Source of the DNA: Maribellus maritimus
GTDB taxonomy: Bacteria; Bacteroidota; Bacteroidia; Bacteroidales; Prolixibacteraceae
Length of the DNA stretch: 64,000 bases
Assembly: GCF_022267315.1 (NCBI RefSeq)
Contig: NZ_JAIKLE010000012.1
Location: 1-64,000, forward strand
Direction: 5' to 3'
This document shows, in pieces, positions 1 through 64,000 of this stretch. The position numbers and the translations under genes are program-made. Under the pieces are notes generated by a model. It saw only the letters and a list, made by a program, of their open reading frames with translations. It was not told where the DNA came from and searched no databases. Every line of letters begins with the position of its first letter. Position 1 is the stretch's first letter.

Positions 1-91
1 CCCAAAAGGATTTTGTATTCGGGTAGGTATCTGAGAAATTTTTCAAATACTCAACTCTTCAAATACATAATCAGACTTTTGGGACAGCCTC
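1..91. mobile_element. Possible insertion-sequence end (remnant)
   Basis: Bases 1-8 (CCCAAAAG) and 76-83 (CTTTTGGG) form an inverted repeat. The reverse complement of 76-91 reads GAGGCTGTCCCAAAAG, which resembles terminal inverted repeats I recall from IS elements in Bacteroidota. No transposase gene lies inside the window, so at most the tip of an element is present. Bases 92-211 hold nothing I recognise. Confidence 0.3.
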
Positions 92-211
92 TTTTTATTC
101 TTGGTTCACCGGCAAAAACCATACTTTCAACGAAAAAACTTGTAAGCTTCTCATCATCTGGTGTACATTAGTATCTCATTTCAACTAAGTTAAATAATTA
201 AACAGAAAAAT

Positions 212-931
212 ATGAGATCAAAGATTTTCCTTTCGTTGATAGTCATCTTTACCGCTTCATTTTTTTCGTCGTGTACCTTTATGGGGCCTTCAATAAAAGG
301 AAACGGAAATGTGGTTGAGGAAACCCGGGATATTGGCTCTTTTGACGAAATAAAGGCACGCCGGGGAATAAATGTTTACATCACACAGGGCAACACAGAG
401 AAAGTGGTTGTTAAAGCCGATGATAATCTGCTTGATGCAATTGAAACAAAAATTGAAGCTAATACACTTGTGGTATCGATAAATAAGAACATTAGAAGTT
501 CAACTTCATTAAAGGTTTTTGTAACTGTTTCCGCAGTAAACGAAATCACATCTACTGCAGGAAGCAATGTTTTTTCAGAAAATACAATTAAAACAAAAAG
601 TCTGGAACTGTCTACATCTGCAGGAAGCAACATGAAATTAGATGTGGACACGCGAAAACTGAATGTCTCTGCATCTGCCGGTTCGAATATAAAGCTGGAA
701 GGACGCAGTGAATTGTTTACCGGAAAAGCTTCCGCCGGTTCGAACATTAAAGCCGGAGATTTAACCGTTGACGATTGTGATGCGAGTGCAAGTAGCGGTG
801 CAAATATCTGGATTGATGTAAGGGAAAAACTGGACGGACGTGCCAGCAGCGGAGGCAACGTTTTTTATTCAGGAAACCCAAAATCCATAAATACAGATAG
901 TTCTTCCGGTGGAAATGTCAGAAAAAATTAG
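212..931 (+). CDS. GIN-domain (DUF2807) lipoprotein
   Basis: Surface or periplasmic lipoprotein of the head-GIN family; the molecular role of this family is not established. Residues 1-20 form a lipoprotein signal ending in FFSSC, so Cys21 is the probable lipidated residue. The mature part (about 38-230) begins with the family's typical stretch around ARRGINVYITQG. It then runs through regularly spaced turns of the type SAGSN, SSGAN and SSGGN, as expected of a parallel beta-helix. Length (239 aa) is normal for the family. A paralogue follows 63 bases downstream on the same strand, so the two are probably co-transcribed. No promoter was recognised. The family assignment is firm; function is unknown. 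Confidence 0.88.
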   Translation: MRSKIFLSLIVIFTASFFSSCTFMGPSIKGNGNVVEETRDIGSFDEIKARRGINVYITQGNTEKVVVKADDNLLDAIETKIEANTLVVSINKNIRSSTSLKVFVTVSAVNEITSTAGSNVFSENTIKTKSLELSTSAGSNMKLDVDTRKLNVSASAGSNIKLEGRSELFTGKASAGSNIKAGDLTVDDCDASASSGANIWIDVREKLDGRASSGGNVFYSGNPKSINTDSSSGGNVRKN

Positions 932-994
932 CCTAAAGTGTAACTTCCATTATTTTAACACGTCCTTTTAAAAATCATGCTAATACAAAATAAT

Positions 995-1714
995 ATGAAA
1001 ACAATTCAAAAGCTTGCCATCCTTATTTTTATTGCTGCCATTGGAATTAATGCTTCGGTTTATGCCGGAAACAGTGACGAAACCGAGAACAGAAAAGTAA
1101 AAAATTTTAACGCAATAAAGGTTTCAACAGGAATTGACCTTTATATTACAATGGGTAACAGTGAAGAAGTTAAAGTTGTTGCCGACGACGATATTATTGA
1201 CGAACTTATAACAGAAGTAAAAGGCGATGTCCTTCATATCTACATGAAACGCAATAACAACTGGTTTAACTGGGGAGGTAGAAATGAAACCAAAAAAGCC
1301 TACGTAACAGTAAAAGAATTAAACGAAATTGATGCTTCTTCAGGATCGGATGTAAAATCGGAAAACACTTTAAAAGGTGAAAATATCAATATTGAAGCCA
1401 GCAGTGGAAGTGACGTGGATTTGAATTTGGTTTACAAAAATATAAAACTGGATACAAGCAGCGGATCAGATGCAAAACTAACAGGGAAAGCAAAAACTTT
1501 TGAAGCAGAAGCAAGCAGCGGCAGCGACATTTCTGCACGTGGTCTCGAAACAGCGATTTGCAGAGTTCGTGTTAGCAGCGGCTCAGATGCCGATGTAACG
1601 GTAAGCGAAGAATTGTACGCAAAAGCAAGTAGCGGAGGTGATGTTCGTTATTTTGGAAACCCTAAAATAAAAGACACTGATGAATCAAGCGGTGGCGACG
1701 TCAGCCAGAGATAA
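995..1714 (+). CDS. GIN-domain (DUF2807) secreted protein, paralogue of the upstream gene
   Basis: Second head-GIN protein, related to the gene at 212-931 in length and repeat pattern. An in-frame ATG lies at 977, but the ATG at 995 gives a clean Sec signal peptide (MKTIQKLAIL onwards, likely cut after VYA), so I prefer 995 (239 aa). There is no lipobox, so unlike its neighbour this protein is probably released or loosely bound. The mature part again shows beta-helix turns, here mostly SSGSD and SSGGD, giving an acidic repeat face. A strong terminator follows at 1737. Function is unknown; adhesion or envelope roles have been suggested for the family, and I see nothing that decides between them. 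Confidence 0.87.
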   Translation: MKTIQKLAILIFIAAIGINASVYAGNSDETENRKVKNFNAIKVSTGIDLYITMGNSEEVKVVADDDIIDELITEVKGDVLHIYMKRNNNWFNWGGRNETKKAYVTVKELNEIDASSGSDVKSENTLKGENINIEASSGSDVDLNLVYKNIKLDTSSGSDAKLTGKAKTFEAEASSGSDISARGLETAICRVRVSSGSDADVTVSEELYAKASSGGDVRYFGNPKIKDTDESSGGDVSQR

Positions 1715-1736
1715 CTCAATAAAAATATTCAAAATT

Positions 1737-1761
1737 AAGGCGGAATTTCCCGCCTTTTTTT
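1737..1761 (+). terminator. Rho-independent terminator after the GIN-domain pair
   Basis: AAGGCGG (1737-1743) pairs with CCGCCTT (1750-1756) around a short loop and is followed by an unbroken T run to 1761. It ends the transcript of the two GIN-domain genes. Confidence 0.85.
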
Positions 1762-1786
1762 GTATCCTTTCAATCCTAATAAAAGT

Positions 1787-1794
1787 TAAATTTG
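1787..1794 (+). promoter_or_regulatory. Bacteroidota -7 promoter element (TAAATTTG)
   Basis: TAAATTTG matches the TAnnTTTG -7 consensus of the phylum. It places transcription start near 1800, which excludes the TTG at 1792 as the start of the next gene and supports the ATG at 1840. No clear -33 TTTG was found. Confidence 0.6.
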
Positions 1795-1839
1795 CAGGTT
1801 GAAACAGAATTCTTTCAATTATTTACTAAAATTGCATTG

Positions 1840-2118
1840 ATGGACATATTGACAATATTATACATTTTCAATTTTATACGAACGCTGTTTGTAATTGCAA
1901 TTATCTATTTTGCAATTCGTATCATTTCGCGTTATGTTTTACCCATGCTAATTGACAAAGGTGTAAAAAATATGCAGCAAAAAATGCAGGAGCAACAACG
2001 GCAAAACCAGCGTTCAACCAAACGAGAAGGAGAAGTCACTATCGAGAAAAACAGACGACAAAATAAAAATTTCGATCCTGACGATGGTGAATATATTGAC
2101 TTTGAAGAAGTAGAATAA
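1840..2118 (+). CDS. DUF4834 family small membrane protein
   Basis: A 92-aa protein with one N-terminal membrane segment (about residues 2-27). A short conserved stretch RYVLPMLIDKG follows, then a Gln/Lys/Arg-rich charged tail that ends in an acidic YIDFEEVE motif. This layout fits the DUF4834 family of the Bacteroidota; its function is not known. A longer reading from a TTG at 1792 is possible, but that codon lies inside the -7 promoter element, so the ATG at 1840 is chosen. It stands alone between a terminator and the glyS promoter. Confidence 0.75.
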   Translation: MDILTILYIFNFIRTLFVIAIIYFAIRIISRYVLPMLIDKGVKNMQQKMQEQQRQNQRSTKREGEVTIEKNRRQNKNFDPDDGEYIDFEEVE

Positions 2119-2173
2119 TTCTTCTGAAACGAAATTCTAACCCAATCTTTTTTCGCGGCAATCAATTATATTA

Positions 2174-2181
2174 TATTTTTG
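2174..2181 (+). promoter_or_regulatory. -7 promoter element for glyS (TATTTTTG)
   Basis: TATTTTTG fits TAnnTTTG and lies 27 bases before the glyS ATG, giving a leader of about 20 bases. No convincing -33 element is visible. Confidence 0.5.
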
Positions 2182-2208
2182 TCGTTCAATTTGAAAATCG
2201 AATAATAA

Positions 2209-3744
2209 ATGGCACAGGAAGACATCTTCAAGAAACTGGTTGCACACTGCAAAGAATACGGTTATGTATTTCAGTCAAGCGAAATTTACGACGGGCTTGG
2301 CGCAGTTTACGACTATGGTCAATACGGCGTTGAATTAAAAAATAACATTAAAAAATATTGGTGGGACAGTATGGTTCTGCTGCACGAAAATGTAGTTGGT
2401 ATTGATTCTGCAATTTTTATGCACCCTACCATTTGGAAAGCTTCCGGTCACGTGGATGCGTTTAACGACCCGTTAATCGACAACAAAGATTCGAAAAAAC
2501 GCTACCGCGCCGATGTTTTAATTGAAGAACAACTGGCAAAATTTGAGGCCAAAATGGATAAAGAAGTGGTTAAAGCACAAAAACGTTTTGGCGATTCCTT
2601 TGATGAAAAACAGTTCCGCGAAACCAATCCGCGGGTTTTGGCCAACCAGAAAAAATACGATGAACTTCATTCCCGCTTTGCACAGGCATTGAACGACAAT
2701 AATCTGGAAGAACTAAAACAAATCATCATCGACCAGGAAATTGTTTGTCCTATCTCAGGAACACGAAACTGGACCGATGTCCGTCAGTTTAACCTGATGT
2801 TTGCCACAGAAATGGGCTCAACCGCCGATGGTGCTTTAAAAGTTTATCTTCGCCCGGAAACGGCACAGGGAATTTTTGTGAATTACCTGAATGTTCAAAA
2901 AACCGGACGTATGAAAATTCCGTTCGGAATTGCTCAAATTGGTAAAGCTTTCCGTAACGAAATTGTTGCTCGCCAGTTTATTTTCAGAATGCGCGAGTTC
3001 GAACAAATGGAAATGCAGTTTTTTGTACGTCCCGGCACCGAGCTCGACTGGTTTGAAAAATGGAAAGAAACCCGTATTAAATGGCACCGCGCTCTTGGTT
3101 TTGGTGATGAAAATTACCGTTTCCACGAACATGAAAAACTGGCTCACTATGCCAATGCTGCTGTAGATGTGGAATACAAATTTCCATTCGGATTTAAAGA
3201 AGTGGAAGGAATTCACTCGCGCACTGATTTTGACCTTTCACAACACGAAAAATATTCAGGCAAAAAAATCAGATATTTCGATCCGGAACTGAATGAATCG
3301 TACGTTCCGTTTGTAGTGGAAACTTCGATTGGTGTCGACCGCATGTTTTTACAGGTGATTTCAGCATCGTATTGTGAAGAAGAACTGGAAAAAGACTCAC
3401 GTGTAGTTCTGAAAATTCCGCCAGTATTGGCTCCGGTAAAACTGGCTGTTATGCCGTTGGTTAAAAAAGACGGACTGCCGGAAAAAGCACGCGAAATTAT
3501 TGATGATTTGAAATTTAATTTCAACTGCCAGTACGACGAAAAAGATTCTATCGGAAAACGTTACCGTCGTCAGGATGCAATTGGAACGCCGTTCTGTGTT
3601 ACTGTCGATCATCAAACAACGCAGGATAACACAGTAACCATTCGCTATCGCGACACGATGGAACAGGAACGTGTTGCTATCAGCGAGATTGGGAAAATTA
3701 TTGGCGAGCAGGTGAGCTACAAAAAATTATTTGCAGAAATTTGA
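2209..3744 (+). CDS. glyS: Glycyl-tRNA synthetase (dimeric class II type)
   Basis: Charges tRNA-Gly with glycine in the cytoplasm using ATP. It is the single-chain eukaryote/archaea-type enzyme (511 aa), not the alpha2-beta2 form. The N-terminal catalytic core opens with KEYGYVFQSSEIYDGLGAVY. Class II motif 2 is visible at about 245-270 (GKAFRNEIVARQFIFRMREF) and motif 3 at about 370-380 (ETSIGVDRMFL). The anticodon-binding domain follows from about 400 (VLAPVKLAVMPL). Length and start agree with the family. It is transcribed alone from the element at 2174. The stretch to 3899 holds two weak hairpins (3778-3805 and 3821-3836) but no clear terminator. Confidence 0.96.
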   Translation: MAQEDIFKKLVAHCKEYGYVFQSSEIYDGLGAVYDYGQYGVELKNNIKKYWWDSMVLLHENVVGIDSAIFMHPTIWKASGHVDAFNDPLIDNKDSKKRYRADVLIEEQLAKFEAKMDKEVVKAQKRFGDSFDEKQFRETNPRVLANQKKYDELHSRFAQALNDNNLEELKQIIIDQEIVCPISGTRNWTDVRQFNLMFATEMGSTADGALKVYLRPETAQGIFVNYLNVQKTGRMKIPFGIAQIGKAFRNEIVARQFIFRMREFEQMEMQFFVRPGTELDWFEKWKETRIKWHRALGFGDENYRFHEHEKLAHYANAAVDVEYKFPFGFKEVEGIHSRTDFDLSQHEKYSGKKIRYFDPELNESYVPFVVETSIGVDRMFLQVISASYCEEELEKDSRVVLKIPPVLAPVKLAVMPLVKKDGLPEKAREIIDDLKFNFNCQYDEKDSIGKRYRRQDAIGTPFCVTVDHQTTQDNTVTIRYRDTMEQERVAISEIGKIIGEQVSYKKLFAEI

Positions 3745-3899
3745 TCAAACCAAATATATCTTCTTGTAAGTAAATCCCCTCTAACAAAGAAGTAGAAACT
3801 AGAGGTAGATGATTTTTCTCAACCTAATTTTAGGTTATTATATGTATTTTACGAGATGAATAATCTATATTAGAACAACATAAAACAAATTAAATCCTT

Positions 3900-4946
3900 A
3901 TGAAAACTCATTTAGTTTCCGGTGGTTGCGGTTTTGTTGGAAAGAACATGGTGAGACGGTTGTATAACTCAACCAACGATCGTATAATTTTTATTGATGA
4001 TCTTTCTGTTGGAACGCATCCTAAAACGTGGTTAGACGCTCCTTATCAAAAAAATATAAAGGAAATTGAAGTATACGGAAATGATGAACGACTACTTTTC
4101 CTCAAAGAAGATTTCAGAAATGTTTTGCATTGGCTTGGAGAAGATGCTGAATGGTTTAACAATCATTTTGAATTGGACTTTGAAAAATTCCACGATGTGT
4201 ACCACTTTGCCGCTATCGTTGGAGGCCGCGCCAAAATTGACGGCGACCCGATTATGGTTGCGCTAGATCTAGCCATTGATGCTGAGTTTTTTTATTGGAT
4301 TAGCCGTCATAAACCAGAAAGAGTCCTCTACCCAAGCTCAAGTGCAGCTTACCCTGTCAATCTTCAAACTGAAGAAAATCAGGTACAGTTAAAAGAATCG
4401 GATATAGACTTCAACAATATGGGGCAGCCAGATATGACTTATGGCTGGTCAAAACTCACCGGAGAATTTCTGGCGAAAATTACTGCGAAACATTACGGTG
4501 TAAATATTACATGTATACGTCCATTTTCAGGTTATGGAGAAGATCAGGATTATTCATATCCTGTGCCGGCGATTGCCAGAAGAGCAGTTCACAGAGAAGA
4601 ACCATTCGAAGTATGGGGAACAGGATATCAGGGGCGCGACTTCGTTCACATTGACGATGTTTTGGACTGTATTCATGTAGCGATGGAAAAAATTCACGAT
4701 GGAACCGCTATCAATATCGGGATGGGAAGACTAACTAACTTCAGAGAGATAATCAAACTTTTCTGTGAGTTTGCAGGTTACAGCCCGGAAATTAAACAAC
4801 TACTAGACAAACCTGTAGGAGTCCATTCGCGATACTGTAACATGGACTGGGTAAATAAAAACCTGGGATGGGAACCCAAAATCTCTATTCGCGAAGGTAT
4901 GAGAAGAGTATACGATGCGGTTTACAAAAAAGAAATTAACCAATAA
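3900..4946 (+). CDS. NAD-dependent nucleotide-sugar epimerase/dehydratase (extended SDR)
   Basis: Extended short-chain dehydrogenase acting on a nucleotide-activated sugar in the cytoplasm, and first gene of the polysaccharide locus. The N-terminal Rossmann motif GGCGFVGKNM (about 8-17) binds NAD(P). The catalytic region has PSSSAAYP near 143-150 and the Tyr-Lys pair in TYGWSKLTGE near 180-187. The family length (about 310-350 aa) is met. The sequence resembles GDP-mannose or UDP-hexose epimerases, but the substrate cannot be fixed from sequence alone. The stop is followed after only 2 bases by the next glycosyltransferase, so they form an operon. I recognise no promoter. Confidence 0.85.
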   Translation: MKTHLVSGGCGFVGKNMVRRLYNSTNDRIIFIDDLSVGTHPKTWLDAPYQKNIKEIEVYGNDERLLFLKEDFRNVLHWLGEDAEWFNNHFELDFEKFHDVYHFAAIVGGRAKIDGDPIMVALDLAIDAEFFYWISRHKPERVLYPSSSAAYPVNLQTEENQVQLKESDIDFNNMGQPDMTYGWSKLTGEFLAKITAKHYGVNITCIRPFSGYGEDQDYSYPVPAIARRAVHREEPFEVWGTGYQGRDFVHIDDVLDCIHVAMEKIHDGTAINIGMGRLTNFREIIKLFCEFAGYSPEIKQLLDKPVGVHSRYCNMDWVNKNLGWEPKISIREGMRRVYDAVYKKEINQ

Positions 4947-4948
4947 TC

Positions 4949-6220
4949 ATGACTGATAAAACGGTTGTCTGTTTTGGTCCGGGACCTGCTTTTAAGGGAG
5001 GAATGGCCAACTACAACACCTCTCTTGCAAAAACATTCGACAAACTCGGAAACATAAAAGTTCACATCGTTTCCTGGACTCAACAGTACCCAAGTATCAT
5101 TCCGCGTGAGTTTAAGGACAAAAAAAGCAAGGTAGATTTATTGGAAGGAACAAATATCACCTGCACTTATCTCACCAACTACAACAAGCCGGGAAGCTGG
5201 AAAAGAACTGCTGATTTTATATCTTCGGTAAATCCCGATATCGTAATTTTTCAATGGTCAATTGCATTGCAGGGCCTTCCTTTGAAACATATCGCAAAAC
5301 AAATTAAGAAAAAATCAAAGGCAGAAGTTATTTTTGACCTCCACTTTGTTGTTCAAAAAGAAAAAAGCAAAATCGACCGTTTTTTTACAAAATACGGAAT
5401 TAAAAATTCAGATTCATATATTGTACATGCATTAAAAACGTTTAATGAATTACAGGAGTTGTTCCCAACAAAGAGTCTTCATTTAACAAAAACAGGAGAG
5501 CGTTCAGAAAATGCACAAACCGTAATTAAACTTTATCATCCTATTTACGATTTGTTTCAACCCGATTCGAAATTTAATGTTGAAAAATTCAAAAAAGAAA
5601 ATAATTTACGCGAAAATGTTTTTTTGTTTTTTGGATTTATCAGAAAATATAAAGGACTCCACAATGCTATAAATGCTTTCGCTAAAGTAGTCGAAAAAAG
5701 AGATGACGTAAGTTTACTTATTTGTGGCGAATCGTTTTGGAACACACTTGACAGCAAAAAACTTAGCACCAAAATAAAAAAGGTATTATTCGGGTTCGCA
5801 AAAAAAATATTTCTTGGAAATAAAGAGGATGAAAAAGACTATCACCCTTTGGAATTGATTGATAAATATGGCATCCGTGATAAAGTATCAGTATTTAATG
5901 AATTTGTCCCGAACGAAGATGTCCATAAATATTTTCAGGTTAGCAATTGTGTTGTTCTCTATTACCTCACAGCAACACCTTCGGGAATTGAGTCCCTAAG
6001 TTATAATTTCAAACTACCTATTTTAGCTACCAAAGTTGGCCATTTCCCGGAAACAGTAAAAGACGGCTTTAACGGATACCTCGCCGAAGCAAATAATATT
6101 GATTCAATGGCGGAGCAAATGATGCGTTTCCTTGATTCTCCTTTGCCTGGTGCAAATGTAGAAAAAACAGCAGAAAATTTGAGTTGGGAGAATTATGCAA
6201 GAGCAATCCTGAATAAATAG
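4949..6220 (+). CDS. GT4-type glycosyltransferase
   Basis: Probable GT-B fold glycosyltransferase that adds a sugar to the growing repeat unit on the cytoplasmic face. The N-terminal domain opens with FGPGPAFKGGMANYNTSL, a glycine-rich acceptor-side loop typical of the family. The C-terminal nucleotide-sugar domain begins near 223 (FFGFIRKYKGL) and carries a donor-site acidic residue in TPSGIESLSYN, near 343-355. It starts 2 bases after the epimerase and ends 16 bases before a second GT4 gene. Donor and linkage are unknown. The 423-aa length is slightly above average for GT4. Confidence 0.82.
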   Translation: MTDKTVVCFGPGPAFKGGMANYNTSLAKTFDKLGNIKVHIVSWTQQYPSIIPREFKDKKSKVDLLEGTNITCTYLTNYNKPGSWKRTADFISSVNPDIVIFQWSIALQGLPLKHIAKQIKKKSKAEVIFDLHFVVQKEKSKIDRFFTKYGIKNSDSYIVHALKTFNELQELFPTKSLHLTKTGERSENAQTVIKLYHPIYDLFQPDSKFNVEKFKKENNLRENVFLFFGFIRKYKGLHNAINAFAKVVEKRDDVSLLICGESFWNTLDSKKLSTKIKKVLFGFAKKIFLGNKEDEKDYHPLELIDKYGIRDKVSVFNEFVPNEDVHKYFQVSNCVVLYYLTATPSGIESLSYNFKLPILATKVGHFPETVKDGFNGYLAEANNIDSMAEQMMRFLDSPLPGANVEKTAENLSWENYARAILNK

Positions 6221-6236
6221 ACTACCAAGAGGGTGT

Positions 6237-7526
6237 ATGAAAAAAGTCCTAATCATTACATATTATTGGCCTCCAAGCGGAGGAGGTGGGGTACAACGTT
6301 GGCTTAAAATGTCAAAATATCTTCCGGATTTTGGATGGAAACCGATAGTCTACACACCTTTAAATCCTGATCCTTCTGTTTTGGATGAAAGTTTGACATC
6401 TGAAATTCATCCTGAGATTATTGAATTAAAAACACCAATTTGGGAACCTTACCATATTTACAGGAGATTATCGGGAAAGAAAAAAAATACAAAATTTAAA
6501 GCCGGATATATCTCAGAAGCATCATCGGGAAACTGGAAGAATAAACTAGCTGTATTTCTTCGCGGAAACCTGATGATTCCCGATCCACGAAAATTTTGGA
6601 TAAAACCTTCTGTAAAATATCTTTCATCCTATCTGAAAAAAAACCATGTTGACCTGATTGTTTCAACTGGCCCGCCACACAGCATGCATCTAATAGCACT
6701 TAAACTCAAGGAAAAAATTGATATTAAATGGATTGCCGATTTTCGCGATCCATGGACCAATATAGATTTTTATTCTCAACTAAGATTAACCAAATGGGGA
6801 GATAAGAAGCACCACAAACTGGAAAAGCGTGTATTAGATTCTGCAGATCACGTAGTTACAGTAAGTCCTTCATGGCAGCAGGAATTCCAGAAGCTGGGAG
6901 GTCGAAAAATTGAATTGGTCAACAATGGCTATGATCCTGAGGACTACCATTTCGAAAATGAACCAATGGAAGCAAAATTTACGATAACTCATTTGGGAGC
7001 ATTAAATAAAGATCGCAACCCTGCATCATTGTGGAAAGCAATTTGTGAGCTATGTAAAGAAAATAACGAATTCAAAAAATCAATTCAAATCCATTTAATT
7101 GGCCAAACTGATCATTCAGTAATAAAAAGCATTAGAGACAACAATCTATTTGAATATCTTAAAATCACACCACATCTTCCTCATAAAAGAGGGCTAAGAA
7201 TGCTCCATCGTTCACATTTACTGTTACTTCCTATAAATGATACTCCAAATGTCAAAGGAATCCTCCCCGGGAAAATGTACGAATACCTGGCCGTCAACAG
7301 ACCAATCCTTGCCATTGGGCCTAAAAATGCAGATTTTGCAACTATTATCAATGAAACTAAATCGGGTGTGACCCACAATTTTAATGATGCTGCTGGAATT
7401 AAATTGTCTGTTTTAAATTATTTTAAACTCTTTCAACAAAACCAAATTGAATCAAGTATTTCATCATTTGAAAAATATTCAAGAAGGAATCTAACTAAGA
7501 AATTCATTGAAATTGCTGAGAAATAA
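6237..7526 (+). CDS. GT4-type glycosyltransferase
   Basis: GT-B glycosyltransferase (429 aa) of the subgroup whose N-terminus reads YYWPPSGGGGVQRWLKMSKY. It has an N-terminal acceptor domain with STGPPHSMHL near 145. A C-terminal donor domain carries ITHLGALNKDRNP near 245 and the closing segment LPGKMYEYLAVNRPILAIG near 345. It is the last plus-strand gene before the reverse-strand wlb group. Its TAA stop is separated from the opposing wlbA stop by a single base, so no terminator fits between them. Donor and acceptor are unknown. Confidence 0.82.
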   Translation: MKKVLIITYYWPPSGGGGVQRWLKMSKYLPDFGWKPIVYTPLNPDPSVLDESLTSEIHPEIIELKTPIWEPYHIYRRLSGKKKNTKFKAGYISEASSGNWKNKLAVFLRGNLMIPDPRKFWIKPSVKYLSSYLKKNHVDLIVSTGPPHSMHLIALKLKEKIDIKWIADFRDPWTNIDFYSQLRLTKWGDKKHHKLEKRVLDSADHVVTVSPSWQQEFQKLGGRKIELVNNGYDPEDYHFENEPMEAKFTITHLGALNKDRNPASLWKAICELCKENNEFKKSIQIHLIGQTDHSVIKSIRDNNLFEYLKITPHLPHKRGLRMLHRSHLLLLPINDTPNVKGILPGKMYEYLAVNRPILAIGPKNADFATIINETKSGVTHNFNDAAGIKLSVLNYFKLFQQNQIESSISSFEKYSRRNLTKKFIEIAEK

Positions 7527-7527
7527 G

Positions 7528-8460
7528 TTACAGGTTATGACGAATTAATAATGGGTGCACCTCCCCTTTTATTTCCACCGAGGTTGTATTTCTTATTTTG
7601 TCTGTTAGTACAATACTTTCTCTGGCATCGTCAATTCCAAATCCATTCCCGCTTAAAATATTCTGATAAGTTACTGTATGCAAATCAGTAAAACCTCCAC
7701 TAAACTCAATTTCTTCCCCCGAAACATTTATCGAGCGGTAAGTTCGTAAACCTTTTTCTTTTGTATTTTGAGGAAGGTCATCACAATCGAGGCTCATAAA
7801 CCAGCGTACATTTGCCTTTTCCAACTCAAGAAACCCGGCAGCTTTGTGTGGTTCGTAAATATGAACTACATTTTTCCTAACCTTGCCAAAAATCCAAAGT
7901 AGCATATCAAAGAAATGAATGCCAATGTTTGTCGCTACCCCACCCGATTTTTCGATATCGCCTTTCCAGCTTTTAAAATACCACTTCCCCCGTGAGGTAA
8001 TGTAAGTCAAATCGACATCATAAACTTTATCCGATTTGTTTTCAATTTGCCTTTTCAACGCGAGAATTTCCGGATGATAACGCAATTGCAAAACAGTAAA
8101 TACCTTTTTCCCGGTTTCTTGTTCCACCCTTTTCAACTCAACCAACTCATTTGGATAAATAACAAGCGGCTTTTCGCAAATCACATCAGAAGAATTTTTA
8201 AGTGCAAACCGAATGTGTGAAGCATGTATATAATTCGGCGAACAAATGCTGATAAAATCAACCGGCTCTGTCTCTGTTATCAAGTTTTGAGTTGCATTTT
8301 CGTGTAAATAAAACTCTGCTTCAGGAAAATAACTATCCATCCGTCCCATTACATCAAACTGGTCTGCCGCCCAAAGCAGCTTGTTTCCGGTTTCTTTGAT
8401 GGCTTTCATATGCCGTTCGGCGATATAACCTGCTGCGCCTATTAGTCCAAATTTTTTCAT
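7528..8460 (-). CDS. wlbA: Gfo/Idh/MocA oxidoreductase, WlbA/WbpB-like UDP-GlcNAcA 3-dehydrogenase
   Basis: Probably oxidises the 3-hydroxyl of UDP-N-acetylglucosaminuronate with NAD, as the first step in introducing a 3-amino group. The Rossmann motif GLIGAAGYIAERHM is at the N-terminus. The family's Glu-Lys-Pro is in ICEKPLVIY near 95, and a substrate-side segment GVATNIGIHFFDMLLW lies near 173-188, which I associate with WlbA/WbpB. Length (310 aa) fits. It is last in a reverse-strand set with the acetyltransferase (8496) and aminotransferase (9074), the exact trio of the WlbA-WlbC-WlbB pathway. That context makes the assignment strong, though close oxidoreductases can differ in substrate. 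Confidence 0.82.
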   Translation of the reverse strand: MKKFGLIGAAGYIAERHMKAIKETGNKLLWAADQFDVMGRMDSYFPEAEFYLHENATQNLITETEPVDFISICSPNYIHASHIRFALKNSSDVICEKPLVIYPNELVELKRVEQETGKKVFTVLQLRYHPEILALKRQIENKSDKVYDVDLTYITSRGKWYFKSWKGDIEKSGGVATNIGIHFFDMLLWIFGKVRKNVVHIYEPHKAAGFLELEKANVRWFMSLDCDDLPQNTKEKGLRTYRSINVSGEEIEFSGGFTDLHTVTYQNILSGNGFGIDDARESIVLTDKIRNTTSVEIKGEVHPLLIRHNL

Positions 8461-8495
8461 TTATAAATTAATCTGCACTTGTCTCCAATTCGAGA

Positions 8496-9071
8496 TTAGC
8501 TTAATTTTTCTGTAACCAATTCCAAAAATTCACCATTGAGTTTATATCTTTCACCAGTTTCAGGGCAAACCAAATCATCTCCTAAAATGGCACCTGACCG
8601 ACTAACCCAGCCATATTGTTTAGCAGGCACGCCTTTCATTAGCGCAAAAGCTTTTACATCTTTAGTAACAACGGCACCTGCACCAATAAAACAATATTTT
8701 CCCAAAGTTAAACCACAGAGAATTGTAGCGTTGGCGCCAATTGTTGCTCCTTTTTTTACAAGTGTTTTTTTGTATTCATTTTTTCGTTCGATAAAACTTC
8801 GCGGATTTATAACGTTGGTAAAAACCATCGATGGCCCGAGAAATACATCATCTTCGCAAACTACACCTTCAAAAACCGACACATTATTTTGCACCTTCAC
8901 ACTATTGCCCAGGTTTACATCGCTCCCCACAAACACGTTCTGACCAAGAATACAATTGCTCCCAATTTTCGCCGTTCCCATAACATGACAGAAGTGCCAA
9001 ATTTTTGTTCTCTTCCCGATTTGAGCTCCTGAATCAATTATTGCGGTTTCGTGGATAAAAGTATCAGTCAT
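8496..9071 (-). CDS. wlbB: Left-handed beta-helix N-acetyltransferase, WlbB/WbpD-like
   Basis: Probably acetylates the 3-amino group of UDP-2-acetamido-3-amino-2,3-dideoxyglucuronate with acetyl-CoA. The whole protein (191 aa) is built of hexapeptide repeats such as [14 protein letters not shown] and [15 protein letters not shown] loop around [13 protein letters not shown] and the closing [20 protein letters not shown] are typical of WbpD/WlbB. It starts 2 bases after the aminotransferase and sits 35 bases before wlbA, so the three are one operon. The alternative would be another sugar O- or N-acetyltransferase of the same fold, less likely in this company. Confidence 0.85.
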
Positions 9072-9073
9072 AG

Positions 9074-10195
9074 TTATTTTTTGAAGAATATTTTAATTGA
9101 ATCAACTATATATTTCAATTGTTTTTCAGTCAATTCAGTATGCATGGGCAAAGATAACACAGTTTCTGCCAATTGTTCGCAATGAGGAAAAGCTCCTTTT
9201 TTATATCCTAAAAATTGGTACGCTTCCTGTAGATGAATCGGGTGAGGATAATATACCATCGACGGAATTCCTCTCTTCTTCAGAAACATTTGCAATTCAT
9301 TCCGCTTTTTCGTTTTAACAGTATATTGATGGAAAGTATGTGTACTATAATTTGCTCGTGTCGGAATTTGAAGTCCCTCAATTTCTTTTAAATATTCATC
9401 GTAAAAAGCTGCAACATCTTGCCGCATTTTTATATGTTTCTTAATATACTTCAGTTTTACCTCAAGAATGGCAGCTTGTATACTATCAAGCCGGGAATTT
9501 AAGCCCACACGCTCATAAACATACATTTCTTTTCTTCCGTGATTTGCGACAGAACGGACCATTTTTGCCAGTTCATTGTTGCTTGTATAAACTGCTCCTC
9601 CGTCACCAAACGCTCCCAGATTTTTTGACGGAAAAAAAGAGTTACATCCTATATTTCCAACTGTTCCGGCTTTTTGAATTGTGCCGTCTTCAAAAAGGAA
9701 GTCAGTTCCCAGTGCCTGACAAGCATCTTCAACTAAAAAAAGACCATGTTTTTTACATAGCGATTGAATTGTCTCCAAATCCGCACACTGACCAAACAAG
9801 TGAACCGGCAAAACTGCTTTTGTTTTATCGGTAATTGCAGCCTTAATTTTCGAAGAATCGATATTAAATTTGTTGGGGCAAACATCCACAAACACCGGTT
9901 TTAAACCAAGCAATACCAAAACCTCAACCGTTGAAATAAATGTAAAGGGCGTAGTAATAACCTCATCTCCGGATTTCAATTTTAAGGCCATAAAAGCGAG
10001 TTGAAGAGCATCCGTTCCATTTCCGCAAGAAATCACATTTGTATCCAGATATTGAGAAAGCTTTTCTTCAAACTCAAGAACCTTTCCACTTTTTATAAAT
10101 TTTGCTGAGCGAATAACTTCCTGAATGGCAGCATCAATCTCATCTTTCATGCTTAAATATTGGCCATATAGGTCAGACATTTGAATGGTTTGCAT
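9074..10195 (-). CDS. wlbC: DegT/DnrJ/EryC1 PLP aminotransferase, WlbC/WbpE-like
   Basis: PLP-dependent sugar aminotransferase, probably making the 3-amino group on the UDP-3-keto-GlcNAcA produced by Wlb[12 protein letters not shown] near 57-67 binds the cofactor phosphate, EDACQALG is near 156-163, and the Schiff-base lysine is Lys191 in [14 protein letters not shown]. Length 373 aa is normal. First gene of the reverse-strand wlbC-wlbB-wlbA operon, divergent from wecC with 171 bases between the starts. That gap should hold both promoters, although only the wecC-side element is recognisable. Confidence 0.87.
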
Positions 10196-10332
10196 TCACG
10201 ATTAATTTTGTCAATTAAAATAATAAACTAATAAACACACAAAATTAGTGTTCTGAAACTTTTTTATTTATTATGTTCTTACCAAAATAGAAACAAAATC
10301 TTTTTAAATAACCTTATTTCTTCTGAATAATA

Positions 10333-10340
10333 TAAATTTG
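10333..10340 (+). promoter_or_regulatory. -7 promoter element for wecC (TAAATTTG)
   Basis: TAAATTTG fits the TAnnTTTG consensus and lies 26 bases before the wecC ATG. No clear -33 element is seen. Confidence 0.5.
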
Positions 10341-10366
10341 TCAATCCGTAACCGCAACAAATAAAA

Positions 10367-11575
10367 ATGGACAAAAAATTTCAAAAGGCTGTAATGATGG
10401 GGCTTGGGTACATTGGGCTTCCAACAGCTGCATTAATGGCGAAAAAAGATATACGCGTGATAGGTGTTGATGTAAATAAAGATGTTGTCGACACAATTAA
10501 TCGTGGTGAGATTCACATTGTTGAACCTGAACTGGACGGATTAGTAAAATATGTAATTGACAAAGAATTATTAACTGCATCAACTCACCCCTCAGAAGCT
10601 AACGTCTTTTTGATAGCTGTACCAACCCCCTTCAAAGACAATCACATTCCGGATATTAGTTTTGTTGAGTCGGCAACAAAAATGGTGATCCCCTTCCTAC
10701 GGGAAGACAATCTCTTTATTATTGAATCTACCAGCCCCATTTTCACTACTGAAAAAATGGCTGAGCTTATATATTCAGAAAGACCGGAATTAAAAGACAA
10801 AATTTATATTGCTTATTGTCCCGAGAGAGTTTTACCAGGAAATGTTATTTATGAACTTGAAAACAATGACCGTGTTATCGGTGGCATTGATGAGAAGTCG
10901 ACAGAAGCGGCTATTTCTTTTTACCAGCAATTTGTAAAAGCGCCTCTCCACCCAACAAATTCGCGTACAGCTGAAATGTGTAAATTGGTTGAGAACTCAT
11001 CACGTGACGTAAACATTGCCTTTGCGAATGAGCTTTCTATAATATGTGATAAAGCTCAAATAAATGTTTGGGATTTAATAAAGCTGGCCAATAAACATCC
11101 GAGAGTGAATATTTTGCAACCGGGAACGGGAGTTGGAGGACATTGTATTGCCGTTGATCCCTGGTTTATTGTTTCCGACTTTGAAAAAGAAGCCAAAATT
11201 ATTAGAACCGCGAGAGAAATAAACAACTATAAAACCCAATGGGTTATTGAAAAACTGAAAGTAACTATATTACAATTTCAAAAAGAAAATAACCGGTTAC
11301 CTAAAATTGCTTTAATGGGTCTAGCCTTTAAACCTAATATTGATGACTTACGAGAATCTCCAGCAAAATTTGTTGTTCAGCAGATGCTCTCTTTCGGAGA
11401 GGCAGAGTATCTCATTGTTGAACCTAATCTCAAAAAGTCAATTGAACTTGAGCTTACGGGCTATATGGATGCTTGGGAGCAAGCAGACATTATCGTATAT
11501 CTTGTTGCACATCGCGAATTTTTAATGCTGAAATATAAACCGGGAGAACTAGATTTTTGTGGCGTAAGAAAATGA
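10367..11575 (+). CDS. wecC: UDP-N-acetyl-D-mannosamine (or glucosamine) 6-dehydrogenase
   Basis: NAD-dependent four-electron oxidation of a UDP-HexNAc to its uronic acid. GLGYIGLPTAAL (12-23) is the NAD motif. RGEIHIVEPELDGLV, ESTSPIFTTEKMAEL and NSRTAEMCKLVENSSRDVN follow the E. coli WecC order. The catalytic cysteine is Cys260 in GVGGHCIAVDPW. The resemblance is closer to WecC (UDP-ManNAcA forming) than to generic UDP-glucose dehydrogenases. Next to a WlbA/B/C set it could also supply UDP-GlcNAcA, the role of WbpA. The 402 aa are slightly shorter than E. coli WecC. It starts a plus-strand operon and ends 33 bases before wecB. Confidence 0.9.
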   Translation: MDKKFQKAVMMGLGYIGLPTAALMAKKDIRVIGVDVNKDVVDTINRGEIHIVEPELDGLVKYVIDKELLTASTHPSEANVFLIAVPTPFKDNHIPDISFVESATKMVIPFLREDNLFIIESTSPIFTTEKMAELIYSERPELKDKIYIAYCPERVLPGNVIYELENNDRVIGGIDEKSTEAAISFYQQFVKAPLHPTNSRTAEMCKLVENSSRDVNIAFANELSIICDKAQINVWDLIKLANKHPRVNILQPGTGVGGHCIAVDPWFIVSDFEKEAKIIRTAREINNYKTQWVIEKLKVTILQFQKENNRLPKIALMGLAFKPNIDDLRESPAKFVVQQMLSFGEAEYLIVEPNLKKSIELELTGYMDAWEQADIIVYLVAHREFLMLKYKPGELDFCGVRK

Positions 11576-11608
11576 AATTAAGTTTCAGATTAAACCTAAT
11601 ATTACAAA

Positions 11609-12739
11609 ATGAAAAAAATACTGAGCGTATTTGGAACCCGCCCCGAGGCAATAAAAATGGCTCCTGTGGTTAAAGAACTCGAAAGGTTCCCCGAACATAT
11701 AAATTCAAAAGTATGTGTTACAGCACAACACCGTGAAATGTTGGATCAAGTGCTTGATATTTTCGATATTTCACCCGACTATGATTTGGATATAATGAAA
11801 CCAAACCAGGATTTATTTGAACTTACCAGCCGGGTTCTTTTAAAAATGAGAGATGTACTTGATGATTTTCAACCCGATGTGGTTTTAGTACACGGAGACA
11901 CAACCTCATCGTCGACTGCCGCTTTGGCTGCCTTCTACAAACAAATTCATGTAGGACACGTTGAGGCCGGATTAAGAACTGGCAATATCTACTCACCCTG
12001 GCCGGAAGAAATGAACCGTAAAATGACAGGGGCACTTGCCACTTACCACTTTGCTCCTACCGAAACAGCAAAAACAAATCTATTAAACGAAAATATCAAT
12101 CCCAAAAATATAAAAGTAACCGGGAACACAGTTATTGATGCACTTTTTACGGCATCCGCCAAAATTAAAAGCGACGTGTATCTTAAAAAGCAGATAAAAA
12201 CAGAAATAAATAAAAACCTCGATCAAAATATTTTAAAATCAAAATTTATATTGGTTACCGGGCACCGACGTGAAAACTTTGGTGAAGGATTTATACAAAT
12301 CTGTTCTGCTTTAAAAAAAATAGCAGAAAAATATCCTGAGATAAATATCATCTACCCTGTTCATTTAAACCCAAATGTTCAAAAACCAGTATTCGATCTT
12401 TTAGGAGAAACTTCAAATATTCACTTAATTTCTCCTCTTTCATATCTCCCATTTATTTATATGCTTGAAAAATGTTATTTTGTCATTACCGACAGCGGAG
12501 GTATTCAGGAAGAAGCACCCAGTTTTGGAAAGCCGGTTCTCGTAATGCGTGATACCACCGAGCGTCCGGAAGCTGTTGAAGCCGGTACTGTAAAATTGGT
12601 TGGCACTGATAAAAATATCATTTTTTCAGAAGCTGTAAAACTTATTGAAAATACTGAATATTATAAGTCCGTATCTAGTGCTCATAACCCTTATGGAGAT
12701 GGAAAGGCGGCCGAAAGAATCGTTGAAAATTTAAAATAA
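11609..12739 (+). CDS. wecB: UDP-N-acetylglucosamine 2-epimerase (non-hydrolysing)
   Basis: Interconverts UDP-GlcNAc and UDP-ManNAc in the cytoplasm, providing the substrate for WecC. Family signatures are FGTRPEAIKMAP at the N-terminus, CVTAQHREMLDQVLDIF, VLVHGDTTSSSTAALAAF, GHRRENFGEG near 215 and the UDP-binding DSGGIQEEAPSFGKPVLVM near 295. Length (376 aa) is typical. In the company of wlbA/B/C it could alternatively act as WbpI, the 2-epimerase of UDP-2,3-diacetamido-glucuronate; the two are homologous and context alone does not separate them. Six bases separate it from the next gene. Confidence 0.92.
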   Translation: MKKILSVFGTRPEAIKMAPVVKELERFPEHINSKVCVTAQHREMLDQVLDIFDISPDYDLDIMKPNQDLFELTSRVLLKMRDVLDDFQPDVVLVHGDTTSSSTAALAAFYKQIHVGHVEAGLRTGNIYSPWPEEMNRKMTGALATYHFAPTETAKTNLLNENINPKNIKVTGNTVIDALFTASAKIKSDVYLKKQIKTEINKNLDQNILKSKFILVTGHRRENFGEGFIQICSALKKIAEKYPEINIIYPVHLNPNVQKPVFDLLGETSNIHLISPLSYLPFIYMLEKCYFVITDSGGIQEEAPSFGKPVLVMRDTTERPEAVEAGTVKLVGTDKNIIFSEAVKLIENTEYYKSVSSAHNPYGDGKAAERIVENLK

Positions 12740-12744
12740 TTTCA

Positions 12745-14880
12745 ATGCTACAAGCAATCGTAAAAAAAGGTAAAGTATTGGCAGAAAAAGTACCTGCTCC
12801 TTTAGTACGAAAAGGAGGAATTCTGATAAAAGTAGTTAACAGCTGTATCTCTGCAGGGACAGAAATGTCAAATGTGGATATTACAAAAAAATCATTAGTC
12901 AGACTCGCTCTTGAACAACCTGAAAATGTTAAAACAGGTCTGAAAATGATAAAAGAAACAGGTATCAAAAAAACTTTCTCTAGGATTACAGGCATGCGCG
13001 AAGGAGGAAAACCCACAGGATATTCCATAAGCGGTATTGTTTTGGCTGTTGACGAGGAAGTAACTGATTTCAAGCCTGGCGATCGCGTTGCAGCGGCCGG
13101 AGCTGGATTAGCAAATCATGCTGAGTTTGTCGATGTCCCCAAGAATCTGGTAATGAAAATTCCCGATAGCCTTGATTTTGAAAAAGCTTCTACGGTTACA
13201 CTTGGTGGAATTGCAATTCAGGGAGTAAGAAGAGCCGATTTACGATTTGGAGAATTTGGAGTTGTAGTTGGTGCAGGAATACTTGGGCTTTTGACTGTCC
13301 AGTTATTACAACTTTCCGGAATCAGAGTTATTGCTGTAGATATTGATGAAAAGAGATTGGCCATTGCCAAAGAGTTAGGGGCAGAATTAATCATTAATCC
13401 CTCAAAAGAGGATCAGGTAAAACTAATAACAAATTACACAGGAGGAAAAGGTACCGACGCCGTGATATTTACAGCAGCCACATCAAGCAGTCACCCTTTG
13501 TCTGAAGCATTTAAAAGCTGCAAAAGAAAAGGAAAAGTTGTTCTGGTAGGCGTTTCAGGAATGGAAATTAAACGGAGTGATATCTACTCAAAGGAACTTG
13601 ATTTTTTAATTTCCAGTTCATACGGGCCGGGACGTTATGACGCAGAATACGAAGAAAAAGGACATGATTATCCTTATGCTTATGTACGATGGACTGAAAA
13701 TAGAAATATGACAGAATATCTTCGGCTATTGTCAGAACATAAAATTGTTTTAGATAAGATTATCCAGCATAAATTTGGAATTCAAAATGTTACTGAAGCT
13801 TTTCAATTACTGAATAATAGCGAACAAAGACCTTTAATGGTTATACTTGATTATGGAAGTATAGATTCAGACCAAATCGTTTCTTTGACCCAACATTCCC
13901 GAAAAATAAATATAAAAGCAGTACCTGTTCTTAGAGAAAAAATTAATGTTGCTTTAGTAGGTGCTGGTAGTTTTGCTACAGCGATGCATTTGCCAAATAT
14001 GAAAATGCTGGATAATAAATTTCAGTTAATTGCGGTGGTAAATCGTACCGGTCATAAAGCCACAGCAGTAGCCAAACAGTTTGGAGCTGCTTATTCAACG
14101 ACAAATATTAACGATATTCTATCAGATGACTCCATAGACCTTGTTATAATTTGTACACGCCATGGCGAACATGCACAACTTACTCTCGACGCATTGAAAG
14201 CAGGCAAACATGTTTTTGTTGAAAAGCCACTTGCAACAAACCAAAAGGATTTGAAATCTTTACAAGATTTTTATGACAGGGATGGAGAAAAACCTTTATT
14301 AATGGTCGGGTTCAATCGCCGGTTTAGTAAATATGCACAGGAAATTAAACAGCATACCCAAAAAAGAATCAATCCGCTATTCATTCATTACCGAATGAAT
14401 GCCGGGTATATACCGCTTGATCACTGGGTACATGAAGAGGGCGGCCGCATAGTTGGTGAGGCTTGCCACCTCATTGATCTGATGACCTTTTTTACTGAAA
14501 GTAAAATAAAATCAATAAGTGTGGAAGAACTAACTCCAACCAATGGGGCCGTTAGCTCGTCTGACAATAAATCGATTGTATTAAAATACCAGGATGGTTC
14601 AGTATGCACCATTGAATATTTCGCCGTTGGCAATAAATCTTTACCCAAAGAATATATGGAAATTCATTTCGATGAAAAGTCGATTGTGATGGAAGACTAT
14701 AAGCAACTGAAGGGCTACGGAATAAAAATAAATGAAATAAGAACATCCGGAAGTGAAAAAGGACAGCTGGAAGAACTAAAAGCCCTATTTGAATCCCTCA
14801 CAGAAAAAGACAAAAATTGGCCCATTGAATGGTGGGATATGGTGCAAACAACAGAAATATCATTGGCAATACAACAATAA
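12745..14880 (+). CDS. Bi-domain oxidoreductase: zinc-alcohol-dehydrogenase-like plus Gfo/Idh/MocA domain
   Basis: Fusion of two NAD(P)-dependent dehydrogenases (711 aa). Residues 1 to about 365 are a medium-chain alcohol-dehydrogenase-like domain (CISAGTEMSNVDI, GVVVGAGILGLLTVQLLQL). Residues about 395-711 are a Gfo/Idh/MocA domain (NVALVGAGSFATAMHLPNM, EKPLATN, RIVGEACHLIDLM). Such fusions are known from exopolysaccharide loci, often beside asparagine-synthase-like and heparinase-like genes as here; their reaction is not established to my knowledge. The most likely role is a sequential redox step on a nucleotide-linked sugar. The next gene's ATG directly follows the stop, indicating translational coupling. 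Confidence 0.85.
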   Translation: MLQAIVKKGKVLAEKVPAPLVRKGGILIKVVNSCISAGTEMSNVDITKKSLVRLALEQPENVKTGLKMIKETGIKKTFSRITGMREGGKPTGYSISGIVLAVDEEVTDFKPGDRVAAAGAGLANHAEFVDVPKNLVMKIPDSLDFEKASTVTLGGIAIQGVRRADLRFGEFGVVVGAGILGLLTVQLLQLSGIRVIAVDIDEKRLAIAKELGAELIINPSKEDQVKLITNYTGGKGTDAVIFTAATSSSHPLSEAFKSCKRKGKVVLVGVSGMEIKRSDIYSKELDFLISSSYGPGRYDAEYEEKGHDYPYAYVRWTENRNMTEYLRLLSEHKIVLDKIIQHKFGIQNVTEAFQLLNNSEQRPLMVILDYGSIDSDQIVSLTQHSRKINIKAVPVLREKINVALVGAGSFATAMHLPNMKMLDNKFQLIAVVNRTGHKATAVAKQFGAAYSTTNINDILSDDSIDLVIICTRHGEHAQLTLDALKAGKHVFVEKPLATNQKDLKSLQDFYDRDGEKPLLMVGFNRRFSKYAQEIKQHTQKRINPLFIHYRMNAGYIPLDHWVHEEGGRIVGEACHLIDLMTFFTESKIKSISVEELTPTNGAVSSSDNKSIVLKYQDGSVCTIEYFAVGNKSLPKEYMEIHFDEKSIVMEDYKQLKGYGIKINEIRTSGSEKGQLEELKALFESLTEKDKNWPIEWWDMVQTTEISLAIQQ

Positions 14881-16587
14881 ATGCTCTTTCATCTTGAAAT
14901 ATTAAAAACAGGCTCATTTTCCAAATTAGAACCTTTTAAACAAAAATTTGATCTGGTTGAGCTTTTCAAATATGAAAAAGATAATATCAGGTTATTTGTA
15001 TTCTCTTATTTAACAAAAAGAAACATAACATTAATTGAAGATGATAAAAAATTGCTTTTTATTCACGGACATAGTAAAAATGTTACTCTTGAAAATTATA
15101 CAAAAACAGAATCATTATTTGGAAACTTTAACTTTATTGTAATTAATAAAAAAGAACATTCCGTTGAATTTATCAAAGATTTTACAAACTCTTTTGATAC
15201 ATTTTATGTTGACACAACCCAAAGAATTACACTGTCAAATAATCCCTTATGGCTTCCTGTAAATTCAAAAACTATTAATTCAAATTCACTTGCACAGTAC
15301 TTTTCTCTCACCCAGGGATTTTATCCCGAGTATTATTTTTTTGATGAAATTAAAAAAATCAAGCCGGGCTCCAAATTGGAAATTCAGGGAGGAGAACTAA
15401 AAGAAACCGCTACTCTGCCGAAGATAGAGCATCCTTCTTACAGTGATTTTGTCAATAATTTTTCAGAGGTCGTAAACAATGGAATTAGAAACAATTCATC
15501 TATTGATTTAACAGGTGGATATGACAGCAGATTAATAGTTTCTGGCGCACTCAATCTGAGAAAGAACTTCACCGTTGCCGTTCATGGAGAAAAAGATAAG
15601 GAAGTTGAGTTTGTAAAAAAAATGGCAGGAAAAATAAAAGTACCATTACATACAATTGAAATCAACAACAAAATCAATGATTCCTTAAAAAAATGGGAGC
15701 ATTACTTTTTTTTATCTGGTGGTTATTATAATCTATTTGAAACAATAAAAGAAGGCACAAGAAGTACCGTCAGACGACAATTTACCAATACAAAAGTTGG
15801 AGGTGGTTTGGGTGAGGTAATCAGAGATAAATGGTACGTCGATAAGATTTCGAGAAAGAACCTATTGAAGTCAAAACCCCTATGGAGCATTCTGTCGAAA
15901 AGACTATTCAATTCAGACGTAGCTTATCGTTATTGCACAAAAGAATTCTGTAAAACAATTGATACATTTAGAGAAAACAGCAGGCAAAAAATATCACAAC
16001 AAACTCAAAACCTTAATGGATACGACGCAAGCCAGAAATTTGTTAACATTTTATTCGAAAGATATACGCGTGGATGGATTGGAACACTATATAATTTTCA
16101 TAATAATTTGTTAGAAGTTGTAGCTCCTTATATGGACAATCAATTCTACATTAAATGTTTAAATGTCGATAACGATTTTAGAAATTATTCAGAAGGGATT
16201 ACAACAACTATTAATTCTTTCTCGAACCAATTTAATAGAATACCTTTTATAGATGGGCAAAGGTGTGCTCCAATAAAAGGATTTAATCGAATCCGATATA
16301 TTTTTATGCACTATATTCATGAATTCAATAGTCGTATATTAGATAAAAGCCTTAAAAGAGAGTATAACCACTCAAGTTGGTTAAAAAAACTACTTGAGAG
16401 CGATCAGTTTGGGTCGTATATAAATAAAAAGGATAAAAATTTTGATAAAATAATTAATAGAAAGGCATTTAATAAATTGTTGCAATCAGGGCTGGACAAT
16501 AAGCTTCCTGATAAAGATTTTATTTTTTTATGGAAATTAATTACATTAAAAATTGCGATACAATACCCACAAAAAATTTCTAATTAA
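14881..16587 (+). CDS. Asparagine-synthase-like amidotransferase lacking the glutaminase cysteine
   Basis: Relative of asparagine synthase B. The PP-loop of the synthetase domain is visible as LTGGYDSRLIVSGAL at 210-224, which binds ATP to adenylate a carboxylate. The N-terminal half (1-190) looks like a degenerate glutaminase domain: the protein begins Met-Leu-Phe and lacks the Cys2 nucleophile, so it could use free ammonia or a partner. In polysaccharide loci homologues such as WbpS amidate uronic acid carboxyls, and with the uronate-forming genes just upstream that is my preferred role. The gene is notably AT-rich compared with glyS or the atp genes. 107 bases separate it from the next gene. 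Confidence 0.75.
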   Translation: MLFHLEILKTGSFSKLEPFKQKFDLVELFKYEKDNIRLFVFSYLTKRNITLIEDDKKLLFIHGHSKNVTLENYTKTESLFGNFNFIVINKKEHSVEFIKDFTNSFDTFYVDTTQRITLSNNPLWLPVNSKTINSNSLAQYFSLTQGFYPEYYFFDEIKKIKPGSKLEIQGGELKETATLPKIEHPSYSDFVNNFSEVVNNGIRNNSSIDLTGGYDSRLIVSGALNLRKNFTVAVHGEKDKEVEFVKKMAGKIKVPLHTIEINNKINDSLKKWEHYFFLSGGYYNLFETIKEGTRSTVRRQFTNTKVGGGLGEVIRDKWYVDKISRKNLLKSKPLWSILSKRLFNSDVAYRYCTKEFCKTIDTFRENSRQKISQQTQNLNGYDASQKFVNILFERYTRGWIGTLYNFHNNLLEVVAPYMDNQFYIKCLNVDNDFRNYSEGITTTINSFSNQFNRIPFIDGQRCAPIKGFNRIRYIFMHYIHEFNSRILDKSLKREYNHSSWLKKLLESDQFGSYINKKDKNFDKIINRKAFNKLLQSGLDNKLPDKDFIFLWKLITLKIAIQYPQKISN

Positions 16588-16694
16588 AACCCGAGTGTGA
16601 AAATTTATATTTAAAGCATCTGAATTATAATTGTATAAACATTTAAGAATATACAAAATTATATTACTGAAATTAAACAACATAAGCAAACTCG

Positions 16695-17582
16695 ATGATT
16701 AATTTTTCTTTTGTAATCCTTCACTATCAAACTATAGAAGACACAATAACCTGCGTTGATTCAATATTAAAAAACATAGTTTACTCAAATTACAGTATAA
16801 TTATAGTTGATAACGGATCAACAAACGAAAGCGGTATCTATTTAAAAAATAAGTACTTGAAAAATAAAAACATTCATGTATTGGAAAGTCCAAAAAATCT
16901 AGGCTTTGCCAGAGGCAATAATTTAGGATTCTCATTTGCTAAATATAAGTTAAAATCTGAATTTATATGTTTGTTAAATAACGATACGTACATTAAACAG
17001 GATGATTTTGTGGAAGAAATTTTGAGAAGATATTATATCAGTAACTTTCATATCCTTGGTCCAGATATTATTTCAACTGTTGATGGGAAACATCAAAATC
17101 CAAGAAGAGTATTATATACTGATTTAAAAATAGTAAAACAGTATTTGAGACATTTTAGGATTATGCGATTTCTTAATCTGTTTTTGTTGGACAAAGTACT
17201 TGTAGATTTCAAAAAAAAATTTTATAGTAAGTCATATTTGCCGAGTAATGATCAAGAAGAGTCATATAAAGACGAAAAAACAGGATTACTTTTACATGGA
17301 AGCTGTTTAATCTTTTCTCCGTTATATATAGCAAATTATGATGGATTATATCCTAAAACTTTTATGTATTCAGAAGAGTCAATTCTTAATTTTATTTCCC
17401 ACAGAGATAACTTGATATCTCTATATTATCCAAAGGTTAAAATATACCATAATGAAGATTCCTCTACAAATTATCAGTATCCTAAAAGTTACAGAAAAAG
17501 AAGATTTTATTATAAAAATATTATAAAATCATTAGTAGTTTTAACTGATTTGATGAAAGGAAACAATAATGAACGAATGTAG
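16695..17582 (+). CDS. GT2-type glycosyltransferase
   Basis: GT-A fold inverting glycosyltransferase (295 aa), rhamnosyltransferase-like. N-terminal FVILHYQTIEDTITCVDSIL and IIIVDNGSTNESG are the nucleotide-binding start of family 2. GFARGNNLGFSFA and the acidic metal-binding region CLLNNDTYI follow near 95-103. The C-terminal part is more divergent. It is very AT-rich. Its 3' end overlaps the methyltransferase start by 14 bases, so the two are translationally coupled. Substrate is unknown. Confidence 0.8.
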   Translation: MINFSFVILHYQTIEDTITCVDSILKNIVYSNYSIIIVDNGSTNESGIYLKNKYLKNKNIHVLESPKNLGFARGNNLGFSFAKYKLKSEFICLLNNDTYIKQDDFVEEILRRYYISNFHILGPDIISTVDGKHQNPRRVLYTDLKIVKQYLRHFRIMRFLNLFLLDKVLVDFKKKFYSKSYLPSNDQEESYKDEKTGLLLHGSCLIFSPLYIANYDGLYPKTFMYSEESILNFISHRDNLISLYYPKVKIYHNEDSSTNYQYPKSYRKRRFYYKNIIKSLVVLTDLMKGNNNERM

Positions 17583-18531
17583 AATTTGCGGGAATTCAAC
17601 AAACAATACTGAACTTGAAATTAGGGAAATGTATTATAACCTTAAGGAAAAATTTCGTTATTTCAAATGTGATAATTGTGGATGTTTACAAATTTCAGAG
17701 TACCCTGAAAATATAGCCGACTACTACCCCAAAATATATAGTTCATTTACAAAGCCTGTTGAAAAAAATAATGGCTGGCTTTTGCATAGCCTGAGAAAAA
17801 GTAAATTAAAATACTGTTTATTAGACCAATTTGACATAATTGGATTATTGCTTTCTAAAATTTACAAATGTGGATTTGAAAGGTTACTCAAGTATCCGAA
17901 AGTAAAACCTAATTCAAAAATTCTTGATATCGGATCAGGCACAGGTGCCTTAATTAAAAGACTTATAAACAAAGGATTTGAAAACATAACAGGAACTGAT
18001 ATTTTTATTGATGAGGATATTATTTTCGACAAAAGATTAAGGATTTTGAAAAAGGATATAAATGAAATTAATGAAACATTTGATTTTGTAATGATGAATC
18101 ATTGTCTTGAACACATGCCACATCAGTTAGACGTTTTAACAAAAATAAGTCGACTTTTAAATAAAGATAATTTCCTAATGATCAGAATCCCCATTGTAGA
18201 TAAATTCTCTTGGAGAGAATACGGGTTAAACTGGATTGCTATTGACCCTCCGAGGCATTATTATTTGCACACCGAAAAAAGTATAAAAATATTGGCCGAT
18301 AAGAGTGGTTTTGAGTTGGAACATATAGCTTATGACTCAACTGAATTTCAGTTTATCGGGTCAGAACAAATTCTTTCTAACATTCCACTCCGATCAGAAA
18401 ACTCATATTATGAAAATCAAAAAAAATCAGTATTCACAAAAAGAGATGTTAAAAACTATAAAAAGATGGCAGATAAACTAAATGAACAAAAAGATGGAGA
18501 CTTTGGTGTGTTCTACTTAAAAAAAAGATAA
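17569..18531 (+). CDS. SAM-dependent methyltransferase with N-terminal Cys motif
   Basis: Class I methyltransferase (320 aa). The N-terminus has CRIC at 4-7 and CDNCGC near 33-38, probably a small zinc-binding knob as in sugar C-methyltransferases. The SAM-binding motif is KILDIGSGTGALI near 120-132, followed by FDFVMMNHCLEHM near 168-180 and the HYYLHTEKSIKIL segment typical of this subgroup. Within the polysaccharide locus it probably methylates a sugar residue. It overlaps the preceding GT2 gene by 14 bases. Confidence 0.8.
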   Translation: MNECRICGNSTNNTELEIREMYYNLKEKFRYFKCDNCGCLQISEYPENIADYYPKIYSSFTKPVEKNNGWLLHSLRKSKLKYCLLDQFDIIGLLLSKIYKCGFERLLKYPKVKPNSKILDIGSGTGALIKRLINKGFENITGTDIFIDEDIIFDKRLRILKKDINEINETFDFVMMNHCLEHMPHQLDVLTKISRLLNKDNFLMIRIPIVDKFSWREYGLNWIAIDPPRHYYLHTEKSIKILADKSGFELEHIAYDSTEFQFIGSEQILSNIPLRSENSYYENQKKSVFTKRDVKNYKKMADKLNEQKDGDFGVFYLKKR

Positions 18532-18588
18532 TCTTATTTTGTCTATAATAAACTCGTAACTTTTTAACAAAAAAAGAAAATATTGGCA

Positions 18589-20085
18589 ATGGGCATTATT
18601 CAGAAACAAACTATACGTGGCTCTATTTATTCATATTTGGGAGTTGGTATCGGATATTTGAATGTGGTTATCTTAATGCCCCAATTCTATTCTGCTGAAG
18701 AAATTGGCTTAACCCAAATTGTTTTATCTATTACGGCTATTTTTAGTCTGGTTGGCACACTTGGATTTAATGGCGTTTCAAACCGTTTATTTCCCTACTT
18801 CAGAGATGCCGCAAAAGGGCATAACGGATTTCCTTTTTTAATGACACTCGTTGGACTTCTTGGTTTTTTTATCGTTGTAGCTGCTTTTTTCATTTTAAAG
18901 CCTTATTTAATTAATAGTAACATTGAAAAATCTCCTCTTCTTATTGAGTATCTTTTTTTACTTATCCCTATTACTTTTTTCAGATTAGTTTTTATTTTAC
19001 TGGATGGCTACAATAAAATAATGCTTGATGCAATTACCGGAACCTTTTGGATGGATTTTGGTTATAAGGCACTGAATTTTATCTTTATCGTCCTTTATTC
19101 ACTTCATATTATAACCTTCCAGCAATATATGTTTGGCTTCACACTGGCTCTTTCTTTCCCGGCATTCCCCGTATTATTTAAATTAATTAAAAGAGGACAC
19201 TTCCAAATAAAACCACAATTAAGATTCATTGATAAACCCTTATTTAAGCAAATAATAACCATATCGCTCTATAATTTTCTGGGAGCATCCAGTGGAGTGA
19301 TTGTTACCAATATCGACCGAATTATGGTCAATGAATACCTGTCGTTGAGTTTAACCGGAATATTTAGTATTTGTGCTTTATTTGGCACTATTATCAAAAT
19401 ACCGTTTATTTCGCTTAACAAAATCTCTGTTTCATTTTTGGCCGAAGCATGGAAAAAAAACGACAGAAAAGAAATATCGAATATTTATTATAAAAGTACT
19501 ATTAATCAAATGGCATTTGCAACTCTGATACTTATTGGAATTGTTGGCAACTTAAATAATATTTTTCGAATCCTTCCAGAAGAATACCTTGCTGGTAAGC
19601 CAGTTGTAGTACTGTATTCATTTGCCTATTTATTACTTACTTCTACAGGTGCAGCTGGTTTTATTCTCGGCACCTCAGATAAATATAAGATACAAACATA
19701 TTTTATGTTTTTAACCATTTTTTTCACCATTGCATTTAATATGCTTTTTATTCCCCCTTTTGGGATGAAAGGTGCAGCGATAGCAACCGTTTTGACTTTT
19801 TTGTTGAGCGCATTATTTAGGGTTCTCTTTTTAAAAATAAACATGAAATTATTCCCTTACAATCGTAAACACTTATTGATTTTAGTTATTGGAGCTATCA
19901 GTATCATTCCTTCTTTTTTGCTTAAACCGTTCAACAATCTAATTGTAGATATTTTTATTCGTAGTACCATCATTGCTGGATTGTTCATAGGCTTTACTAT
20001 TATTTTAAATATTTCTGATGAAATCAATGGAATTATAAAACCGCTAATAAATCGTATTTTTAGAGTCAGAAATGAAAATAAATAA
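18589..20085 (+). CDS. Wzx-type polysaccharide flippase
   Basis: Polytopic inner-membrane protein of the MATE/MVF/polysaccharide-exporter superfamily, expected to flip the lipid-linked repeat unit. About 12-14 hydrophobic segments are visible across 498 residues. The start GIIQKQTIRGSIYSYLGVGI is characteristic of Wzx-like proteins in this phylum. A TTG two codons upstream (18583) is also open; the ATG at 18589 is preferred. It overlaps the heparinase-like gene by 14 bases. No polymerase (Wzy) is obvious in the locus. Confidence 0.85.
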   Translation: MGIIQKQTIRGSIYSYLGVGIGYLNVVILMPQFYSAEEIGLTQIVLSITAIFSLVGTLGFNGVSNRLFPYFRDAAKGHNGFPFLMTLVGLLGFFIVVAAFFILKPYLINSNIEKSPLLIEYLFLLIPITFFRLVFILLDGYNKIMLDAITGTFWMDFGYKALNFIFIVLYSLHIITFQQYMFGFTLALSFPAFPVLFKLIKRGHFQIKPQLRFIDKPLFKQIITISLYNFLGASSGVIVTNIDRIMVNEYLSLSLTGIFSICALFGTIIKIPFISLNKISVSFLAEAWKKNDRKEISNIYYKSTINQMAFATLILIGIVGNLNNIFRILPEEYLAGKPVVVLYSFAYLLLTSTGAAGFILGTSDKYKIQTYFMFLTIFFTIAFNMLFIPPFGMKGAAIATVLTFLLSALFRVLFLKINMKLFPYNRKHLLILVIGAISIIPSFLLKPFNNLIVDIFIRSTIIAGLFIGFTIILNISDEINGIIKPLINRIFRVRNENK

Positions 20086-22261
20086 AGAAATCCTTTTCTT
20101 CCTTTCTCATCAGCCAGTTACAAAACTGGTTCAATTTTTTATTTCTACTTTTCAGAAATCTTTAAAAAAAAGATTTCCTTTTCTTATCAAAAGAAAAAAT
20201 ATTGAGCTTCCGAAAAATATTAATATTTCCAACTCATATTTCAAGAATCTACCCATCGAATCATCCTACATCAACCCCAAGGTTGCTGTTTATCTTTTCG
20301 AAATGTACCATTCACATCGCTTTAATTTGCTAGGTAGTGGATGGGTGAAAAACAGTTATTCCAGCGAATCAATAGGAACAGAGGGCATTTGTTATTCGAT
20401 GAATATTGATATAGTGACATTCGATAAGGAAGGGGAGTGGCTAAAAACGATTATAGCCGAAAAAGACCTGAAGAATTCAAAAGATATATGGAAACTAATT
20501 TCTGATGAGGCATACATTCCTATCGACTGGCAGAAAGATTTTAAATGTAATTTTCGATGGAATCAGAAATTATCTTTTGATCTCCAACGAAAACTTACCA
20601 AGAAAGGTGCAGATATTAAAGTCCCCTGGGAATTAAGCCGTATGCAACATTTGCCGCAAATGGCTTGTTTTGCCATTGCTTTCCCTGAAATGAAAGATAA
20701 AATTGTCAAAGAGTTTCACCACCAGGTACTCGATTTTCTTTCTGCAAATCCTTACGGGATGGGCGCAAACTGGAGCTGTCCCATGGATGTTGGTATAAGG
20801 GCGGCTAACCTTCTTGTTTCATACGATTTGTTAAAAAAAACAGATACAAATAATATTTTAGATGGTCAGTTCAAATCAATATTAAGCCAAACAATTTATA
20901 AACATGGTCATTTTATCGTATCACACCTGGAATATAGCGAATTGGTTACCTCGAACCATTATCTTTCAGATATTTGCGGATTACTATTTATTGCCGCTTA
21001 CTTAAATAATAGTGAAGAGACGAATTGCTGGTTAGCATTTTCCATTCAAGAATTTTTGAAGGAAGTAAATAAGCAATTCTTTGACGATGGAAGTAATTTT
21101 GAATCATCAACTGCCTATCATCGATTGAGCGGAGAACTATTTACATACGGATTAGCATTAATCAGGGGATTAGATGATACAAAAAAAGAAGCATTACACC
21201 GGTACAACCACAAAATGTGGAAGTATAGACCCAAGCTGGAAAAACTGGAAAATCAACCTTGGAGCAACGGTTTCGATTTTCTTGAAATTTTTGATACAAA
21301 ACTTTTCAAAGCACTGAAATTTAGTATTTCAGTTACTAAACCAAATGGAAATATCATACAAATTGGGGACAACGACAGTGGTCGTTTTTTTCGATTTTCG
21401 CCAAATGGTAAATTTTTAAATACTACAGAAGCAGAAAAAAAATATAAAAATCTCAGCGGATATTTCTCATTAGTTAAAAAACTTGGAGAAAATGAGCAAA
21501 GTTTATTTTGGGATGAGAATTGCCTTAATCACCAAACCTTCCAAGCTGCAACCCTGGGATATTTTGCAGAAAAACCAGAATTCTTCCCACTAGAACATTT
21601 GATTGTCCAAACATTAAGCAAACACTTCCGTGCCAAAAAAATAGAAATTGAGAATCGCCTGGAAACTTTGAAAAATCCGCAAATTCCACATTTAAAATAT
21701 TCAGCAACCCGAACATTTGCCTACGGAATTTCACTTGATAAATCAAAAATCACACAACATTTTTATCCAAACTTTGGAGTCTATATTTTTAAAAGTACAA
21801 GAATTTTTGCAGGAATTTATGTGGGTGTAAATGTTGCATGTGGATTGGGAGGACATTCACATAACGATAAACTTTCCATCTTTTTAACAGTCAACGGGAA
21901 GGATATTTTAACCGACCCTGGAACCTTCCTTTATACTCCATTACCAGAAAAACGAAACCAATTTAGAAAAACAGCAGCTCATAATGTGCCAATCCATAAA
22001 AATAGTGAGCAAGAATCATTAGAAAATGGGCTTTTTCACCTGATAGGGCATCACAAAACATATATTTTGTCGTTCAGTGATACGTCTATCTCAGTGCTGT
22101 ACAAAAACAGAAAAATTATCCATACAAGAACTATTGAAATTGGAAATAAGCAAATTACAGTCACAGATAGGGCAAATACTCCCTTTGCCCAAAATTTTAA
22201 TAAAATATATCCATTCTCAAATGGATATGGTAAACTTTTGAACCAAAATTATTTACAATGA
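20072..22261 (+). CDS. Heparinase II/III-family polysaccharide lyase-like protein
   Basis: Alginate-lyase/heparinase II/III-type protein (729 aa), expected to cleave uronic-acid-containing glycan by beta-elimination. An alpha/alpha-toroid N-terminal half shows KVPWELSRMQHLPQMACFA near 187-205, NWSCPMDVGIRAANL near 234-248 and ELVTSNHYLSDICGL near 290-304. The C-terminal beta-sheet domain has ACGLGGHSHNDKLSIFL near 589-605 and DPGTFLYTP near 615. I see no signal peptide, unusual for a degradative lyase; it might act inside the cell or on the assembling polymer. It overlaps both neighbours (14 and 4 bases). AT-rich. Confidence 0.82.
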   Translation: MKINKEILFFLSHQPVTKLVQFFISTFQKSLKKRFPFLIKRKNIELPKNINISNSYFKNLPIESSYINPKVAVYLFEMYHSHRFNLLGSGWVKNSYSSESIGTEGICYSMNIDIVTFDKEGEWLKTIIAEKDLKNSKDIWKLISDEAYIPIDWQKDFKCNFRWNQKLSFDLQRKLTKKGADIKVPWELSRMQHLPQMACFAIAFPEMKDKIVKEFHHQVLDFLSANPYGMGANWSCPMDVGIRAANLLVSYDLLKKTDTNNILDGQFKSILSQTIYKHGHFIVSHLEYSELVTSNHYLSDICGLLFIAAYLNNSEETNCWLAFSIQEFLKEVNKQFFDDGSNFESSTAYHRLSGELFTYGLALIRGLDDTKKEALHRYNHKMWKYRPKLEKLENQPWSNGFDFLEIFDTKLFKALKFSISVTKPNGNIIQIGDNDSGRFFRFSPNGKFLNTTEAEKKYKNLSGYFSLVKKLGENEQSLFWDENCLNHQTFQAATLGYFAEKPEFFPLEHLIVQTLSKHFRAKKIEIENRLETLKNPQIPHLKYSATRTFAYGISLDKSKITQHFYPNFGVYIFKSTRIFAGIYVGVNVACGLGGHSHNDKLSIFLTVNGKDILTDPGTFLYTPLPEKRNQFRKTAAHNVPIHKNSEQESLENGLFHLIGHHKTYILSFSDTSISVLYKNRKIIHTRTIEIGNKQITVTDRANTPFAQNFNKIYPFSNGYGKLLNQNYLQ

Positions 22262-23481
22262 AAATTTTATATTTAAGAACTATATATTTTTTTGGCCCTG
22301 CAGGTGGAATGGTAGGACATACGGCTGGTGTTATAAATAGTTTATATAAAAAAGCTAAACTACATGTTATTAGCAACGCTCAACTTCCGGGCGTACATAT
22401 TAAAACCGAAGTTATTAAACCAGTACGATACAAATTTCTATTTAAATTTATTAATGAGTTTTTATACAATCTCAAAATAATTAAAAAATTGAAGGGCCGG
22501 GTTAATGAATTCAATTATATTTATCACAGGCACTCTGAAGCTTCTTTCTCAGGGGCATGGCTCGCCCAAAAATATAAAATACCATTAATTCTGGAATTCA
22601 ATTCTTCTGAAGTTTGGAAAATAAAAAACTGGAAAGGACAGAGTAAACAGAATACCTCTGTTAAAAAGACGTTAACTAATTTTCTTAAAAAATACATTTT
22701 ACTACCTGCTGTAGCCCGGATAGAACAATACAATTTAAATCAGGCAAGTTACATAGTTGTTGTCTCAGTGGCCCTAAAAGAAAATCTAATAAAATTAGGT
22801 ATCCCTACAGAAAAAATAATCTTTTATCCTAACGGTATCGATCTTGAAAAGTTTAATCCTCAGATTTCGGGAAATGCCATTCGTAAACATCATAAGCTAG
22901 AGCAGAAGACTATCGTTGCAGGTTTTATAGGAACTTTTGGAGAATGGCACGGTGCAATTGAACTAGCGAAGGCAATTATCCTGTTTTTTAATCATCCTCA
23001 TAAAGAAAAGGTGAAATTTTTACTCATCGGTTCCGGAAAACTATTTGATAAGGTTTTTCAAATGATAAAAGATTCGGGCAACCTCGAAAATGTTATTTTT
23101 ACTGGAGTTATTCCGCAAAATAAAGCCCCGGAATACCTCGCGGCATGTGATATTTTGTTGTCACCTCATATTCCAAATTCTGATGGAACTTCCTTTTTTG
23201 GAAGTCCTACAAAATTATTTGAATATATGGCTATGGGAAAAGCTATCGTTGCAAGCGACCTTGACCAAATTGGACAAATTTTAGAACACGAAGTAGATGC
23301 TTTGTTAATACAACCGGGAGATCCAACAAAAATAGTAGATTCAATTAACCTGCTAATAAGAAAAAATGAGCTGAGGAGAAAACTGGGAAACAATGCCTTT
23401 GAAAAAGTAAAATTAAATTATACCTGGGACTCACATACTCAGAAAATATTTGACAGTATTAATTTTAGTGAAAAGTGTTAG
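22258..23481 (+). CDS. GT4-type glycosyltransferase
   Basis: GT-B glycosyltransferase (407 aa). The N-terminus FFGPAGGMVGHTAGVINSLY is the acceptor-side glycine-rich loop. The donor domain has IGTFGEWHGAIELAKAI near 224 and the two-glutamate motif region FFGSPTKLFEYMAMGKAIV near 317-335. Its ATG overlaps the stop of the heparinase-like gene by 4 bases. It closes the AT-rich block; the following gene is 78 bases away and less AT-rich. Confidence 0.85.
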   Translation: MKILYLRTIYFFGPAGGMVGHTAGVINSLYKKAKLHVISNAQLPGVHIKTEVIKPVRYKFLFKFINEFLYNLKIIKKLKGRVNEFNYIYHRHSEASFSGAWLAQKYKIPLILEFNSSEVWKIKNWKGQSKQNTSVKKTLTNFLKKYILLPAVARIEQYNLNQASYIVVVSVALKENLIKLGIPTEKIIFYPNGIDLEKFNPQISGNAIRKHHKLEQKTIVAGFIGTFGEWHGAIELAKAIILFFNHPHKEKVKFLLIGSGKLFDKVFQMIKDSGNLENVIFTGVIPQNKAPEYLAACDILLSPHIPNSDGTSFFGSPTKLFEYMAMGKAIVASDLDQIGQILEHEVDALLIQPGDPTKIVDSINLLIRKNELRRKLGNNAFEKVKLNYTWDSHTQKIFDSINFSEKC

Positions 23482-23559
23482 TCTCCTTAAAAATATTTCC
23501 GATATAAAAACGAATAACTTACTTTTAACCACAAATAGATTTCTTAAAGAACTAAAAGC

Positions 23560-26019
23560 ATGATCAAGTCAACTTTAACAAAATCAACACCGATTATTAT
23601 TGCATTACTAGTATTTGTTTTGCTGTCAATTATATATTTTTATCCGGCCCTTGAAGGAAAGAAAATAGTTGGGCATGACAATTTAGCTTCAATTGCAATG
23701 TCTAACGAAATAATAACTTTTCAAAAAGAAACTGATACAAATCCTCTATGGACCAACAGTATGTTTGGAGGAATGCCGGGTTACCAAATTAATTTCGGAC
23801 AAAAAAACGTCATCCTTAAATCAATAGACCAAGTAGTGAAGTTTCTAGGGCGACCTTTTAGCTTTATCTTTTTATATCTTTTTTGTTTTTATATCTTGTT
23901 GATCTCATTGAGAATAAATCGGTGGTTAGCTATTGTTGGAGCCATTGCTTTTGCTTTTTCAACATATCTTATCATAATTCTTTCAGCAGGCCATACTTCA
24001 AAGGCTATTGCAATTGGATACCTCCCGGGAATAGTTGCAGGCATCGTTGTTGCTTTTAATAAAAAAAGATTTTGGGGTGCGCTATTATTATCTATTTTTT
24101 TAGCACTGGAAATAAAAGCCAATCATTTTCAGATTACTTACTATGGTTTTATACTTATTGCCATTTATTTGACTGTTATGTTTATTGACTCACTGATAAA
24201 AAAAAGACTGTCTCAATATCTAAAAACAATATTAACATTCATCCCCGCTGTCCTTATTGCTATTGGCCTAAACCTCACGATACTTCTGACTACCTGGGAA
24301 TACTCCCACGAAACTATACGCGGCCCCTCTGAATTAACACACCAGGAAGAGAACCAAACTTCCGGTCTAGACAAAGATTATGTTGTTCAATGGAGCTACG
24401 GAATTGATGAAACACTTACTTTATTGATTCCAAATTTTAAAGGTGGAGCAAGTCAGATAAACCCGGGGATTGATTCCGAAAGCTACCAAACCATGAGAAG
24501 ACAGGGAGTACAGAACCTTCGGCAAAATATACGGGCAGTAAGTACCTATCACGGCGATCAGCCAAGTACAGCCGGGCCTGTTTATGTTGGTGCAATTGTA
24601 GTTTTGCTTTTTATTCTTGGCCTTTTTGTTGTACAGGGACCAATGAAATGGTGGCTTCTTTTAAGCACTGTTTTCACAATTATTCTTTCCTGGGGAGGAA
24701 ATATTATGTGGTTGACCAGCTTTCTTCTTGATTATCTTCCGCTATATAATAAATTCAGAGCTCCCACAATTATATTGAGCATTACTGAACTGGCTATGCC
24801 TCTGCTTGGCTTTATAGCGCTTAACAACATATTAACCGGAAAAGTTGATAAAAAAATCTGGTTAAACGGACTTAAATGGTCAGTCATAATTACAGGTGGT
24901 ATTTCTCTTCTATTTGTAATTTTACCCGGCATTGCAGGTAATTTTTCAAATGCCACAGATGCTATAAGATATCCGGATTGGTTAATTGACAGTGTTATTG
25001 CAGACCGCAAAGCCATGCTCCGAAGCGATGCTTTCCGTTCTTTCCTCTTTGTTATATTGGGAGTGGGAGCATTGTATGTATGGAATTTACAAAAAATCAA
25101 AACAAATTTGTTTGTTGGAATTCTGGGAGTTCTGATACTTATCGACCTTTGGGGCGTTGATAAACGCTACCTTAACAATGATAACTTTGAGTCGAAAAAA
25201 GAAGTTGAGAATCCCTTTCCAATGATGCCGGTCGACAAGGAGATTTTAAAAGATACCAACCTGAGCTACCGTGTTTTACCCCTGCAAAATCCTTTTCAAG
25301 ATGCAAGAACCTCATATTACCATAAAAACGTAGGTGGGTATCATGCTGCTAAACTCAGGCGTTATCAGGAATTGATCGACTTTCACCTAATGCCGGAAAT
25401 TCAGGAAATGGTAAAAAAATTACAGGCAGGTGATAATATGGAATCCGTTTTTAGCGACCTCCCTGCAATAAATATGCTCAATACCCGATACATTATATAT
25501 GATCTGAATCAGGCACCAATTCAAAACCCCAATGCCTTGGGTAATGCCTGGTTTGTATCTGATTATAAAATGGTTAAAAATGCAGATGATGAAATAGATG
25601 CGATGAATGATTTTATTCCCTCTGAAACAGCAATTGTTGACCAACGATTTGAAGAATTTTTAAATAATAAAGAGTTTAAAAAAGACGAAAATGGTTCCAT
25701 AACATTAACCGAATATCAACCAAATTACTTAAAATATTCTGCGCGTACAGCCACTGAACAACTAGCTGTCTTTTCTGAAATATATTATGCAAATGGATGG
25801 GACGCTTATGTTGATGGCAATAAAGTTCCGCACTTTAGAGTTAATTATGTTTTAAGGGCTATGGTTTTGCCCGAAGGCGAACATACAGTTGAATTTAAAT
25901 TTGAACCAAAATCATATTACATTGGCAATAAGATCTCTCTTGCAAGTTCCTTTGTTCTGATTTTTGCTGTTATTGCTTATGGCTTTGTTGAATTTAGAAG
26001 GAAAAAGAAAAAAAATTGA
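23560..26019 (+). CDS. YfhO-family polytopic membrane protein
   Basis: Large inner-membrane protein (819 aa) of the YfhO family, related to GT-C glycosyltransferases that use lipid-linked sugars. An N-terminal membrane helix is followed by a periplasmic stretch with the family's GHDNLASIAMSNEI and NSMFGGMPGYQINF. Ten or more helices follow to about residue 545, then a soluble domain with TRYIIYDLNQAPIQNPNALG. A last helix near the C-terminus ends in a basic tail. In other phyla YfhO proteins decorate envelope polymers; position after the last GT4 suggests a similar role here. The stop overlaps the next ATG by one base (TGATG). Confidence 0.83.
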   Translation: MIKSTLTKSTPIIIALLVFVLLSIIYFYPALEGKKIVGHDNLASIAMSNEIITFQKETDTNPLWTNSMFGGMPGYQINFGQKNVILKSIDQVVKFLGRPFSFIFLYLFCFYILLISLRINRWLAIVGAIAFAFSTYLIIILSAGHTSKAIAIGYLPGIVAGIVVAFNKKRFWGALLLSIFLALEIKANHFQITYYGFILIAIYLTVMFIDSLIKKRLSQYLKTILTFIPAVLIAIGLNLTILLTTWEYSHETIRGPSELTHQEENQTSGLDKDYVVQWSYGIDETLTLLIPNFKGGASQINPGIDSESYQTMRRQGVQNLRQNIRAVSTYHGDQPSTAGPVYVGAIVVLLFILGLFVVQGPMKWWLLLSTVFTIILSWGGNIMWLTSFLLDYLPLYNKFRAPTIILSITELAMPLLGFIALNNILTGKVDKKIWLNGLKWSVIITGGISLLFVILPGIAGNFSNATDAIRYPDWLIDSVIADRKAMLRSDAFRSFLFVILGVGALYVWNLQKIKTNLFVGILGVLILIDLWGVDKRYLNNDNFESKKEVENPFPMMPVDKEILKDTNLSYRVLPLQNPFQDARTSYYHKNVGGYHAAKLRRYQELIDFHLMPEIQEMVKKLQAGDNMESVFSDLPAINMLNTRYIIYDLNQAPIQNPNALGNAWFVSDYKMVKNADDEIDAMNDFIPSETAIVDQRFEEFLNNKEFKKDENGSITLTEYQPNYLKYSARTATEQLAVFSEIYYANGWDAYVDGNKVPHFRVNYVLRAMVLPEGEHTVEFKFEPKSYYIGNKISLASSFVLIFAVIAYGFVEFRRKKKKN

Positions 26020-26534
26020 TGCATCTGCGGCTTTCATGTGATTTTTTTCAGCACGATGTTATACATATTGCTCCTAACTTGCTGGGAAAAACTCTCATTC
26101 GAAAACTTGATAACAAAACAATCCACCGTTACAAAATTACCGAGGTAGAAGCTTATCGCGGAACCCAAGACTTAGCTTGCCACGCGAGTAAAGGAAGAAC
26201 GCCCCGAACAGAAATTATGTTTCATGAGGGAGGCGTAATTTATGTTTATCTCATTTATGGAATGTACTGGATGCTAAATATTGTAGCGGGTTCTGAAAAT
26301 GATGCGTCTGCAATTCTCATTCGTGGATTAGAAGGAATTTCCGGTCCGGGAAGAGTTGGGAAAGCGCTTCAACTGGACAAGACATTTTACGGTGAAGACC
26401 TCTCAACATCAAACCGGATATGGATTGAAGATTCCAACGAAAAAGTGACTATTCATACATCTCCCCGGATTGGAATTCAATATGCGGGAGAGCCATGGAT
26501 AAGCAAACCGTGGAGATACTTTATCGATGATTAG
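26019..26534 (+). CDS. 3-methyladenine DNA glycosylase (AAG/MPG family)
   Basis: Excises alkylated purines, and in the family also hypoxanthine and ethenoadenine, by base flipping. ITEVEAYRG near 41-49 contains the catalytic glutamate. CHASKGRTPRTEIMFHEGG, VYLIYGMYWMLNIVAG and ILIRGLEGISGPGRVGKALQ are family signatures. 171 aa is slightly short but complete. The ATG at 26019 shares one base with the YfhO stop, so translation may be coupled. Its stop codon overlaps the opposing stop of the transporter gene by two bases. It is functionally unrelated to the polysaccharide genes. Confidence 0.92.
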   Translation: MHLRLSCDFFQHDVIHIAPNLLGKTLIRKLDNKTIHRYKITEVEAYRGTQDLACHASKGRTPRTEIMFHEGGVIYVYLIYGMYWMLNIVAGSENDASAILIRGLEGISGPGRVGKALQLDKTFYGEDLSTSNRIWIEDSNEKVTIHTSPRIGIQYAGEPWISKPWRYFIDD

Positions 26535-27973
26535 TTTTTCCCGATTACAAACCTATCATACAACCAAAGGAAAACAACAGCGCCAACTGCTACCCCGGCG
26601 TATATCATCCAAATATTTGCGGGATGATAATTGTTCCATAAAAAGTTGGTGAGCTCTGTTCCCTGCAGACCAAGCTTTTCTGACGCCATTTCGACATAAT
26701 CATTTTTTGTCACTTCTTCTGAGATCTCCGGCAAAGAAATTCCCCTGCTGGTTACTTCCTGTTGCAACAAATAGATTTTATCAGCAATTTTTTCATAAAC
26801 ACCACCTGAAAGCCAGCCCGCTAACTGATGTCCGGCAGCAATCGGGAGAAACGAGGTTCCCATATAAAGTGCCTTTTTATCTGGTGGTGCAATTCTTCCC
26901 ACATATTCGGTAAATTTTGGAGAACTAGCCATTTCCCCGAGAGCAAAAATCAAAACACCTAGTAAAATGAGCCAGCCACTTTGATTTGAAAACATTAATC
27001 CAAGGCCACCGGCTAAAACCAGTATTCCTCCCATCATTGCTGCCAACGGGCGAAAGCGCATTACAAAAGCCGAAACCATCAACTGAAAAATAATAATGTA
27101 AAAAGAATCCATACTTGACATTGTTACCGCTGTAATTGTACCCTCACTTGTCCCAATCGATTCTGCCAACCACGGCCAAAACGAGTGAATACCATTATAA
27201 ACAACAGATGTATCAACCCACTGATCGATAAAAACAGGAAACGAATAATACAACTGATTAAAGGCAGTCCAAAACAAAATCATTATTATCAGAAACATTA
27301 CATATTTCCAATTTTTAAGCGTAGTAAAAATATTTACAAATGCCTGTAAAATATTGTCAAGTAATGATGAGTCACCTTCTTTAATAACCGGTTCACGAAA
27401 GAAAAACAGAGTAATGATATAGTTTACCCCAATTGCCATAATTGACATATAAAATACATAGTCCCATGTTTTTTGCATTAAAATACCGGCAATAAACGGC
27501 CCGATAAATCCTCCTATGTTTATCATCATATAAAAAATGCCAAACCCGATTGATGATGTTTCATCAGTTGTAGTGCGGGCAACCATGGCCGAAATAATGG
27601 GTTTAAAAAAAGCGCCCCCCACGCAAGTCCATACAAATGCAAAAAACATCCAGCCGAAGGTATCAAAACTCTTAATCATGTAAAATCCTGAAACATAAAG
27701 TGTAAATGAAAGAAACAGAATTTTCTTATACCCAACTTTGTCGGCAATGGCTCCCGTAATTACAGGCAAAAAATACAACAACATAGAACCGGTTCCCATG
27801 ATCACTCCTTTTTGTGCCTGCGTCAACCCTAAGGCACCTGTATCTTTTGAGTTTACCAAATAAAGCGCAAAAGCGAGGTAAAATCCGTACCAGGCCCAGC
27901 GTTCAAAAAGTTCAATGGTATTAGAAGCCCAAAAAGTTGTATTGTACTTTTTCATTAAAGAGATAAAACCCAT
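26531..27973 (-). CDS. POT/MFS-type transporter
   Basis: Twelve-helix inner-membrane transporter (480 aa) of the major facilitator superfamily. The N-terminal FERWAWYGFYLAFALYL resembles the ERxxYYG signature of proton-coupled oligopeptide transporters. The loop ADKVGYKK matches the MFS helix 2-3 motif, and FKPIISAMVARTT is also POT-like. A peptide substrate is possible but not proven. A long loop between the last helices holds charged residues. It is convergent with the glycosylase gene with overlapping stops. No promoter is recognised upstream. Confidence 0.8.
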   Translation of the reverse strand: MGFISLMKKYNTTFWASNTIELFERWAWYGFYLAFALYLVNSKDTGALGLTQAQKGVIMGTGSMLLYFLPVITGAIADKVGYKKILFLSFTLYVSGFYMIKSFDTFGWMFFAFVWTCVGGAFFKPIISAMVARTTTDETSSIGFGIFYMMINIGGFIGPFIAGILMQKTWDYVFYMSIMAIGVNYIITLFFFREPVIKEGDSSLLDNILQAFVNIFTTLKNWKYVMFLIIMILFWTAFNQLYYSFPVFIDQWVDTSVVYNGIHSFWPWLAESIGTSEGTITAVTMSSMDSFYIIIFQLMVSAFVMRFRPLAAMMGGILVLAGGLGLMFSNQSGWLILLGVLIFALGEMASSPKFTEYVGRIAPPDKKALYMGTSFLPIAAGHQLAGWLSGGVYEKIADKIYLLQQEVTSRGISLPEISEEVTKNDYVEMASEKLGLQGTELTNFLWNNYHPANIWMIYAGVAVGAVVFLWLYDRFVIGKN

Positions 27974-28063
27974 ATTCTCAATTTTTTTGATGAAGGCGGA
28001 AAGGTAATAAATATGACAGAAAGGAAACTGTAAAAAATCAGGTCAGCACACTTTTTTTAATTT

Positions 28064-29200
28064 TTAGTCAACTAGTCCCTGACTTTTTAATAACTCACCA
28101 GTCTCGGTAAGCGTTTTAATATCTTCCTCCGGAAATCCTCCGTCAGGCAAAGGTCCAACATTCATCAAAAGGTTAGCATCCTGCACCCATGTATCTTTTA
28201 TTATCTGCAACAGTTGTTCAGTTGTTTTATGATTTCCGTCGTCCTGTTTATTGTAGCCCCAGGCATGGTTCTGAAGCGTATTACAAATTTCTTTGGGTTT
28301 GTTTTTATTTTTTTCGTATACCATTTGAGCAACCTCAAATTCTGCGCCTACCTTTGCACCTGCATTTCTTTCGGGTGCTGAAAAATCTTCGTCGCCGTTG
28401 GCACCTTGTTTAAATGAAATAAGCGCATGAGGGCTCAACTCCCGGATGAGCGCATAAGTTTCTTCTACCGGGAAAAGGTCTGGCCGGTTATATAATCCCA
28501 TTATCGGATCAAACCAAATACCTGCAATGGTTGGATATTGTGTTAACAACTCTTTCACCTGCGCATGAACATAATCCACATAAATTTTAAAATCTTCATC
28601 TTTTTGAAATTTATACTCCGCCTGTGGTTCTTTATAGGCAGGTCGTGCATTTTGCCAACCCGCTTCACACGAATAAAAATAGGGATGTTTCCAATCGGCG
28701 GCATAAGAATAATATAAAAATATACCTAACCCTTTGTTGTTACAGGCCTCTACCAGCTCTCCAATTAAATCCCTTCCACAGGGAGAATTTATGCTGTTAA
28801 AGTCTGTCTGCCCGGTTTTAAAAAGACAAAAACCATCATGATGTTTTGATGTGATGGTAATATATTTCATCCCTGCTTTTAGCGCTAGATCGGTAATAAA
28901 ATCAGCATCAAAGTCAGCGGCAGTAAACGTTTCCTTCAATTTAGCATATTCAGCCACAGGAATTGTATCCCTTAATTGTACCCACTCTCCTTTTTCAAGT
29001 TGTGCATAAAGTCCGTAATGAATAAACATGCCGTATTTAGCATCGGTAAACCATTTCAAATTGGCTTGCCTCGGATTCTCAAGATACTCCTTTGAATATG
29101 ATTTTAAATAGCCAGGAACTTCCTTTTCTTTCTGCAAACAGGAAACAAGTGTAAAAGTTGTAAAAAACAAAACAACAAATAGCTGTATATTTCTTTTCAA
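28064..29200 (-). CDS. GH29 alpha-L-fucosidase, lipoprotein
   Basis: Exported glycoside hydrolase expected to remove alpha-linked L-fucose. The signal ends in FTLVSC (Cys21), making it a lipoprotein. The GH29 barrel shows WFTDAKYGMFIHYGLYA near 50-66, MKYITITSKHHDGFCLFKT near 111-129 and the putative nucleophile Asp in AGIWFDPIMG near 222-231. LLMNVGPLPDGGFPEED near 344-360 closes the family signature. At 378 aa it has only the catalytic barrel and lacks the C-terminal beta domain of larger members. It lies outside the polysaccharide operon, and no SusC/D pair is nearby. Confidence 0.9.
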   Translation of the reverse strand: MKRNIQLFVVLFFTTFTLVSCLQKEKEVPGYLKSYSKEYLENPRQANLKWFTDAKYGMFIHYGLYAQLEKGEWVQLRDTIPVAEYAKLKETFTAADFDADFITDLALKAGMKYITITSKHHDGFCLFKTGQTDFNSINSPCGRDLIGELVEACNNKGLGIFLYYSYAADWKHPYFYSCEAGWQNARPAYKEPQAEYKFQKDEDFKIYVDYVHAQVKELLTQYPTIAGIWFDPIMGLYNRPDLFPVEETYALIRELSPHALISFKQGANGDEDFSAPERNAGAKVGAEFEVAQMVYEKNKNKPKEICNTLQNHAWGYNKQDDGNHKTTEQLLQIIKDTWVQDANLLMNVGPLPDGGFPEEDIKTLTETGELLKSQGLVD

Positions 29201-29250
29201 TTTAAAATGTTTTAGGTTGAGTTAAAAATCAGGAAAAAGAAAGCAAAAAA

Positions 29251-29748
29251 TTACAAATTAAAGTCTTCCAGAAAAATTGTCATTAATATAATTACCATAA
29301 TGATAACAAATAACATGATAAAAAAACCAATGACACCTATTTTAAATCCTTGCCTGATTTTAATTTCCCTGGTTACTGAAATCAGATGTTCGATTGAACG
29401 TAGCAAATTATGAGGTGCTTTTTCATTTTTTATGATATAGTCAGCCGCCCCCATCCGCATAATTTTTACTGCAACTTCAACTTCGTTTTGGGCGCTTAAA
29501 AAAATAAAGTCAATTTCCGGATGATCTTCTTTCACTTTTTTCATCAACTCAAGACCATTAATTCCTTCAAATGAATAATCTAAAACAATCAGATCAGGCT
29601 TTAAATCTATCATTTTTAAACACTCTTCACCGCTTTTAAATGTTTTAATGTTCTGATACTTTTTTGATTTTAAATAACCAACAATTAAATCCTTGTAAAC
29701 CAAACTGTCTTCTACGACAAAAATTAGCGGATTTTTTGCTTTTTGCAT
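29251..29748 (-). CDS. Response-regulator receiver domain with C-terminal membrane anchor
   Basis: A single receiver domain (1 to about 128) with the acidic pair in FVVEDS, phosphoacceptor Asp57 in DLIVLDYSF, the Ser of FLSAQ near 85 and the lysine of DYIIKNE near 106. Instead of a DNA-binding or enzymatic output, it carries a basic linker (EIKIRQGFK) and one long hydrophobic helix (about 137-160), so it should sit on the inner face of the membrane. No kinase is adjacent; the nearest is at 37161. Phosphorylation-controlled membrane scaffold or phosphate sink are possible roles. Receiver identity is firm, role unknown. Confidence 0.85.
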   Translation of the reverse strand: MQKAKNPLIFVVEDSLVYKDLIVGYLKSKKYQNIKTFKSGEECLKMIDLKPDLIVLDYSFEGINGLELMKKVKEDHPEIDFIFLSAQNEVEVAVKIMRMGAADYIIKNEKAPHNLLRSIEHLISVTREIKIRQGFKIGVIGFFIMLFVIIMVIILMTIFLEDFNL

Positions 29749-29926
29749 ATCATCTGATTTTTACTTTAGCTTCTGTTTAAAAATACTATATTTTTTTCAG
29801 ATCGCAAACCATTAACTTCTTAACCAAACAATAAAATAACCCTTTTACAGCGACATAATAAATTAACGCTTAAATGTTTGGTTTAGTCTCTCAAAATCGC
29901 GTATATTTTAAACCAATTAATTTGTT

Positions 29927-32900
29927 ATGAAATATATTGCTGATTTACATATACACTCTCACTTTTCAAGGGCAACAAGCAAAACACTCACACCTGAATA
30001 CCTGGACTATCATGCAGGATTAAAGGGAATTAAAATTGTCGGTACGGGGGATTTCACGCATCCCGGATGGCTTGATGAGTTGAAAGAAAAAACAGAACCG
30101 GATGGAAATGGTTTTTTCAAACTTAAAAGCAATTATAAACTTGAATCTCCTCTGGGCGATAACGATACACATTTTTTGCTTACTGCCGAAATCAGTAATA
30201 TTTACAAACGTGGCGGAAAAGTGAGAAAAGTACATAATGTTGTTTTAGTTCCCGGTTTTGAAGAAGCAGAAAAAATAAATCAACGACTTATCGATCTCGG
30301 AGGTAACCTTACATCCGACGGGCGTCCAATTCTCGGGCTCGACTCCCGCGATCTGCTTGAAATAGTTCTGGAATGCGGAGATAACAATTATTTTATCCCT
30401 GCACATATTTGGACTCCATGGTTTTCGATGCTGGGGTCCAAATCAGGTTTTGATTCGCTTAAAGAATGTTTTGCCGATCTTTCTCCACACATTCATACCA
30501 TCGAAACCGGACTTTCAACAGATCCTCCGATGAACTGGCTTTGCTCTTTTCTCGATAATGTTACATTGGTTTCCAATTCCGACGCACATTCTCCCGACCG
30601 GCTGGGACGAAATGCCAATGTTTTTAATACGGAGCTTGATTATTTTTCGTTGGTGGAAGCGCTAAAAACGGGAGATCCGAGAAAGTACCACGGAACCATT
30701 GATATGTTTCCGCAAGAAGGCAAATATCATTACGACGGACACAGGAAATGCAATATCTGCTGGGATCCGGTTGAAACACTAAAACACAATGAAATCTGTC
30801 CATCATGCAAAAAGCCGGTAACCGTTGGAGTAATGAACCGCGTGATTCAACTTACCGACAGAGAAGATATTTCAGCACGTCCCAACAAATTGCCCTTTAA
30901 ATCGATAATTCCACTTCCTGAAATTCTTTCAGAAATTGCAGGAGTGGGTGTAAAGTCAAAAAAAGTTGCGGAAGAATATTCGCAAACCATTCAAAAACTG
31001 GGTAAAGAGCTCGACATTTTACTGGAAATGCCAATTGAAGAAATCGAGAAAAAAACGTCAAAAACTTTGGCAGAAGCCATTCGACGAATGCGCAGTCGCG
31101 AAATTATCATACAGGAAGGTTACGACGGAGAATATGGTGTTATTAAAGTCTTCAAAAACGGTGAGGCTAAAAACTTCGAAGCTACAAATGCGCTTTTTCA
31201 AATAGAAAAACCTGCGCCTCCTGAAAAACGAGCGTTGATAAATTTTGATTTAAAAGGAATTCAAAAACTCATTCGCAAAAAAACAGAGTTAAAAAATCTG
31301 GCTGCGGAAAAAGAGCAAAAATATGAAACTCAAAAAGCACAACAGCCAACTTTTGACAATTTAAACGCGGAACAATTCACTGCGGTTCAGCACATTGAGG
31401 GGCCCTCGTTAATTATTGCCGGCCCCGGAACCGGCAAAACAAAAACCTTAACCGGCAAAATTGCTTGGCTGATTGGAAATCATCATACAAAACCAGACGA
31501 GATACTGGCCATCACGTTTACAAACAAAGCCGCCGGTGAACTAAAAGAACGCCTTGAAGCAATTTTAAAAAATAAAAACCAGTCGGGTGAAGTTACGGTT
31601 TCAACATTTCATGCTTTTGGGCTTGCTATCTTGAAAGATTATAATGCGGAGTTCAACCGTAATGCAAACTTTATTCTTGTTGATGAAAGCCTGAAAAAAG
31701 AAATTATCAAGTCAATTTCCAAAGAAAAAGGAAGTGAAACAAAAAGACTTTCGGCGGAGATTTCCAAAATAAAAAAAGGAAGCCTGCCGGAAAATCCGTT
31801 TTTTAAAAAGTATGAAAACGAATTACAAAAACTAAATGCTTTTGATCTTGACGATTTGATTGAAAAACCGGTTCAGCTTCTTTCTGAAAACAAAGAAATA
31901 ACAAAAAAACTAAGAGACAAATATCAGTTTATTTTTGTTGATGAATACCAGGATACCAACGATACGCAATACAAATTGCTTCGTTTGCTGGCCCCCGACT
32001 CCAACTCAAATTTATGTGTTGTGGGTGATGCTAACCAATCGATCTACGGATTCCGCGGTGCAAATTCGGGTTATATCTCAAAATTTTCGGAAGATTATCC
32101 GAAAGCCAAAATCTTTCGTCTCACCAAATCATACCGCTGTTCTCAAACCATTCTAACAGCTTCGTCAAATGTAATCGAACAATCCGGCCTTTTGGAAGGA
32201 TTAAATGAAGGCGTACAAATTTCAATTTCCGAACAACCTTCCGGCGCTGCCGAAGCTGAATTTATAGCCCGCCAGATTGTTGATTTGGTTGGTGGTGTAA
32301 GTTTCTTTTCCATTGACAGTTCGGTAGCGCAAGGCGATAAAAACGAAACCATAAACAGTTTGTCTGATTTGGCAGTTTTATGCCGCACGCGCAATCAGTT
32401 TGAAGCCATCACAAAAGCACTGCGCGATCATCATGTACCCTACCAGGAAGCAGGAACCATACCCTATTTTAAACAGGAACCGTTTCAAAGTTTTACAGAT
32501 ATTATCGGTGCATTTTTGCTTGATTCGTTTGAACAGGCAGCCCCTGTTTTTAAATTGAAAAAGAAAAATATTTCCCAACTTCAGTTTGAATTGGTAAAAA
32601 CACAGTTAAAAAAGCCAGATGTAAATTCCTTTCTCGACTTTGTTAAAAAAGAATATTTTGACAAAGAAGAGATTCAACCCAACGAGTGGAAACGTTTTAT
32701 CAACCTCGCAACGGAGAAAAAATCTGTTTCTGAATTTTTGCAATTTCTAAAACTGGGATTGGGAACCGACGCATACGACAAAAGCCTGGAAGCCGTCTCG
32801 GTAATGACGTTACATGCATCAAAAGGACTGGAATTTGAATGTGTTTTTATTCCCGGGTGCGAAAAAGGACTACTTCCCTATACTTTATATAAAAATGAAG

Positions 32901-33121
32901 TGGATGAAGATGAAGAAAAACGACTGCTTTACGTGGGAATGACCAGAGCAAAAAAGTTACTTTACCTCACCAATGCAAAAACGAGAACCATCCGCGGAAG
33001 AAAATTTAATCTTCCGAAAAGCCCTTTTTTAAATTCAATCCAACAGGAGTTGCTTCTGCAAATAAAAAACAGACCTCCTCAAAAAGAAAAAGAACAAGAT
33101 AACCAACTCAGTTTATTTTGA
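29927..33121 (+). CDS. Endonuclease Q-like (PHP) nuclease fused to UvrD/Rep helicase
   Basis: A 1064-aa fusion. Residues 1 to about 410 match endonuclease Q. PHP metal motifs are DLHIHSHFS near 6-14, GTGDFTHPGW near 38-47, IPAHIWTPWF near 160 and SNSDAHSPDRLGRNANVF near 217. A zinc site CNIC/CPSC lies near 276-294, and a helical end has EIAGVGVKSKKVAEE. EndoQ nicks 5' of deaminated bases (hypoxanthine, uracil). Residues about 470-1064 are an SF1A helicase: Walker A AGPGTGKTKTL near 498, DEYQDTND near 671, MTLHASKGLEF near 960 and YVGMTRAKK near 1002. The fusion suggests nicking coupled to strand displacement in deamination repair. Confidence 0.88.
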   Translation: MKYIADLHIHSHFSRATSKTLTPEYLDYHAGLKGIKIVGTGDFTHPGWLDELKEKTEPDGNGFFKLKSNYKLESPLGDNDTHFLLTAEISNIYKRGGKVRKVHNVVLVPGFEEAEKINQRLIDLGGNLTSDGRPILGLDSRDLLEIVLECGDNNYFIPAHIWTPWFSMLGSKSGFDSLKECFADLSPHIHTIETGLSTDPPMNWLCSFLDNVTLVSNSDAHSPDRLGRNANVFNTELDYFSLVEALKTGDPRKYHGTIDMFPQEGKYHYDGHRKCNICWDPVETLKHNEICPSCKKPVTVGVMNRVIQLTDREDISARPNKLPFKSIIPLPEILSEIAGVGVKSKKVAEEYSQTIQKLGKELDILLEMPIEEIEKKTSKTLAEAIRRMRSREIIIQEGYDGEYGVIKVFKNGEAKNFEATNALFQIEKPAPPEKRALINFDLKGIQKLIRKKTELKNLAAEKEQKYETQKAQQPTFDNLNAEQFTAVQHIEGPSLIIAGPGTGKTKTLTGKIAWLIGNHHTKPDEILAITFTNKAAGELKERLEAILKNKNQSGEVTVSTFHAFGLAILKDYNAEFNRNANFILVDESLKKEIIKSISKEKGSETKRLSAEISKIKKGSLPENPFFKKYENELQKLNAFDLDDLIEKPVQLLSENKEITKKLRDKYQFIFVDEYQDTNDTQYKLLRLLAPDSNSNLCVVGDANQSIYGFRGANSGYISKFSEDYPKAKIFRLTKSYRCSQTILTASSNVIEQSGLLEGLNEGVQISISEQPSGAAEAEFIARQIVDLVGGVSFFSIDSSVAQGDKNETINSLSDLAVLCRTRNQFEAITKALRDHHVPYQEAGTIPYFKQEPFQSFTDIIGAFLLDSFEQAAPVFKLKKKNISQLQFELVKTQLKKPDVNSFLDFVKKEYFDKEEIQPNEWKRFINLATEKKSVSEFLQFLKLGLGTDAYDKSLEAVSVMTLHASKGLEFECVFIPGCEKGLLPYTLYKNEVDEDEEKRLLYVGMTRAKKLLYLTNAKTRTIRGRKFNLPKSPFLNSIQQELLLQIKNRPPQKEKEQDNQLSLF

Positions 33122-33241
33122 TTTTAATGAAATGCTAAAACTTCATCTTAAAAATCCTATGAAAAACCTTTTGCGAATTTACGAACAATGAAAATTATCT
33201 GATATTTGTATTTTGGAAATTGAAATTTTAACCAATTTATC

Positions 33242-34015
33242 ATGTTACTGGCAATAGATGTAGGAAATACAAACATTGTTTTTGGAGTGAACGAAAATAA
33301 TGAATGGAAAAATCATTGGCGCATTCAAACCGACCACCTAAAAACTGCCGACGAATACGAAGTCATTTTCCGATCGTTATTAAACGGCGGAAAAATTTGT
33401 AATACCAACATTACACAAATTATTCTGAGCAGTGTTGTACCATCGCTTGTACATCCGTTTTCAGAAATGTTAAAAGGTCTGTACCCCGAATCAAAACAAA
33501 CTATCGTAAATCCTGATATTTACAAAAAGTTGCCCGTGAAGGTGCTAAATCCTTATGAAATAGGGGCAGATTTGGTAGCCAATTCTGTTGCTGCATTTCA
33601 GAAATACGGCAAATTAACTACTGTTATTGATTTTGGTACAGCACTTACTTTTACCACAATCGGAAAAGACTCGGAAATCAGAGGAGTCGCTATTGCTCCG
33701 GGATTAAATACAGCGGTAAGCGCGCTTGCAGGAAAAACAGCGCAGTTACCACAAATTCATCTTACTCCTCCGCCTTCAGTTTTGGGCGAAAATACCATTC
33801 ATGCAATACAGTCAGGTATTGTGTTTGGATACACCGGCCTTGTTGATTCTATTATTGAAAGAACAGAAGAAGAATTAAACGAAAAACTGCATGTGGTTGC
33901 TACCGGCGGTTTGAGTTCTGTTGTTGCGCCACTCACAAAAAAAATAAAGACCATTGAGCCGCTTTTAACACTCGATGGTCTTTACCATATAAACTCGTTT
34001 GTTGGTGAGAAATAA
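33242..34015 (+). CDS. coaX: Type III pantothenate kinase
   Basis: Phosphorylates pantothenate with ATP, the first committed step to coenzyme A. The ASKHA-fold phosphate loop is LAIDVGNTNIVFGV at the N-terminus. NPYEIGADLVANSVAAF near 102 and VIDFGTALTFTTIG near 127-140 form the active site, followed by PGLNTAVSALAGKTAQLPQI and TGGLSSVV. Length 257 aa is standard. It stands alone between the helicase and a convergent OmpA gene, with a terminator after it. The pathway's panC and panD are in the same window at 58301-59503. Confidence 0.95.
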   Translation: MLLAIDVGNTNIVFGVNENNEWKNHWRIQTDHLKTADEYEVIFRSLLNGGKICNTNITQIILSSVVPSLVHPFSEMLKGLYPESKQTIVNPDIYKKLPVKVLNPYEIGADLVANSVAAFQKYGKLTTVIDFGTALTFTTIGKDSEIRGVAIAPGLNTAVSALAGKTAQLPQIHLTPPPSVLGENTIHAIQSGIVFGYTGLVDSIIERTEEELNEKLHVVATGGLSSVVAPLTKKIKTIEPLLTLDGLYHINSFVGEK

Positions 34016-34019
34016 TTTC

Positions 34020-34047
34020 CGGCAAACAAAAACGTTGCCGTCTTTTT
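34020..34047 (+). terminator. Terminator after coaX
   Basis: CGGCAA (34020-34025) pairs with TTGCCG (34035-34040), followed by TC and five T residues. The stem is short, but position and T run fit. Confidence 0.6.
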
Positions 34048-34066
34048 AGCGTTCACTATAATTGGT

Positions 34067-35023
34067 TCAGTTCATATCAATAATTTCGAGCAATTCGTCC
34101 AAATTGGGTGTAAGAATAATTTCTGTTCGACGGTTCATCTGGCGTCCTTCCGTTGTTTTATCAGCCAAAAGCGGTAAATATTCACTTCTCCCCGCTGCTA
34201 TTATTCTTTTTGGATCGATTTGTTTATTTTGAGTCAGAATTTTTGTAACGGCAGTTGCACGCATTACACTTAAATCCCAGTTGTCTTTCACTGCTCCGGA
34301 ACCATGCATCGGAACATCGTCTGTGTGTCCTTCTACCATTATATTAATGTCGGGATTTTGTGCCAAAACATTACTCAGTTCTTTTAAAGCCTGCTGCCCT
34401 TTGGGATCAACATCCCACTGTCCAGTTTTAAAAAGCAATTTTTCTTCCAGCGAAACATACACTTTTCCATTTTTTTCATGAACTGTCAACCCGTTGTTGT
34501 TAAAGCCAACCAAAGCATCCATAACCTTTTTCTTTAAATCCTGAACAGCCTGTTCCTGTTGAGCAAGTATATTCTGCAACTCTATAAGCTTAGCATTTCG
34601 TTCTTCCAGTTCTTTTTCCGCCGCCCGCAATTTGTCTTCCCGACTATTCAAATCACCCCGGGCTTCCTGTAATTCAGCTAAAAGCTTTTCAATCTCAGCA
34701 GAACTTCCCGAATTTAGAGCCTCCATTTGCTTTTGAAGATCATCTACGTCTTTTTGTAAAGCGCTGTTACTTTGTTTCTGAACATTTAAATCATAAAGCG
34801 CTTCCTCCAGCTGACTCCGCAATTCCTTATTCTGCGAATTCAATTGTTCTACCCGACTCTTTAATTCAGCATTGGCGGCCTCCAAATCCATTTTGTTACG
34901 TTTTAGCTGCTCATTCTCTGTTGTAAGCCTGTCTTTGGTTTCATTAAACTCTTTTAGGGAGACACATGAAGATATGAAAATAATCAGACTGCCGAGTAAC
35001 AATATCTTTTTTCCTGTTTTCAT
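34067..35023 (-). CDS. OmpA-family lipoprotein with long coiled coil
   Basis: Envelope protein (318 aa). The signal ends in FISSC, so Cys20 is likely lipidated. Residues about 25-170 form a heptad-rich coiled coil. Residues about 190-315 are an OmpA/MotB peptidoglycan-binding domain, with LLFKTGQWDVDPKGQQAL, MVEGHTDDVPM and the closing arginines of NRRTEIILTPN. It therefore probably tethers the outer membrane to the cell wall via a coiled-coil spacer. It is convergent with coaX and divergent from dxs. No promoter element was recognised. Confidence 0.88.
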   Translation of the reverse strand: MKTGKKILLLGSLIIFISSCVSLKEFNETKDRLTTENEQLKRNKMDLEAANAELKSRVEQLNSQNKELRSQLEEALYDLNVQKQSNSALQKDVDDLQKQMEALNSGSSAEIEKLLAELQEARGDLNSREDKLRAAEKELEERNAKLIELQNILAQQEQAVQDLKKKVMDALVGFNNNGLTVHEKNGKVYVSLEEKLLFKTGQWDVDPKGQQALKELSNVLAQNPDINIMVEGHTDDVPMHGSGAVKDNWDLSVMRATAVTKILTQNKQIDPKRIIAAGRSEYLPLLADKTTEGRQMNRRTEIILTPNLDELLEIIDMN

Positions 35024-35124
35024 AGTTTTGTCATTTTATTTTTTTGATAAAATTACTTCTTTTACAATGTAGAACAAATAAGATTTAAATCTCTTTTGAA
35101 CAAACTGTTGTTTAGGATTTGTTA

Positions 35125-35132
35125 TATCTTTG
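35125..35132 (+). promoter_or_regulatory. -7 promoter element for dxs (TATCTTTG)
   Basis: TATCTTTG fits TAnnTTTG and lies 20 bases before the dxs ATG, leaving a leader of only about 13 bases. A TTG occurs at 35108 but its spacing is short for a -33 element. Confidence 0.5.
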
Positions 35133-35151
35133 ACGATATTTTTTCGCAAAT

Positions 35152-37062
35152 ATGGATGAAATAAAGGGGAGAATACTTGAAAAAATAAATAACCCGGAAG
35201 AACTCAAAAAAGTGAAACTTGAGGAACTTCCGGTAGTTTGTGATGATTTAAGAAATTTTATTATTGATGTTGTTTCGACAAACCCCGGGCATTTTGGGGC
35301 CAGCCTTGGAGTTGTGGAACTTACCGTAGCCTTGCATTATGTTTATAACACCCCGCATGATCTTTTGGTTTGGGATGTTGGACACCAGGCTTACGGGCAT
35401 AAAATTCTGACTGGTCGCCGGCAAACTTTTATCACCAATAGAAAATACAAAGGATTAAGTGGATTTCCGAAAAGAACAGAAAGTGAATACGACGTTTTTG
35501 GCGTTGGTCATGCATCAACTTCTATCTCTGCCGCACTTGGGATGGCAGTAGCTTCCAAAATAAAAGGAGAAAAGGATAGAAAAATTGTTGCCGTAATCGG
35601 CGACGGAGCAATGACAGGAGGAATGGCTTTTGAAGCCCTGAACAATGCCGGAGCAGGAAAATCCGATATTCTTGTTATTCTGAATGATAACAATATGGCA
35701 ATCGACCCTAGTGTAGGTGGATTCAGCCAGTATTTGTTAAACATTTCAAAATCTCATTCCTACAACCGATTTAAAAAAGATGTTTGGGAAGGATTGGGTA
35801 AACTTGATGGCTTTGGACAGAAAACCCGTCGGTTCCTTCAAAAAAACCAACATGCCCTGAAAAACATAATCTTAAAAGAAAACAATCTTTTCGAGGCATT
35901 TGATTTCAGGTATTTTGGCCCGGTAGACGGACACGATATTGTTTATCTTACAAAAGTTTTAAAAGATTTAAAAGACATTCCCGGCCCTAAGTTATTGCAT
36001 GTTATAACCAAAAAAGGAAAAGGATTTAAACAAGCTGAAATCAACCAAACCAAGTTTCATGCTCCGGGTCTTTTTGATAAGGTTACAGGTGAAATATACT
36101 CGTGCGACTGTCCGATTGATAAAGCACCAAAATTCCAAAATGTTTTTGGTGAAACATTAGTCGAATTGGCCGAAAAAAATAAAAAGATTGTTGGTATTAC
36201 TCCGGCCATGCCAACCGGATGTTCAATGAACCTGATGATTGAAAAGATGCCTGATCGCGCATTTGATGTGGGGATAGCAGAGCAACATGCCGTTACTTTT
36301 TCGGCCGGATTGGCAACCCAGGGAATGGTTCCGTTTTGTAACATCTACTCCACTTTTATGCAACGTGCCTACGACCAAATCATTCACGATGTGGCCCTGC
36401 AAAAATTACATGTTGTCTTTTGCCTCGACCGCGGAGGGCTTGTTGGAGAAGATGGGCCGACCCACCATGGAGCTTTTGACATTTCATACATGCGCTTGAT
36501 CCCCAACATGATTATTTCTGCTCCAATGGATGAAATTGATTTACGTAATTTGATGTATACCGCCCAACTTGATGATATCGCTCAGCCGTTCTCAATTCGT
36601 TACCCGCGTGGTTGCGGAATAAAACCCGACTGGAAGAAACCATTCGAAAAAATAGAAATCGGCAAAGGTCGCGTATTATCCGAGGGTGAAGATATTGCCA
36701 TTTTAACTATTGGGAAATCTGGAATTTTTGCACAGCGGGCAGTAGAAAGTCTTTCCGGAGAAGGAGTTTCAGCAGCACATTATGATATGCGTTTTGTAAA
36801 ACCACTCGATAAGGAAATATTAACACAGGTATTCAAAAAATTTAAAACCATTATAACTGTTGAAGACGGGACAGTTAAAGGTGGTTTTGGAAGTGCTGTT
36901 TTGGAATTTATGGCAGAAAACGGATTTTCAAACCAAATAAAAATTCTGGGTATCCCCGACCGGTTTATTGAACATGGAACCCCGGAAGATTTATACAAGG
37001 AATGTAATATTGATGCAAAAGGAATAAAAACTTCAGTCCTGGAGATTCTGAAAAAATCATAA
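35152..37062 (+). CDS. dxs: 1-deoxy-D-xylulose-5-phosphate synthase
   Basis: Thiamine-diphosphate enzyme that condenses pyruvate and glyceraldehyde 3-phosphate, the entry to the MEP isoprenoid pathway. DVGHQAYGHKILTGR near 76-90, FGVGHASTSISAALGMAVA near 116-134 and the ThDP motif GDGAMTGGMAFEALNNAG near 149-166 with the closing NDNNM are all present. The transketolase pyrimidine-binding domain shows DVGIAEQHAVTFSAG near 371-385, and a C-terminal transketolase domain follows. 636 aa is standard. It has its own promoter and 98 bases separate it from the histidine kinase. Confidence 0.96.
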   Translation: MDEIKGRILEKINNPEELKKVKLEELPVVCDDLRNFIIDVVSTNPGHFGASLGVVELTVALHYVYNTPHDLLVWDVGHQAYGHKILTGRRQTFITNRKYKGLSGFPKRTESEYDVFGVGHASTSISAALGMAVASKIKGEKDRKIVAVIGDGAMTGGMAFEALNNAGAGKSDILVILNDNNMAIDPSVGGFSQYLLNISKSHSYNRFKKDVWEGLGKLDGFGQKTRRFLQKNQHALKNIILKENNLFEAFDFRYFGPVDGHDIVYLTKVLKDLKDIPGPKLLHVITKKGKGFKQAEINQTKFHAPGLFDKVTGEIYSCDCPIDKAPKFQNVFGETLVELAEKNKKIVGITPAMPTGCSMNLMIEKMPDRAFDVGIAEQHAVTFSAGLATQGMVPFCNIYSTFMQRAYDQIIHDVALQKLHVVFCLDRGGLVGEDGPTHHGAFDISYMRLIPNMIISAPMDEIDLRNLMYTAQLDDIAQPFSIRYPRGCGIKPDWKKPFEKIEIGKGRVLSEGEDIAILTIGKSGIFAQRAVESLSGEGVSAAHYDMRFVKPLDKEILTQVFKKFKTIITVEDGTVKGGFGSAVLEFMAENGFSNQIKILGIPDRFIEHGTPEDLYKECNIDAKGIKTSVLEILKKS

Positions 37063-37160
37063 TTACAGCGTGGGCCCGTTCAGTAAGAAATCCTGTTTTA
37101 TCTGATATAATATTTATATCTTTCATTCGTTTTCAACTATTGAAATAAAAACGTTTTGTA

Positions 37161-38345
37161 TTGGATATTTATTTAAAAAGAAAACGCGGCAAAATTTTGC
37201 TGCTTATTGTGGCAGTAATAATTGGCGTTGTATCACTCCTTTATACCAACTGGCTTTCAGGGAAAATGGCTCAGGAAGAGCGTAAAAAAGTAGAACTCTG
37301 GGCTGAAGCAACAAAACGATTTGTTGACAGCGGAAGCGCAACGGGCTCATCATCCGATTTTCAAAAACTAAATTCTGCTTATTTAACATTTATAAATGAA
37401 ATTCTGGAACAGAATACAACCATTCCAATTATTATCGTAAATCCCGACGGTTCTTTTAATAATGATTTCAACATCAATTACAAAAAGGAAAGAAGGGAAC
37501 AAGTTCTTACAAAAGAACTTAAAAGAATGAAAGACTATTCTCCCCCTATTCCGATAAAACTCTCAGAAAATAATACGCTTTTACTTTATTTTAGCGAGTC
37601 AAATATTTTGCGCAACCTTCGTTATTATCCGTTGGTTCAGCTTGTGGTAATTGTAATATTCATTTTGGTATCCTATTTCGCTTTCAATGCCACACAAAAG
37701 GCAGAACAAAATCAGGTTTGGGTTGGCATGTCAAAAGAAACAGCCCACCAGTTGGGCACGCCAATTTCATCGTTAATGGCCTGGATTGAATTATTAAAAT
37801 TACAAAATGTTGACAAAACCCTGGTTAGTGAGTTTGAAAAAGACACGCAACGACTGGAAAAAATAACCGAACGGTTTTCCAAAATCGGTTCTAAACCGGA
37901 ATTGTTACAACAAAATCTGGTTGACGTACTGAGCTCAACCGTTAGTTATCTTAAAACACGTTCTTCGGGCAAAGTTAAATTTGAAACTTCCTTTGGCGAA
38001 AACCATTTTATTCCCGCTCCTTTAAATGCAGCCTTGTTTTCATGGGTGATTGAAAACCTTTGTAAAAATGCCATTGATGCAATGGACAACAACGGCACAA
38101 TAACTATTAGTGTAAAAGAAAAAGAAAATACAATTAACATCGATGTTTCGGATACCGGTAAAGGAATTCACAAATCGCAACACAAAACAGTCTTTAACCC
38201 GGGCTACTCAACAAAAAAACGGGGTTGGGGGCTTGGGCTTTCACTGGCAAAACGAATCATTGAAAACTACCACAATGGCAAAATTTTTATAAAATCCTCA
38301 GAAATTGGAAAAGGAACCACTTTCCGGATTGTGTTGAATAAGTGA
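37161..38345 (+). CDS. Membrane sensor histidine kinase
   Basis: Two-helix membrane sensor kinase (394 aa). The only start that keeps the first membrane helix (about 9-32) is TTG at 37161; the first in-frame ATG comes about 35 codons later, inside the sensor part. A periplasmic domain (about 33-150) precedes a second helix (about 153-175). The phosphoacceptor is His196 in KETAHQLGTPISSLMAW, a variant H-box common in this phylum. The ATPase domain has NLCKNAIDAMDNNG, DTGKGIHKS and GWGLGLSLAKRIIE. No response regulator is adjacent. A strong terminator follows. Confidence 0.9.
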   Translation: MDIYLKRKRGKILLLIVAVIIGVVSLLYTNWLSGKMAQEERKKVELWAEATKRFVDSGSATGSSSDFQKLNSAYLTFINEILEQNTTIPIIIVNPDGSFNNDFNINYKKERREQVLTKELKRMKDYSPPIPIKLSENNTLLLYFSESNILRNLRYYPLVQLVVIVIFILVSYFAFNATQKAEQNQVWVGMSKETAHQLGTPISSLMAWIELLKLQNVDKTLVSEFEKDTQRLEKITERFSKIGSKPELLQQNLVDVLSSTVSYLKTRSSGKVKFETSFGENHFIPAPLNAALFSWVIENLCKNAIDAMDNNGTITISVKEKENTINIDVSDTGKGIHKSQHKTVFNPGYSTKKRGWGLGLSLAKRIIENYHNGKIFIKSSEIGKGTTFRIVLNK

Positions 38346-38354
38346 AACATTATA

Positions 38355-38398
38355 GAAGCCACTCCTAAAGCATGATTTCTTTAGGAGTAGGCTTTGTT
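38355..38398 (+). terminator. Strong terminator after the histidine kinase
   Basis: ACTCCTAAAG (38361-38370) pairs with CTTTAGGAGT (38379-38388), extended by AGCC/GGCT on either side and followed by TTTGTTTG. It could also serve the opposing gene ending at 38425. Confidence 0.8.
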
Positions 38399-38424
38399 TG
38401 ATTCTGAAGCTAGTTCTTCTTAGT

Positions 38425-38985
38425 TCAATAGTTAAACGTATATATTAATGAAACTTGAAACCCATTAAGATCCATTGTTCCATAAGATATTAAGTATGGT
38501 GTTAAAAGATATTTTAAACTTATATCAAACTGCTTCAAAATTCTAACTTCTGTACCAAGAATAAATGCTAACTGCAACTTGGATACTTCATTTTTTTGAA
38601 TGTTTAAAGCAAAATAATCAGTATCACTGTAAAAGCGCCAGATGCCTTCAATTCCTAAAAAAGGGTGAGCGTAATTTATTCTTGTCCAGTAATATTTTAA
38701 AGGGACACTTAAAGAGTAGGTATTATTCTCTAATAACAGTTCATGTTCCTTATGATCATCAAATCTAGTATAAATTATAGATACTCCTTTTTCAAATGAA
38801 AATGATTTCGAAATAACTTTTCGAGAAAATAGATTAATCTGGAATCCAACATCGGCTTCATAGTTGGACCCCGTATTTGTTGGCTGCATCCTATTCACCC
38901 CAATGCTAATACTATTCTGCTTATTCTGAGAATTACCACCAATTGATAAAATTATTAACAAAAAAAAGAGTACTATTTTTCTCAT
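38425..38985 (-). CDS. Outer-membrane beta-barrel protein (hypothetical)
   Basis: A 186-aa exported protein with a Sec signal (about 1-19, cut near GGNSQ). The rest alternates polar and hydrophobic residues in short strands and ends in an aromatic-rich strand (FQVSLIYTFNY), as expected of a small 8-stranded barrel. No specific family is recognised. It begins 14 bases after the fibronectin-type lipoprotein gene on the same strand, so the two are one operon and may work together on the surface. Confidence 0.7.
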   Translation of the reverse strand: MRKIVLFFLLIILSIGGNSQNKQNSISIGVNRMQPTNTGSNYEADVGFQINLFSRKVISKSFSFEKGVSIIYTRFDDHKEHELLLENNTYSLSVPLKYYWTRINYAHPFLGIEGIWRFYSDTDYFALNIQKNEVSKLQLAFILGTEVRILKQFDISLKYLLTPYLISYGTMDLNGFQVSLIYTFNY

Positions 38986-38999
38986 AATTATATGTTCAA

Positions 39000-40781
39000 C
39001 TAGTTAGAAACGTCTATTTGCAACTTAACACCCCAATTAAAGCCTGCACTAAGTTCAGTACACGTATTATCGAAATAATTGTAATACGTTGTGCCACAAT
39101 CTTCGGAATGATCTTCAAAACTGAACGCAAGTTGTCCCGTTAAAGAATAACTCAATGTTGCATCTTCATCATTTTTTAAATTAACTTTTGTTCCAATTGA
39201 AGAATTCTCACTATTATCCCCTAAATCTTCGTCATGTTCTATTACTTTTATTGCAACCAAATCCTCCCAATACTGTGGGTTCCAGAGAAATAATGCATTT
39301 TCACTGAAATCCTGAGATTTAGTCCTGGAAGAAAAGTCATAACGCCTACCACTTTCTTTATTTGTACTCCCCACCACAAAGTCCTTAAAACCGGTTATTT
39401 TATCAGCATTAGCAACCCAAATCTGGAATTCAGGTTTACCCGCAGGCCACTCCTCTAATTCCCAATCAGTAAACGATATATTAGTAATATACACAGGACT
39501 GCCTGTATTTATATCACGATATGGAATTCGGACAAAATCATATTTTGCATTCGATTCATCGATCCCATTTACATGCACAATTTTATAATGATATTTTTGG
39601 CCAGGTGTTAAATTAGTATCAAAATAATCAGATGTATTATCAGTATAACTTTGAAAAAGTTCAAAATAAGGATTTGAATTTACATTGGTTCTATATATTC
39701 GAGTCTCTGAATGATAGTCATTGTTATCGTTATTCCAGTTTAAAAATGCTGTCCTATACGCATAGTTTGTCACATCGAAAGATATTACGGGATTTGGAGG
39801 GTTAGGAGCAATCGCAGAAGCAATGTTGGAAGGTAACGACTCTCCCGCTAAACCATAAGCAGTTACATAGTAGGAAAATGACTTATTAGCATCTGAAGAT
39901 TCAAAGTCAGAATCATAATACACCCTATCTCCACTAAAGATATTCTGTCCTAAAAATGTAAAAGAGGACTCATCTTCTGCCTTTCTATAAATTTTGTATC
40001 CAGATAAGCAAGTTACTTCGCTAGGATAAGTCTGTGACCAACTCAACATAATGCTATTTCTTGTTGTCGTAGCATTTAAGCTACTTGGAGAAGTAGGAGG
40101 AGAAGTACATGGTTCACCAATTATTCCGTCTTTTAAATTTAAAAATTGATCTAATATTTCTCCATTGTTATCAGATCTTTCATTCAAGCTAACTACTATT
40201 ACAGTATGGTCTGGAGCCTCTTTATTACTTAATTCAATGAGATTTCCCTTAGCATCAAAAGCTTCAATTACTTCCATTTTTTCGTCATATTCTGCAGGTA
40301 AAAAAGCAACATATGGTGAATAAGTATCTATATCCCACTCCTCGCATTTAACTGGTATTGAAATCTGAAATTTCTTGTATTTTTCGCTAAAGTCATCAAT
40401 CTCTTTAATATTTTTTTCCTTTTGTTTCCCATCCATCTCCTTCGCGATAACATTTTTCACAGTTTTTTCTCCATCTGTACTCTTTATATTAAAATGTTTA
40501 AAATTCTTCCAAATGACATCGTAGTCACCATCAATCTTGCATAGTGCTTCTTGTTTTAAAATCTTCCTCATATCTCTATTATCCAAAGACATAGCAAGTG
40601 ACCTAGCAAACTTTTTGACAAATACATTATACTCATGTTTTTCAAATTCAGAATCTGATACACTTTTTGTATTTACTAATTCTTCTAATGAATCATTTGA
40701 AACATTAACAACTTCTTTCTGGCAACCATTAAAAATGATTAAAACCGACACGACCATAATAAAAACAACAAATTTTTTCAT
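39000..40781 (-). CDS. Lipoprotein with fibronectin type III-like domains
   Basis: A 593-aa surface lipoprotein. The signal ends in FNGC, with Cys20 lipidated. Residues about 25-220 show no family I recognise and are rich in Lys/Asp/Glu. From about 225, two fibronectin type III-like repeats are visible: SPSSLNATTTRNSIMLSWSQ to the next proline-rich PNPPNPVISF, and FLNWNNDNNDYHSETRIYRT onward. The last 150 residues contain ITNISFTDWELEEWPAGKP and a cysteine pair near the end, and may be a C2-like or adhesive domain. It is followed by the small barrel gene. Its leader holds two hairpins at 40801-40878. The function is not known. Confidence 0.75.
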   Translation of the reverse strand: MKKFVVFIMVVSVLIIFNGCQKEVVNVSNDSLEELVNTKSVSDSEFEKHEYNVFVKKFARSLAMSLDNRDMRKILKQEALCKIDGDYDVIWKNFKHFNIKSTDGEKTVKNVIAKEMDGKQKEKNIKEIDDFSEKYKKFQISIPVKCEEWDIDTYSPYVAFLPAEYDEKMEVIEAFDAKGNLIELSNKEAPDHTVIVVSLNERSDNNGEILDQFLNLKDGIIGEPCTSPPTSPSSLNATTTRNSIMLSWSQTYPSEVTCLSGYKIYRKAEDESSFTFLGQNIFSGDRVYYDSDFESSDANKSFSYYVTAYGLAGESLPSNIASAIAPNPPNPVISFDVTNYAYRTAFLNWNNDNNDYHSETRIYRTNVNSNPYFELFQSYTDNTSDYFDTNLTPGQKYHYKIVHVNGIDESNAKYDFVRIPYRDINTGSPVYITNISFTDWELEEWPAGKPEFQIWVANADKITGFKDFVVGSTNKESGRRYDFSSRTKSQDFSENALFLWNPQYWEDLVAIKVIEHDEDLGDNSENSSIGTKVNLKNDEDATLSYSLTGQLAFSFEDHSEDCGTTYYNYFDNTCTELSAGFNWGVKLQIDVSN

Positions 40782-41189
40782 TTTCTTTGTAATGTTTTAT
40801 GAGTGGAAGGCAGCAACTTCCCACTCTGGTTAATAAACAAGTTCTGCAACCCGGTCTTTTTTATAAGGGCTGGGTTGCTTTAACCCTTGAATTTATATTG
40901 AAAACATAGACTTTAAATTCATAAAATATTATAAATTCTATATTCTCTTTTTAAGTATCATCTTTATGAAAATATGTATGTCACCATAAGGGGCTTTTTC
41001 CTAGGAGGAACAAATCAAATGTAACAATACGAATATTAAATTCAAAAAAAAATATTTACAACGCGAAAAATTTAGAACTGTTCTAAACGTCACAAGATAA
41101 TATTCAGGAGATTAAAGAAAACAAATAATTCTTTGAATTTTTCGGGTGTTTATAAAAAATTTATACTTTTGCAACACTTTTTTCGAGCC
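40782..41189. other. Intergenic stretch with a two-hairpin leader and a divergent promoter
   Basis: About 400 bases between divergent genes. On the lipoprotein side lie two hairpins: 40801-40826 (GAGTGG with CCACTC, extended by AAG/CTT with a bulge) and 40846-40878 (GCAACCC with GGGTTGC). Bases 40879-41160 are AT-rich and I see no gene, tRNA or repeat there. The DUF177 promoter is at the right edge. Confidence 0.5.
41164..41171 (+). promoter_or_regulatory. -7 promoter element for the DUF177-rpmF operon (TACTTTTG)
   Basis: TACTTTTG fits TAnnTTTG. Transcription would begin near 41177, downstream of the TTG at 41133 that opens the longest reading frame, so translation must begin later, at the GTG at 41190. 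Confidence 0.6.
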
Positions 41190-41732
41190 GTGAATTGGAA
41201 AACAAAATATAACATTGCTTTTAAAGGTCTTTCTGAAGGCGAGCATAAATTTGAATTCCAAGTAGACGGTAAGTTCTTTGAACACTTTGAAGGTAGCCTG
41301 GTTGATAACGGTGAAGCAGAGATAAAAGTAACGTTGGAGAAACGAAGTGCTTTTTTGAAACTTCACATTAGAATAAAAGGTTGGGTAGAACTCATGTGCG
41401 ACCGATGTCTGGACAATTACCAGCAAAAGATAAAACACAAAACAGAAATTTTTGTAAAATTTGGCGAACAGGAGTTTGAAGACGGAGAAAATGTAATTTG
41501 GGTTTTACCCGAAGAACATCATATTAACCTGGCGCAAATTTTTTATGAATATACAATGTTAAGTATTCCTTTGCGGCATGTTCATCCCAAAAATGAAGAA
41601 GGAAAAAGAGGATGCAACAAAGAAATGCTAAAAAAACTGAAAAATTATATGAATTCTCCGGCTGAGGAAGAAGAACAGGAACAAATTGACCCTCGCTGGG
41701 AAGCATTACGTAAATTAGGAAATAACAATTAA
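41190..41732 (+). CDS. DUF177 (YceD-like) protein
   Basis: A 180-aa protein of the DUF177/YceD family, found before rpmF in most bacteria and linked to 23S rRNA and ribosomal large-subunit accumulation. The conserved MCDRCLDNYQQKI near 70-82 carries the Cys-x2-Cys motif, and the C-terminus has DPRWEALRKLG, typical of the Bacteroidota version. The longest frame begins with TTG at 41133, but the promoter at 41164 and the family's usual start (KYNIAFKGLSEG) favour GTG at 41190. It is followed after 12 bases by rpmF. Confidence 0.85.
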   Translation: MNWKTKYNIAFKGLSEGEHKFEFQVDGKFFEHFEGSLVDNGEAEIKVTLEKRSAFLKLHIRIKGWVELMCDRCLDNYQQKIKHKTEIFVKFGEQEFEDGENVIWVLPEEHHINLAQIFYEYTMLSIPLRHVHPKNEEGKRGCNKEMLKKLKNYMNSPAEEEEQEQIDPRWEALRKLGNNN

Positions 41733-41744
41733 AATTAAAATACG

Positions 41745-41930
41745 ATGGCACATCCGAAGCATAAAACGTCAAAATCGAGAAGGGATAAAAGGCGTACGCA
41801 TTACAAAGCTACGCTCCCAACGCTTGCAACTTGTTCAAACTGTGGAACCACAGTAAAGTACCACACCGTTTGCCCGGAATGTGGATACTACAGAGGCAAG
41901 CAGGTTATTGAAAAAGAAATTGCTATTTAA
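41745..41930 (+). CDS. rpmF: Ribosomal protein L32
   Basis: Small zinc-type protein of the 50S subunit (61 aa). It starts MAHPKHKTSKSRRDKRRTHY, the usual basic tail. Two Cys pairs (CSNC and CPEC, about 30-46) form the zinc ribbon, so this is the zinc-binding C+ form. It is co-transcribed with DUF177 and terminated right after its stop; fabH follows with no plsX between them. Confidence 0.95.
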   Translation: MAHPKHKTSKSRRDKRRTHYKATLPTLATCSNCGTTVKYHTVCPECGYYRGKQVIEKEIAI

Positions 41931-41957
41931 ACCAGGTACAACACCTGGTTTTTTTAT
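41929..41957 (+). terminator. Terminator after rpmF
   Basis: AAACCAGGT (41929-41937) pairs with ACCTGGTTT (41943-41951), followed by a T run. It begins within the rpmF stop codon and separates rpmF from fabH, though read-through is possible. Confidence 0.85.
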
Positions 41958-42096
41958 TTTTCGAACATACGAATTAATTGTTCAGGATAAACTTAATTAT
42001 TTGTTAACCTCTTTGCCTGTCACACCCCTGTTTCATTGCATAAACAGCATATTACTTCTATATTCACCCAGATTTTTTTGAAACAATTATACAACA

Positions 42097-43110
42097 ATGC
42101 GCAGAACAAAGATCAGGGCAGCAATTACAGGAGTTGGAGCTTTTTTACCCGATTATAAATTAACAAATGAAGAAATAAGTACCATGGTTGACACATCCGA
42201 CGAATGGATCATGCAACGCATTGGTATAAAAGAACGCCGTATTTTAAAAGAAGAAGGAAAAGCAACCAGCGATATGGGTGCGGCGGCAGTAATGGAACTG
42301 TTAAAAAAAACAAACACTTCTCCTGATGAAGTAGATATGTTAATTTGTGCCACCATTACACCCGACATGCCATTTCCGGCTACAGCAAATATTATTGCAC
42401 ACAAAACCGGGATTCACAATGCCTGGAGTTTTGATTTAAATGCTGCCTGTTCAGGGTTCATTTTTGCACTGTCAACCGGTGTTCAGTTTATCGAATCGGG
42501 TCGGTATAAAAAAGTTATAATTGTAGGGGCCGACATGATGTCTTCCATTACAAACTACAAGGACCGCACAACTTGTCCGTTATTCGGAGATGCCAGTTCT
42601 GCAGTTTTGCTTGAGCCAACCATCGATGAAGTTGGGATTATTGATTATATCAATCGGGTTGACGGACTTGGGCGACACCATCTGCACATGAAAGCAGGCG
42701 GTTCGTTACGCCCGGCTTCCTGTGAAACAGTAGAACGAGACGAACATTTTGTGTACCAGGAAGGACAGGCAGTCTTCAAAGCAGCAGTTTCAAGCATGGC
42801 CGACGTAGCTGTTGAAATAATGAAAAAAAACAAATTAAAATCTGAAAATGTGGCTTGGTTGGTTCCGCACCAGGCAAACATGCGTATTATCGATGCCACA
42901 GCACGCAGAATGGGGTTAAACAAAGACAAAGTGATGATCAACATACAAAAATACGGAAACACTACTGCTGCAACAATACCACTTTGTTTATACGATTATG
43001 AAAATCAGCTGAAAAAAGGCGACAACATAATTCTTGCAGCATTTGGAGCAGGATTTACCTGGGGAAGCGTTTTCCTGAAATGGGCCTACAATCCAACTGA
43101 AGATAAATAA
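42097..43110 (+). CDS. fabH: Beta-ketoacyl-ACP synthase III
   Basis: Condenses acyl-CoA with malonyl-ACP to start fatty-acid synthesis in the cytoplasm. The catalytic triad is visible: Cys118 in [13 protein letters not shown], the histidine in [11 protein letters not shown] near 250 and the asparagine in [11 protein letters not shown] near 285. [15 protein letters not shown] near 32-46 and [14 protein letters not shown] at the end are family signatures. Length 337 aa is normal. It is separated from rpmF by a terminator and 166 bases, so it probably has its own promoter, which I did not recognise. Confidence 0.95.
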
Positions 43111-43240
43111 TACTAAACAGACCTTCTTTCGCAAAAAAAGAAAATTACTTTTGGAGCCATTACAAAATTTTGTAATTTCAGACACCAATTTTTCCCCTTT
43201 AAGAAGTTGTAAGACCAGTATTCTAAAGAGAAATTATTAA

Positions 43241-43639
43241 ATGATTCTAAAAATGGCAAAGCAAACAACAAAACCCTACGACGAAACACAACCCCAGATA
43301 AACATAATCGGCGAAGGAACCGTTATTAACGGGAATATTTCAGCGTCCGGAGATATTCGTATCGATGGCACGCTCGAAGGAAATATTACCGCAAAAGGAA
43401 AACTGGTTATTGGTCCCAAAGGGAAAATTATCGGAGAAATAGATAGTAACAATGTAGAAGTTGCCGGATACACCAAAGGAAAAATTAGAGTTCTAAGTGT
43501 CTTATGCATGAAGTCTACAGCAAAAGTTTATGGCGACATCGTTGTCGGGAAACTTTCTGTGGAACCGGGTTCAATCTACATAGGCAATTGTAAAATGGGA
43601 GGAGAAAAACCTGCCTATGAACCACCAAAAACAAAATAA
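43241..43639 (+). CDS. Bactofilin (polymer-forming cytoskeletal protein)
   Basis: Small beta-helical protein (132 aa; 128 if it begins at the ATG at 43253) that polymerises into cytoplasmic filaments. The central DUF583 region (about 20-110) has repeated right-handed turns such as GTVINGNISASGDIRIDG and GTLEGNITAKGKLVIGP. Flexible, proline-containing tails flank it. The last 23 bases overlap the start of the atpZ-like gene, so the cytoskeletal gene is coupled to the ATP synthase accessory genes. Confidence 0.88.
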   Translation: MILKMAKQTTKPYDETQPQINIIGEGTVINGNISASGDIRIDGTLEGNITAKGKLVIGPKGKIIGEIDSNNVEVAGYTKGKIRVLSVLCMKSTAKVYGDIVVGKLSVEPGSIYIGNCKMGGEKPAYEPPKTK

Positions 43640-43841
43640 GCCTAAAAAGAAACTTGATAACTTCATTCGCTACTCCAGCCTGGGTTTCGAAATGATGGCC
43701 ATCATTGGAATTTTTACTTTCCTGGGCTATAAAATTGACCAGTGGATGAAAAATGAATTTAAAGGGTTTACATTGGGATTAATGGTATTTTCAGTTATAG
43801 TTGCAATTATTTACGGAACCAGAAACCTGCTAAAAAAATGA
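43617..43841 (+). CDS. AtpZ/AtpI-type F0F1 ATP synthase accessory protein
   Basis: A 74-aa protein with two membrane helices. The conserved FIRYSSLGFEMMAIIGIFTF starts near residue 12 and GYKIDQWMKN follows near 38, the AtpZ signature, then a second helix. AtpZ/AtpI proteins help assemble the c-ring and may conduct Mg2+. It overlaps bactofilin by 23 bases and the next gene by 4 (ATGA). Confidence 0.85.
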   Translation: MNHQKQNKPKKKLDNFIRYSSLGFEMMAIIGIFTFLGYKIDQWMKNEFKGFTLGLMVFSVIVAIIYGTRNLLKK

Positions 43842-44227
43842 ACACCAGTTTAAACCGATTTATAGCAAAAATACTTGCCTTATCTACGGCTATTGTACTA
43901 GTTGGCTGGCTGGCTTTTTCACTTTTTATTCCACAATACTATTTATCAATTTTCCCGTATGCTTTGGTTTTCTTTTTAATTGTTGCGATAGCTGTTCACA
44001 CCTATCAGTTAAAACTCGCAAAAAAGGATATAGGGAAATTTACACGAAGCACCATGTTGATCACTTTTTTCAAATTGATCGTCTATTCGGTTTTTGCAGT
44101 TGTATATATTGCCAACGACCCGGAAAATGCGCTCGTTTTTGTAATTGCCCTGTTTTTCCTTTACCTTGTTTTTTCCTTTGTTGAAGTTTCAGAAATCACC
44201 CGGATTTCCAAAAGAAAAGACACCTAA
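43838..44227 (+). CDS. Four-helix membrane protein, AtpI-like
   Basis: A 129-aa protein with four predicted membrane helices and a short basic loop (AKKDIGKFTRS) between the second and third. Position directly after the AtpZ gene (4-base overlap) and before atpB suggests it is the AtpI/ATP synthase subunit I equivalent, possibly aiding c-ring assembly; the sequence itself is too divergent to prove this. Its stop codon lies in the loop of a terminator. Confidence 0.65.
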   Translation: MNTSLNRFIAKILALSTAIVLVGWLAFSLFIPQYYLSIFPYALVFFLIVAIAVHTYQLKLAKKDIGKFTRSTMLITFFKLIVYSVFAVVYIANDPENALVFVIALFFLYLVFSFVEVSEITRISKRKDT

Positions 44228-44242
44228 ACCATGTGTCTTTTT
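44215..44242 (+). terminator. Terminator at the end of the AtpI-like gene
   Basis: AAAAGACAC (44215-44223) pairs with GTGTCTTTT (44233-44241), with the gene's stop codon in the loop. It separates the bactofilin-atpZ-atpI transcript from atpB, which has its own promoter. Confidence 0.7.
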
Positions 44243-44253
44243 ACCATCAGTTA

Positions 44254-44598
44254 TTAAAAATCATTGACTCCTGTTATCGTTTTGCAGCTTTTCCCTGTAT
44301 GCGGAACAATCGATATAGCTCCACTTAGATTAATAGCGTATTCATATAAACCCAAATCAATAAAGTTTGAATAAGCTTTTTGACAATAGTCTAATGATCT
44401 TCGTAAATCCCTTTTTATCCGGTATACATATGCAATTTCGTTTTGCGACGTAGCAAGCAAATTAATATTTCCTGTTTGTTCAGCAAGTTTTATAAAATGG
44501 GCACAAACAATAGCAAGCATCCACGGTTTTTCATAACATAAATGGTTGCAAAATTCTCTACAAAACCTTCTGTTTTTGTGCCTATTTAATTGAAACAA
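44254..44598 (-). pseudogene. TPR-like fragment (probable gene remnant)
   Basis: Open frame of 114 codons on the reverse strand with no ATG near its start (only TTG). The middle reads like two tetratricopeptide units: FIKLAEQTGNINLLATSQNE, then YVYRIKRDLRRSLDYCQKAY. The ends show no recognisable domain. The flanking reverse-strand sequence (44599-44700) is also partly open in another frame, consistent with decay of a longer TPR protein. It fills most of the 44228-44759 gap before atpB. It could be a real small gene or chance; I favour a remnant. Confidence 0.35.
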
Positions 44599-44724
44599 TA
44601 TGTAGCGTCATCAAAAAAACACCTAAAACATTTTCTTTAACATATCTTTTTAAATCTAGTTTTTCGACATTGTTAATTCTTACGGGAAAAAATTAAATTT
44701 TCATAGACGGTAAAAAAATTCTTT

Positions 44725-44732
44725 TAAATTTG
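44725..44732 (+). promoter_or_regulatory. -7 promoter element for the atp operon (TAAATTTG)
   Basis: TAAATTTG fits TAnnTTTG and gives a transcript start near 44738, after the TTG at 44730 that opens the longest frame. This supports the ATG at 44760 as the atpB start. Confidence 0.55.
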
Positions 44733-44759
44733 TGGACACTTGACAAACTGGATAAAACT

Positions 44760-45890
44760 ATGCTGAAAACCGCGAAGATATTTTGGATATTTCTTGCCTT
44801 GTCAGTGATTTCTTCTGTGCCAACTTTAGCGCAACATGCAGAAGAACATTCAGCACATGCGGAAGAATCACATGGTGAAGGCTCTCACGAAGAAGAATCT
44901 TTTAATGCCGGGGAATTTGTAATTGAGCATGTTTCCGATGCGCACGACTGGCATATCGTATCGTTTGGCGATATTCATATAAGTATTCCGTTGCCAATAA
45001 TTGTTTACAGCAAAAATCCGGAATTGCACGATGGCAAAAGTTTTTACGTTTTTATGTCATCCAAATTTCATCACGGTCATGAGGATTACAAAGGATTTCG
45101 CCTTTCGCAAACCGAAGAAAATAAAGGAAAAATTGTAGAACTTGACGAACACGGCCTGGAAGCAGGTAAACCTACTGATATTTCAATTACCAAAACAGTT
45201 GCCGGAATTTTGGTTTCGGTTGTTATTTTGATATGGGTTTTGCTTGCCGTTGCCTCATCAGCAAAGAAAAATAAAGGGAAAGCGCCTTCAGGATTACAAA
45301 ATGCATTGGAGCCAATTATTGTTTTTATTCGTGATGAAGTTGCAAAGCCCGCTATTGGTGAAAAGAAATACGAAAAATTTATGCCATTTCTTCTCACTGT
45401 TTTCTTTTTTATTCTGATCAACAATTTTATGGGCTTGATACCCATTCCGCCATTTGGTGCAAATGTAACGGGTAACATTGCCGTAACAATGGTTTTGGCA
45501 TTATTCACTTTTGCAATTACTACCATTAGCGGAAACAAACATTACTGGAAAGAAATTTATAACCCGGATGTACCATGGTGGTTAAAATTTCCTTTGCCAT
45601 TAATGCCGATTGTTGAACTATCGGGAGTAATTACAAAACCGTTTGTTTTGATGGTGCGACTTTTTGCCAACATGATGGCCGGCCATATGATTGTTACGGT
45701 TTTTGTAAGTTTGATTTTTATTTTCGCCAGTTTATTTAATGCTGGTGTTGGATTAGCTGCGAGCCCGATTTCAGTTGCATTTTCAGTGTTCATTTTAATG
45801 CTGGATGTACTGGTTTCGTTTATACAAGCTTATGTTTTTACGCTGTTGTCGGCACTCTATTTTGGAATGGCGACAGCAGATCATCATTAA
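44760..45890 (+). CDS. atpB: ATP synthase F0 subunit a
   Basis: Forms the proton half-channels against the c-ring. The start at 44760 gives a signal peptide (LKTAKIFWIFLALSVISSVP, cut near LAQ). A His/Glu-rich periplasmic segment follows (about 25-55), so the mature N-terminus is exported; this extension is usual in the Bacteroidota. The conserved arginine is in FVLMVRLFANMMAGHM, followed by the last helices with IQAYVFTLLSALYFGMA. 376 aa is long because of the extension. First gene of atpB-E-F-H-A-G. Confidence 0.95.
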   Translation: MLKTAKIFWIFLALSVISSVPTLAQHAEEHSAHAEESHGEGSHEEESFNAGEFVIEHVSDAHDWHIVSFGDIHISIPLPIIVYSKNPELHDGKSFYVFMSSKFHHGHEDYKGFRLSQTEENKGKIVELDEHGLEAGKPTDISITKTVAGILVSVVILIWVLLAVASSAKKNKGKAPSGLQNALEPIIVFIRDEVAKPAIGEKKYEKFMPFLLTVFFFILINNFMGLIPIPPFGANVTGNIAVTMVLALFTFAITTISGNKHYWKEIYNPDVPWWLKFPLPLMPIVELSGVITKPFVLMVRLFANMMAGHMIVTVFVSLIFIFASLFNAGVGLAASPISVAFSVFILMLDVLVSFIQAYVFTLLSALYFGMATADHH

Positions 45891-45893
45891 TAA

Positions 45894-46175
<282 letters not shown>

Positions 46176-46193
46176 CAAAAAAAAATGGGCAAC

Positions 46194-46216
46194 CATCCCC
46201 GGGATTGCCGGGGATG
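46194..46216 (+). promoter_or_regulatory. Intercistronic hairpin between atpE and atpF
   Basis: CATCCCCGG (46194-46202) pairs perfectly with CCGGGGATG (46208-46216) around a 5-base loop. No T run follows, so it is not a normal terminator. It may protect the atpE 3' end or attenuate, raising c-subunit yield over the subunits downstream. Confidence 0.6.
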
Positions 46217-46246
46217 CAGTTGCCGCAACTTTAAAAAATTAAAATT

Positions 46247-46741
46247 ATGGGCTTAGTTACACCAAATCCCGGTACAATATTTTGGATGATTATTATTTTC
46301 GGAATTGTGCTTTTTATTCTCCGGAAATTTGCCTGGAAACCAATTCTGAATGCGTTAAAAGACAGGGAAGAATCAATTGCCAATGCATTAAACTCTGCCG
46401 ACCTCGCTCGTAAAGAAGTGGAAGGTTTAAAAGCAGATAATGAAAAAATTATTGCTGAAGCCCGCAGGGAAAAAGATGTAATCCTGAAAGAAGCAAAAGA
46501 AATAAAGGAAAAAATTATTGCTGAAGCAAAAGAAAAAGCCGGTGCCGAAACACAAAAAAGTATCGAACAGGCACGCCAGCAAATTCAAAGTGAAAAAACA
46601 GCTGCCATTAACGATATTAAAAAACAGGTAGCCGAATTGTCGGTAATTATCGCGGAAAAAGTGATAAAAAAAGAATTGGGCAATAAGGGCGAACAGGAAA
46701 AAATGGTAGATGGTTTAATCGATGAAATTAAGCTGAATTAA
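46247..46741 (+). CDS. atpF: ATP synthase F0 subunit b
   Basis: Peripheral-stalk subunit (164 aa). One N-terminal helix (about 10-26, TIFWMIIIFGIVLFILRKFA) is followed by WKPILNALKDREESIANAL, the usual start of the long coiled coil. The coiled coil is highly charged to the C-terminus and binds subunit delta. It follows the intercistronic hairpin and ends 4 bases before atpH. Confidence 0.93.
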   Translation: MGLVTPNPGTIFWMIIIFGIVLFILRKFAWKPILNALKDREESIANALNSADLARKEVEGLKADNEKIIAEARREKDVILKEAKEIKEKIIAEAKEKAGAETQKSIEQARQQIQSEKTAAINDIKKQVAELSVIIAEKVIKKELGNKGEQEKMVDGLIDEIKLN

Positions 46742-46745
46742 TCCT

Positions 46746-47297
46746 ATGGACCAAAGTGCAATTACAGTAAGATACGCCAAAGCTTTTTTTGAACTGGCAA
46801 AAGAAAAAAACCTCCTCGAACCCTTAAAAGCAGATATTGAGTTGGTTGCTTCTGTTGGAGCAGACTCTGCCGATTTTATTCTTTTGCTGGAAAGCCCAAT
46901 CGTAAAAACATCAAAAAAAATAGAATTGATTACAGCAATCTTTCAAGGGAATGTAAATGAACTTACACTAAACTTTCTTAACCTGATTGCAAAAAACAAA
47001 AGAGAAGTGCACATTCCGGGAATTTGCAGAAATTTCCTTGCGCTCACCCGGAAAGATCAAAATATAAAATCTGCAATACTAACAACAGCTTCGGAAATAG
47101 GCACCGATACAGTCAAAAAAGTTGAAAAGCTGATGGAGAAAGAACTCACTGCAAAAATAGAGCTTTCAACCCAGGTCAATCCCGACATTATTGGCGGAAT
47201 GATTTTGCGACTGGATGACAAACAATATGATGCCAGTATTGCCACACAGCTTAAAAAAGTGAAGCAGACATTATTGGAAACTGAATTAAAAAATTAA
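46746..47297 (+). CDS. atpH: ATP synthase F1 subunit delta
   Basis: Connects the b stalk to the alpha3-beta3 head (183 aa). The N-terminal helical domain starts [19 protein letters not shown], and the C-terminal half has the conserved [19 protein letters not shown] near 141-159. It sits between atpF and atpA with short spacers. Confidence 0.92.
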
Positions 47298-47320
47298 CCG
47301 AAAGCGTAAAAAAATATAAA

Positions 47321-48901
47321 ATGGCAAATATTAAACCTGCTGAAGTATCTAAGATTCTGAAACAACAATTGGAAGGCTTCAAATCGGAAGCGGAATTGGA
47401 AGAAGTTGGAACCGTTTTGGAGGTTGGTGACGGAATTGCACGTATTTACGGGCTTTCAAACGTAGAAGCAAACGAAATGATAGAGTTCGACAGCGGAGTA
47501 AAAGGAATTGTTCTTAATCTTGAAGAAGACAATGTTGGTGCAGTTTTATTAGGGCCTTCCGAAGAAATTAAAGAAGGTGATACCGTAAAAAGGCTCCAAA
47601 GAATTGCCTCAATTATGGTAGGAGAACCATTACTGGGCCGTGTTATCAATACTATTGGAGATGCAATTGATGGAAAAGGAGCTATTCAGGGTGAACTGTT
47701 TGAAATGCCGCTGGAAAGAAAAGCTCCCGGTGTTGTATTTCGCCAACCGGTAAAACAGCCACTTCAAACCGGATTGAAAGCCATCGATGCCATGATTCCA
47801 ATTGGTAAAGGTCAGCGTGAATTAATTATCGGTGACCGCCAGACAGGTAAAACAGCTGTTGCCATTGATACGATTATCAACCAACGCGAAAATTTTGAAA
47901 AAGGAAAACCGGTTTATTGTATATATGTAGCAATCGGTCAGAAAGGTTCAACCGTTGCCAACATTGCAGCAACATTAGAGAAACACGGTGCAATGGATTA
48001 TACCGTAATCGTGTCGGCAACTGCGTCAGATCCGGCAGCGTTGCAATTCTATGCTCCGTATGCAGGTGCAGCTATTGGAGAATATTTTCGGGATACCGGC
48101 CGCGATGCGTTAATTATCTACGACGATCTTTCAAAACAGGCCGTTTCCTATCGCGAAGTTTCGTTGTTGCTCCGTCGTCCTCCGGGTCGTGAAGCCTATC
48201 CGGGTGATGTATTTTACTTACACTCCCGTTTACTGGAACGTGCCGCGAAAGTTATCGAAAGTGATGAGATTGTAAAAGATATGAACGACCTTCCTGATTG
48301 TTTAAAAGATAAAGTAAAAGGAGGCGGTTCGTTAACTGCACTTCCAATTATTGAGACACAGGCAGGAGACGTTTCTGCATATATTCCCACCAACGTAATT
48401 TCAATTACCGACGGGCAGATTTTCCTTGAATCAAACCTGTTTAACTCAGGTATCCGTCCTGCAATTAACGTAGGTATTTCGGTTTCGCGTGTGGGGGGTA
48501 GTGCGCAGATTAAAGCAATGAAAAAAATTGCCGGAACATTGAAGCTCGACCAGGCTCAATTCCGTGAGCTGGAAGCTTTCTCAAAATTTGGTTCCGACCT
48601 TGATGCAGCTACCATGCGCGTTCTCGACAAAGGACGAAAAAACGTAGAAATACTAAAACAAGGTCAGTATGCTCCGATGAAAATCGAACAGCAGGTGGCA
48701 ATAATTTATTGCGGAACAAAAGAGTTGCTGAGAAATGTACCGGTTGAGAAAGTAAAAGAATTTGAAACCGACTTCCTCGAAATGATGGAAATGCAATACA
48801 GAGCAACTTTAGATGAATTAAAAGAAGGGAAGTTAACAGTCGAGGGTGAGGAAACCATCCGAAAAGTGGCGGCTGAAGTTGCAGAAAAGTTTAAAAAGTA
48901 A
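47321..48901 (+). CDS. atpA: ATP synthase F1 subunit alpha
   Basis: Regulatory, non-catalytic nucleotide-binding subunit (526 aa). The Walker A motif is [15 protein letters not shown] at about 171-185. [20 protein letters not shown] contains the Walker B region, and [15 protein letters not shown] holds the arginine finger. Full-length. Ninety bases separate it from atpG, with a small GAGG/CCTC hairpin between. Confidence 0.97.
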
Positions 48902-48990
48902 TTAAGTAACGGAGTGAAAGGGTTATTGAGAAAATGAGGATGTAAAACCTCAGTCGCTCAATCACTCAAAAACACATTCACAAATAAATT

Positions 48991-49872
48991 ATGGCTGGTT
49001 TAAAAGAAATACGAACAAGAATTGCATCGGTAAAAACTACCCGGCAGGTAACGAGTGCAATGAAAATGGTTTCGGCGGCAAAATTAAAAAAAGCCCAGGA
49101 TGCTATTTTACAAATTCGTCCGTATGCCGAAAAACTGCATCAGATTTTAACTTCATTAAGCGCCAGCCTCGAAAATGTTGAAGATTCGGTTTATACTCAA
49201 TCAAGAATTCCAGCCAAAGTACTCGTGATCCTTGTCTCTTCAAATCGTGGTTTGTGCGGCGGTTTTAATACCAATATTGCCAAAAAGGCAATTGAACTGG
49301 TTAAAACCAAATACAGCCAGCAACTTCAACTGGGAAACGTTGAATTTATTTGCCTTGGAAAGCAAGGTGAAAGACAACTAAAACACCGGGGAATGAAAGT
49401 TTCGGGAAACAAGAATGAAATTTACGATGAACTGACTTTCGATAATGTAAATGAAATTGCTTCCGAAATTATGAAAGCTTTTGTTGAACGAAGTTACGAT
49501 CGGGTTGAGCTGGTATACAACCAGTTTAAAAACGCAGCTGTTCAGGTTCAAACCAGCGAACAGTTTTTACCGGTTGAAATTGAAGAGGACGATGAAGCAC
49601 AAAATACCAACTTCGACTTTATTTACGAGCCTTCAAAAGAGTACATCATCCAGGAACTAATTCCGCGTTCATTAAAAATACAGTTTTACAAAGCACTTCT
49701 CGATTCAAACGCAGCAGAGCACGGCGCCCGTATGACAGCCATGCATCAGGCAACTGATAACGCAACAGCACTTCTTGGCGACCTTACTTTACAATACAAC
49801 AAAGCGCGTCAGGCAACTATTACAAACGAAATTTTGGAAATTGTGAGTGGTGCCGAGGCATTAAAAGGATAA
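48991..49872 (+). CDS. atpG: ATP synthase F1 subunit gamma
   Basis: Central rotor shaft (293 aa). N-terminal GLKEIRTRIASVKTTRQVT and ITSAMKMVSAAKLKKAQ-like helix, the conserved SSNRGLCGGFNTNI near 86-99, and the C-terminal helix MTAMHQATDNATALLGDL are all present. Last gene of the operon; the beta and epsilon genes (atpD, atpC) do not follow and must lie elsewhere. A terminator comes 24 bases after the stop. Confidence 0.96.
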   Translation: MAGLKEIRTRIASVKTTRQVTSAMKMVSAAKLKKAQDAILQIRPYAEKLHQILTSLSASLENVEDSVYTQSRIPAKVLVILVSSNRGLCGGFNTNIAKKAIELVKTKYSQQLQLGNVEFICLGKQGERQLKHRGMKVSGNKNEIYDELTFDNVNEIASEIMKAFVERSYDRVELVYNQFKNAAVQVQTSEQFLPVEIEEDDEAQNTNFDFIYEPSKEYIIQELIPRSLKIQFYKALLDSNAAEHGARMTAMHQATDNATALLGDLTLQYNKARQATITNEILEIVSGAEALKG

Positions 49873-49895
49873 AAAGACAAACATCAGATATATAT

Positions 49896-49936
49896 AAAGG
49901 ACTATTTCTTTGGGAAATGGTCCTTTTCTTTTTATA
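49896..49936. terminator. Terminator between atpG and the convergent methyltransferase
   Basis: AAAGGAC (49896-49902) pairs with GTCCTTT (49919-49925, one mismatch-tolerant step), with an inner ATTTC/GAAAT stem. It is followed by TTCTTTTT. It ends the atp operon and may work in both directions. Confidence 0.75.
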
Positions 49937-49938
49937 AA

Positions 49939-50643
49939 CTACTTTTTACGTCCAACAATTACCACATTGGTTGCAGGTTGAAAGCCAAACTCCAACGCCT
50001 TCTCCCTGAATTCTTCAATTTGTGGTTGCATTTCTTCAAATTCAGGTCGCTCGCTGATTGTTTCAAGCTTTTGTTTCATCTTTTCCGTCATTTTGTCAAG
50101 TGCACCTTCCTCTTCAATCAAATTAATTTCTCTCTTGTGTTCAAAGAAAAACTGAATTGAAATTCCTGCCTGCCGGATAATCTGAAGAATTTCGTCTTTT
50201 CTGAAGGTTTCACGATGACTGACACCGGTTAACCTGTCAACGCGACTGCGAAAGTGATGATACATTTTCTGCACTTCCTGTGCCGGATTTAAATTATCGC
50301 TAAACAATTCATTTATAATAATCCACCCCTGTGGCTTTACTACACGTTTTATCTCCTTTAATCCTCTTTTTACCTTTGGCAGGTGGTGTAAGGCCATTGA
50401 AAGGCTGACTACATCAAAGTAATCATTTTCAAAATAAAGCTCTTCTGCCCCCATTTTTTGAAATACCACATCGGGAAAACACTCTTTTGCTTCTTTTAGT
50501 GAATTTTCATCAGGATCAACGCCAAAAAATTCTGCCTCAGAAAATGACTTCTTCAAAACCTCAATAAACTTTCCGGTACCTGTACCGATGTCCAGGACTT
50601 TCTCTACCTTTTTGTCGTAAAAAAAATTTCGTAAGGCCTCCAT
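49939..50643 (-). CDS. Class I SAM-dependent methyltransferase
   Basis: UbiE/small-molecule-type methyltransferase (234 aa). Motif I is VLDIGTGTGKFIEVL near 17-31, the acidic motif II FFGVDPDENSL near 39-49, and DYFDVVSLSMALHHLPKVKR near 72-91 is the usual post-II segment. The C-terminal third is a charged helical cap. The substrate is not evident. It lies 10 bases downstream of the TSUP permease gene, so they are probably co-transcribed. Confidence 0.85.
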   Translation of the reverse strand: MEALRNFFYDKKVEKVLDIGTGTGKFIEVLKKSFSEAEFFGVDPDENSLKEAKECFPDVVFQKMGAEELYFENDYFDVVSLSMALHHLPKVKRGLKEIKRVVKPQGWIIINELFSDNLNPAQEVQKMYHHFRSRVDRLTGVSHRETFRKDEILQIIRQAGISIQFFFEHKREINLIEEEGALDKMTEKMKQKLETISERPEFEEMQPQIEEFREKALEFGFQPATNVVIVGRKK

Positions 50644-50653
50644 AAAGTTTCTT

Positions 50654-51403
50654 TTAAATTAAAAGTAAAAATGCCGACAGAGCTGTTACAATAATTACTG
50701 CCGTGCGGTAAACATCTTCAGATAATCTTTTTACCAGCTTAATACCAAGGAATGCGCCAAGTGCAATTCCCGGCAACATCAAAATATCAAGGGTTAAGGT
50801 ATGCCAGTCTATTGTCTTCCACACAAAAATATGCAAAGGAAATTTTGAAAAATTGATGATTAGAAAAAACCACGCTCCAGTGCCAATAAAACTATTTTTG
50901 GGAAGATGCATCGCCAGCAGATAAATGGCAAAGATAGGACCTGCCACATTTCCAATCATGGTTGCGAAACCACCCAAAACGCCCATTGTAGCTGCAAACC
51001 ACCAGGTATCAGGGAACAAATTATTGCCTTTTTGTCTGTCTTTCCAAATCATCAAACCGATACAGACAAAAACCAAAATTGCAATAATATTTTTGAACCA
51101 TTCGTCATTTACTACTTCTCCGACCCAAAGGGCAATTCCTACCCCGATAAATGCCCAGGGTAACAGTTTCCAGAGATATTTCCATTCGGCATGCCTGTGG
51201 TAATAACCAACTCCAAATAAGTCAGCCATCATAAGCATGGGTAACAATATTCCGGTTGATGCCTTTCCGCCAAAAATAATTGCCAGCGTTGGAACAACAA
51301 GCATCGAAACACCCGGAACACCAACTTTAGACATCCCTACAAGCACTGCGCAAAAAGCCAATAAAAACCATTGGATTATTGTAAAGTCCAGTTGTTCTAT
51401 CAT
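50654..51403 (-). CDS. TSUP-family permease (TauE/SafE, sulfite exporter-like)
   Basis: Eight-helix inner-membrane protein (249 aa). The family's paired repeat starts show as LAFCAVLVGMSKVGVPGVSM near 12-31 and GVLGGFATMIGNVAGPIFA near 141-159. Members export sulfite or other sulfur or organic anions; the substrate here is open. A TTG at 51424 lengthens the frame, but the ATG at 51403 lies just after a good promoter and is preferred. First of two genes with the methyltransferase. Confidence 0.82.
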   Translation of the reverse strand: MIEQLDFTIIQWFLLAFCAVLVGMSKVGVPGVSMLVVPTLAIIFGGKASTGILLPMLMMADLFGVGYYHRHAEWKYLWKLLPWAFIGVGIALWVGEVVNDEWFKNIIAILVFVCIGLMIWKDRQKGNNLFPDTWWFAATMGVLGGFATMIGNVAGPIFAIYLLAMHLPKNSFIGTGAWFFLIINFSKFPLHIFVWKTIDWHTLTLDILMLPGIALGAFLGIKLVKRLSEDVYRTAVIIVTALSAFLLLI

Positions 51404-51421
51404 AAAAAAAAGTTTGGAGTC

Positions 51422-51429
51422 CAAAAATA
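51422..51429 (-). promoter_or_regulatory. -7 promoter element for the TSUP permease (TATTTTTG)
   Basis: On the reverse strand TATTTTTG fits TAnnTTTG, placing the transcript start near 51416 and the TTG at 51424 inside or before it. This favours the ATG at 51403. Confidence 0.5.
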
Positions 51430-51444
51430 TGGAAAATAATATAA

Positions 51445-51470
51445 AATAGCCGGCTTTTATACCGGCTATT
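51445..51470 (-). terminator. Terminator on the reverse strand downstream of the dusB operon
   Basis: AATAGCCGG (51445-51453) pairs with CCGGCTATT (51462-51470). On the reverse strand it is followed by a T-rich run, so it would end transcripts coming from the YkvA-type gene about 190 bases upstream. The bases 51471-51656 between them show no gene. Confidence 0.65.
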
Positions 51471-51656
51471 CATGCTAACAGAAAACAAAAAACAAGTTCG
51501 CCGACTGACGAACAAAAGCCAAGTTTGTAAATTTGCCTGGTTCTTATCAGTCTTAGATATCTAGATATTTAAATAAACGCAAAACTAATGCCACATTATT
51601 TGCAAGAGTTAACGAATGTTAAAAAAGAAGCTTACAATTAGGGATTTTTAATTTTT

Positions 51657-52037
51657 CTAAAAAATCTTATTTTCCAGTTCAAGAAGTTCATTCTCATCAA
51701 TTTCACCAAACCATTCAGCAAGCTTGTTGCGGGCTTTTTCCTTTACCTCTGGTGTTATGTTGGCAGAAATCTGAGAAAGGGCAAAAATAAGAACTCCCAG
51801 ATCATCTGAATAACCAATGATGGGCGTTAAATCAAAAATTCCGTCGGTTGGTAAAATAAAATACCCCAGCGCAGCAGCAATAGTAAGTTTTGTTTTCACC
51901 CCCACACTTTTATCTTTCATTACATAAAAAAGCAACAAAACACCATATACAACCTTGGAACCGGCTGATTTTGAAAACTTCTTTATTTTTTCCCAGAGCG
52001 ACTTTTCAGAATAATATTTAGAATACTCGTTTTTCAT
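51657..52037 (-). CDS. YkvA/DUF1232 family membrane protein
   Basis: A 126-aa protein of the YkvA family. The conserved core LTIAAALGYFILPTDGIFDL (about 51-70) with the Asp-x-Thr-Pro of DLTPIIGYSDDLGVL follows a first membrane segment. Function of the family is unknown. The ATG shares one base with the dusB stop (TAATG), so it is translationally coupled to dusB. Confidence 0.82.
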   Translation of the reverse strand: MKNEYSKYYSEKSLWEKIKKFSKSAGSKVVYGVLLLFYVMKDKSVGVKTKLTIAAALGYFILPTDGIFDLTPIIGYSDDLGVLIFALSQISANITPEVKEKARNKLAEWFGEIDENELLELENKIF

Positions 52038-53062
52038 TATTTTAGGCTTGCATTTGTAAAGTCTGGTTGGTAACTCCCATACATATCAACGATCTTATCA
52101 AGAATTTCGTTTACTTCCGTATTGGTTTCTGCAGTGAGTAATTTTATTTTCAGTTCGCGGAAACCAGGCAAGCCCGGAAAATATTTTGCAAAATGACGAC
52201 GCATCATCAAAATTCCGGAGCGCTCGTTGTCTTTCCACTCCAGGTTCATTTTCAACTGCCCGCGCAGAACATCAACTACTTCAGCAACAGTTGGAGGTGC
52301 CAGGTTCTCTCCTGTTCTAAGATAGTGTTTTATTTCTTTAAACAACCATGGTCTTCCGATAGCCCCCCGCCCAATCATTAAAGCATCAACACCTGTCTGT
52401 TCAAGAAATACCCGGGCTTTTTCTCCGCTGTTGATATCTCCGTTTCCTATAATCGGAATAGCGATTTGCGGATGATTTTTTACTTCACCAATCAAAGTCC
52501 AGTCTGCTGTTCCGGTGTAAAGTTGTTCCCGGGTCCTACCGTGAATTGCCAGCGCCTGAATCCCTGCGTCCTGTAAACGAAGTGCCGCTTCAAGTACTGG
52601 TTTATCACTTTCAGTCCATCCTAATCGTGTTTTTGCAGTAACCGGAACCTGAACAGCCTTTACAATTTCTGTGGACATTTTCTGCATTTTGGGCAAATCT
52701 TTCAACAATGCCGCGCCGGCTCCGTGGCGAATTATCTTTTTCATCGGGCACCCAAAGTTGATATCAATAAAATCAGGATTGAGTTCCTCAGCCACCTGAG
52801 CGGCTCGAACCATTGAATCGATATTGTGCCCGTATATTTGTACAGCAACCGGCCGATCAAAATCAAACAACTCCATCTTCAGTTTTGATTTTTCCACATT
52901 ACGCACCAAAGCCTCTGAAGACACAAACTCGGTATACATCACATCAGCGCCAAACTTCTTGCACATCCAACGAAATGATTTATAGGTTACATCTTCCATT
53001 GGAGCTAAAAAAAGCGGCACTCCGTCAATTTCCAAATTTCCTATTTTCAATTGCTTTCCCAT
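52037..53062 (-). CDS. dusB: tRNA-dihydrouridine synthase
   Basis: Flavoenzyme (341 aa) that reduces uridine in tRNA D-loops using NADPH. The FMN-binding TIM barrel shows PLFLAPMEDVTYKSFR near 16-31, the catalytic Cys105 in INFGCPMKKIIRHGAGAALL, KTRLGWTE near 143, and IIGNGDINSGEKA near 198. The C-terminal helical domain ends the protein. It resembles the DusB group. It is followed by the YkvA-type gene with a 1-base overlap. Confidence 0.92.
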   Translation of the reverse strand: MGKQLKIGNLEIDGVPLFLAPMEDVTYKSFRWMCKKFGADVMYTEFVSSEALVRNVEKSKLKMELFDFDRPVAVQIYGHNIDSMVRAAQVAEELNPDFIDINFGCPMKKIIRHGAGAALLKDLPKMQKMSTEIVKAVQVPVTAKTRLGWTESDKPVLEAALRLQDAGIQALAIHGRTREQLYTGTADWTLIGEVKNHPQIAIPIIGNGDINSGEKARVFLEQTGVDALMIGRGAIGRPWLFKEIKHYLRTGENLAPPTVAEVVDVLRGQLKMNLEWKDNERSGILMMRRHFAKYFPGLPGFRELKIKLLTAETNTEVNEILDKIVDMYGSYQPDFTNASLK

Positions 53063-53070
53063 AGCTGCAA

Positions 53071-53078
53071 CAAAGGTA
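53071..53078 (-). promoter_or_regulatory. -7 promoter element for dusB (TACCTTTG)
   Basis: TACCTTTG on the reverse strand fits TAnnTTTG and lies only 8 bases before the dusB ATG. The transcript would be nearly leaderless, or the true start is slightly further in. Confidence 0.45.
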
Positions 53079-53152
53079 ATGAACTCGTTAAATCCTATCC
53101 CTTCTTCCCGGTCGAATTAAATAACAAGCTCATAGAAAAAAAATTCAGATAA

Positions 53153-53722
53153 CTAAAAAAACAGGTGTTCGAGAAGAATCTTTGTTCCGATTAAAGTTAA
53201 AATTACTCCTCCCAAAACAATTGATTGGTGACTTCGTTTTGCGGGGATATTTTTCCCGAAAAGCATTCCCAACATGGAAGCAATAAAAGTAACACTTCCG
53301 ATTACGATTACCGGGAAAAGAATAGGCATATCCAAAAATCCGAAACTTAAACCAACCACCAGGGCATCAATGCTTGTTGCTACCGAAAGCCCGACTAAAA
53401 CCCTTATTCTGAAAGGATCAAAACTTTGAAGTTTCCCGTCGGGTTTGAGGCCTTCAATAATCATCTTTATTCCAATAAAGATAAGCAGCCCAAAAGCTAT
53501 CCAATGGTCAAAACTGGATATCAGATTTTTTACTCCGGTTCCGATTAACCAGCCAACAACAGGAAAAGTACCCTGAAAAAAAGCTAGTGAAAATGCGACC
53601 AGGCAAGCTTGATGAAAACGAATTTCTCTTTTCATCAGACCGCAGGAAACCGAAACAGCAAATGAATCAAAACTTAGTCCTATTCCTATAAGTAAAAAGG
53701 TGATGAGTTGTTCTATTGTCAT
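53153..53722 (-). CDS. mntP: MntP-type manganese efflux protein
   Basis: Six-helix inner-membrane protein (189 aa, the length of E. coli MntP). Two inverted repeats carry the conserved aspartates: LIGIGLSFDSFAVSVSCG near 12-29 and VGLSVATSIDALVVGLSFG near 110-128. It is expected to export Mn2+. I looked for a yybP-ykoY riboswitch upstream and saw none. It has its own promoter. Confidence 0.88.
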   Translation of the reverse strand: MTIEQLITFLLIGIGLSFDSFAVSVSCGLMKREIRFHQACLVAFSLAFFQGTFPVVGWLIGTGVKNLISSFDHWIAFGLLIFIGIKMIIEGLKPDGKLQSFDPFRIRVLVGLSVATSIDALVVGLSFGFLDMPILFPVIVIGSVTFIASMLGMLFGKNIPAKRSHQSIVLGGVILTLIGTKILLEHLFF

Positions 53723-53738
53723 ACCAAAAACAAAGTTG

Positions 53739-53746
53739 CAAAAATA
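53739..53746 (-). promoter_or_regulatory. -7 promoter element for mntP (TATTTTTG)
   Basis: TATTTTTG on the reverse strand fits TAnnTTTG and lies 17 bases before the ATG of the exporter gene. Confidence 0.5.
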
Positions 53747-53842
53747 AGATTTTCAAAGCGACTAGCTAAATACATCCGGGCGTTTTGTAAAAAAATCATC
53801 TCTTTTGTTATAATTTAGGAAGGAAATCGTCCATATAATCAG

Positions 53843-54382
53843 ATGACTGCTGAAGAGTTTAAAAATAAGGTAATACCATATTCACGAAAATTATATCCGA
53901 TGTTAAAACGGATATTGAAGGACGAGGAAGAAACGCAGGATGCTTTGCAAGAACTAATGATAAAGCTGTGGAATAAAAAAAACGAGTTGATAAAGTGCTC
54001 AAATTTAAACAGCTACATTGTAACCGCGGCAAAAAACTACAGCTTCGATTTGTTGAAAAAAAAGCGCCCGTCGACCTTTGGAGAGAACGAAGAATACAAA
54101 ATATTAAATATTGAATCGACAGAAACGCAACCTGATGTAAAAGAAAAGTACGAACAGGTGCGCAAAATAATTGATGATTTACCTGAGAAATACAAAACTG
54201 TAATCCAAATGCGTGACATCGACGGATTTAGCTTTGAAGAGATTCAGGAATTTACGGGATATGAGGTACCTAATATCAGGGTAATACTTTCAAGAGCCCG
54301 GTTAAAAGTAAAACAGGAAGTAGAAAAAATTTACGATTATGAAAACGGAAGAGAAAGACAAATTGCTCGACAAATATTATAA
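53843..54382 (+). CDS. ECF-family RNA polymerase sigma factor
   Basis: Extracytoplasmic-function sigma factor (179 aa). Region 2 (about 15-75) has EEETQDALQELMIKLWNKK and a DNA-melting stretch SYIVTAAKNYSFDLL. Region 4 (about 115-165) has the helix-turn-helix DIDGFSFEEIQEFTGYEVPN. It lies in front of a membrane protein that overlaps it by 44 bases and is a likely anti-sigma factor. The target promoters are unknown; the downstream DUF4252 gene is a candidate. Confidence 0.92.
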   Translation: MTAEEFKNKVIPYSRKLYPMLKRILKDEEETQDALQELMIKLWNKKNELIKCSNLNSYIVTAAKNYSFDLLKKKRPSTFGENEEYKILNIESTETQPDVKEKYEQVRKIIDDLPEKYKTVIQMRDIDGFSFEEIQEFTGYEVPNIRVILSRARLKVKQEVEKIYDYENGRERQIARQIL

Positions 54383-54776
54383 AGGCGAAACGACAATCGA
54401 AGAAGAGCGTTGGTTAAAAAACGAAATTCTTCTGGAAGAAAATCAAACGTCAGAGCAGGATATTTTTGGATTTTTCAATTCAGAAAGCTCTGTTCCCGAA
54501 GATTTGGAAAAAACGATTTTTGACAAAATAGAGCAAACTGCTCAACCCAACAAAATTGTTAAAATGCGCTGGTTTCGGTTTGCATCAGTTGCTGCAACAA
54601 TAGTCATTCTGTTAACCGCCTATTTGGGCTACCGCGAAATGAGAAACACCAAACTGGAAAACGAATTTCTGGTAATGGAAAAGGCTCTGTATCAGGTTTC
54701 ACAGAACATACAACCAAAAGAACAGGAAGATATGCTGATACTTTGGGTAGGAGAAGATGTAATAATAATAAACTAA
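54339..54776 (+). CDS. Membrane protein, probable anti-sigma factor
   Basis: A 145-aa single-pass protein: a cytoplasmic charged N-terminal half (1-78), one membrane helix (about 81-98, FASVAATIVILLTAYLGY) and a short outer part. No zinc-binding His-x3-Cys-x2-Cys motif is present, so it is not a ZAS-type anti-sigma. Overlap with the sigma gene by 44 bases indicates coupled expression and supports an anti-sigma role by context only. Confidence 0.6.
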   Translation: MKTEEKDKLLDKYYKGETTIEEERWLKNEILLEENQTSEQDIFGFFNSESSVPEDLEKTIFDKIEQTAQPNKIVKMRWFRFASVAATIVILLTAYLGYREMRNTKLENEFLVMEKALYQVSQNIQPKEQEDMLILWVGEDVIIIN

Positions 54777-54787
54777 AAACAATCGTC

Positions 54788-55750
54788 ATGAAAAAAATTA
54801 TGATTTATCTATTGATGGTGGTATTCTCGCTACCGGCGTTAGCCCAAAGAGACAACAACCTCTTTGCCCAGCTAACAAATGCATATTCAGATCAGGAAGG
54901 TTTTAGTGCCAGTATGATAACCAAAGACATGTTTGATCTTTATCTAAAAAAGAAAAATGTTGACAGTGAGTCGTCGGCATTTGACGCGATTAAAAACCTG
55001 GATAAAATTGTGGTGGTTTCACAAAGCAACCTAAACCAGAGTTATACCCTATTTGCCGAAGCAGAAGATAAACCGAAAAAAGAAGACAAAAACTCACTGT
55101 CGGAAGGCTTGTATCAAACCATTTTAAACCACTACAAAAATGGAGATTATACTTTACTGAAGACTGAAAAAAGGATGGGAGAAGAGGTGAAAGTCTATCT
55201 CAAAAAAAATCAGGATAAAATCGAATCATTGGCTGTTTTAACTCATTCCAATGCAAATACCGGTTTGATAGAACTTCAGGGAAATATCAATTTAACTGCG
55301 GTTGCCGACTTAAACAAAGCACTCAATCTACGTGGCCTTGAAAACCTCTACAAAATAAATAACAACAACGGAGCAGCTGTTTATTTTGGCCAAAACTCCA
55401 ATGTGTACTTTCCGCAGGAAAGAATAGAACAAATGGTTGCCCGCCAAAAGGAATTGATTGAAAAACAACAGTATTTCTCCGATGAACAACGTGCAAAAAT
55501 TGAAGAACAGGCACGTGTTCAGGCAGAGAGACAAATGGAAATGGCAGAAAAATACCGGGAAATGGCAGAGAGATATCAGCGGCAACCTGTATTTCTGAAT
55601 TATCCCGGCGACAGTACAGAATACTTTCTGAACGGTAAAAAGGTTGACGCCGATGAAATAAAACAACTGGATAAAACAGATATCGTAACCATTGATGTTA
55701 AAGCAAACAAAGACGAGGATATCACAACCATTCAAATTAGAACGAAGTAA
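54788..55750 (+). CDS. DUF4252 family exported protein
   Basis: A 320-aa exported protein. The ATG at 54788 gives a signal peptide (MKKIMIYLLMVVFSLPALAQ); a longer frame from 54743 has a non-signal start and overlaps the previous gene. Residues about 25-190 match DUF4252 as I recall it, with FDAIKNLDKIVVVSQ and a second LIELQGNINLTAVADL. A Gln/Glu-rich helix (about 225-270) and a C-terminal DEIKQLDKTDIVTIDVKAN follow. It is often found beside ECF sigma genes. Function is unknown. A perfect terminator follows. Confidence 0.75.
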   Translation: MKKIMIYLLMVVFSLPALAQRDNNLFAQLTNAYSDQEGFSASMITKDMFDLYLKKKNVDSESSAFDAIKNLDKIVVVSQSNLNQSYTLFAEAEDKPKKEDKNSLSEGLYQTILNHYKNGDYTLLKTEKRMGEEVKVYLKKNQDKIESLAVLTHSNANTGLIELQGNINLTAVADLNKALNLRGLENLYKINNNNGAAVYFGQNSNVYFPQERIEQMVARQKELIEKQQYFSDEQRAKIEEQARVQAERQMEMAEKYREMAERYQRQPVFLNYPGDSTEYFLNGKKVDADEIKQLDKTDIVTIDVKANKDEDITTIQIRTK

Positions 55751-55773
55751 AATATACCAATCATATAAAAAGA

Positions 55774-55807
55774 AATGGGCACCGGAAATCCGGTGCCCAT
55801 TTTTTAT
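55774..55807. terminator. Strong bidirectional terminator
   Basis: AATGGGCACCGG (55774-55785) pairs perfectly with CCGGTGCCCATT (55790-55801), flanked by A-rich sequence on the left and a T run on the right. It serves the DUF4252 gene and the convergent DUF4270 gene. Confidence 0.95.
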
Positions 55808-55822
55808 TTCCGGTTTATCATC

Positions 55823-57202
55823 CTACTGCTGCAAAAATTTTGAATATGTTATAATCAATTGTATTCCTGTTTCACTTGTACTCCCTTTTAAAACAACCCT
55901 TTTCGCTTCGCTATTCTTAGTAGCTGTCGTCAAGTTAAATCCAAGGTTTCCAACCTCTCCATCTATTATTTGCTGCAAATGTTGTGTAACATTAAAACGA
56001 TAAGTATAGTCCAAAGTATCTAATACACCGCCATAAAATGCGGGGCTAAAGGAGTAATCCTTAGGGAGAAATTCCTGTCCGGTGCTATCAATATAGGTAA
56101 GTAAAAGCTGGCTCGGAGCAGGATAATTTTCCAAATCGGATACGGTCGTGTCGACCTGAAAAACAAGTTCCGCTCTGTTAATCGCCGTATTTACCGAATC
56201 CCGCCAAAGTGAAAGATTGTCGATATCAATCTTTGACTCAAGCCCACCGGTTGTTTGGATATATATCAGCGAATCTTCTACCATACCCGGATTACTCAAA
56301 CTTCCAAAAAACGGAGTTCCTGAATAATCGTGTTCAATATGATTTACCCGGGCACTAAACTCTGTAACAATATAAGGCATACTTAGCAACGTATCGGTCG
56401 TTATATTTCGGATTTCTTCATTGTTGTAATACACAAGAAGCGCAGACCCCTGAAAACTATTATCTGAAGCTGCTTCCAAAGACAGAATTGCTCCCTGATC
56501 ATCCGTTATTCTTTCTGTTTCAATGTACAGTCCTTTAAAATAATTCAAAAAATCATCATTACTAACCATGTCTGCTGAATCTGCATTTACCAGTTTATCC
56601 CCCAAAGAAATATCCAGCGGCACCTTTATTACCTGATAAAATGTATCCGTCTCGGTTGAATCAAGTGTTATCTGAGGAACAAAATCCAGTTCACCAAGCA
56701 GCTGGTCGGAAGCCATACCTTTTAAGCCCACATTTTGGTAGTAGGGGTAACTTGTATTATCCCCTGTTCCTTCTTCCTGATCAGCATACAAACTTTCTTC
56801 CAGCTCATAAACTCTGATTTTCTGAGTTGTTACCGTATCTCCAAAAATCTTTTTATAGTACAAATACAAAAAAATGGAATCAGCTTCGGGCGCTTCACCA
56901 AAATCAGGATAACCAACCAGTCTGAATTGTGTGGCAAAATCAATGGTTGTATTTCCAAATACCGGATCATTAAAGCTTCCAAACAAACTTTTAGATGCCC
57001 CATCAGTGCGAATTGAATCTTCCCTGATGGTATAGGCCCTGATATCGTCTTTTAAAATCGTATTTTTAACTGAGATTAAATCCGTAGAAGGTAAAATCTC
57101 CATTCCAAGATCGTCGTACTTTTTGCAATGTGTAAAAACAAAACTTGTTAAAAACATCACAATCAACAAGATAAAATATTTATTTCTAGATTTGGCTTTC
57201 AC
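55823..57202 (-). CDS. DUF4270 family lipoprotein
   Basis: A 459-aa lipoprotein: the signal ends in FVFTHC (Cys26), followed by KKYDDLGMEILPS, the family's usual start. The rest is beta-rich, with repeated DTVTTQKIRVYELEESLY-like strands and a C-terminal LKGSTSETGIQLIITYSKF. It is a Bacteroidota surface family of unknown role, often beside the glycogen synthase half and panC as here. It has a -7 element at 57253. Confidence 0.82.
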   Translation of the reverse strand: MKAKSRNKYFILLIVMFLTSFVFTHCKKYDDLGMEILPSTDLISVKNTILKDDIRAYTIREDSIRTDGASKSLFGSFNDPVFGNTTIDFATQFRLVGYPDFGEAPEADSIFLYLYYKKIFGDTVTTQKIRVYELEESLYADQEEGTGDNTSYPYYQNVGLKGMASDQLLGELDFVPQITLDSTETDTFYQVIKVPLDISLGDKLVNADSADMVSNDDFLNYFKGLYIETERITDDQGAILSLEAASDNSFQGSALLVYYNNEEIRNITTDTLLSMPYIVTEFSARVNHIEHDYSGTPFFGSLSNPGMVEDSLIYIQTTGGLESKIDIDNLSLWRDSVNTAINRAELVFQVDTTVSDLENYPAPSQLLLTYIDSTGQEFLPKDYSFSPAFYGGVLDTLDYTYRFNVTQHLQQIIDGEVGNLGFNLTTATKNSEAKRVVLKGSTSETGIQLIITYSKFLQQ

Positions 57203-57252
57203 GTAGTTTCTTCATTAATTTATTTGCAATTTGGCTTATTCAAAAAGTTACA

Positions 57253-57260
57253 CAAACGTA
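57253..57260 (-). promoter_or_regulatory. -7 promoter element for the DUF4270 gene (TACGTTTG)
   Basis: TACGTTTG on the reverse strand fits TAnnTTTG, giving a leader of about 44 bases before the ATG at 57202. Confidence 0.45.
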
Positions 57261-57336
57261 TAAAAAAACAAACGATGGCAACACGTAAATGATTGTATAT
57301 TTGATTTTTTTTAGATAAAATTCAATCTTTTAACAC

Positions 57337-58137
57337 TTACACTTTATCGTAAAATTCATTATACGCATCAATGTAAGTTTCTTTTGGTTGGTAATTGAGA
57401 AACAATTTATTTGTTGACTGAATATATCTTTCAACATTTTCGTTAATAGTTTCAGTACCCTGTACAACTGCATCCGAATAATCAATTGCCATTTTCGAAA
57501 CATTTTCGAATGTAGGATCATCAATGGTTTTTACATCATCTGCAGTAATTCCTTCCAACAACAACTTGTTGTTAAAGCTGGAATTTAAAGTTTTCTTAAA
57601 ATCGTCATTATAAACAGAGTATACGACTTTTGAATTCTTGAAAAGCGGGTCGTTATAATAATATTTCTTTATGTACAACGGAACAAGTGAGGTTAACCAT
57701 CCGTGGCAATGGATAATATCAGGAGCCCAGCGTAATTTAATCACTGTTTCCAAAACGCCGCGGGCAAAAAATACCGCTCGTTCGTCATTATCCTCAAATT
57801 CATTGCCTTTGGAGTCTTTTAACACATGTTTGCGTTGAAAATAATCTTCATTATCGATAAAATACACCTGCATTCGTGCGGCCTGTATCGAGGCCACTTT
57901 AATTATCAGCGGGTGATCGGTATCGTTAATTACCAGGTTCATTCCCGATAATCGGATAACCTCGTGAAGTTGGTTTCTACGTTCGTTAACACAGCCGTAA
58001 CGCGGCATAAAAGTTCTGATTTCCCTTCCTCTTTCCTGAACTCCTTGTGGCAAATATCTAGAAATTTCTGACATCTCAGTTTCAGGTAGGTATGGGGTGA
58101 TTTCTTGTGAAATATAAAGGATCTTTTTCTTTTCCAT
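57337..58137 (-). CDS. Glycogen/starch synthase N-terminal (GT5) domain protein, lone half
   Basis: A 266-aa protein equal to the N-terminal catalytic half of glycogen synthase. KKILYISQEITPYLPETEMS opens the Rossmann half, then GVQERGREIRTFMPRYG near 32-48, and DIIHCHGWLTSLVPLYIKKY near 130-149 carries the family's His-Gly-Trp signature. The ADP-glucose site Lys-x-Gly-Gly-Leu is replaced by PETEMSEISRY, and the C-terminal GT1-like half is missing. It may be a non-catalytic or partner-dependent form. A TTG at 58170 is inside the promoter, so the ATG at 58137 is used. Confidence 0.8.
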   Translation of the reverse strand: MEKKKILYISQEITPYLPETEMSEISRYLPQGVQERGREIRTFMPRYGCVNERRNQLHEVIRLSGMNLVINDTDHPLIIKVASIQAARMQVYFIDNEDYFQRKHVLKDSKGNEFEDNDERAVFFARGVLETVIKLRWAPDIIHCHGWLTSLVPLYIKKYYYNDPLFKNSKVVYSVYNDDFKKTLNSSFNNKLLLEGITADDVKTIDDPTFENVSKMAIDYSDAVVQGTETINENVERYIQSTNKLFLNYQPKETYIDAYNEFYDKV

Positions 58138-58167
58138 TGACCTGTATGCGCAGTTTATTACAGGCTG

Positions 58168-58175
58168 CAAAGGTA
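58168..58175 (-). promoter_or_regulatory. -7 promoter element for the GT5 half gene (TACCTTTG)
   Basis: TACCTTTG on the reverse strand fits TAnnTTTG. It lies over the TTG at 58170 and so excludes that codon as a start, leaving a leader of about 25 bases to 58137. Confidence 0.55.
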
Positions 58176-58271
58176 ATAAAAATATCCTGAATATTCAATT
58201 CAGACGCTTTATCCGTGTTATCAGAGTACTTGTCTGCATTCTTTTCTTGATATATTCCGGATTAATTTTAT

Positions 58272-58279
58272 TTACTTTG
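58272..58279 (+). promoter_or_regulatory. Near-consensus -7 element for panC (TTACTTTG)
   Basis: TTACTTTG differs by one base from TAnnTTTG and lies 22 bases before the panC ATG. The 58176-58271 stretch between the divergent genes shows nothing else. Confidence 0.35.
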
Positions 58280-58300
58280 CACCGTTAAATTTTTTGACAA

Positions 58301-59140
58301 ATGAAGCTGGTTAAAACAGTTAACGATTTACAGAAAGAACTGCAGCAGTTAAGGATGTCCGGAACGGTTGGCTTTGTCCCTACGATGGGTGCTTTGCACA
58401 AAGGACATATATCGCTGGTTGAAAAAGCCGCAAAAGAAAATCCGGTGGTTGTTGTAAGTATTTTTGTGAATCCAACCCAGTTTAACGACCCAAAAGATTT
58501 GGAACGCTATCCGCGCGACTTGGAAGCCGATTTAAATTTACTTGAAAAATCGGGAGTAGCGCTGATTTTTGCTCCTTCGGTTGAGGAAATGTACCCGGAA
58601 ACCGATACGCGAAAATTTGATTTTGGAATGTTGGAAACCGTAATGGAGGGAAAACATCGGCCGGGGCATTTCAATGGCGTTGCACAAGTGGTGAGTAAAC
58701 TCTTCGGGATGGTAAAACCCGACAGGGCATATTTCGGGATGAAAGATTTCCAACAGGTTGCCATTATTAAAAACATGACAAAACAGCTCCATCTGCCGGT
58801 AGAAATTGTTGCCTGCCCAATTATTCGTGAAAAAAGCGGCTTGGCGATGAGTTCCCGAAATGAGTTGTTAAATTCCGAAGAAAGAAAAAATGCAGCCTTT
58901 ATTTCGGAAACATTGTTAAAAGCCAAACAACTTGTCGGTCAAAAATCCGTAAAGGAGCTTACAGAATGGGTTATCGAAAACATCAACAAAAACCCGTACC
59001 TGTCTGTTGAATATGTAGAGATAGTTGAAGATAATAAACTTCAACCCGTTAGTAACTGGGAAGAAGAAAATACAATAGTAGGCTGTGTTGCAGTATTCTG
59101 TGGCAAAGTCAGATTAATTGACAATATTGTTTTGAATTGA
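58301..59140 (+). CDS. panC: Pantoate-beta-alanine ligase (pantothenate synthetase)
   Basis: Joins pantoate and beta-alanine with ATP to give pantothenate (279 aa). FVPTMGALHKGHISLVEKA near 25-43 contains the HxGH nucleotidyl-transfer motif. FVNPTQFNDPKDLERYPR near 57-74 and the KMSKS-like EKSGLAMSSRNELL follow. It is co-transcribed with panD, which starts 12 bases later; panD supplies its beta-alanine, and coaX at 33242 uses the product. Confidence 0.96.
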   Translation: MKLVKTVNDLQKELQQLRMSGTVGFVPTMGALHKGHISLVEKAAKENPVVVVSIFVNPTQFNDPKDLERYPRDLEADLNLLEKSGVALIFAPSVEEMYPETDTRKFDFGMLETVMEGKHRPGHFNGVAQVVSKLFGMVKPDRAYFGMKDFQQVAIIKNMTKQLHLPVEIVACPIIREKSGLAMSSRNELLNSEERKNAAFISETLLKAKQLVGQKSVKELTEWVIENINKNPYLSVEYVEIVEDNKLQPVSNWEEENTIVGCVAVFCGKVRLIDNIVLN

Positions 59141-59152
59141 AAGGACAAGGTC

Positions 59153-59503
59153 ATGCAAATTGAAGTTTGTAAATCGAAAATACATAAAGTAACGGTTACC
59201 GAAGCCAACCTGCAATATGTAGGCAGTATTACCATCGACGAGGATTTGATGGATGCAGCTAACCTGATTGAAAACGAAAAAGTGCAGGTGGTTAATATCA
59301 ACAACGGCGAACGTCTGGAAACATATATTATAAAAGGCGAACGCGGCTCTGGTACCATTTGTCTTAACGGCCCGGCAGCACGTAAAGTAGCTGTGGGCGA
59401 TGTGGTCATCATTATTTCCTACGCTCAAATGGATTTTGAAGAAGCCAAAAACTTTAAACCCTGGCTGGTTTTCCCGGATACCGAAACCAACCAGATAGTA
59501 TAA
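59153..59503 (+). CDS. panD: Aspartate 1-decarboxylase
   Basis: Pyruvoyl enzyme that makes beta-alanine from aspartate (116 aa). The precursor self-cleaves between Gly24 and Ser25 in [15 protein letters not shown], forming the pyruvoyl group from Ser25. The substrate loop [19 protein letters not shown] lies near 62-80. It is the partner of panC in the same operon. Confidence 0.96.
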
Positions 59504-59543
59504 AATGTATATTACTGAAAGAAAACGTTGAGTACCTGGCAGG

Positions 59544-59585
59544 CAAAAAGGCCAGCATTCACATCGTATCTGTCAAGCCTTTTTG
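59544..59585. terminator. Hairpin terminator between panD and the convergent lipoprotein gene
   Basis: CAAAAAGGC (59544-59552) pairs with GCCTTTTTG (59577-59585) across a 24-base loop. The T-rich arm gives it terminator character in the panD direction, and the A-rich arm in the other. Confidence 0.5.
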
Positions 59586-59607
59586 AATATTTTTTACAAA
59601 CATCCCA

Positions 59608-59966
59608 TCACAACATAATTCGTCTTCTGCATTTATATCCGTAAGGTAACAAACCACAAACCCTATGGTCAGCCTGAAGCGTAATTTTAGAATACGGTTT
59701 TGTGTTTATTTTCTTGTTTAGCCGGCAGTCGAAGGTATGCATTATTGTATCAATCTCGCTGTAGGCAATTATTTTGCAGGAAGCATCTGTTAATTCCGTA
59801 AAATTACTTCCTTTTTTATATCCTTCTATGCTTATCGTTTGCAGGTCTTTGTATTCTGTATAAAATATTTCCAATACATCCGGTTCTGCACCATTATCGC
59901 AAGTAACAGAATTACAGGCTGCGAGTAAAAACATCAATAAAATCAGAAAAAAGGGGATTTTTTCAT
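59608..59966 (-). pseudogene. Small lipoprotein with an apparent single-base frameshift in its signal peptide
   Basis: The open frame (110 codons, 59608-59937) encodes a Cys-rich, beta-like protein after FLLAACNS, but its first available starts leave only 6-7 residues before the lipobox Cys. An ATG at 59966 starts with MKKSPF and hits a stop after 7 codons. Adding one base in the A6 or T6 run restores MKKIPFFLILLMFLLAAC, a perfect lipoprotein signal. It is therefore either a recent frameshift, a phase-variable gene or a sequencing indel. The mature part contains four or more cysteines; no family recognised. Confidence 0.55.
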
Positions 59967-60082
59967 TTTACATTTTTATTTAAGAAAGCGTTACCGGAGC
60001 TTACTTATTTTGTCATCTTCAATTATTCTGTTGAATTGTATCAAAATGTGCGGGATCATTTTTACACCCGAAAAATACTGCA

Positions 60083-60119
60083 AAAAAGGGAAGCACCCAT
60101 CTTTTATACTTCCCTTTTG
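60083..60119 (-). terminator. Terminator downstream of the 60137 gene
   Basis: AAAAGGGAAG (60084-60093) pairs with CTTCCCTTTT (60109-60118). On the reverse strand the stem is followed by a T run, so it ends the transcript of the gene at 60137-60850. Confidence 0.65.
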
Positions 60120-60136
60120 TTTTAACTGTGATAATT

Positions 60137-60850
60137 TTATTCCGTCAGTTCCGGTTTTTTCCGGCGTTTTTTCACCATTTCGTTGTTATCGCTGATGATT
60201 TGTGCGTTGACACGGGCAAATTTGCTGTAATTTTCTGCGTCAACCATTTCCATGGCGCGAAGATAGATCACCAGCTTGTCATTAATAATTTCCACCACTT
60301 CATTTTTAACATCTGTTGCACTCCTGTGCGTACTTTCCCTGGCTTTTTCGGATTCCCAGTCTAAACGCGTTTGTTCAAAACCGGTTTGTGCCTCCTGTAA
60401 AGCAGTAATAAGCTCAGCGCAACCCGATAGCGCAGCAACAGAAGATTGCAGTAACGGTTTCGCTAAATCGCCCAGCAAAGATGAAATAAGTGACGACTCG
60501 GCAGAATAGGTTTCACCTGTTACCGCCAGGCCATATTTGTCGACTATTTTCTTTACTTCCTTCGCGGCATTCTGTACAGCAGGGTCAGGATGATGCAGAA
60601 ATCCGTTAACCAGATAATAAAGGGCACGTAGCTTGTTGTCACGTATTTCGTCTTGTTGTTCAAGTTCCGATTGGGCTTTTGTTTGCTTCACTGCATCCGT
60701 CAGGTGGGCCGAACTATCCTGCAGGTCGGAAAATATCTTCGCAAGATGAATATCGCCACCCAAATCACTTTTTTGATAAGCGCCAATCATTCGTTCAGAC
60801 ACGGCATCTACTTCCGTAGTGCGGCTTTGGTAAATTAACTTTTCAATCAT
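60137..60850 (-). CDS. Hypothetical cytosolic protein, DUF6261-like
   Basis: A 237-aa helical protein with no signal and no membrane segment. Features are RTTEVDAVSERMIGAYQKSD near 10-29, SELEQQDEIRDNKLRALYYL near 65-84 and LNGFLHHPDPAVQNAAKEV-like text near 88-106. It ends in a very basic tail (VKKRRKKPELTE). The spacing resembles what I recall of DUF6261 in the Bacteroidota, but I cannot confirm it. The role is unknown. It stands alone with a terminator. Confidence 0.6.
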   Translation of the reverse strand: MIEKLIYQSRTTEVDAVSERMIGAYQKSDLGGDIHLAKIFSDLQDSSAHLTDAVKQTKAQSELEQQDEIRDNKLRALYYLVNGFLHHPDPAVQNAAKEVKKIVDKYGLAVTGETYSAESSLISSLLGDLAKPLLQSSVAALSGCAELITALQEAQTGFEQTRLDWESEKARESTHRSATDVKNEVVEIINDKLVIYLRAMEMVDAENYSKFARVNAQIISDNNEMVKKRRKKPELTE

Positions 60851-61345
60851 TTTTCTTTGATTTAAGTGTTATAAGATGGGTTCATTTCTTCTGTTTATGG
60901 GTTTGTTGCGATTTTAAATGTATAAATTAAAACTGGTGCAGATAAATATACACCAATGTTTTAGGGCATAAACCAACCTCCAAAGGCTCGTTTCCGTTAT
61001 TTGAAACGATGAATAAATATCCATACCCCCACTTTTTATTTAAACTGGCTTTGGACGTTCATCCACGACTTCTTTTTTTATCCGGACAGGGTTTGGATAA
61101 ACATCCATGGTTTTACTTTTTGCCCGGACGAGGCCTGGACATTCATCCATGGCTTCCTTTTTGTTCAGGCGGGCTTTGGATGGATATTCACAATGCTTTG
61201 GCAAAATTTAGCCCCTACCGACGGATGCCGGCCACAGGCAGCCTATTCCCCTCAATCAGCATTTTTTTCTCTCAACCTGTTTTTTCAATTCCTTTTTGTA
61301 CGAGGTTGTATACTCACACTGGTGCAGATTTGCAAAGTCGGTATT
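60851..61345. other. Intergenic stretch containing a 42-bp tandem repeat
   Basis: About 495 bases without a convincing gene. The central third is the tandem repeat listed separately (61047-61195). A plus-strand open frame of 121 codons (61009-61374) covers it, but its product is mostly repeat translation and ends inside the next gene, so I do not call it. The flanks, 60851-61046 and 61196-61345, show nothing recognisable. Confidence 0.5.
61047..61195. repeat. 42-bp imperfect tandem repeat, about 3.5 copies
   Basis: Copies align on TTGGAC at 61051, TTGGAT at 61093, CTGGAC at 61135 and TTGGAT at 61176; the first two steps are exactly 42 bases and the last 41. Each unit contains CATCCA(T/C)GG-like and TCCGGAC-like cores joined by a T-rich run. 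On the reverse strand the units read as 14-residue peptides such as MDECPGLVRAKSKT and MDVYPNPVRIKKEV without a stop, in a frame of about 54 codons lacking a good start. Confidence 0.75.
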
Positions 61346-62098
61346 TTAAAACTCTTTTATCAATCCTATTGTAAAGCCCAACTCACTGTCCTCTTCTGTA
61401 ATCAATGGTTTGTTTAAAACGACTTCAAGTGTTGTGTTAAATGGAATGTAGGTTGATGAAAGACTTAAAACCTCGCCAAGAACAAAAATATTCCTGCCGG
61501 ACTCAAAAATTTCAATAGCAAGTGTGGAAAGGCTTCCGTTAAACGTCCATTTTTCATAGTGTTTGGCACAGTTGTATTTTCCACTGATGTATCCGCCATC
61601 CTGGTATTCATTTCCCCGTTGAAACGACATCCAGCCGGAAACTTCAGCGCTTAGTGTATGTACCGATTTCGATGGATTTTTAATAAAATTCCAGTCCCAG
61701 GTAACAATGGGTTGAATCCATGAAAGCTGGCGAATGGTTTCGCTGTACTGGTAACTTACAAAGATATTTCGGGAATATTTCGGGAAAACTCTCGCTTCGG
61801 GCGATGAAAATACCAGGCTATCGGTTCTTACCGATTCGCGGGTGTTGTTTACGCCGCCAATTAAATAAATCGGTGTCAAACCTTCAATATCGTGCGCATA
61901 ATAAAAGTACAGGCTCCAGGGCCCGCCAACTGAAAAAGTGGTGCTAAATTCTGCAGTTGGTACTTTTTCTGTAAAAAGATTGGTTGGATCGAGCCACTGC
62001 GATTTTAACGATACACTGGTTTGTGCAGTTACATTCAACGATAAAAAAAGTGCAGTTAGAGTCCCGAAGACAAATTTAATATAAGTTATAAGTTTCAT
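61346..62098 (-). CDS. Exported outer-membrane barrel-like protein (hypothetical)
   Basis: A 250-aa protein with a signal peptide (about 1-25, cut near NVTAQ). The mature part alternates short beta-like strands, for example GPWSLYFYYAHDIEGL and RNIFVSYQYSETIRQLSW, and ends in FTIGLIKEF with a terminal Phe, as in outer-membrane barrels. No named family is recognised. No neighbour explains its role. The next gene upstream lies over 400 bases away. Confidence 0.65.
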   Translation of the reverse strand: MKLITYIKFVFGTLTALFLSLNVTAQTSVSLKSQWLDPTNLFTEKVPTAEFSTTFSVGGPWSLYFYYAHDIEGLTPIYLIGGVNNTRESVRTDSLVFSSPEARVFPKYSRNIFVSYQYSETIRQLSWIQPIVTWDWNFIKNPSKSVHTLSAEVSGWMSFQRGNEYQDGGYISGKYNCAKHYEKWTFNGSLSTLAIEIFESGRNIFVLGEVLSLSSTYIPFNTTLEVVLNKPLITEEDSELGFTIGLIKEF

Positions 62099-62525
62099 AG
62101 TTGGTTTTATTCATAAAGACTGTAAAATTAGCAAGATTCAGAAAACCGGCAACTTTCACAGCATTATACAGTTATACGGTCAGACTCTGGCTGAAACTAC
62201 ATTTTAAAAGCTGCTTTTTATTTTATTTGGCTGTAATATTTTTGTTTTAACCTTACTCAATTTCGTCAGTTTATAACATAACCGTCTGATTTTTTTGATT
62301 TATACCGATCGCGTTTTCCGGCGATAAATCATTTTTGTTCTGCTTATTTGTTCGCTGTAGTAAAACAAACAAAAGTATCTGATTAAGATCGAACACTCGA
62401 CATAATGATGAACAGTACACAAATAAAAATCAGATAACCAGAGATGTGTGTTTTCGGGGCTGAAGCCCGGAAATTAATGTTTTTTCCAATAACCTCAGCT
62501 TAAGCCTGAGGTTATTGAAAACCAT
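62099..62525. other. Intergenic stretch, mostly featureless, with a palindromic element at its right end
   Basis: About 430 bases between two reverse-strand genes. Bases 62099-62455 are AT-rich and I see no gene, promoter match or repeat. The remainder is the nested palindrome listed separately. Confidence 0.5.
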
Positions 62526-62546
62526 CTAACTCAAGGACTTCAGCCC
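62456..62546. repeat. Nested palindromic (REP-like) element
   Basis: An inner stem CAATAACCTCAG (62487-62498) pairs perfectly with CTGAGGTTATTG (62506-62517). An outer GGGCTGAAG (62457-62465) pairs with CTTCAGCCC (62538-62546). The left outer arm is itself palindromic (GGGCT/AGCCC). The layout resembles REP-type elements mobilised by RAYT transposases. It overlaps the last codons of the barrel fragment gene. Confidence 0.55.
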
Positions 62547-62890
62547 AATATTTAAAAATCGAACAGTAAAACAAATACAAATGCGAGCTTCTGTGCGTTC
62601 TTTCAACCGAAAACATAGTGGCCGCATACGCAAATCACTGTATGCATAAATTTCAGCATGCAACAATCTATAATTGAGACCAATATCAATATGGGTTCTC
62701 TCAAATAATTGATAAGAAAGATAAATTCTGATAGCTGACGAAAATCCCTGTTGTTTGTCACTACTTTCAAATATCCCTTCATTTTTGAGGAAATAATAAC
62801 CGGCGTTTGCAGTTGCTCCCCACTCAAAATTCTTTTGTGTATTTGTAATTCCTGCTGTAATGCTCAAAATCAGTAAGACTTAAAATTCAT
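62526..62890 (-). pseudogene. Barrel-protein fragment, frameshifted at its start
   Basis: The open frame 62526-62867 (113 codons from a TTG) encodes an outer-membrane-like stretch (FEWGATANAGYYFLKNEG). It lacks a start with a full signal peptide. An ATG at 62890, overlapping the receptor's last codons, gives MNFKSY and then a stop. Adding one A in the AAG that follows restores MNFKVLLILSITAG, a good signal peptide in the main frame. The 3' end runs into the palindromic element, where the last residues NIGLKSLS are element-encoded. At about 120 aa it is probably a decayed barrel gene. Confidence 0.45.
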
Positions 62891-64000
62891 ATTTAAAACC
62901 AACCGAAGGAATAATCGGAAATAAGGTAATCTGTTTCATCTGGTCGCCTTTTTTATAGTAATACCAAGGGTTTAAACGGTTGTACACATTGTAAACCGAA
63001 AAATCCCAGATAATGGTTTTATCCGCACTCTGCCGCTCGATACGGTAGGAAAGATTGAGGTTGTGAAAATCGGGCATCCGGTAATTATTTACTGAATTTA
63101 TATAACTCCGAGTAGCAAACCAATCGGCACGGTAGCGGGAACCTTCCATAAGCGGCAACGGAATAGCCTGGTATTCCTGTTCCGCCAATGTAATGTATTT
63201 GCCCGATGCAAAATTGAATGTCCCGGATAAGTTCCTTTTTATAACCATGCCTTTTTTACTTTTTTGCCCCAAAAACCAGTTGACATTCACGTTTAACTTG
63301 TGGCGACGATCGTAAGCATAAGGAAAGATTTTACCAAAGTTAATTTCATCAAACTGCCGTGTACTTTTTGAAAGTGTGTAGGCAATCCAACCTGTAAGGT
63401 TGCCGGTTGTTTTTTCGGCCATCAGTTCCAGTCCGTATGATTCTCCTTTGCCGCTGACTACATAATCTTCCCAGCTGTCGCCGCGTTCTTTTAAAGCTGT
63501 TGTTCCGTCTTTATACCTGATTACATCCTGTAGCGACGTATAAAATGTTTCGGCTGAGAATTGATACTTCCCCTTGAGTTTCCAAAATAGTCCTGCAGAA
63601 AATAAATCAGATGTTCCGGGTTTTATTTTATCGGTGGAAGAAACCCAAAGTTCGGTGGGAATTCCAAGCGTGGTGTTTTGTAACTGGTGCAGGTATTGTT
63701 TCATCCGCGACCAGGATACTTTCCCTGACACCTGTTCTGAAAAAAGATAACTCAAAGCAACCCTCGGGCGCAGGCTCCAATAATTTTTGTTTTGTGTTGC
63801 CAGGTTCCCGCCCCGTAAACCAAAACTCCCTTTCAAATTGCCGGGAAGTTCTACTTCGCTTTCGAGGTAAACTTCAGAAATAATATTCCGTGTAAAAATA
63901 TCATCGTTCAATGTAAACGAAGTAGAATCTGATGTATAGGAAATAATCTCAGGGCTGAATTTTTGATTTGAAAGTTGAAACCCGAATTTAAAGCTGACCC
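62880..64000 (-). CDS. TonB-dependent receptor, C-terminal part (cut by the window edge)
   Basis: The reading frame is open to the window end, so about 373 C-terminal residues are visible and the plug and first strands lie outside. The visible part is beta-barrel: LRPRVALSYLFSEQVSGKVS, the receptor-typical GESYGLELMAEKTTGNLTGW and IAYTLSKSTRQFDEI, FNFASGKYITL and NLSYRIER. It ends in VGFKYEF with a terminal Phe. It probably takes up a ligand across the outer membrane with TonB energy. The ligand is unknown; no SusD partner is visible on this side. The fragment gene follows with a small overlap. Confidence 0.85.
   Translation of the reverse strand, partial: VSFKFGFQLSNQKFSPEIISYTSDSTSFTLNDDIFTRNIISEVYLESEVELPGNLKGSFGLRGGNLATQNKNYWSLRPRVALSYLFSEQVSGKVSWSRMKQYLHQLQNTTLGIPTELWVSSTDKIKPGTSDLFSAGLFWKLKGKYQFSAETFYTSLQDVIRYKDGTTALKERGDSWEDYVVSGKGESYGLELMAEKTTGNLTGWIAYTLSKSTRQFDEINFGKIFPYAYDRRHKLNVNVNWFLGQKSKKGMVIKRNLSGTFNFASGKYITLAEQEYQAIPLPLMEGSRYRADWFATRSYINSVNNYRMPDFHNLNLSYRIERQSADKTIIWDFSVYNVYNRLNPWYYYKKGDQMKQITLFPIIPSVGFKYEF

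Follow-up and report, generated by a model that had tools for sequence, protein, structure and literature searches.

A predicted EndoQ-UvrD fusion protein of Maribellus maritimus as a candidate clamp-tethered nick-and-unwind enzyme for deaminated bases

An open reading frame of Maribellus maritimus is, as judged from its sequence, an EndoQ domain with intact metal and uracil-pocket residues, joined by a linker to a complete SF1A helicase of the UvrD type (Table 1). The protein is probably a repair enzyme for deaminated bases, which would nick and unwind DNA while tethered to the replication clamp and would be able to stand in for uracil-DNA glycosylase (UDG), as may happen in this genome. The gene lies in the window, which is the whole stretch of 64,000 nt that was analysed (positions 1–64,000 of NZ_JAIKLE010000012.1, assembly GCF_022267315.1). 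No published description of an EndoQ-UvrD fusion was found in the literature. The AlphaFold2 model of the fusion gave a pLDDT of 85.7 and a pTM of 0.59.

Table 1. Coordinates of the fusion gene, its predicted parts and its flanking genes in the window.
Feature	Position	Strand	Details and basis
EndoQ-UvrD fusion gene	29927..33121	+	ATG start, 1064 aa; sequence, PDB and model matches
EndoQ domain, residues 1–410: PHP catalytic, zinc and helical C-terminal parts	29927..31156	+	PfuEndoQ match
Probable zinc site, H272-x2-C275 ... C291-x2-C294	30740..30808	+	alignment
Linker, residues 411–476, predicted helix 442–468	31157..31354	+	AlphaFold2 model and alignment
TNALF, residues 420–424	31184..31198	+	QxxLF-like motif common at this place in relatives
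SF1A helicase	31355..33049	+	GPGTGKT 499–505, DEYQD 672–676, GDANQSIYGFRGA, YR, TLHASKGLEF, VGMTRAKK 1003–1010
QLSLF, residues 1060–1064, putative C-terminal beta-clamp-binding motif	33104..33118	+	conservation and consensus
Response-regulator gene, left flank	29251..29748	-	adjoins coaX in 7/8 fusion-less congeners
coaX, type III pantothenate kinase gene, right flank	33242..34015	+	family match and congener comparison

Residues 5–408 of the fusion aligned with residues 5–382 of PfuEndoQ (PDB 5zb8, 7k30 and 7k31) with E-values of 5.9e-53 and 3e-52, and the next PDB match for this half was NOT4, an unrelated zinc protein, at 0.13. A profile of nine fusions matched EndoQ at 3.8e-66, with all further matches no better than 0.74, and comparison of the AlphaFold2 model with 5zb8 gave a TM score by target of 0.89–0.90 at 2.5–2.6 Å. 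The sole NCBIfam model matched by residues 1–410 was TIGR00375, which scored 172.5 bits, under its cut-off of 326.6. Seven bacterial relatives, fused and unfused, also fell short of this cut-off at 156–190 bits, so the shortfall is not peculiar to the window protein, and it is read as distance from the model seed because the EndoQ residues looked for were all found. The equivalents of Pfu E76, H84, H139 and D193 (E88, H103, H160 and D219) and of the base-pocket residues G169 and S171 (G195 and S197) are kept in all 92 EndoQ domains, 77 of which are fused. The roles of the catalytic and metal-binding Glu and His residues are given in passages of PMC8307549. Pfu D193 reads Asn in the chains of 7k30 and 7k31. 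The original prediction had assigned the N-terminal 410 or so residues to EndoQ, and this is borne out by the PfuEndoQ match and the invariant residues; no other PHP family scored better in the NCBIfam, PDB or profile searches. From these residues and from homology to enzymes assayed elsewhere we infer that the fusion would nick 5' of uracil or hypoxanthine.

The zinc region does contain the four cysteines that had been proposed as a four-Cys site (275, 278, 291 and 294). Only 42 of the 92 domains have C278 while H272 is near invariant (90/92), so that a His-Cys3 set of H272, C275 (92/92), C291 (92/92) and C294 (91/92) is the likelier set of ligands. PfuEndoQ has a cysteine at the position aligned to the histidine.

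Residues 479–1018 matched UvrD-helicase at 242 bits and UvrD_C at 114 bits, and helicase motifs I to VI were all found, in agreement with the complete SF1A helicase that had been predicted. K504, T505, D672, E673, Q675, R737 and R1007 are invariant in 35 fusions. The closest structural matches of the C-terminal half are the PcrA/UvrD/Rep helicases, PcrA being the closest relative in the PDB, and the model gave a TM score by target of about 0.75 against DNA-bound UvrD and PcrA. The SF1A helicases of the UvrD family are 3'-to-5' motors. The fusion shares all the main motifs of these helicases but not their place in the tree, in which a branch with a support of 98 separates 65 helicase rows from fusions and adjacent pairs from the 19 further UvrD-like proteins that were taken from the window's phylum. 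Orthology to the housekeeping proteins failed, at 372 of 911 bits for pcrA and 275 of 1144 bits for uvrD, and an ordinary UvrD is also encoded in the window genome, as in all 15 genomes searched. By-eye comparison further showed that the C-terminal tail of ordinary UvrD is missing from the fusion, with a clamp-like motif there instead.

This terminal pentapeptide is conserved in 35 aligned fusions (Q1060 35/35, L1063 31/35, F1064 31/35) and conforms to the clamp-binding consensus QL[S/D]LF given in passages of PMC12309361 and PMC3919608. Residues 1045–1061 have a pLDDT below 50, placing QLSLF in a tail modelled as unstructured. A terminal clamp-like motif was found in 49 of 56 complete fusions, the other seven failing the search pattern, compared with 25 of 2302 other segments, and in none of 22 plain UvrD-like proteins. 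Three unfused EndoQ proteins of the same order end in QLRLF, QLNLF and QLQLF, and 50 of 80 loci, with fused and unfused proteins pooled, have a QxxLF-like motif directly behind the nuclease domain. The linker region of residues 411–470 is the block of lowest conservation (mean identity 0.19 in 11 fusions); F424 is almost invariant across 35 fusions, and TNALF is probably a decayed QxxLF motif. On the basis of the five-residue motif, QLSLF probably tethers the fusion to the replication clamp DnaN.

At least 588 relatives were confirmed in a collection of bacteria and archaea, of which 80 were retained from genome contigs. All 80 bear bacterial titles, at odds with the original view of EndoQ as mainly archaeal with some Bacillus members. 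A count of how often the two halves occur as one protein gave 66 of the 80, spread over many phyla, and the helicase is the next gene in 4 of 13 unfused cases, indicating that nuclease and helicase belong together. The EndoQ and helicase domain distances correlate with an r of 0.77, as expected from long shared descent. In two relatives (L031 and L032) the gene is split into a pair of frames that overlap. A programmed frameshift was rejected here by eye, the breaks lying about 30 nt apart in different places; an error of assembly or incipient decay explains them better, and both genes were left unmended and excluded from alignments and trees. Genomes whose sole match was weak (E > 1e-5; 8 and 3 genomes) were discarded as other PHP proteins or chance, the frames spanning 247–265 aa (415 aa in G485).

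The fusion is a horizontally spread, patchy accessory gene, and in the genus of the window it has been inserted next to coaX. This site, the terminal clamp motif, the breadth of the family and the ordinary UvrD of the genome had no place in the original prediction, which had also linked the fusion to a nearby AAG glycosylase gene. AAG and MFS genes share this neighbourhood in 8/8 congeners without the fusion, and within the order AAG occurs in 12 of 28 EndoQ carriers and 113 of 267 other genomes (p = 1), so that the partnership was rejected and the proximity looks coincidental. Across 88 loci, many of which have short flanks, no candidate partner was shared by more than 7. A defence island likewise found no support among six window proteins scanned with PADLOC.

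The association of the fusion with the loss of UDG was examined in the order of the window. No UDG-superfamily match was found in the window genome or in a fusion-bearing sister genome, and the locus that holds UDG in congeners is empty of it in the window genome and in the one-contig genome G425. Among 244 good genomes of the order, UDG is missing in 8 of 22 with EndoQ and 5 of 222 without it (Fisher p 1.1e-6, kinship ignored). The association gave p 7.7e-6 without the window genome and p 3.5e-4 for fused proteins only without it, kinship again being ignored, and the AAG control was flat (p = 1). The eight genomes are distributed over 7 of 16 EndoQ families. A repair route independent of uracil and hypoxanthine glycosylases had been proposed, and its uracil part is retained on this genome association. 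Replacement is not a rule, since UDG is kept by 14 of the 22 good carriers in the order and, outside it, by all 12 other genomes with the gene in a sample of the phylum, including two in which the gene is split between two frames. The genomes with both (14/22 in the order and 12/13 in the phylum sample) led us to reject the idea that UDG and EndoQ strictly exclude each other. Congener G413 lacks both, and UDG can therefore be lost without EndoQ. In three genomes of the order without UDG (G434, G551 and G524, the last 79% complete) EndoQ is present but the stretch inspected holds no helicase, so some lineages can do without the helicase. EndoV gave no match in the window genome or G425 and weak matches in 2 of 61 relatives; the survey of uracil routes covered UDG and EndoV, and ExoIII-type incision and HhH glycosylases would be other such routes. 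The states of EndoQ, UDG and AAG in the 28 carriers were taken from tables by eye, and of the order's genomes without UDG, 27 in all, 20 were listed and 7 obtained by elimination, the totals of 27 and 13 agreeing with the tally.

In the proposed mechanism the C-terminal QLSLF would dock the protein on the DnaN clamp, and the EndoQ domain would take up flipped-out uracil or hypoxanthine in its pocket, nicking on the 5' side to leave a 3'-OH. At the nick the fused 3'-to-5' helicase would load on the intact strand. Its unwinding would displace the damaged strand as a 5' flap during extension of the 3'-OH by a polymerase, with flap removal and ligation presumably left to host enzymes. In mismatch repair the MutL endonuclease, which is clamp-linked, and in excision repair UvrC make a nick from which UvrD strips the damaged strand. 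These are separate proteins with other nucleases, whereas the fusion would hold nuclease and helicase in one chain, and its nuclease would itself recognise the lesion. The archaeal EndoQ enzymes (PfuEndoQ, TkoEndoQ and MacEndoQ) have the fold, catalytic Glu/His/Asp residues, pocket Gly/Ser and zinc part in common with the fusion but lack the helicase, and according to passages of PMC4858679 are tethered by a C-terminal PIP box, where the fusion has a predicted motif for DnaN instead of PCNA. The same passages noted earlier that clamp motifs occur in the C-terminal region of bacterial EndoQ homologues. EndoQ from Bacillus pumilus and B. subtilis is treated as stand-alone in the excerpts that describe it, while the fusion has a helicase between nuclease and terminal motif.

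An improbable alternative is anti-phage defence, in which a single-gene nuclease-helicase comparable to Gabija would attack foreign DNA containing uracil or odd bases. The patchy, horizontally moved gene fits this, as does a match of the helicase to a PADLOC GajB model at 289 bits. Gabija also combines a nuclease with a UvrD-like helicase, but it is a defence system of two proteins, and GajA is an OLD/Toprim nuclease and not an EndoQ. The PADLOC families among the matches listed for the fusion (25 of 53) hit the helicase part alone, and GajA was not among the matches listed for the six window proteins. Four of the five neighbouring genes scanned had no match, the fifth (34067–35023) giving weak MotB/OmpA-like and coiled-coil matches, and a recurrent partner is lacking as described above. 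Passages of the review PMC8307549 suggest a possible antiviral role for bacterial EndoQ and state that Ugi does not inhibit it. The link to UDG loss, together with the clamp motif, nevertheless indicates repair rather than defence.

UvrD and PcrA proteins act against RNA polymerase, and the helicase might accordingly serve the fork, by clearing RNA polymerase or by fork restart, in replication-coupled incision at uracil or AP sites without excision from the nick. The clamp motif would suit such a role, and at three loci (L059, L078 and L101), titled as Desulfobacterales or deltaproteobacterial, the stretch inspected also contains dnaN-like and gyrB-like genes. We hold this to be about as improbable as defence, as the fusion ends in the clamp motif without the ordinary UvrD tail and the genomes searched have an ordinary UvrD besides. 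It is very unlikely that two activities with little mechanistic link were joined and the helicase adds nothing to EndoQ: unfused EndoQ does exist, including in the three UDG-less genomes above, but the fused or adjacent layout recurs over many phyla with motifs intact, and the domain distances correlate.

Nicking and unwinding of deaminated DNA from the clamp is thus the preferred reading, and the fusion may be a self-contained uracil repair system in some bacteria without UDG. The chances are even that a one-polypeptide excision machine of nickase, 3'-to-5' helicase and clamp tether, widespread in bacteria, took over uracil repair in several UDG-less lineages of this order, including that of the window. 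If the fusion replaces UDG, bacteria would own a glycosylase-free removal of uracil with no free AP site, in which strand removal starts from the same chain as nicking. EndoQ, so far a mainly archaeal enzyme, would then form a broad family in bacteria as well, and organisms such as M. maritimus are predicted to need EndoQ-UvrD to keep C-to-T mutation rates low.

The reading frame encoding the fusion starts with ATG and gives a protein of 1064 amino acids. PfuEndoQ aligned end to end with residues 5–408 (5.9e-53), and a profile built from nine fusions matched EndoQ at 3.8e-66. No other PHP family was found among the matches of the N-terminal part in searches of NCBIfam, the PDB and with the nine-fusion profile, in agreement with the original prediction, which a better match to such a family would have refuted. 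Residues 479–1018 form a UvrD/Rep helicase whose nearest solved structure is PcrA, confirming that the two enzymes share a single ORF. An AlphaFold2 model calculated from an alignment of 35 fusions had a pLDDT of 85.7 and a pTM of 0.59, a moderate value, so that the relative placement of the two halves is not fixed by the model. Comparison of the model with EndoQ (5zb8) gave a TM of 0.89 by target, and with DNA-bound UvrD/PcrA a TM of about 0.75. A stretch of the form GG-x3-FS-x-DS is conserved in the helicases of the window fusion and its relatives, with G789 and G790 invariant across the 35 fusions and low model confidence at 792–806. A loose version of this pattern was seen in 57/61 fused, 2/4 adjacent (helicase as next gene) and 1/13 plain helicases and in 6/6 members of another UvrD-like group, and is therefore not restricted to fusions.

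According to a review (PMC8307549), the zinc ligands of PfuEndoQ are E76, H84 and H139, whose alanine mutants are dead, and the pocket excluding T and A is made by H139, G169 and S171. On alignment to PfuEndoQ the window equivalents of these residues are E88, H103, H160, G195 and S197, all of which are identical in 92/92 EndoQ domains, as are H8, H10, D42, D219 and H221. The four-Cys zinc site that had been proposed was retained as a zinc site, but probably not with four cysteine ligands: C278, the fourth cysteine of the window protein, is found in only 42/92 domains, and the conserved set, in which H272 is the likelier ligand, is probably H272, C275, C291 and C294.

When bacterial and archaeal genome contigs were scanned, at least 588 relatives were confirmed, and the 80 listed among them all bear bacterial titles. 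In these 80 loci the helicase was in the same frame in 66, not in the same frame in 13 and cut in one. A UvrD-like helicase was the next gene in four of the 13 unfused loci (L049, where it was confirmed by Pfam, L056, L084 and L097). The fused loci carry about 16 phylum-level labels, including Bacteroidota, Thermodesulfobacteriota, Chloroflexota, Bacillota, Elusimicrobiota and Planctomycetota, although most titled loci are metagenome bins and individual labels may therefore be wrong. Within the window's phylum, Bacteroidota as judged by gene content and the nearest named relative, the EndoQ domain was present in 13/395 genomes, 11 with the fusion and two with overlapping frames, and none of the 13 had a stand-alone EndoQ. 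The frames of the two split carriers (L031 of G286 and L032 of G282) break at different places, both within the EndoQ domain. In the order the domain was present in 28/295 genomes, excluding eight weak hits, and in 24 of these 28 (the window and 23 others) the frame was at least 881 aa with the alignment extending into the helicase. Three loci titled as Desulfobacterales or deltaproteobacterial (L059, L078 and L101) had dnaN-like and gyrB-like genes on the retrieved stretch that contains the fusion, Pfam confirming only one gene at each of the first two (see table). Some bacterial EndoQ proteins are named 'DNA helicase UvrD' in databases, suggesting that the fusion has already been encountered during annotation. 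No description of an EndoQ-UvrD fusion was found in searches of open-licence literature, including passages of PMC4357722, PMC11354406, PMC6202378, PMC3820547, PMC8307549, PMC4858679, PMC12309361 and PMC3919608.

Coordinates of the fusion gene and of other features discussed
Feature	Sequence	Position (nt)	Strand	Residues
EndoQ-UvrD fusion ORF	Window	29927-33121	+	1-1064
GG-x3-FS-x-DS stretch	Window	32246-32326		774-800
Alpha-L-fucosidase-type gene (PF01120)	Window	28064-29200		
Unfused EndoQ of G434	L126	5876-7285		
dnaN (Pfam-confirmed)	L059	1627-2751		
gyrB (Pfam-confirmed)	L078	866-3304		

In an EndoQ tree of 92 rows the window sequence paired with that of a Prolixibacteraceae bin (support 97), and members of the window's phylum were scattered over several distinct clades, next to Chloroflexota, Planctomycetota and other groups, a pattern indicative of horizontal transfer. 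The unfused label required seven changes on this tree, at least four of them forced. A helicase tree of 84 rows separated fused and adjacent helicases from 19 other UvrD-like proteins with a branch support of 98, a limited test since all 19 came from the window's phylum. Pairwise distances of the EndoQ and helicase domains of 35 fusions were correlated (r 0.77; none of 2000 permutations as high). We interpret these data as pointing to an ancient fusion that was followed by secondary splits and losses. Among 37 genomes of the genus the gene was found only in the window genome (G000) and a sister congener (G425), weak hits in three more being excluded, with EndoQ domains that are 97% identical. 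At the fusion's site a response-regulator gene adjoins coaX in 7/8 fusion-less congeners, and none was seen there in the eighth, G413. All 8/8 of these congeners have the AAG glycosylase and MFS genes in this neighbourhood as well, and AAG is therefore unlinked to the fusion. The suggested tie between AAG and the fusion was also unsupported in the order, where AAG showed no association with EndoQ among good genomes, defined by a completeness of 90% or more and a contamination of 5% or less (9/22 versus 96/222). Beside the insertion site lies an alpha-L-fucosidase-type gene (PF01120); G425 and G413 also have it close by, whereas it was not there in the other seven congeners examined.

The window protein ends in QLSLF, and all 11 fusions found intact in the phylum sample, the window's among them, end in QLxLF; QL[S/D]LF is the documented beta-clamp consensus (PMC12309361 and PMC3919608). 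In 35 aligned fusions Q1060 is invariant, while L1063 and F1064 are each kept in 31. The motif lay within the last 25 residues of 49/56 complete-ended fusions compared with 25/2302 other 25-residue segments, and was found in 0/22 plain UvrD-like proteins from 15 genomes. The seven misses comprise variant ends at five loci (L038, L071, L072, L080 and L102), L085 without the motif, and L043, also without it, where the frame stops inside the helicase. Ends were read in 25 stretches of the order sample (22 complete fusions, one cut fusion and two unfused, G524 and G551); 19/22 complete fusions fitted the pattern, the others ending in QPSLF, QTKLF and QLSIF, and both unfused proteins fitted it too. 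QxxLF or QxxLY terminates 7/13 unfused EndoQ in the 80 listed loci, at the position where many fusions have an internal QxxLF; this site holds QxxLF in 50/80 loci, fused and unfused pooled, and TNALF in the window. Clamp motifs had already been noted in PMC4858679 for the C-terminal part of bacterial EndoQ, and the same paper shows stimulation of archaeal EndoQ by PCNA via the PIP box. From the motif positions the fusion appears to have retained a clamp tether at its new end. Three order genomes without a match to uracil-DNA glycosylase (UDG), G434, G524 and G551, have an EndoQ with no helicase in the stretch fetched (L126, L213 and L222, respectively); part of the linker and the terminal clamp motif are present (QLRLF in G434), an arrangement that looks like loss of the helicase with retention of the tether.

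No UDG-superfamily match was found in the window genome, estimated to be 100% complete in 201 contigs, or in the single-contig genome G425, using a search that found UDG in 13/14 named control genomes; EndoV also gave no match in the window genome. In four congeners (G428, where the locus was Pfam-checked, G402, G424 and G403) a UDG gene lies between rmuC and ketoacyl synthase III genes. It was not found there in G000 and G425, where about 220 nt separate the aligned portions of the two flanking genes. G413, which lacks EndoQ, has this gap too, and loss of UDG may therefore have preceded the arrival of the fusion. Across the order sample UDG was absent from 10/28 EndoQ genomes versus 17/267 others (p 3.4e-5; Fisher tests ignoring kinship), and in good genomes from 8/22 versus 5/222 (p 1.1e-6, or 7.7e-6 when the window genome is left out and 3.5e-4 when, in addition, only fused carriers are counted). 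The eight good UDG-less carriers are spread over 7/16 EndoQ families. G413, G438, G442, G461 and G578 are good order genomes with neither a UDG nor an EndoQ match. Outside the order UDG was present in 12/12 other carriers of the phylum sample, and most carriers have both the gene and UDG. The predicted route independent of uracil glycosylase gains from the association with UDG absence, but the carriers that keep UDG show that replacement is no rule.

SF1A motors move 3' to 5'. Taken together, the intact nuclease residues, helicase motifs, clamp motif and statistical association with UDG absence would fit a route in which the fusion docks on the clamp, the EndoQ domain nicks at the lesion and the helicase unwinds in the direction presumed from its family. 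For the lesion-bearing 5' end to be displaced, the helicase would have to load at the nick onto the undamaged strand, as it possibly could, and polymerase extension, flap removal and ligation would then be left to the host. It is plausible that in some carriers the fusion gene is a substitute for UDG.
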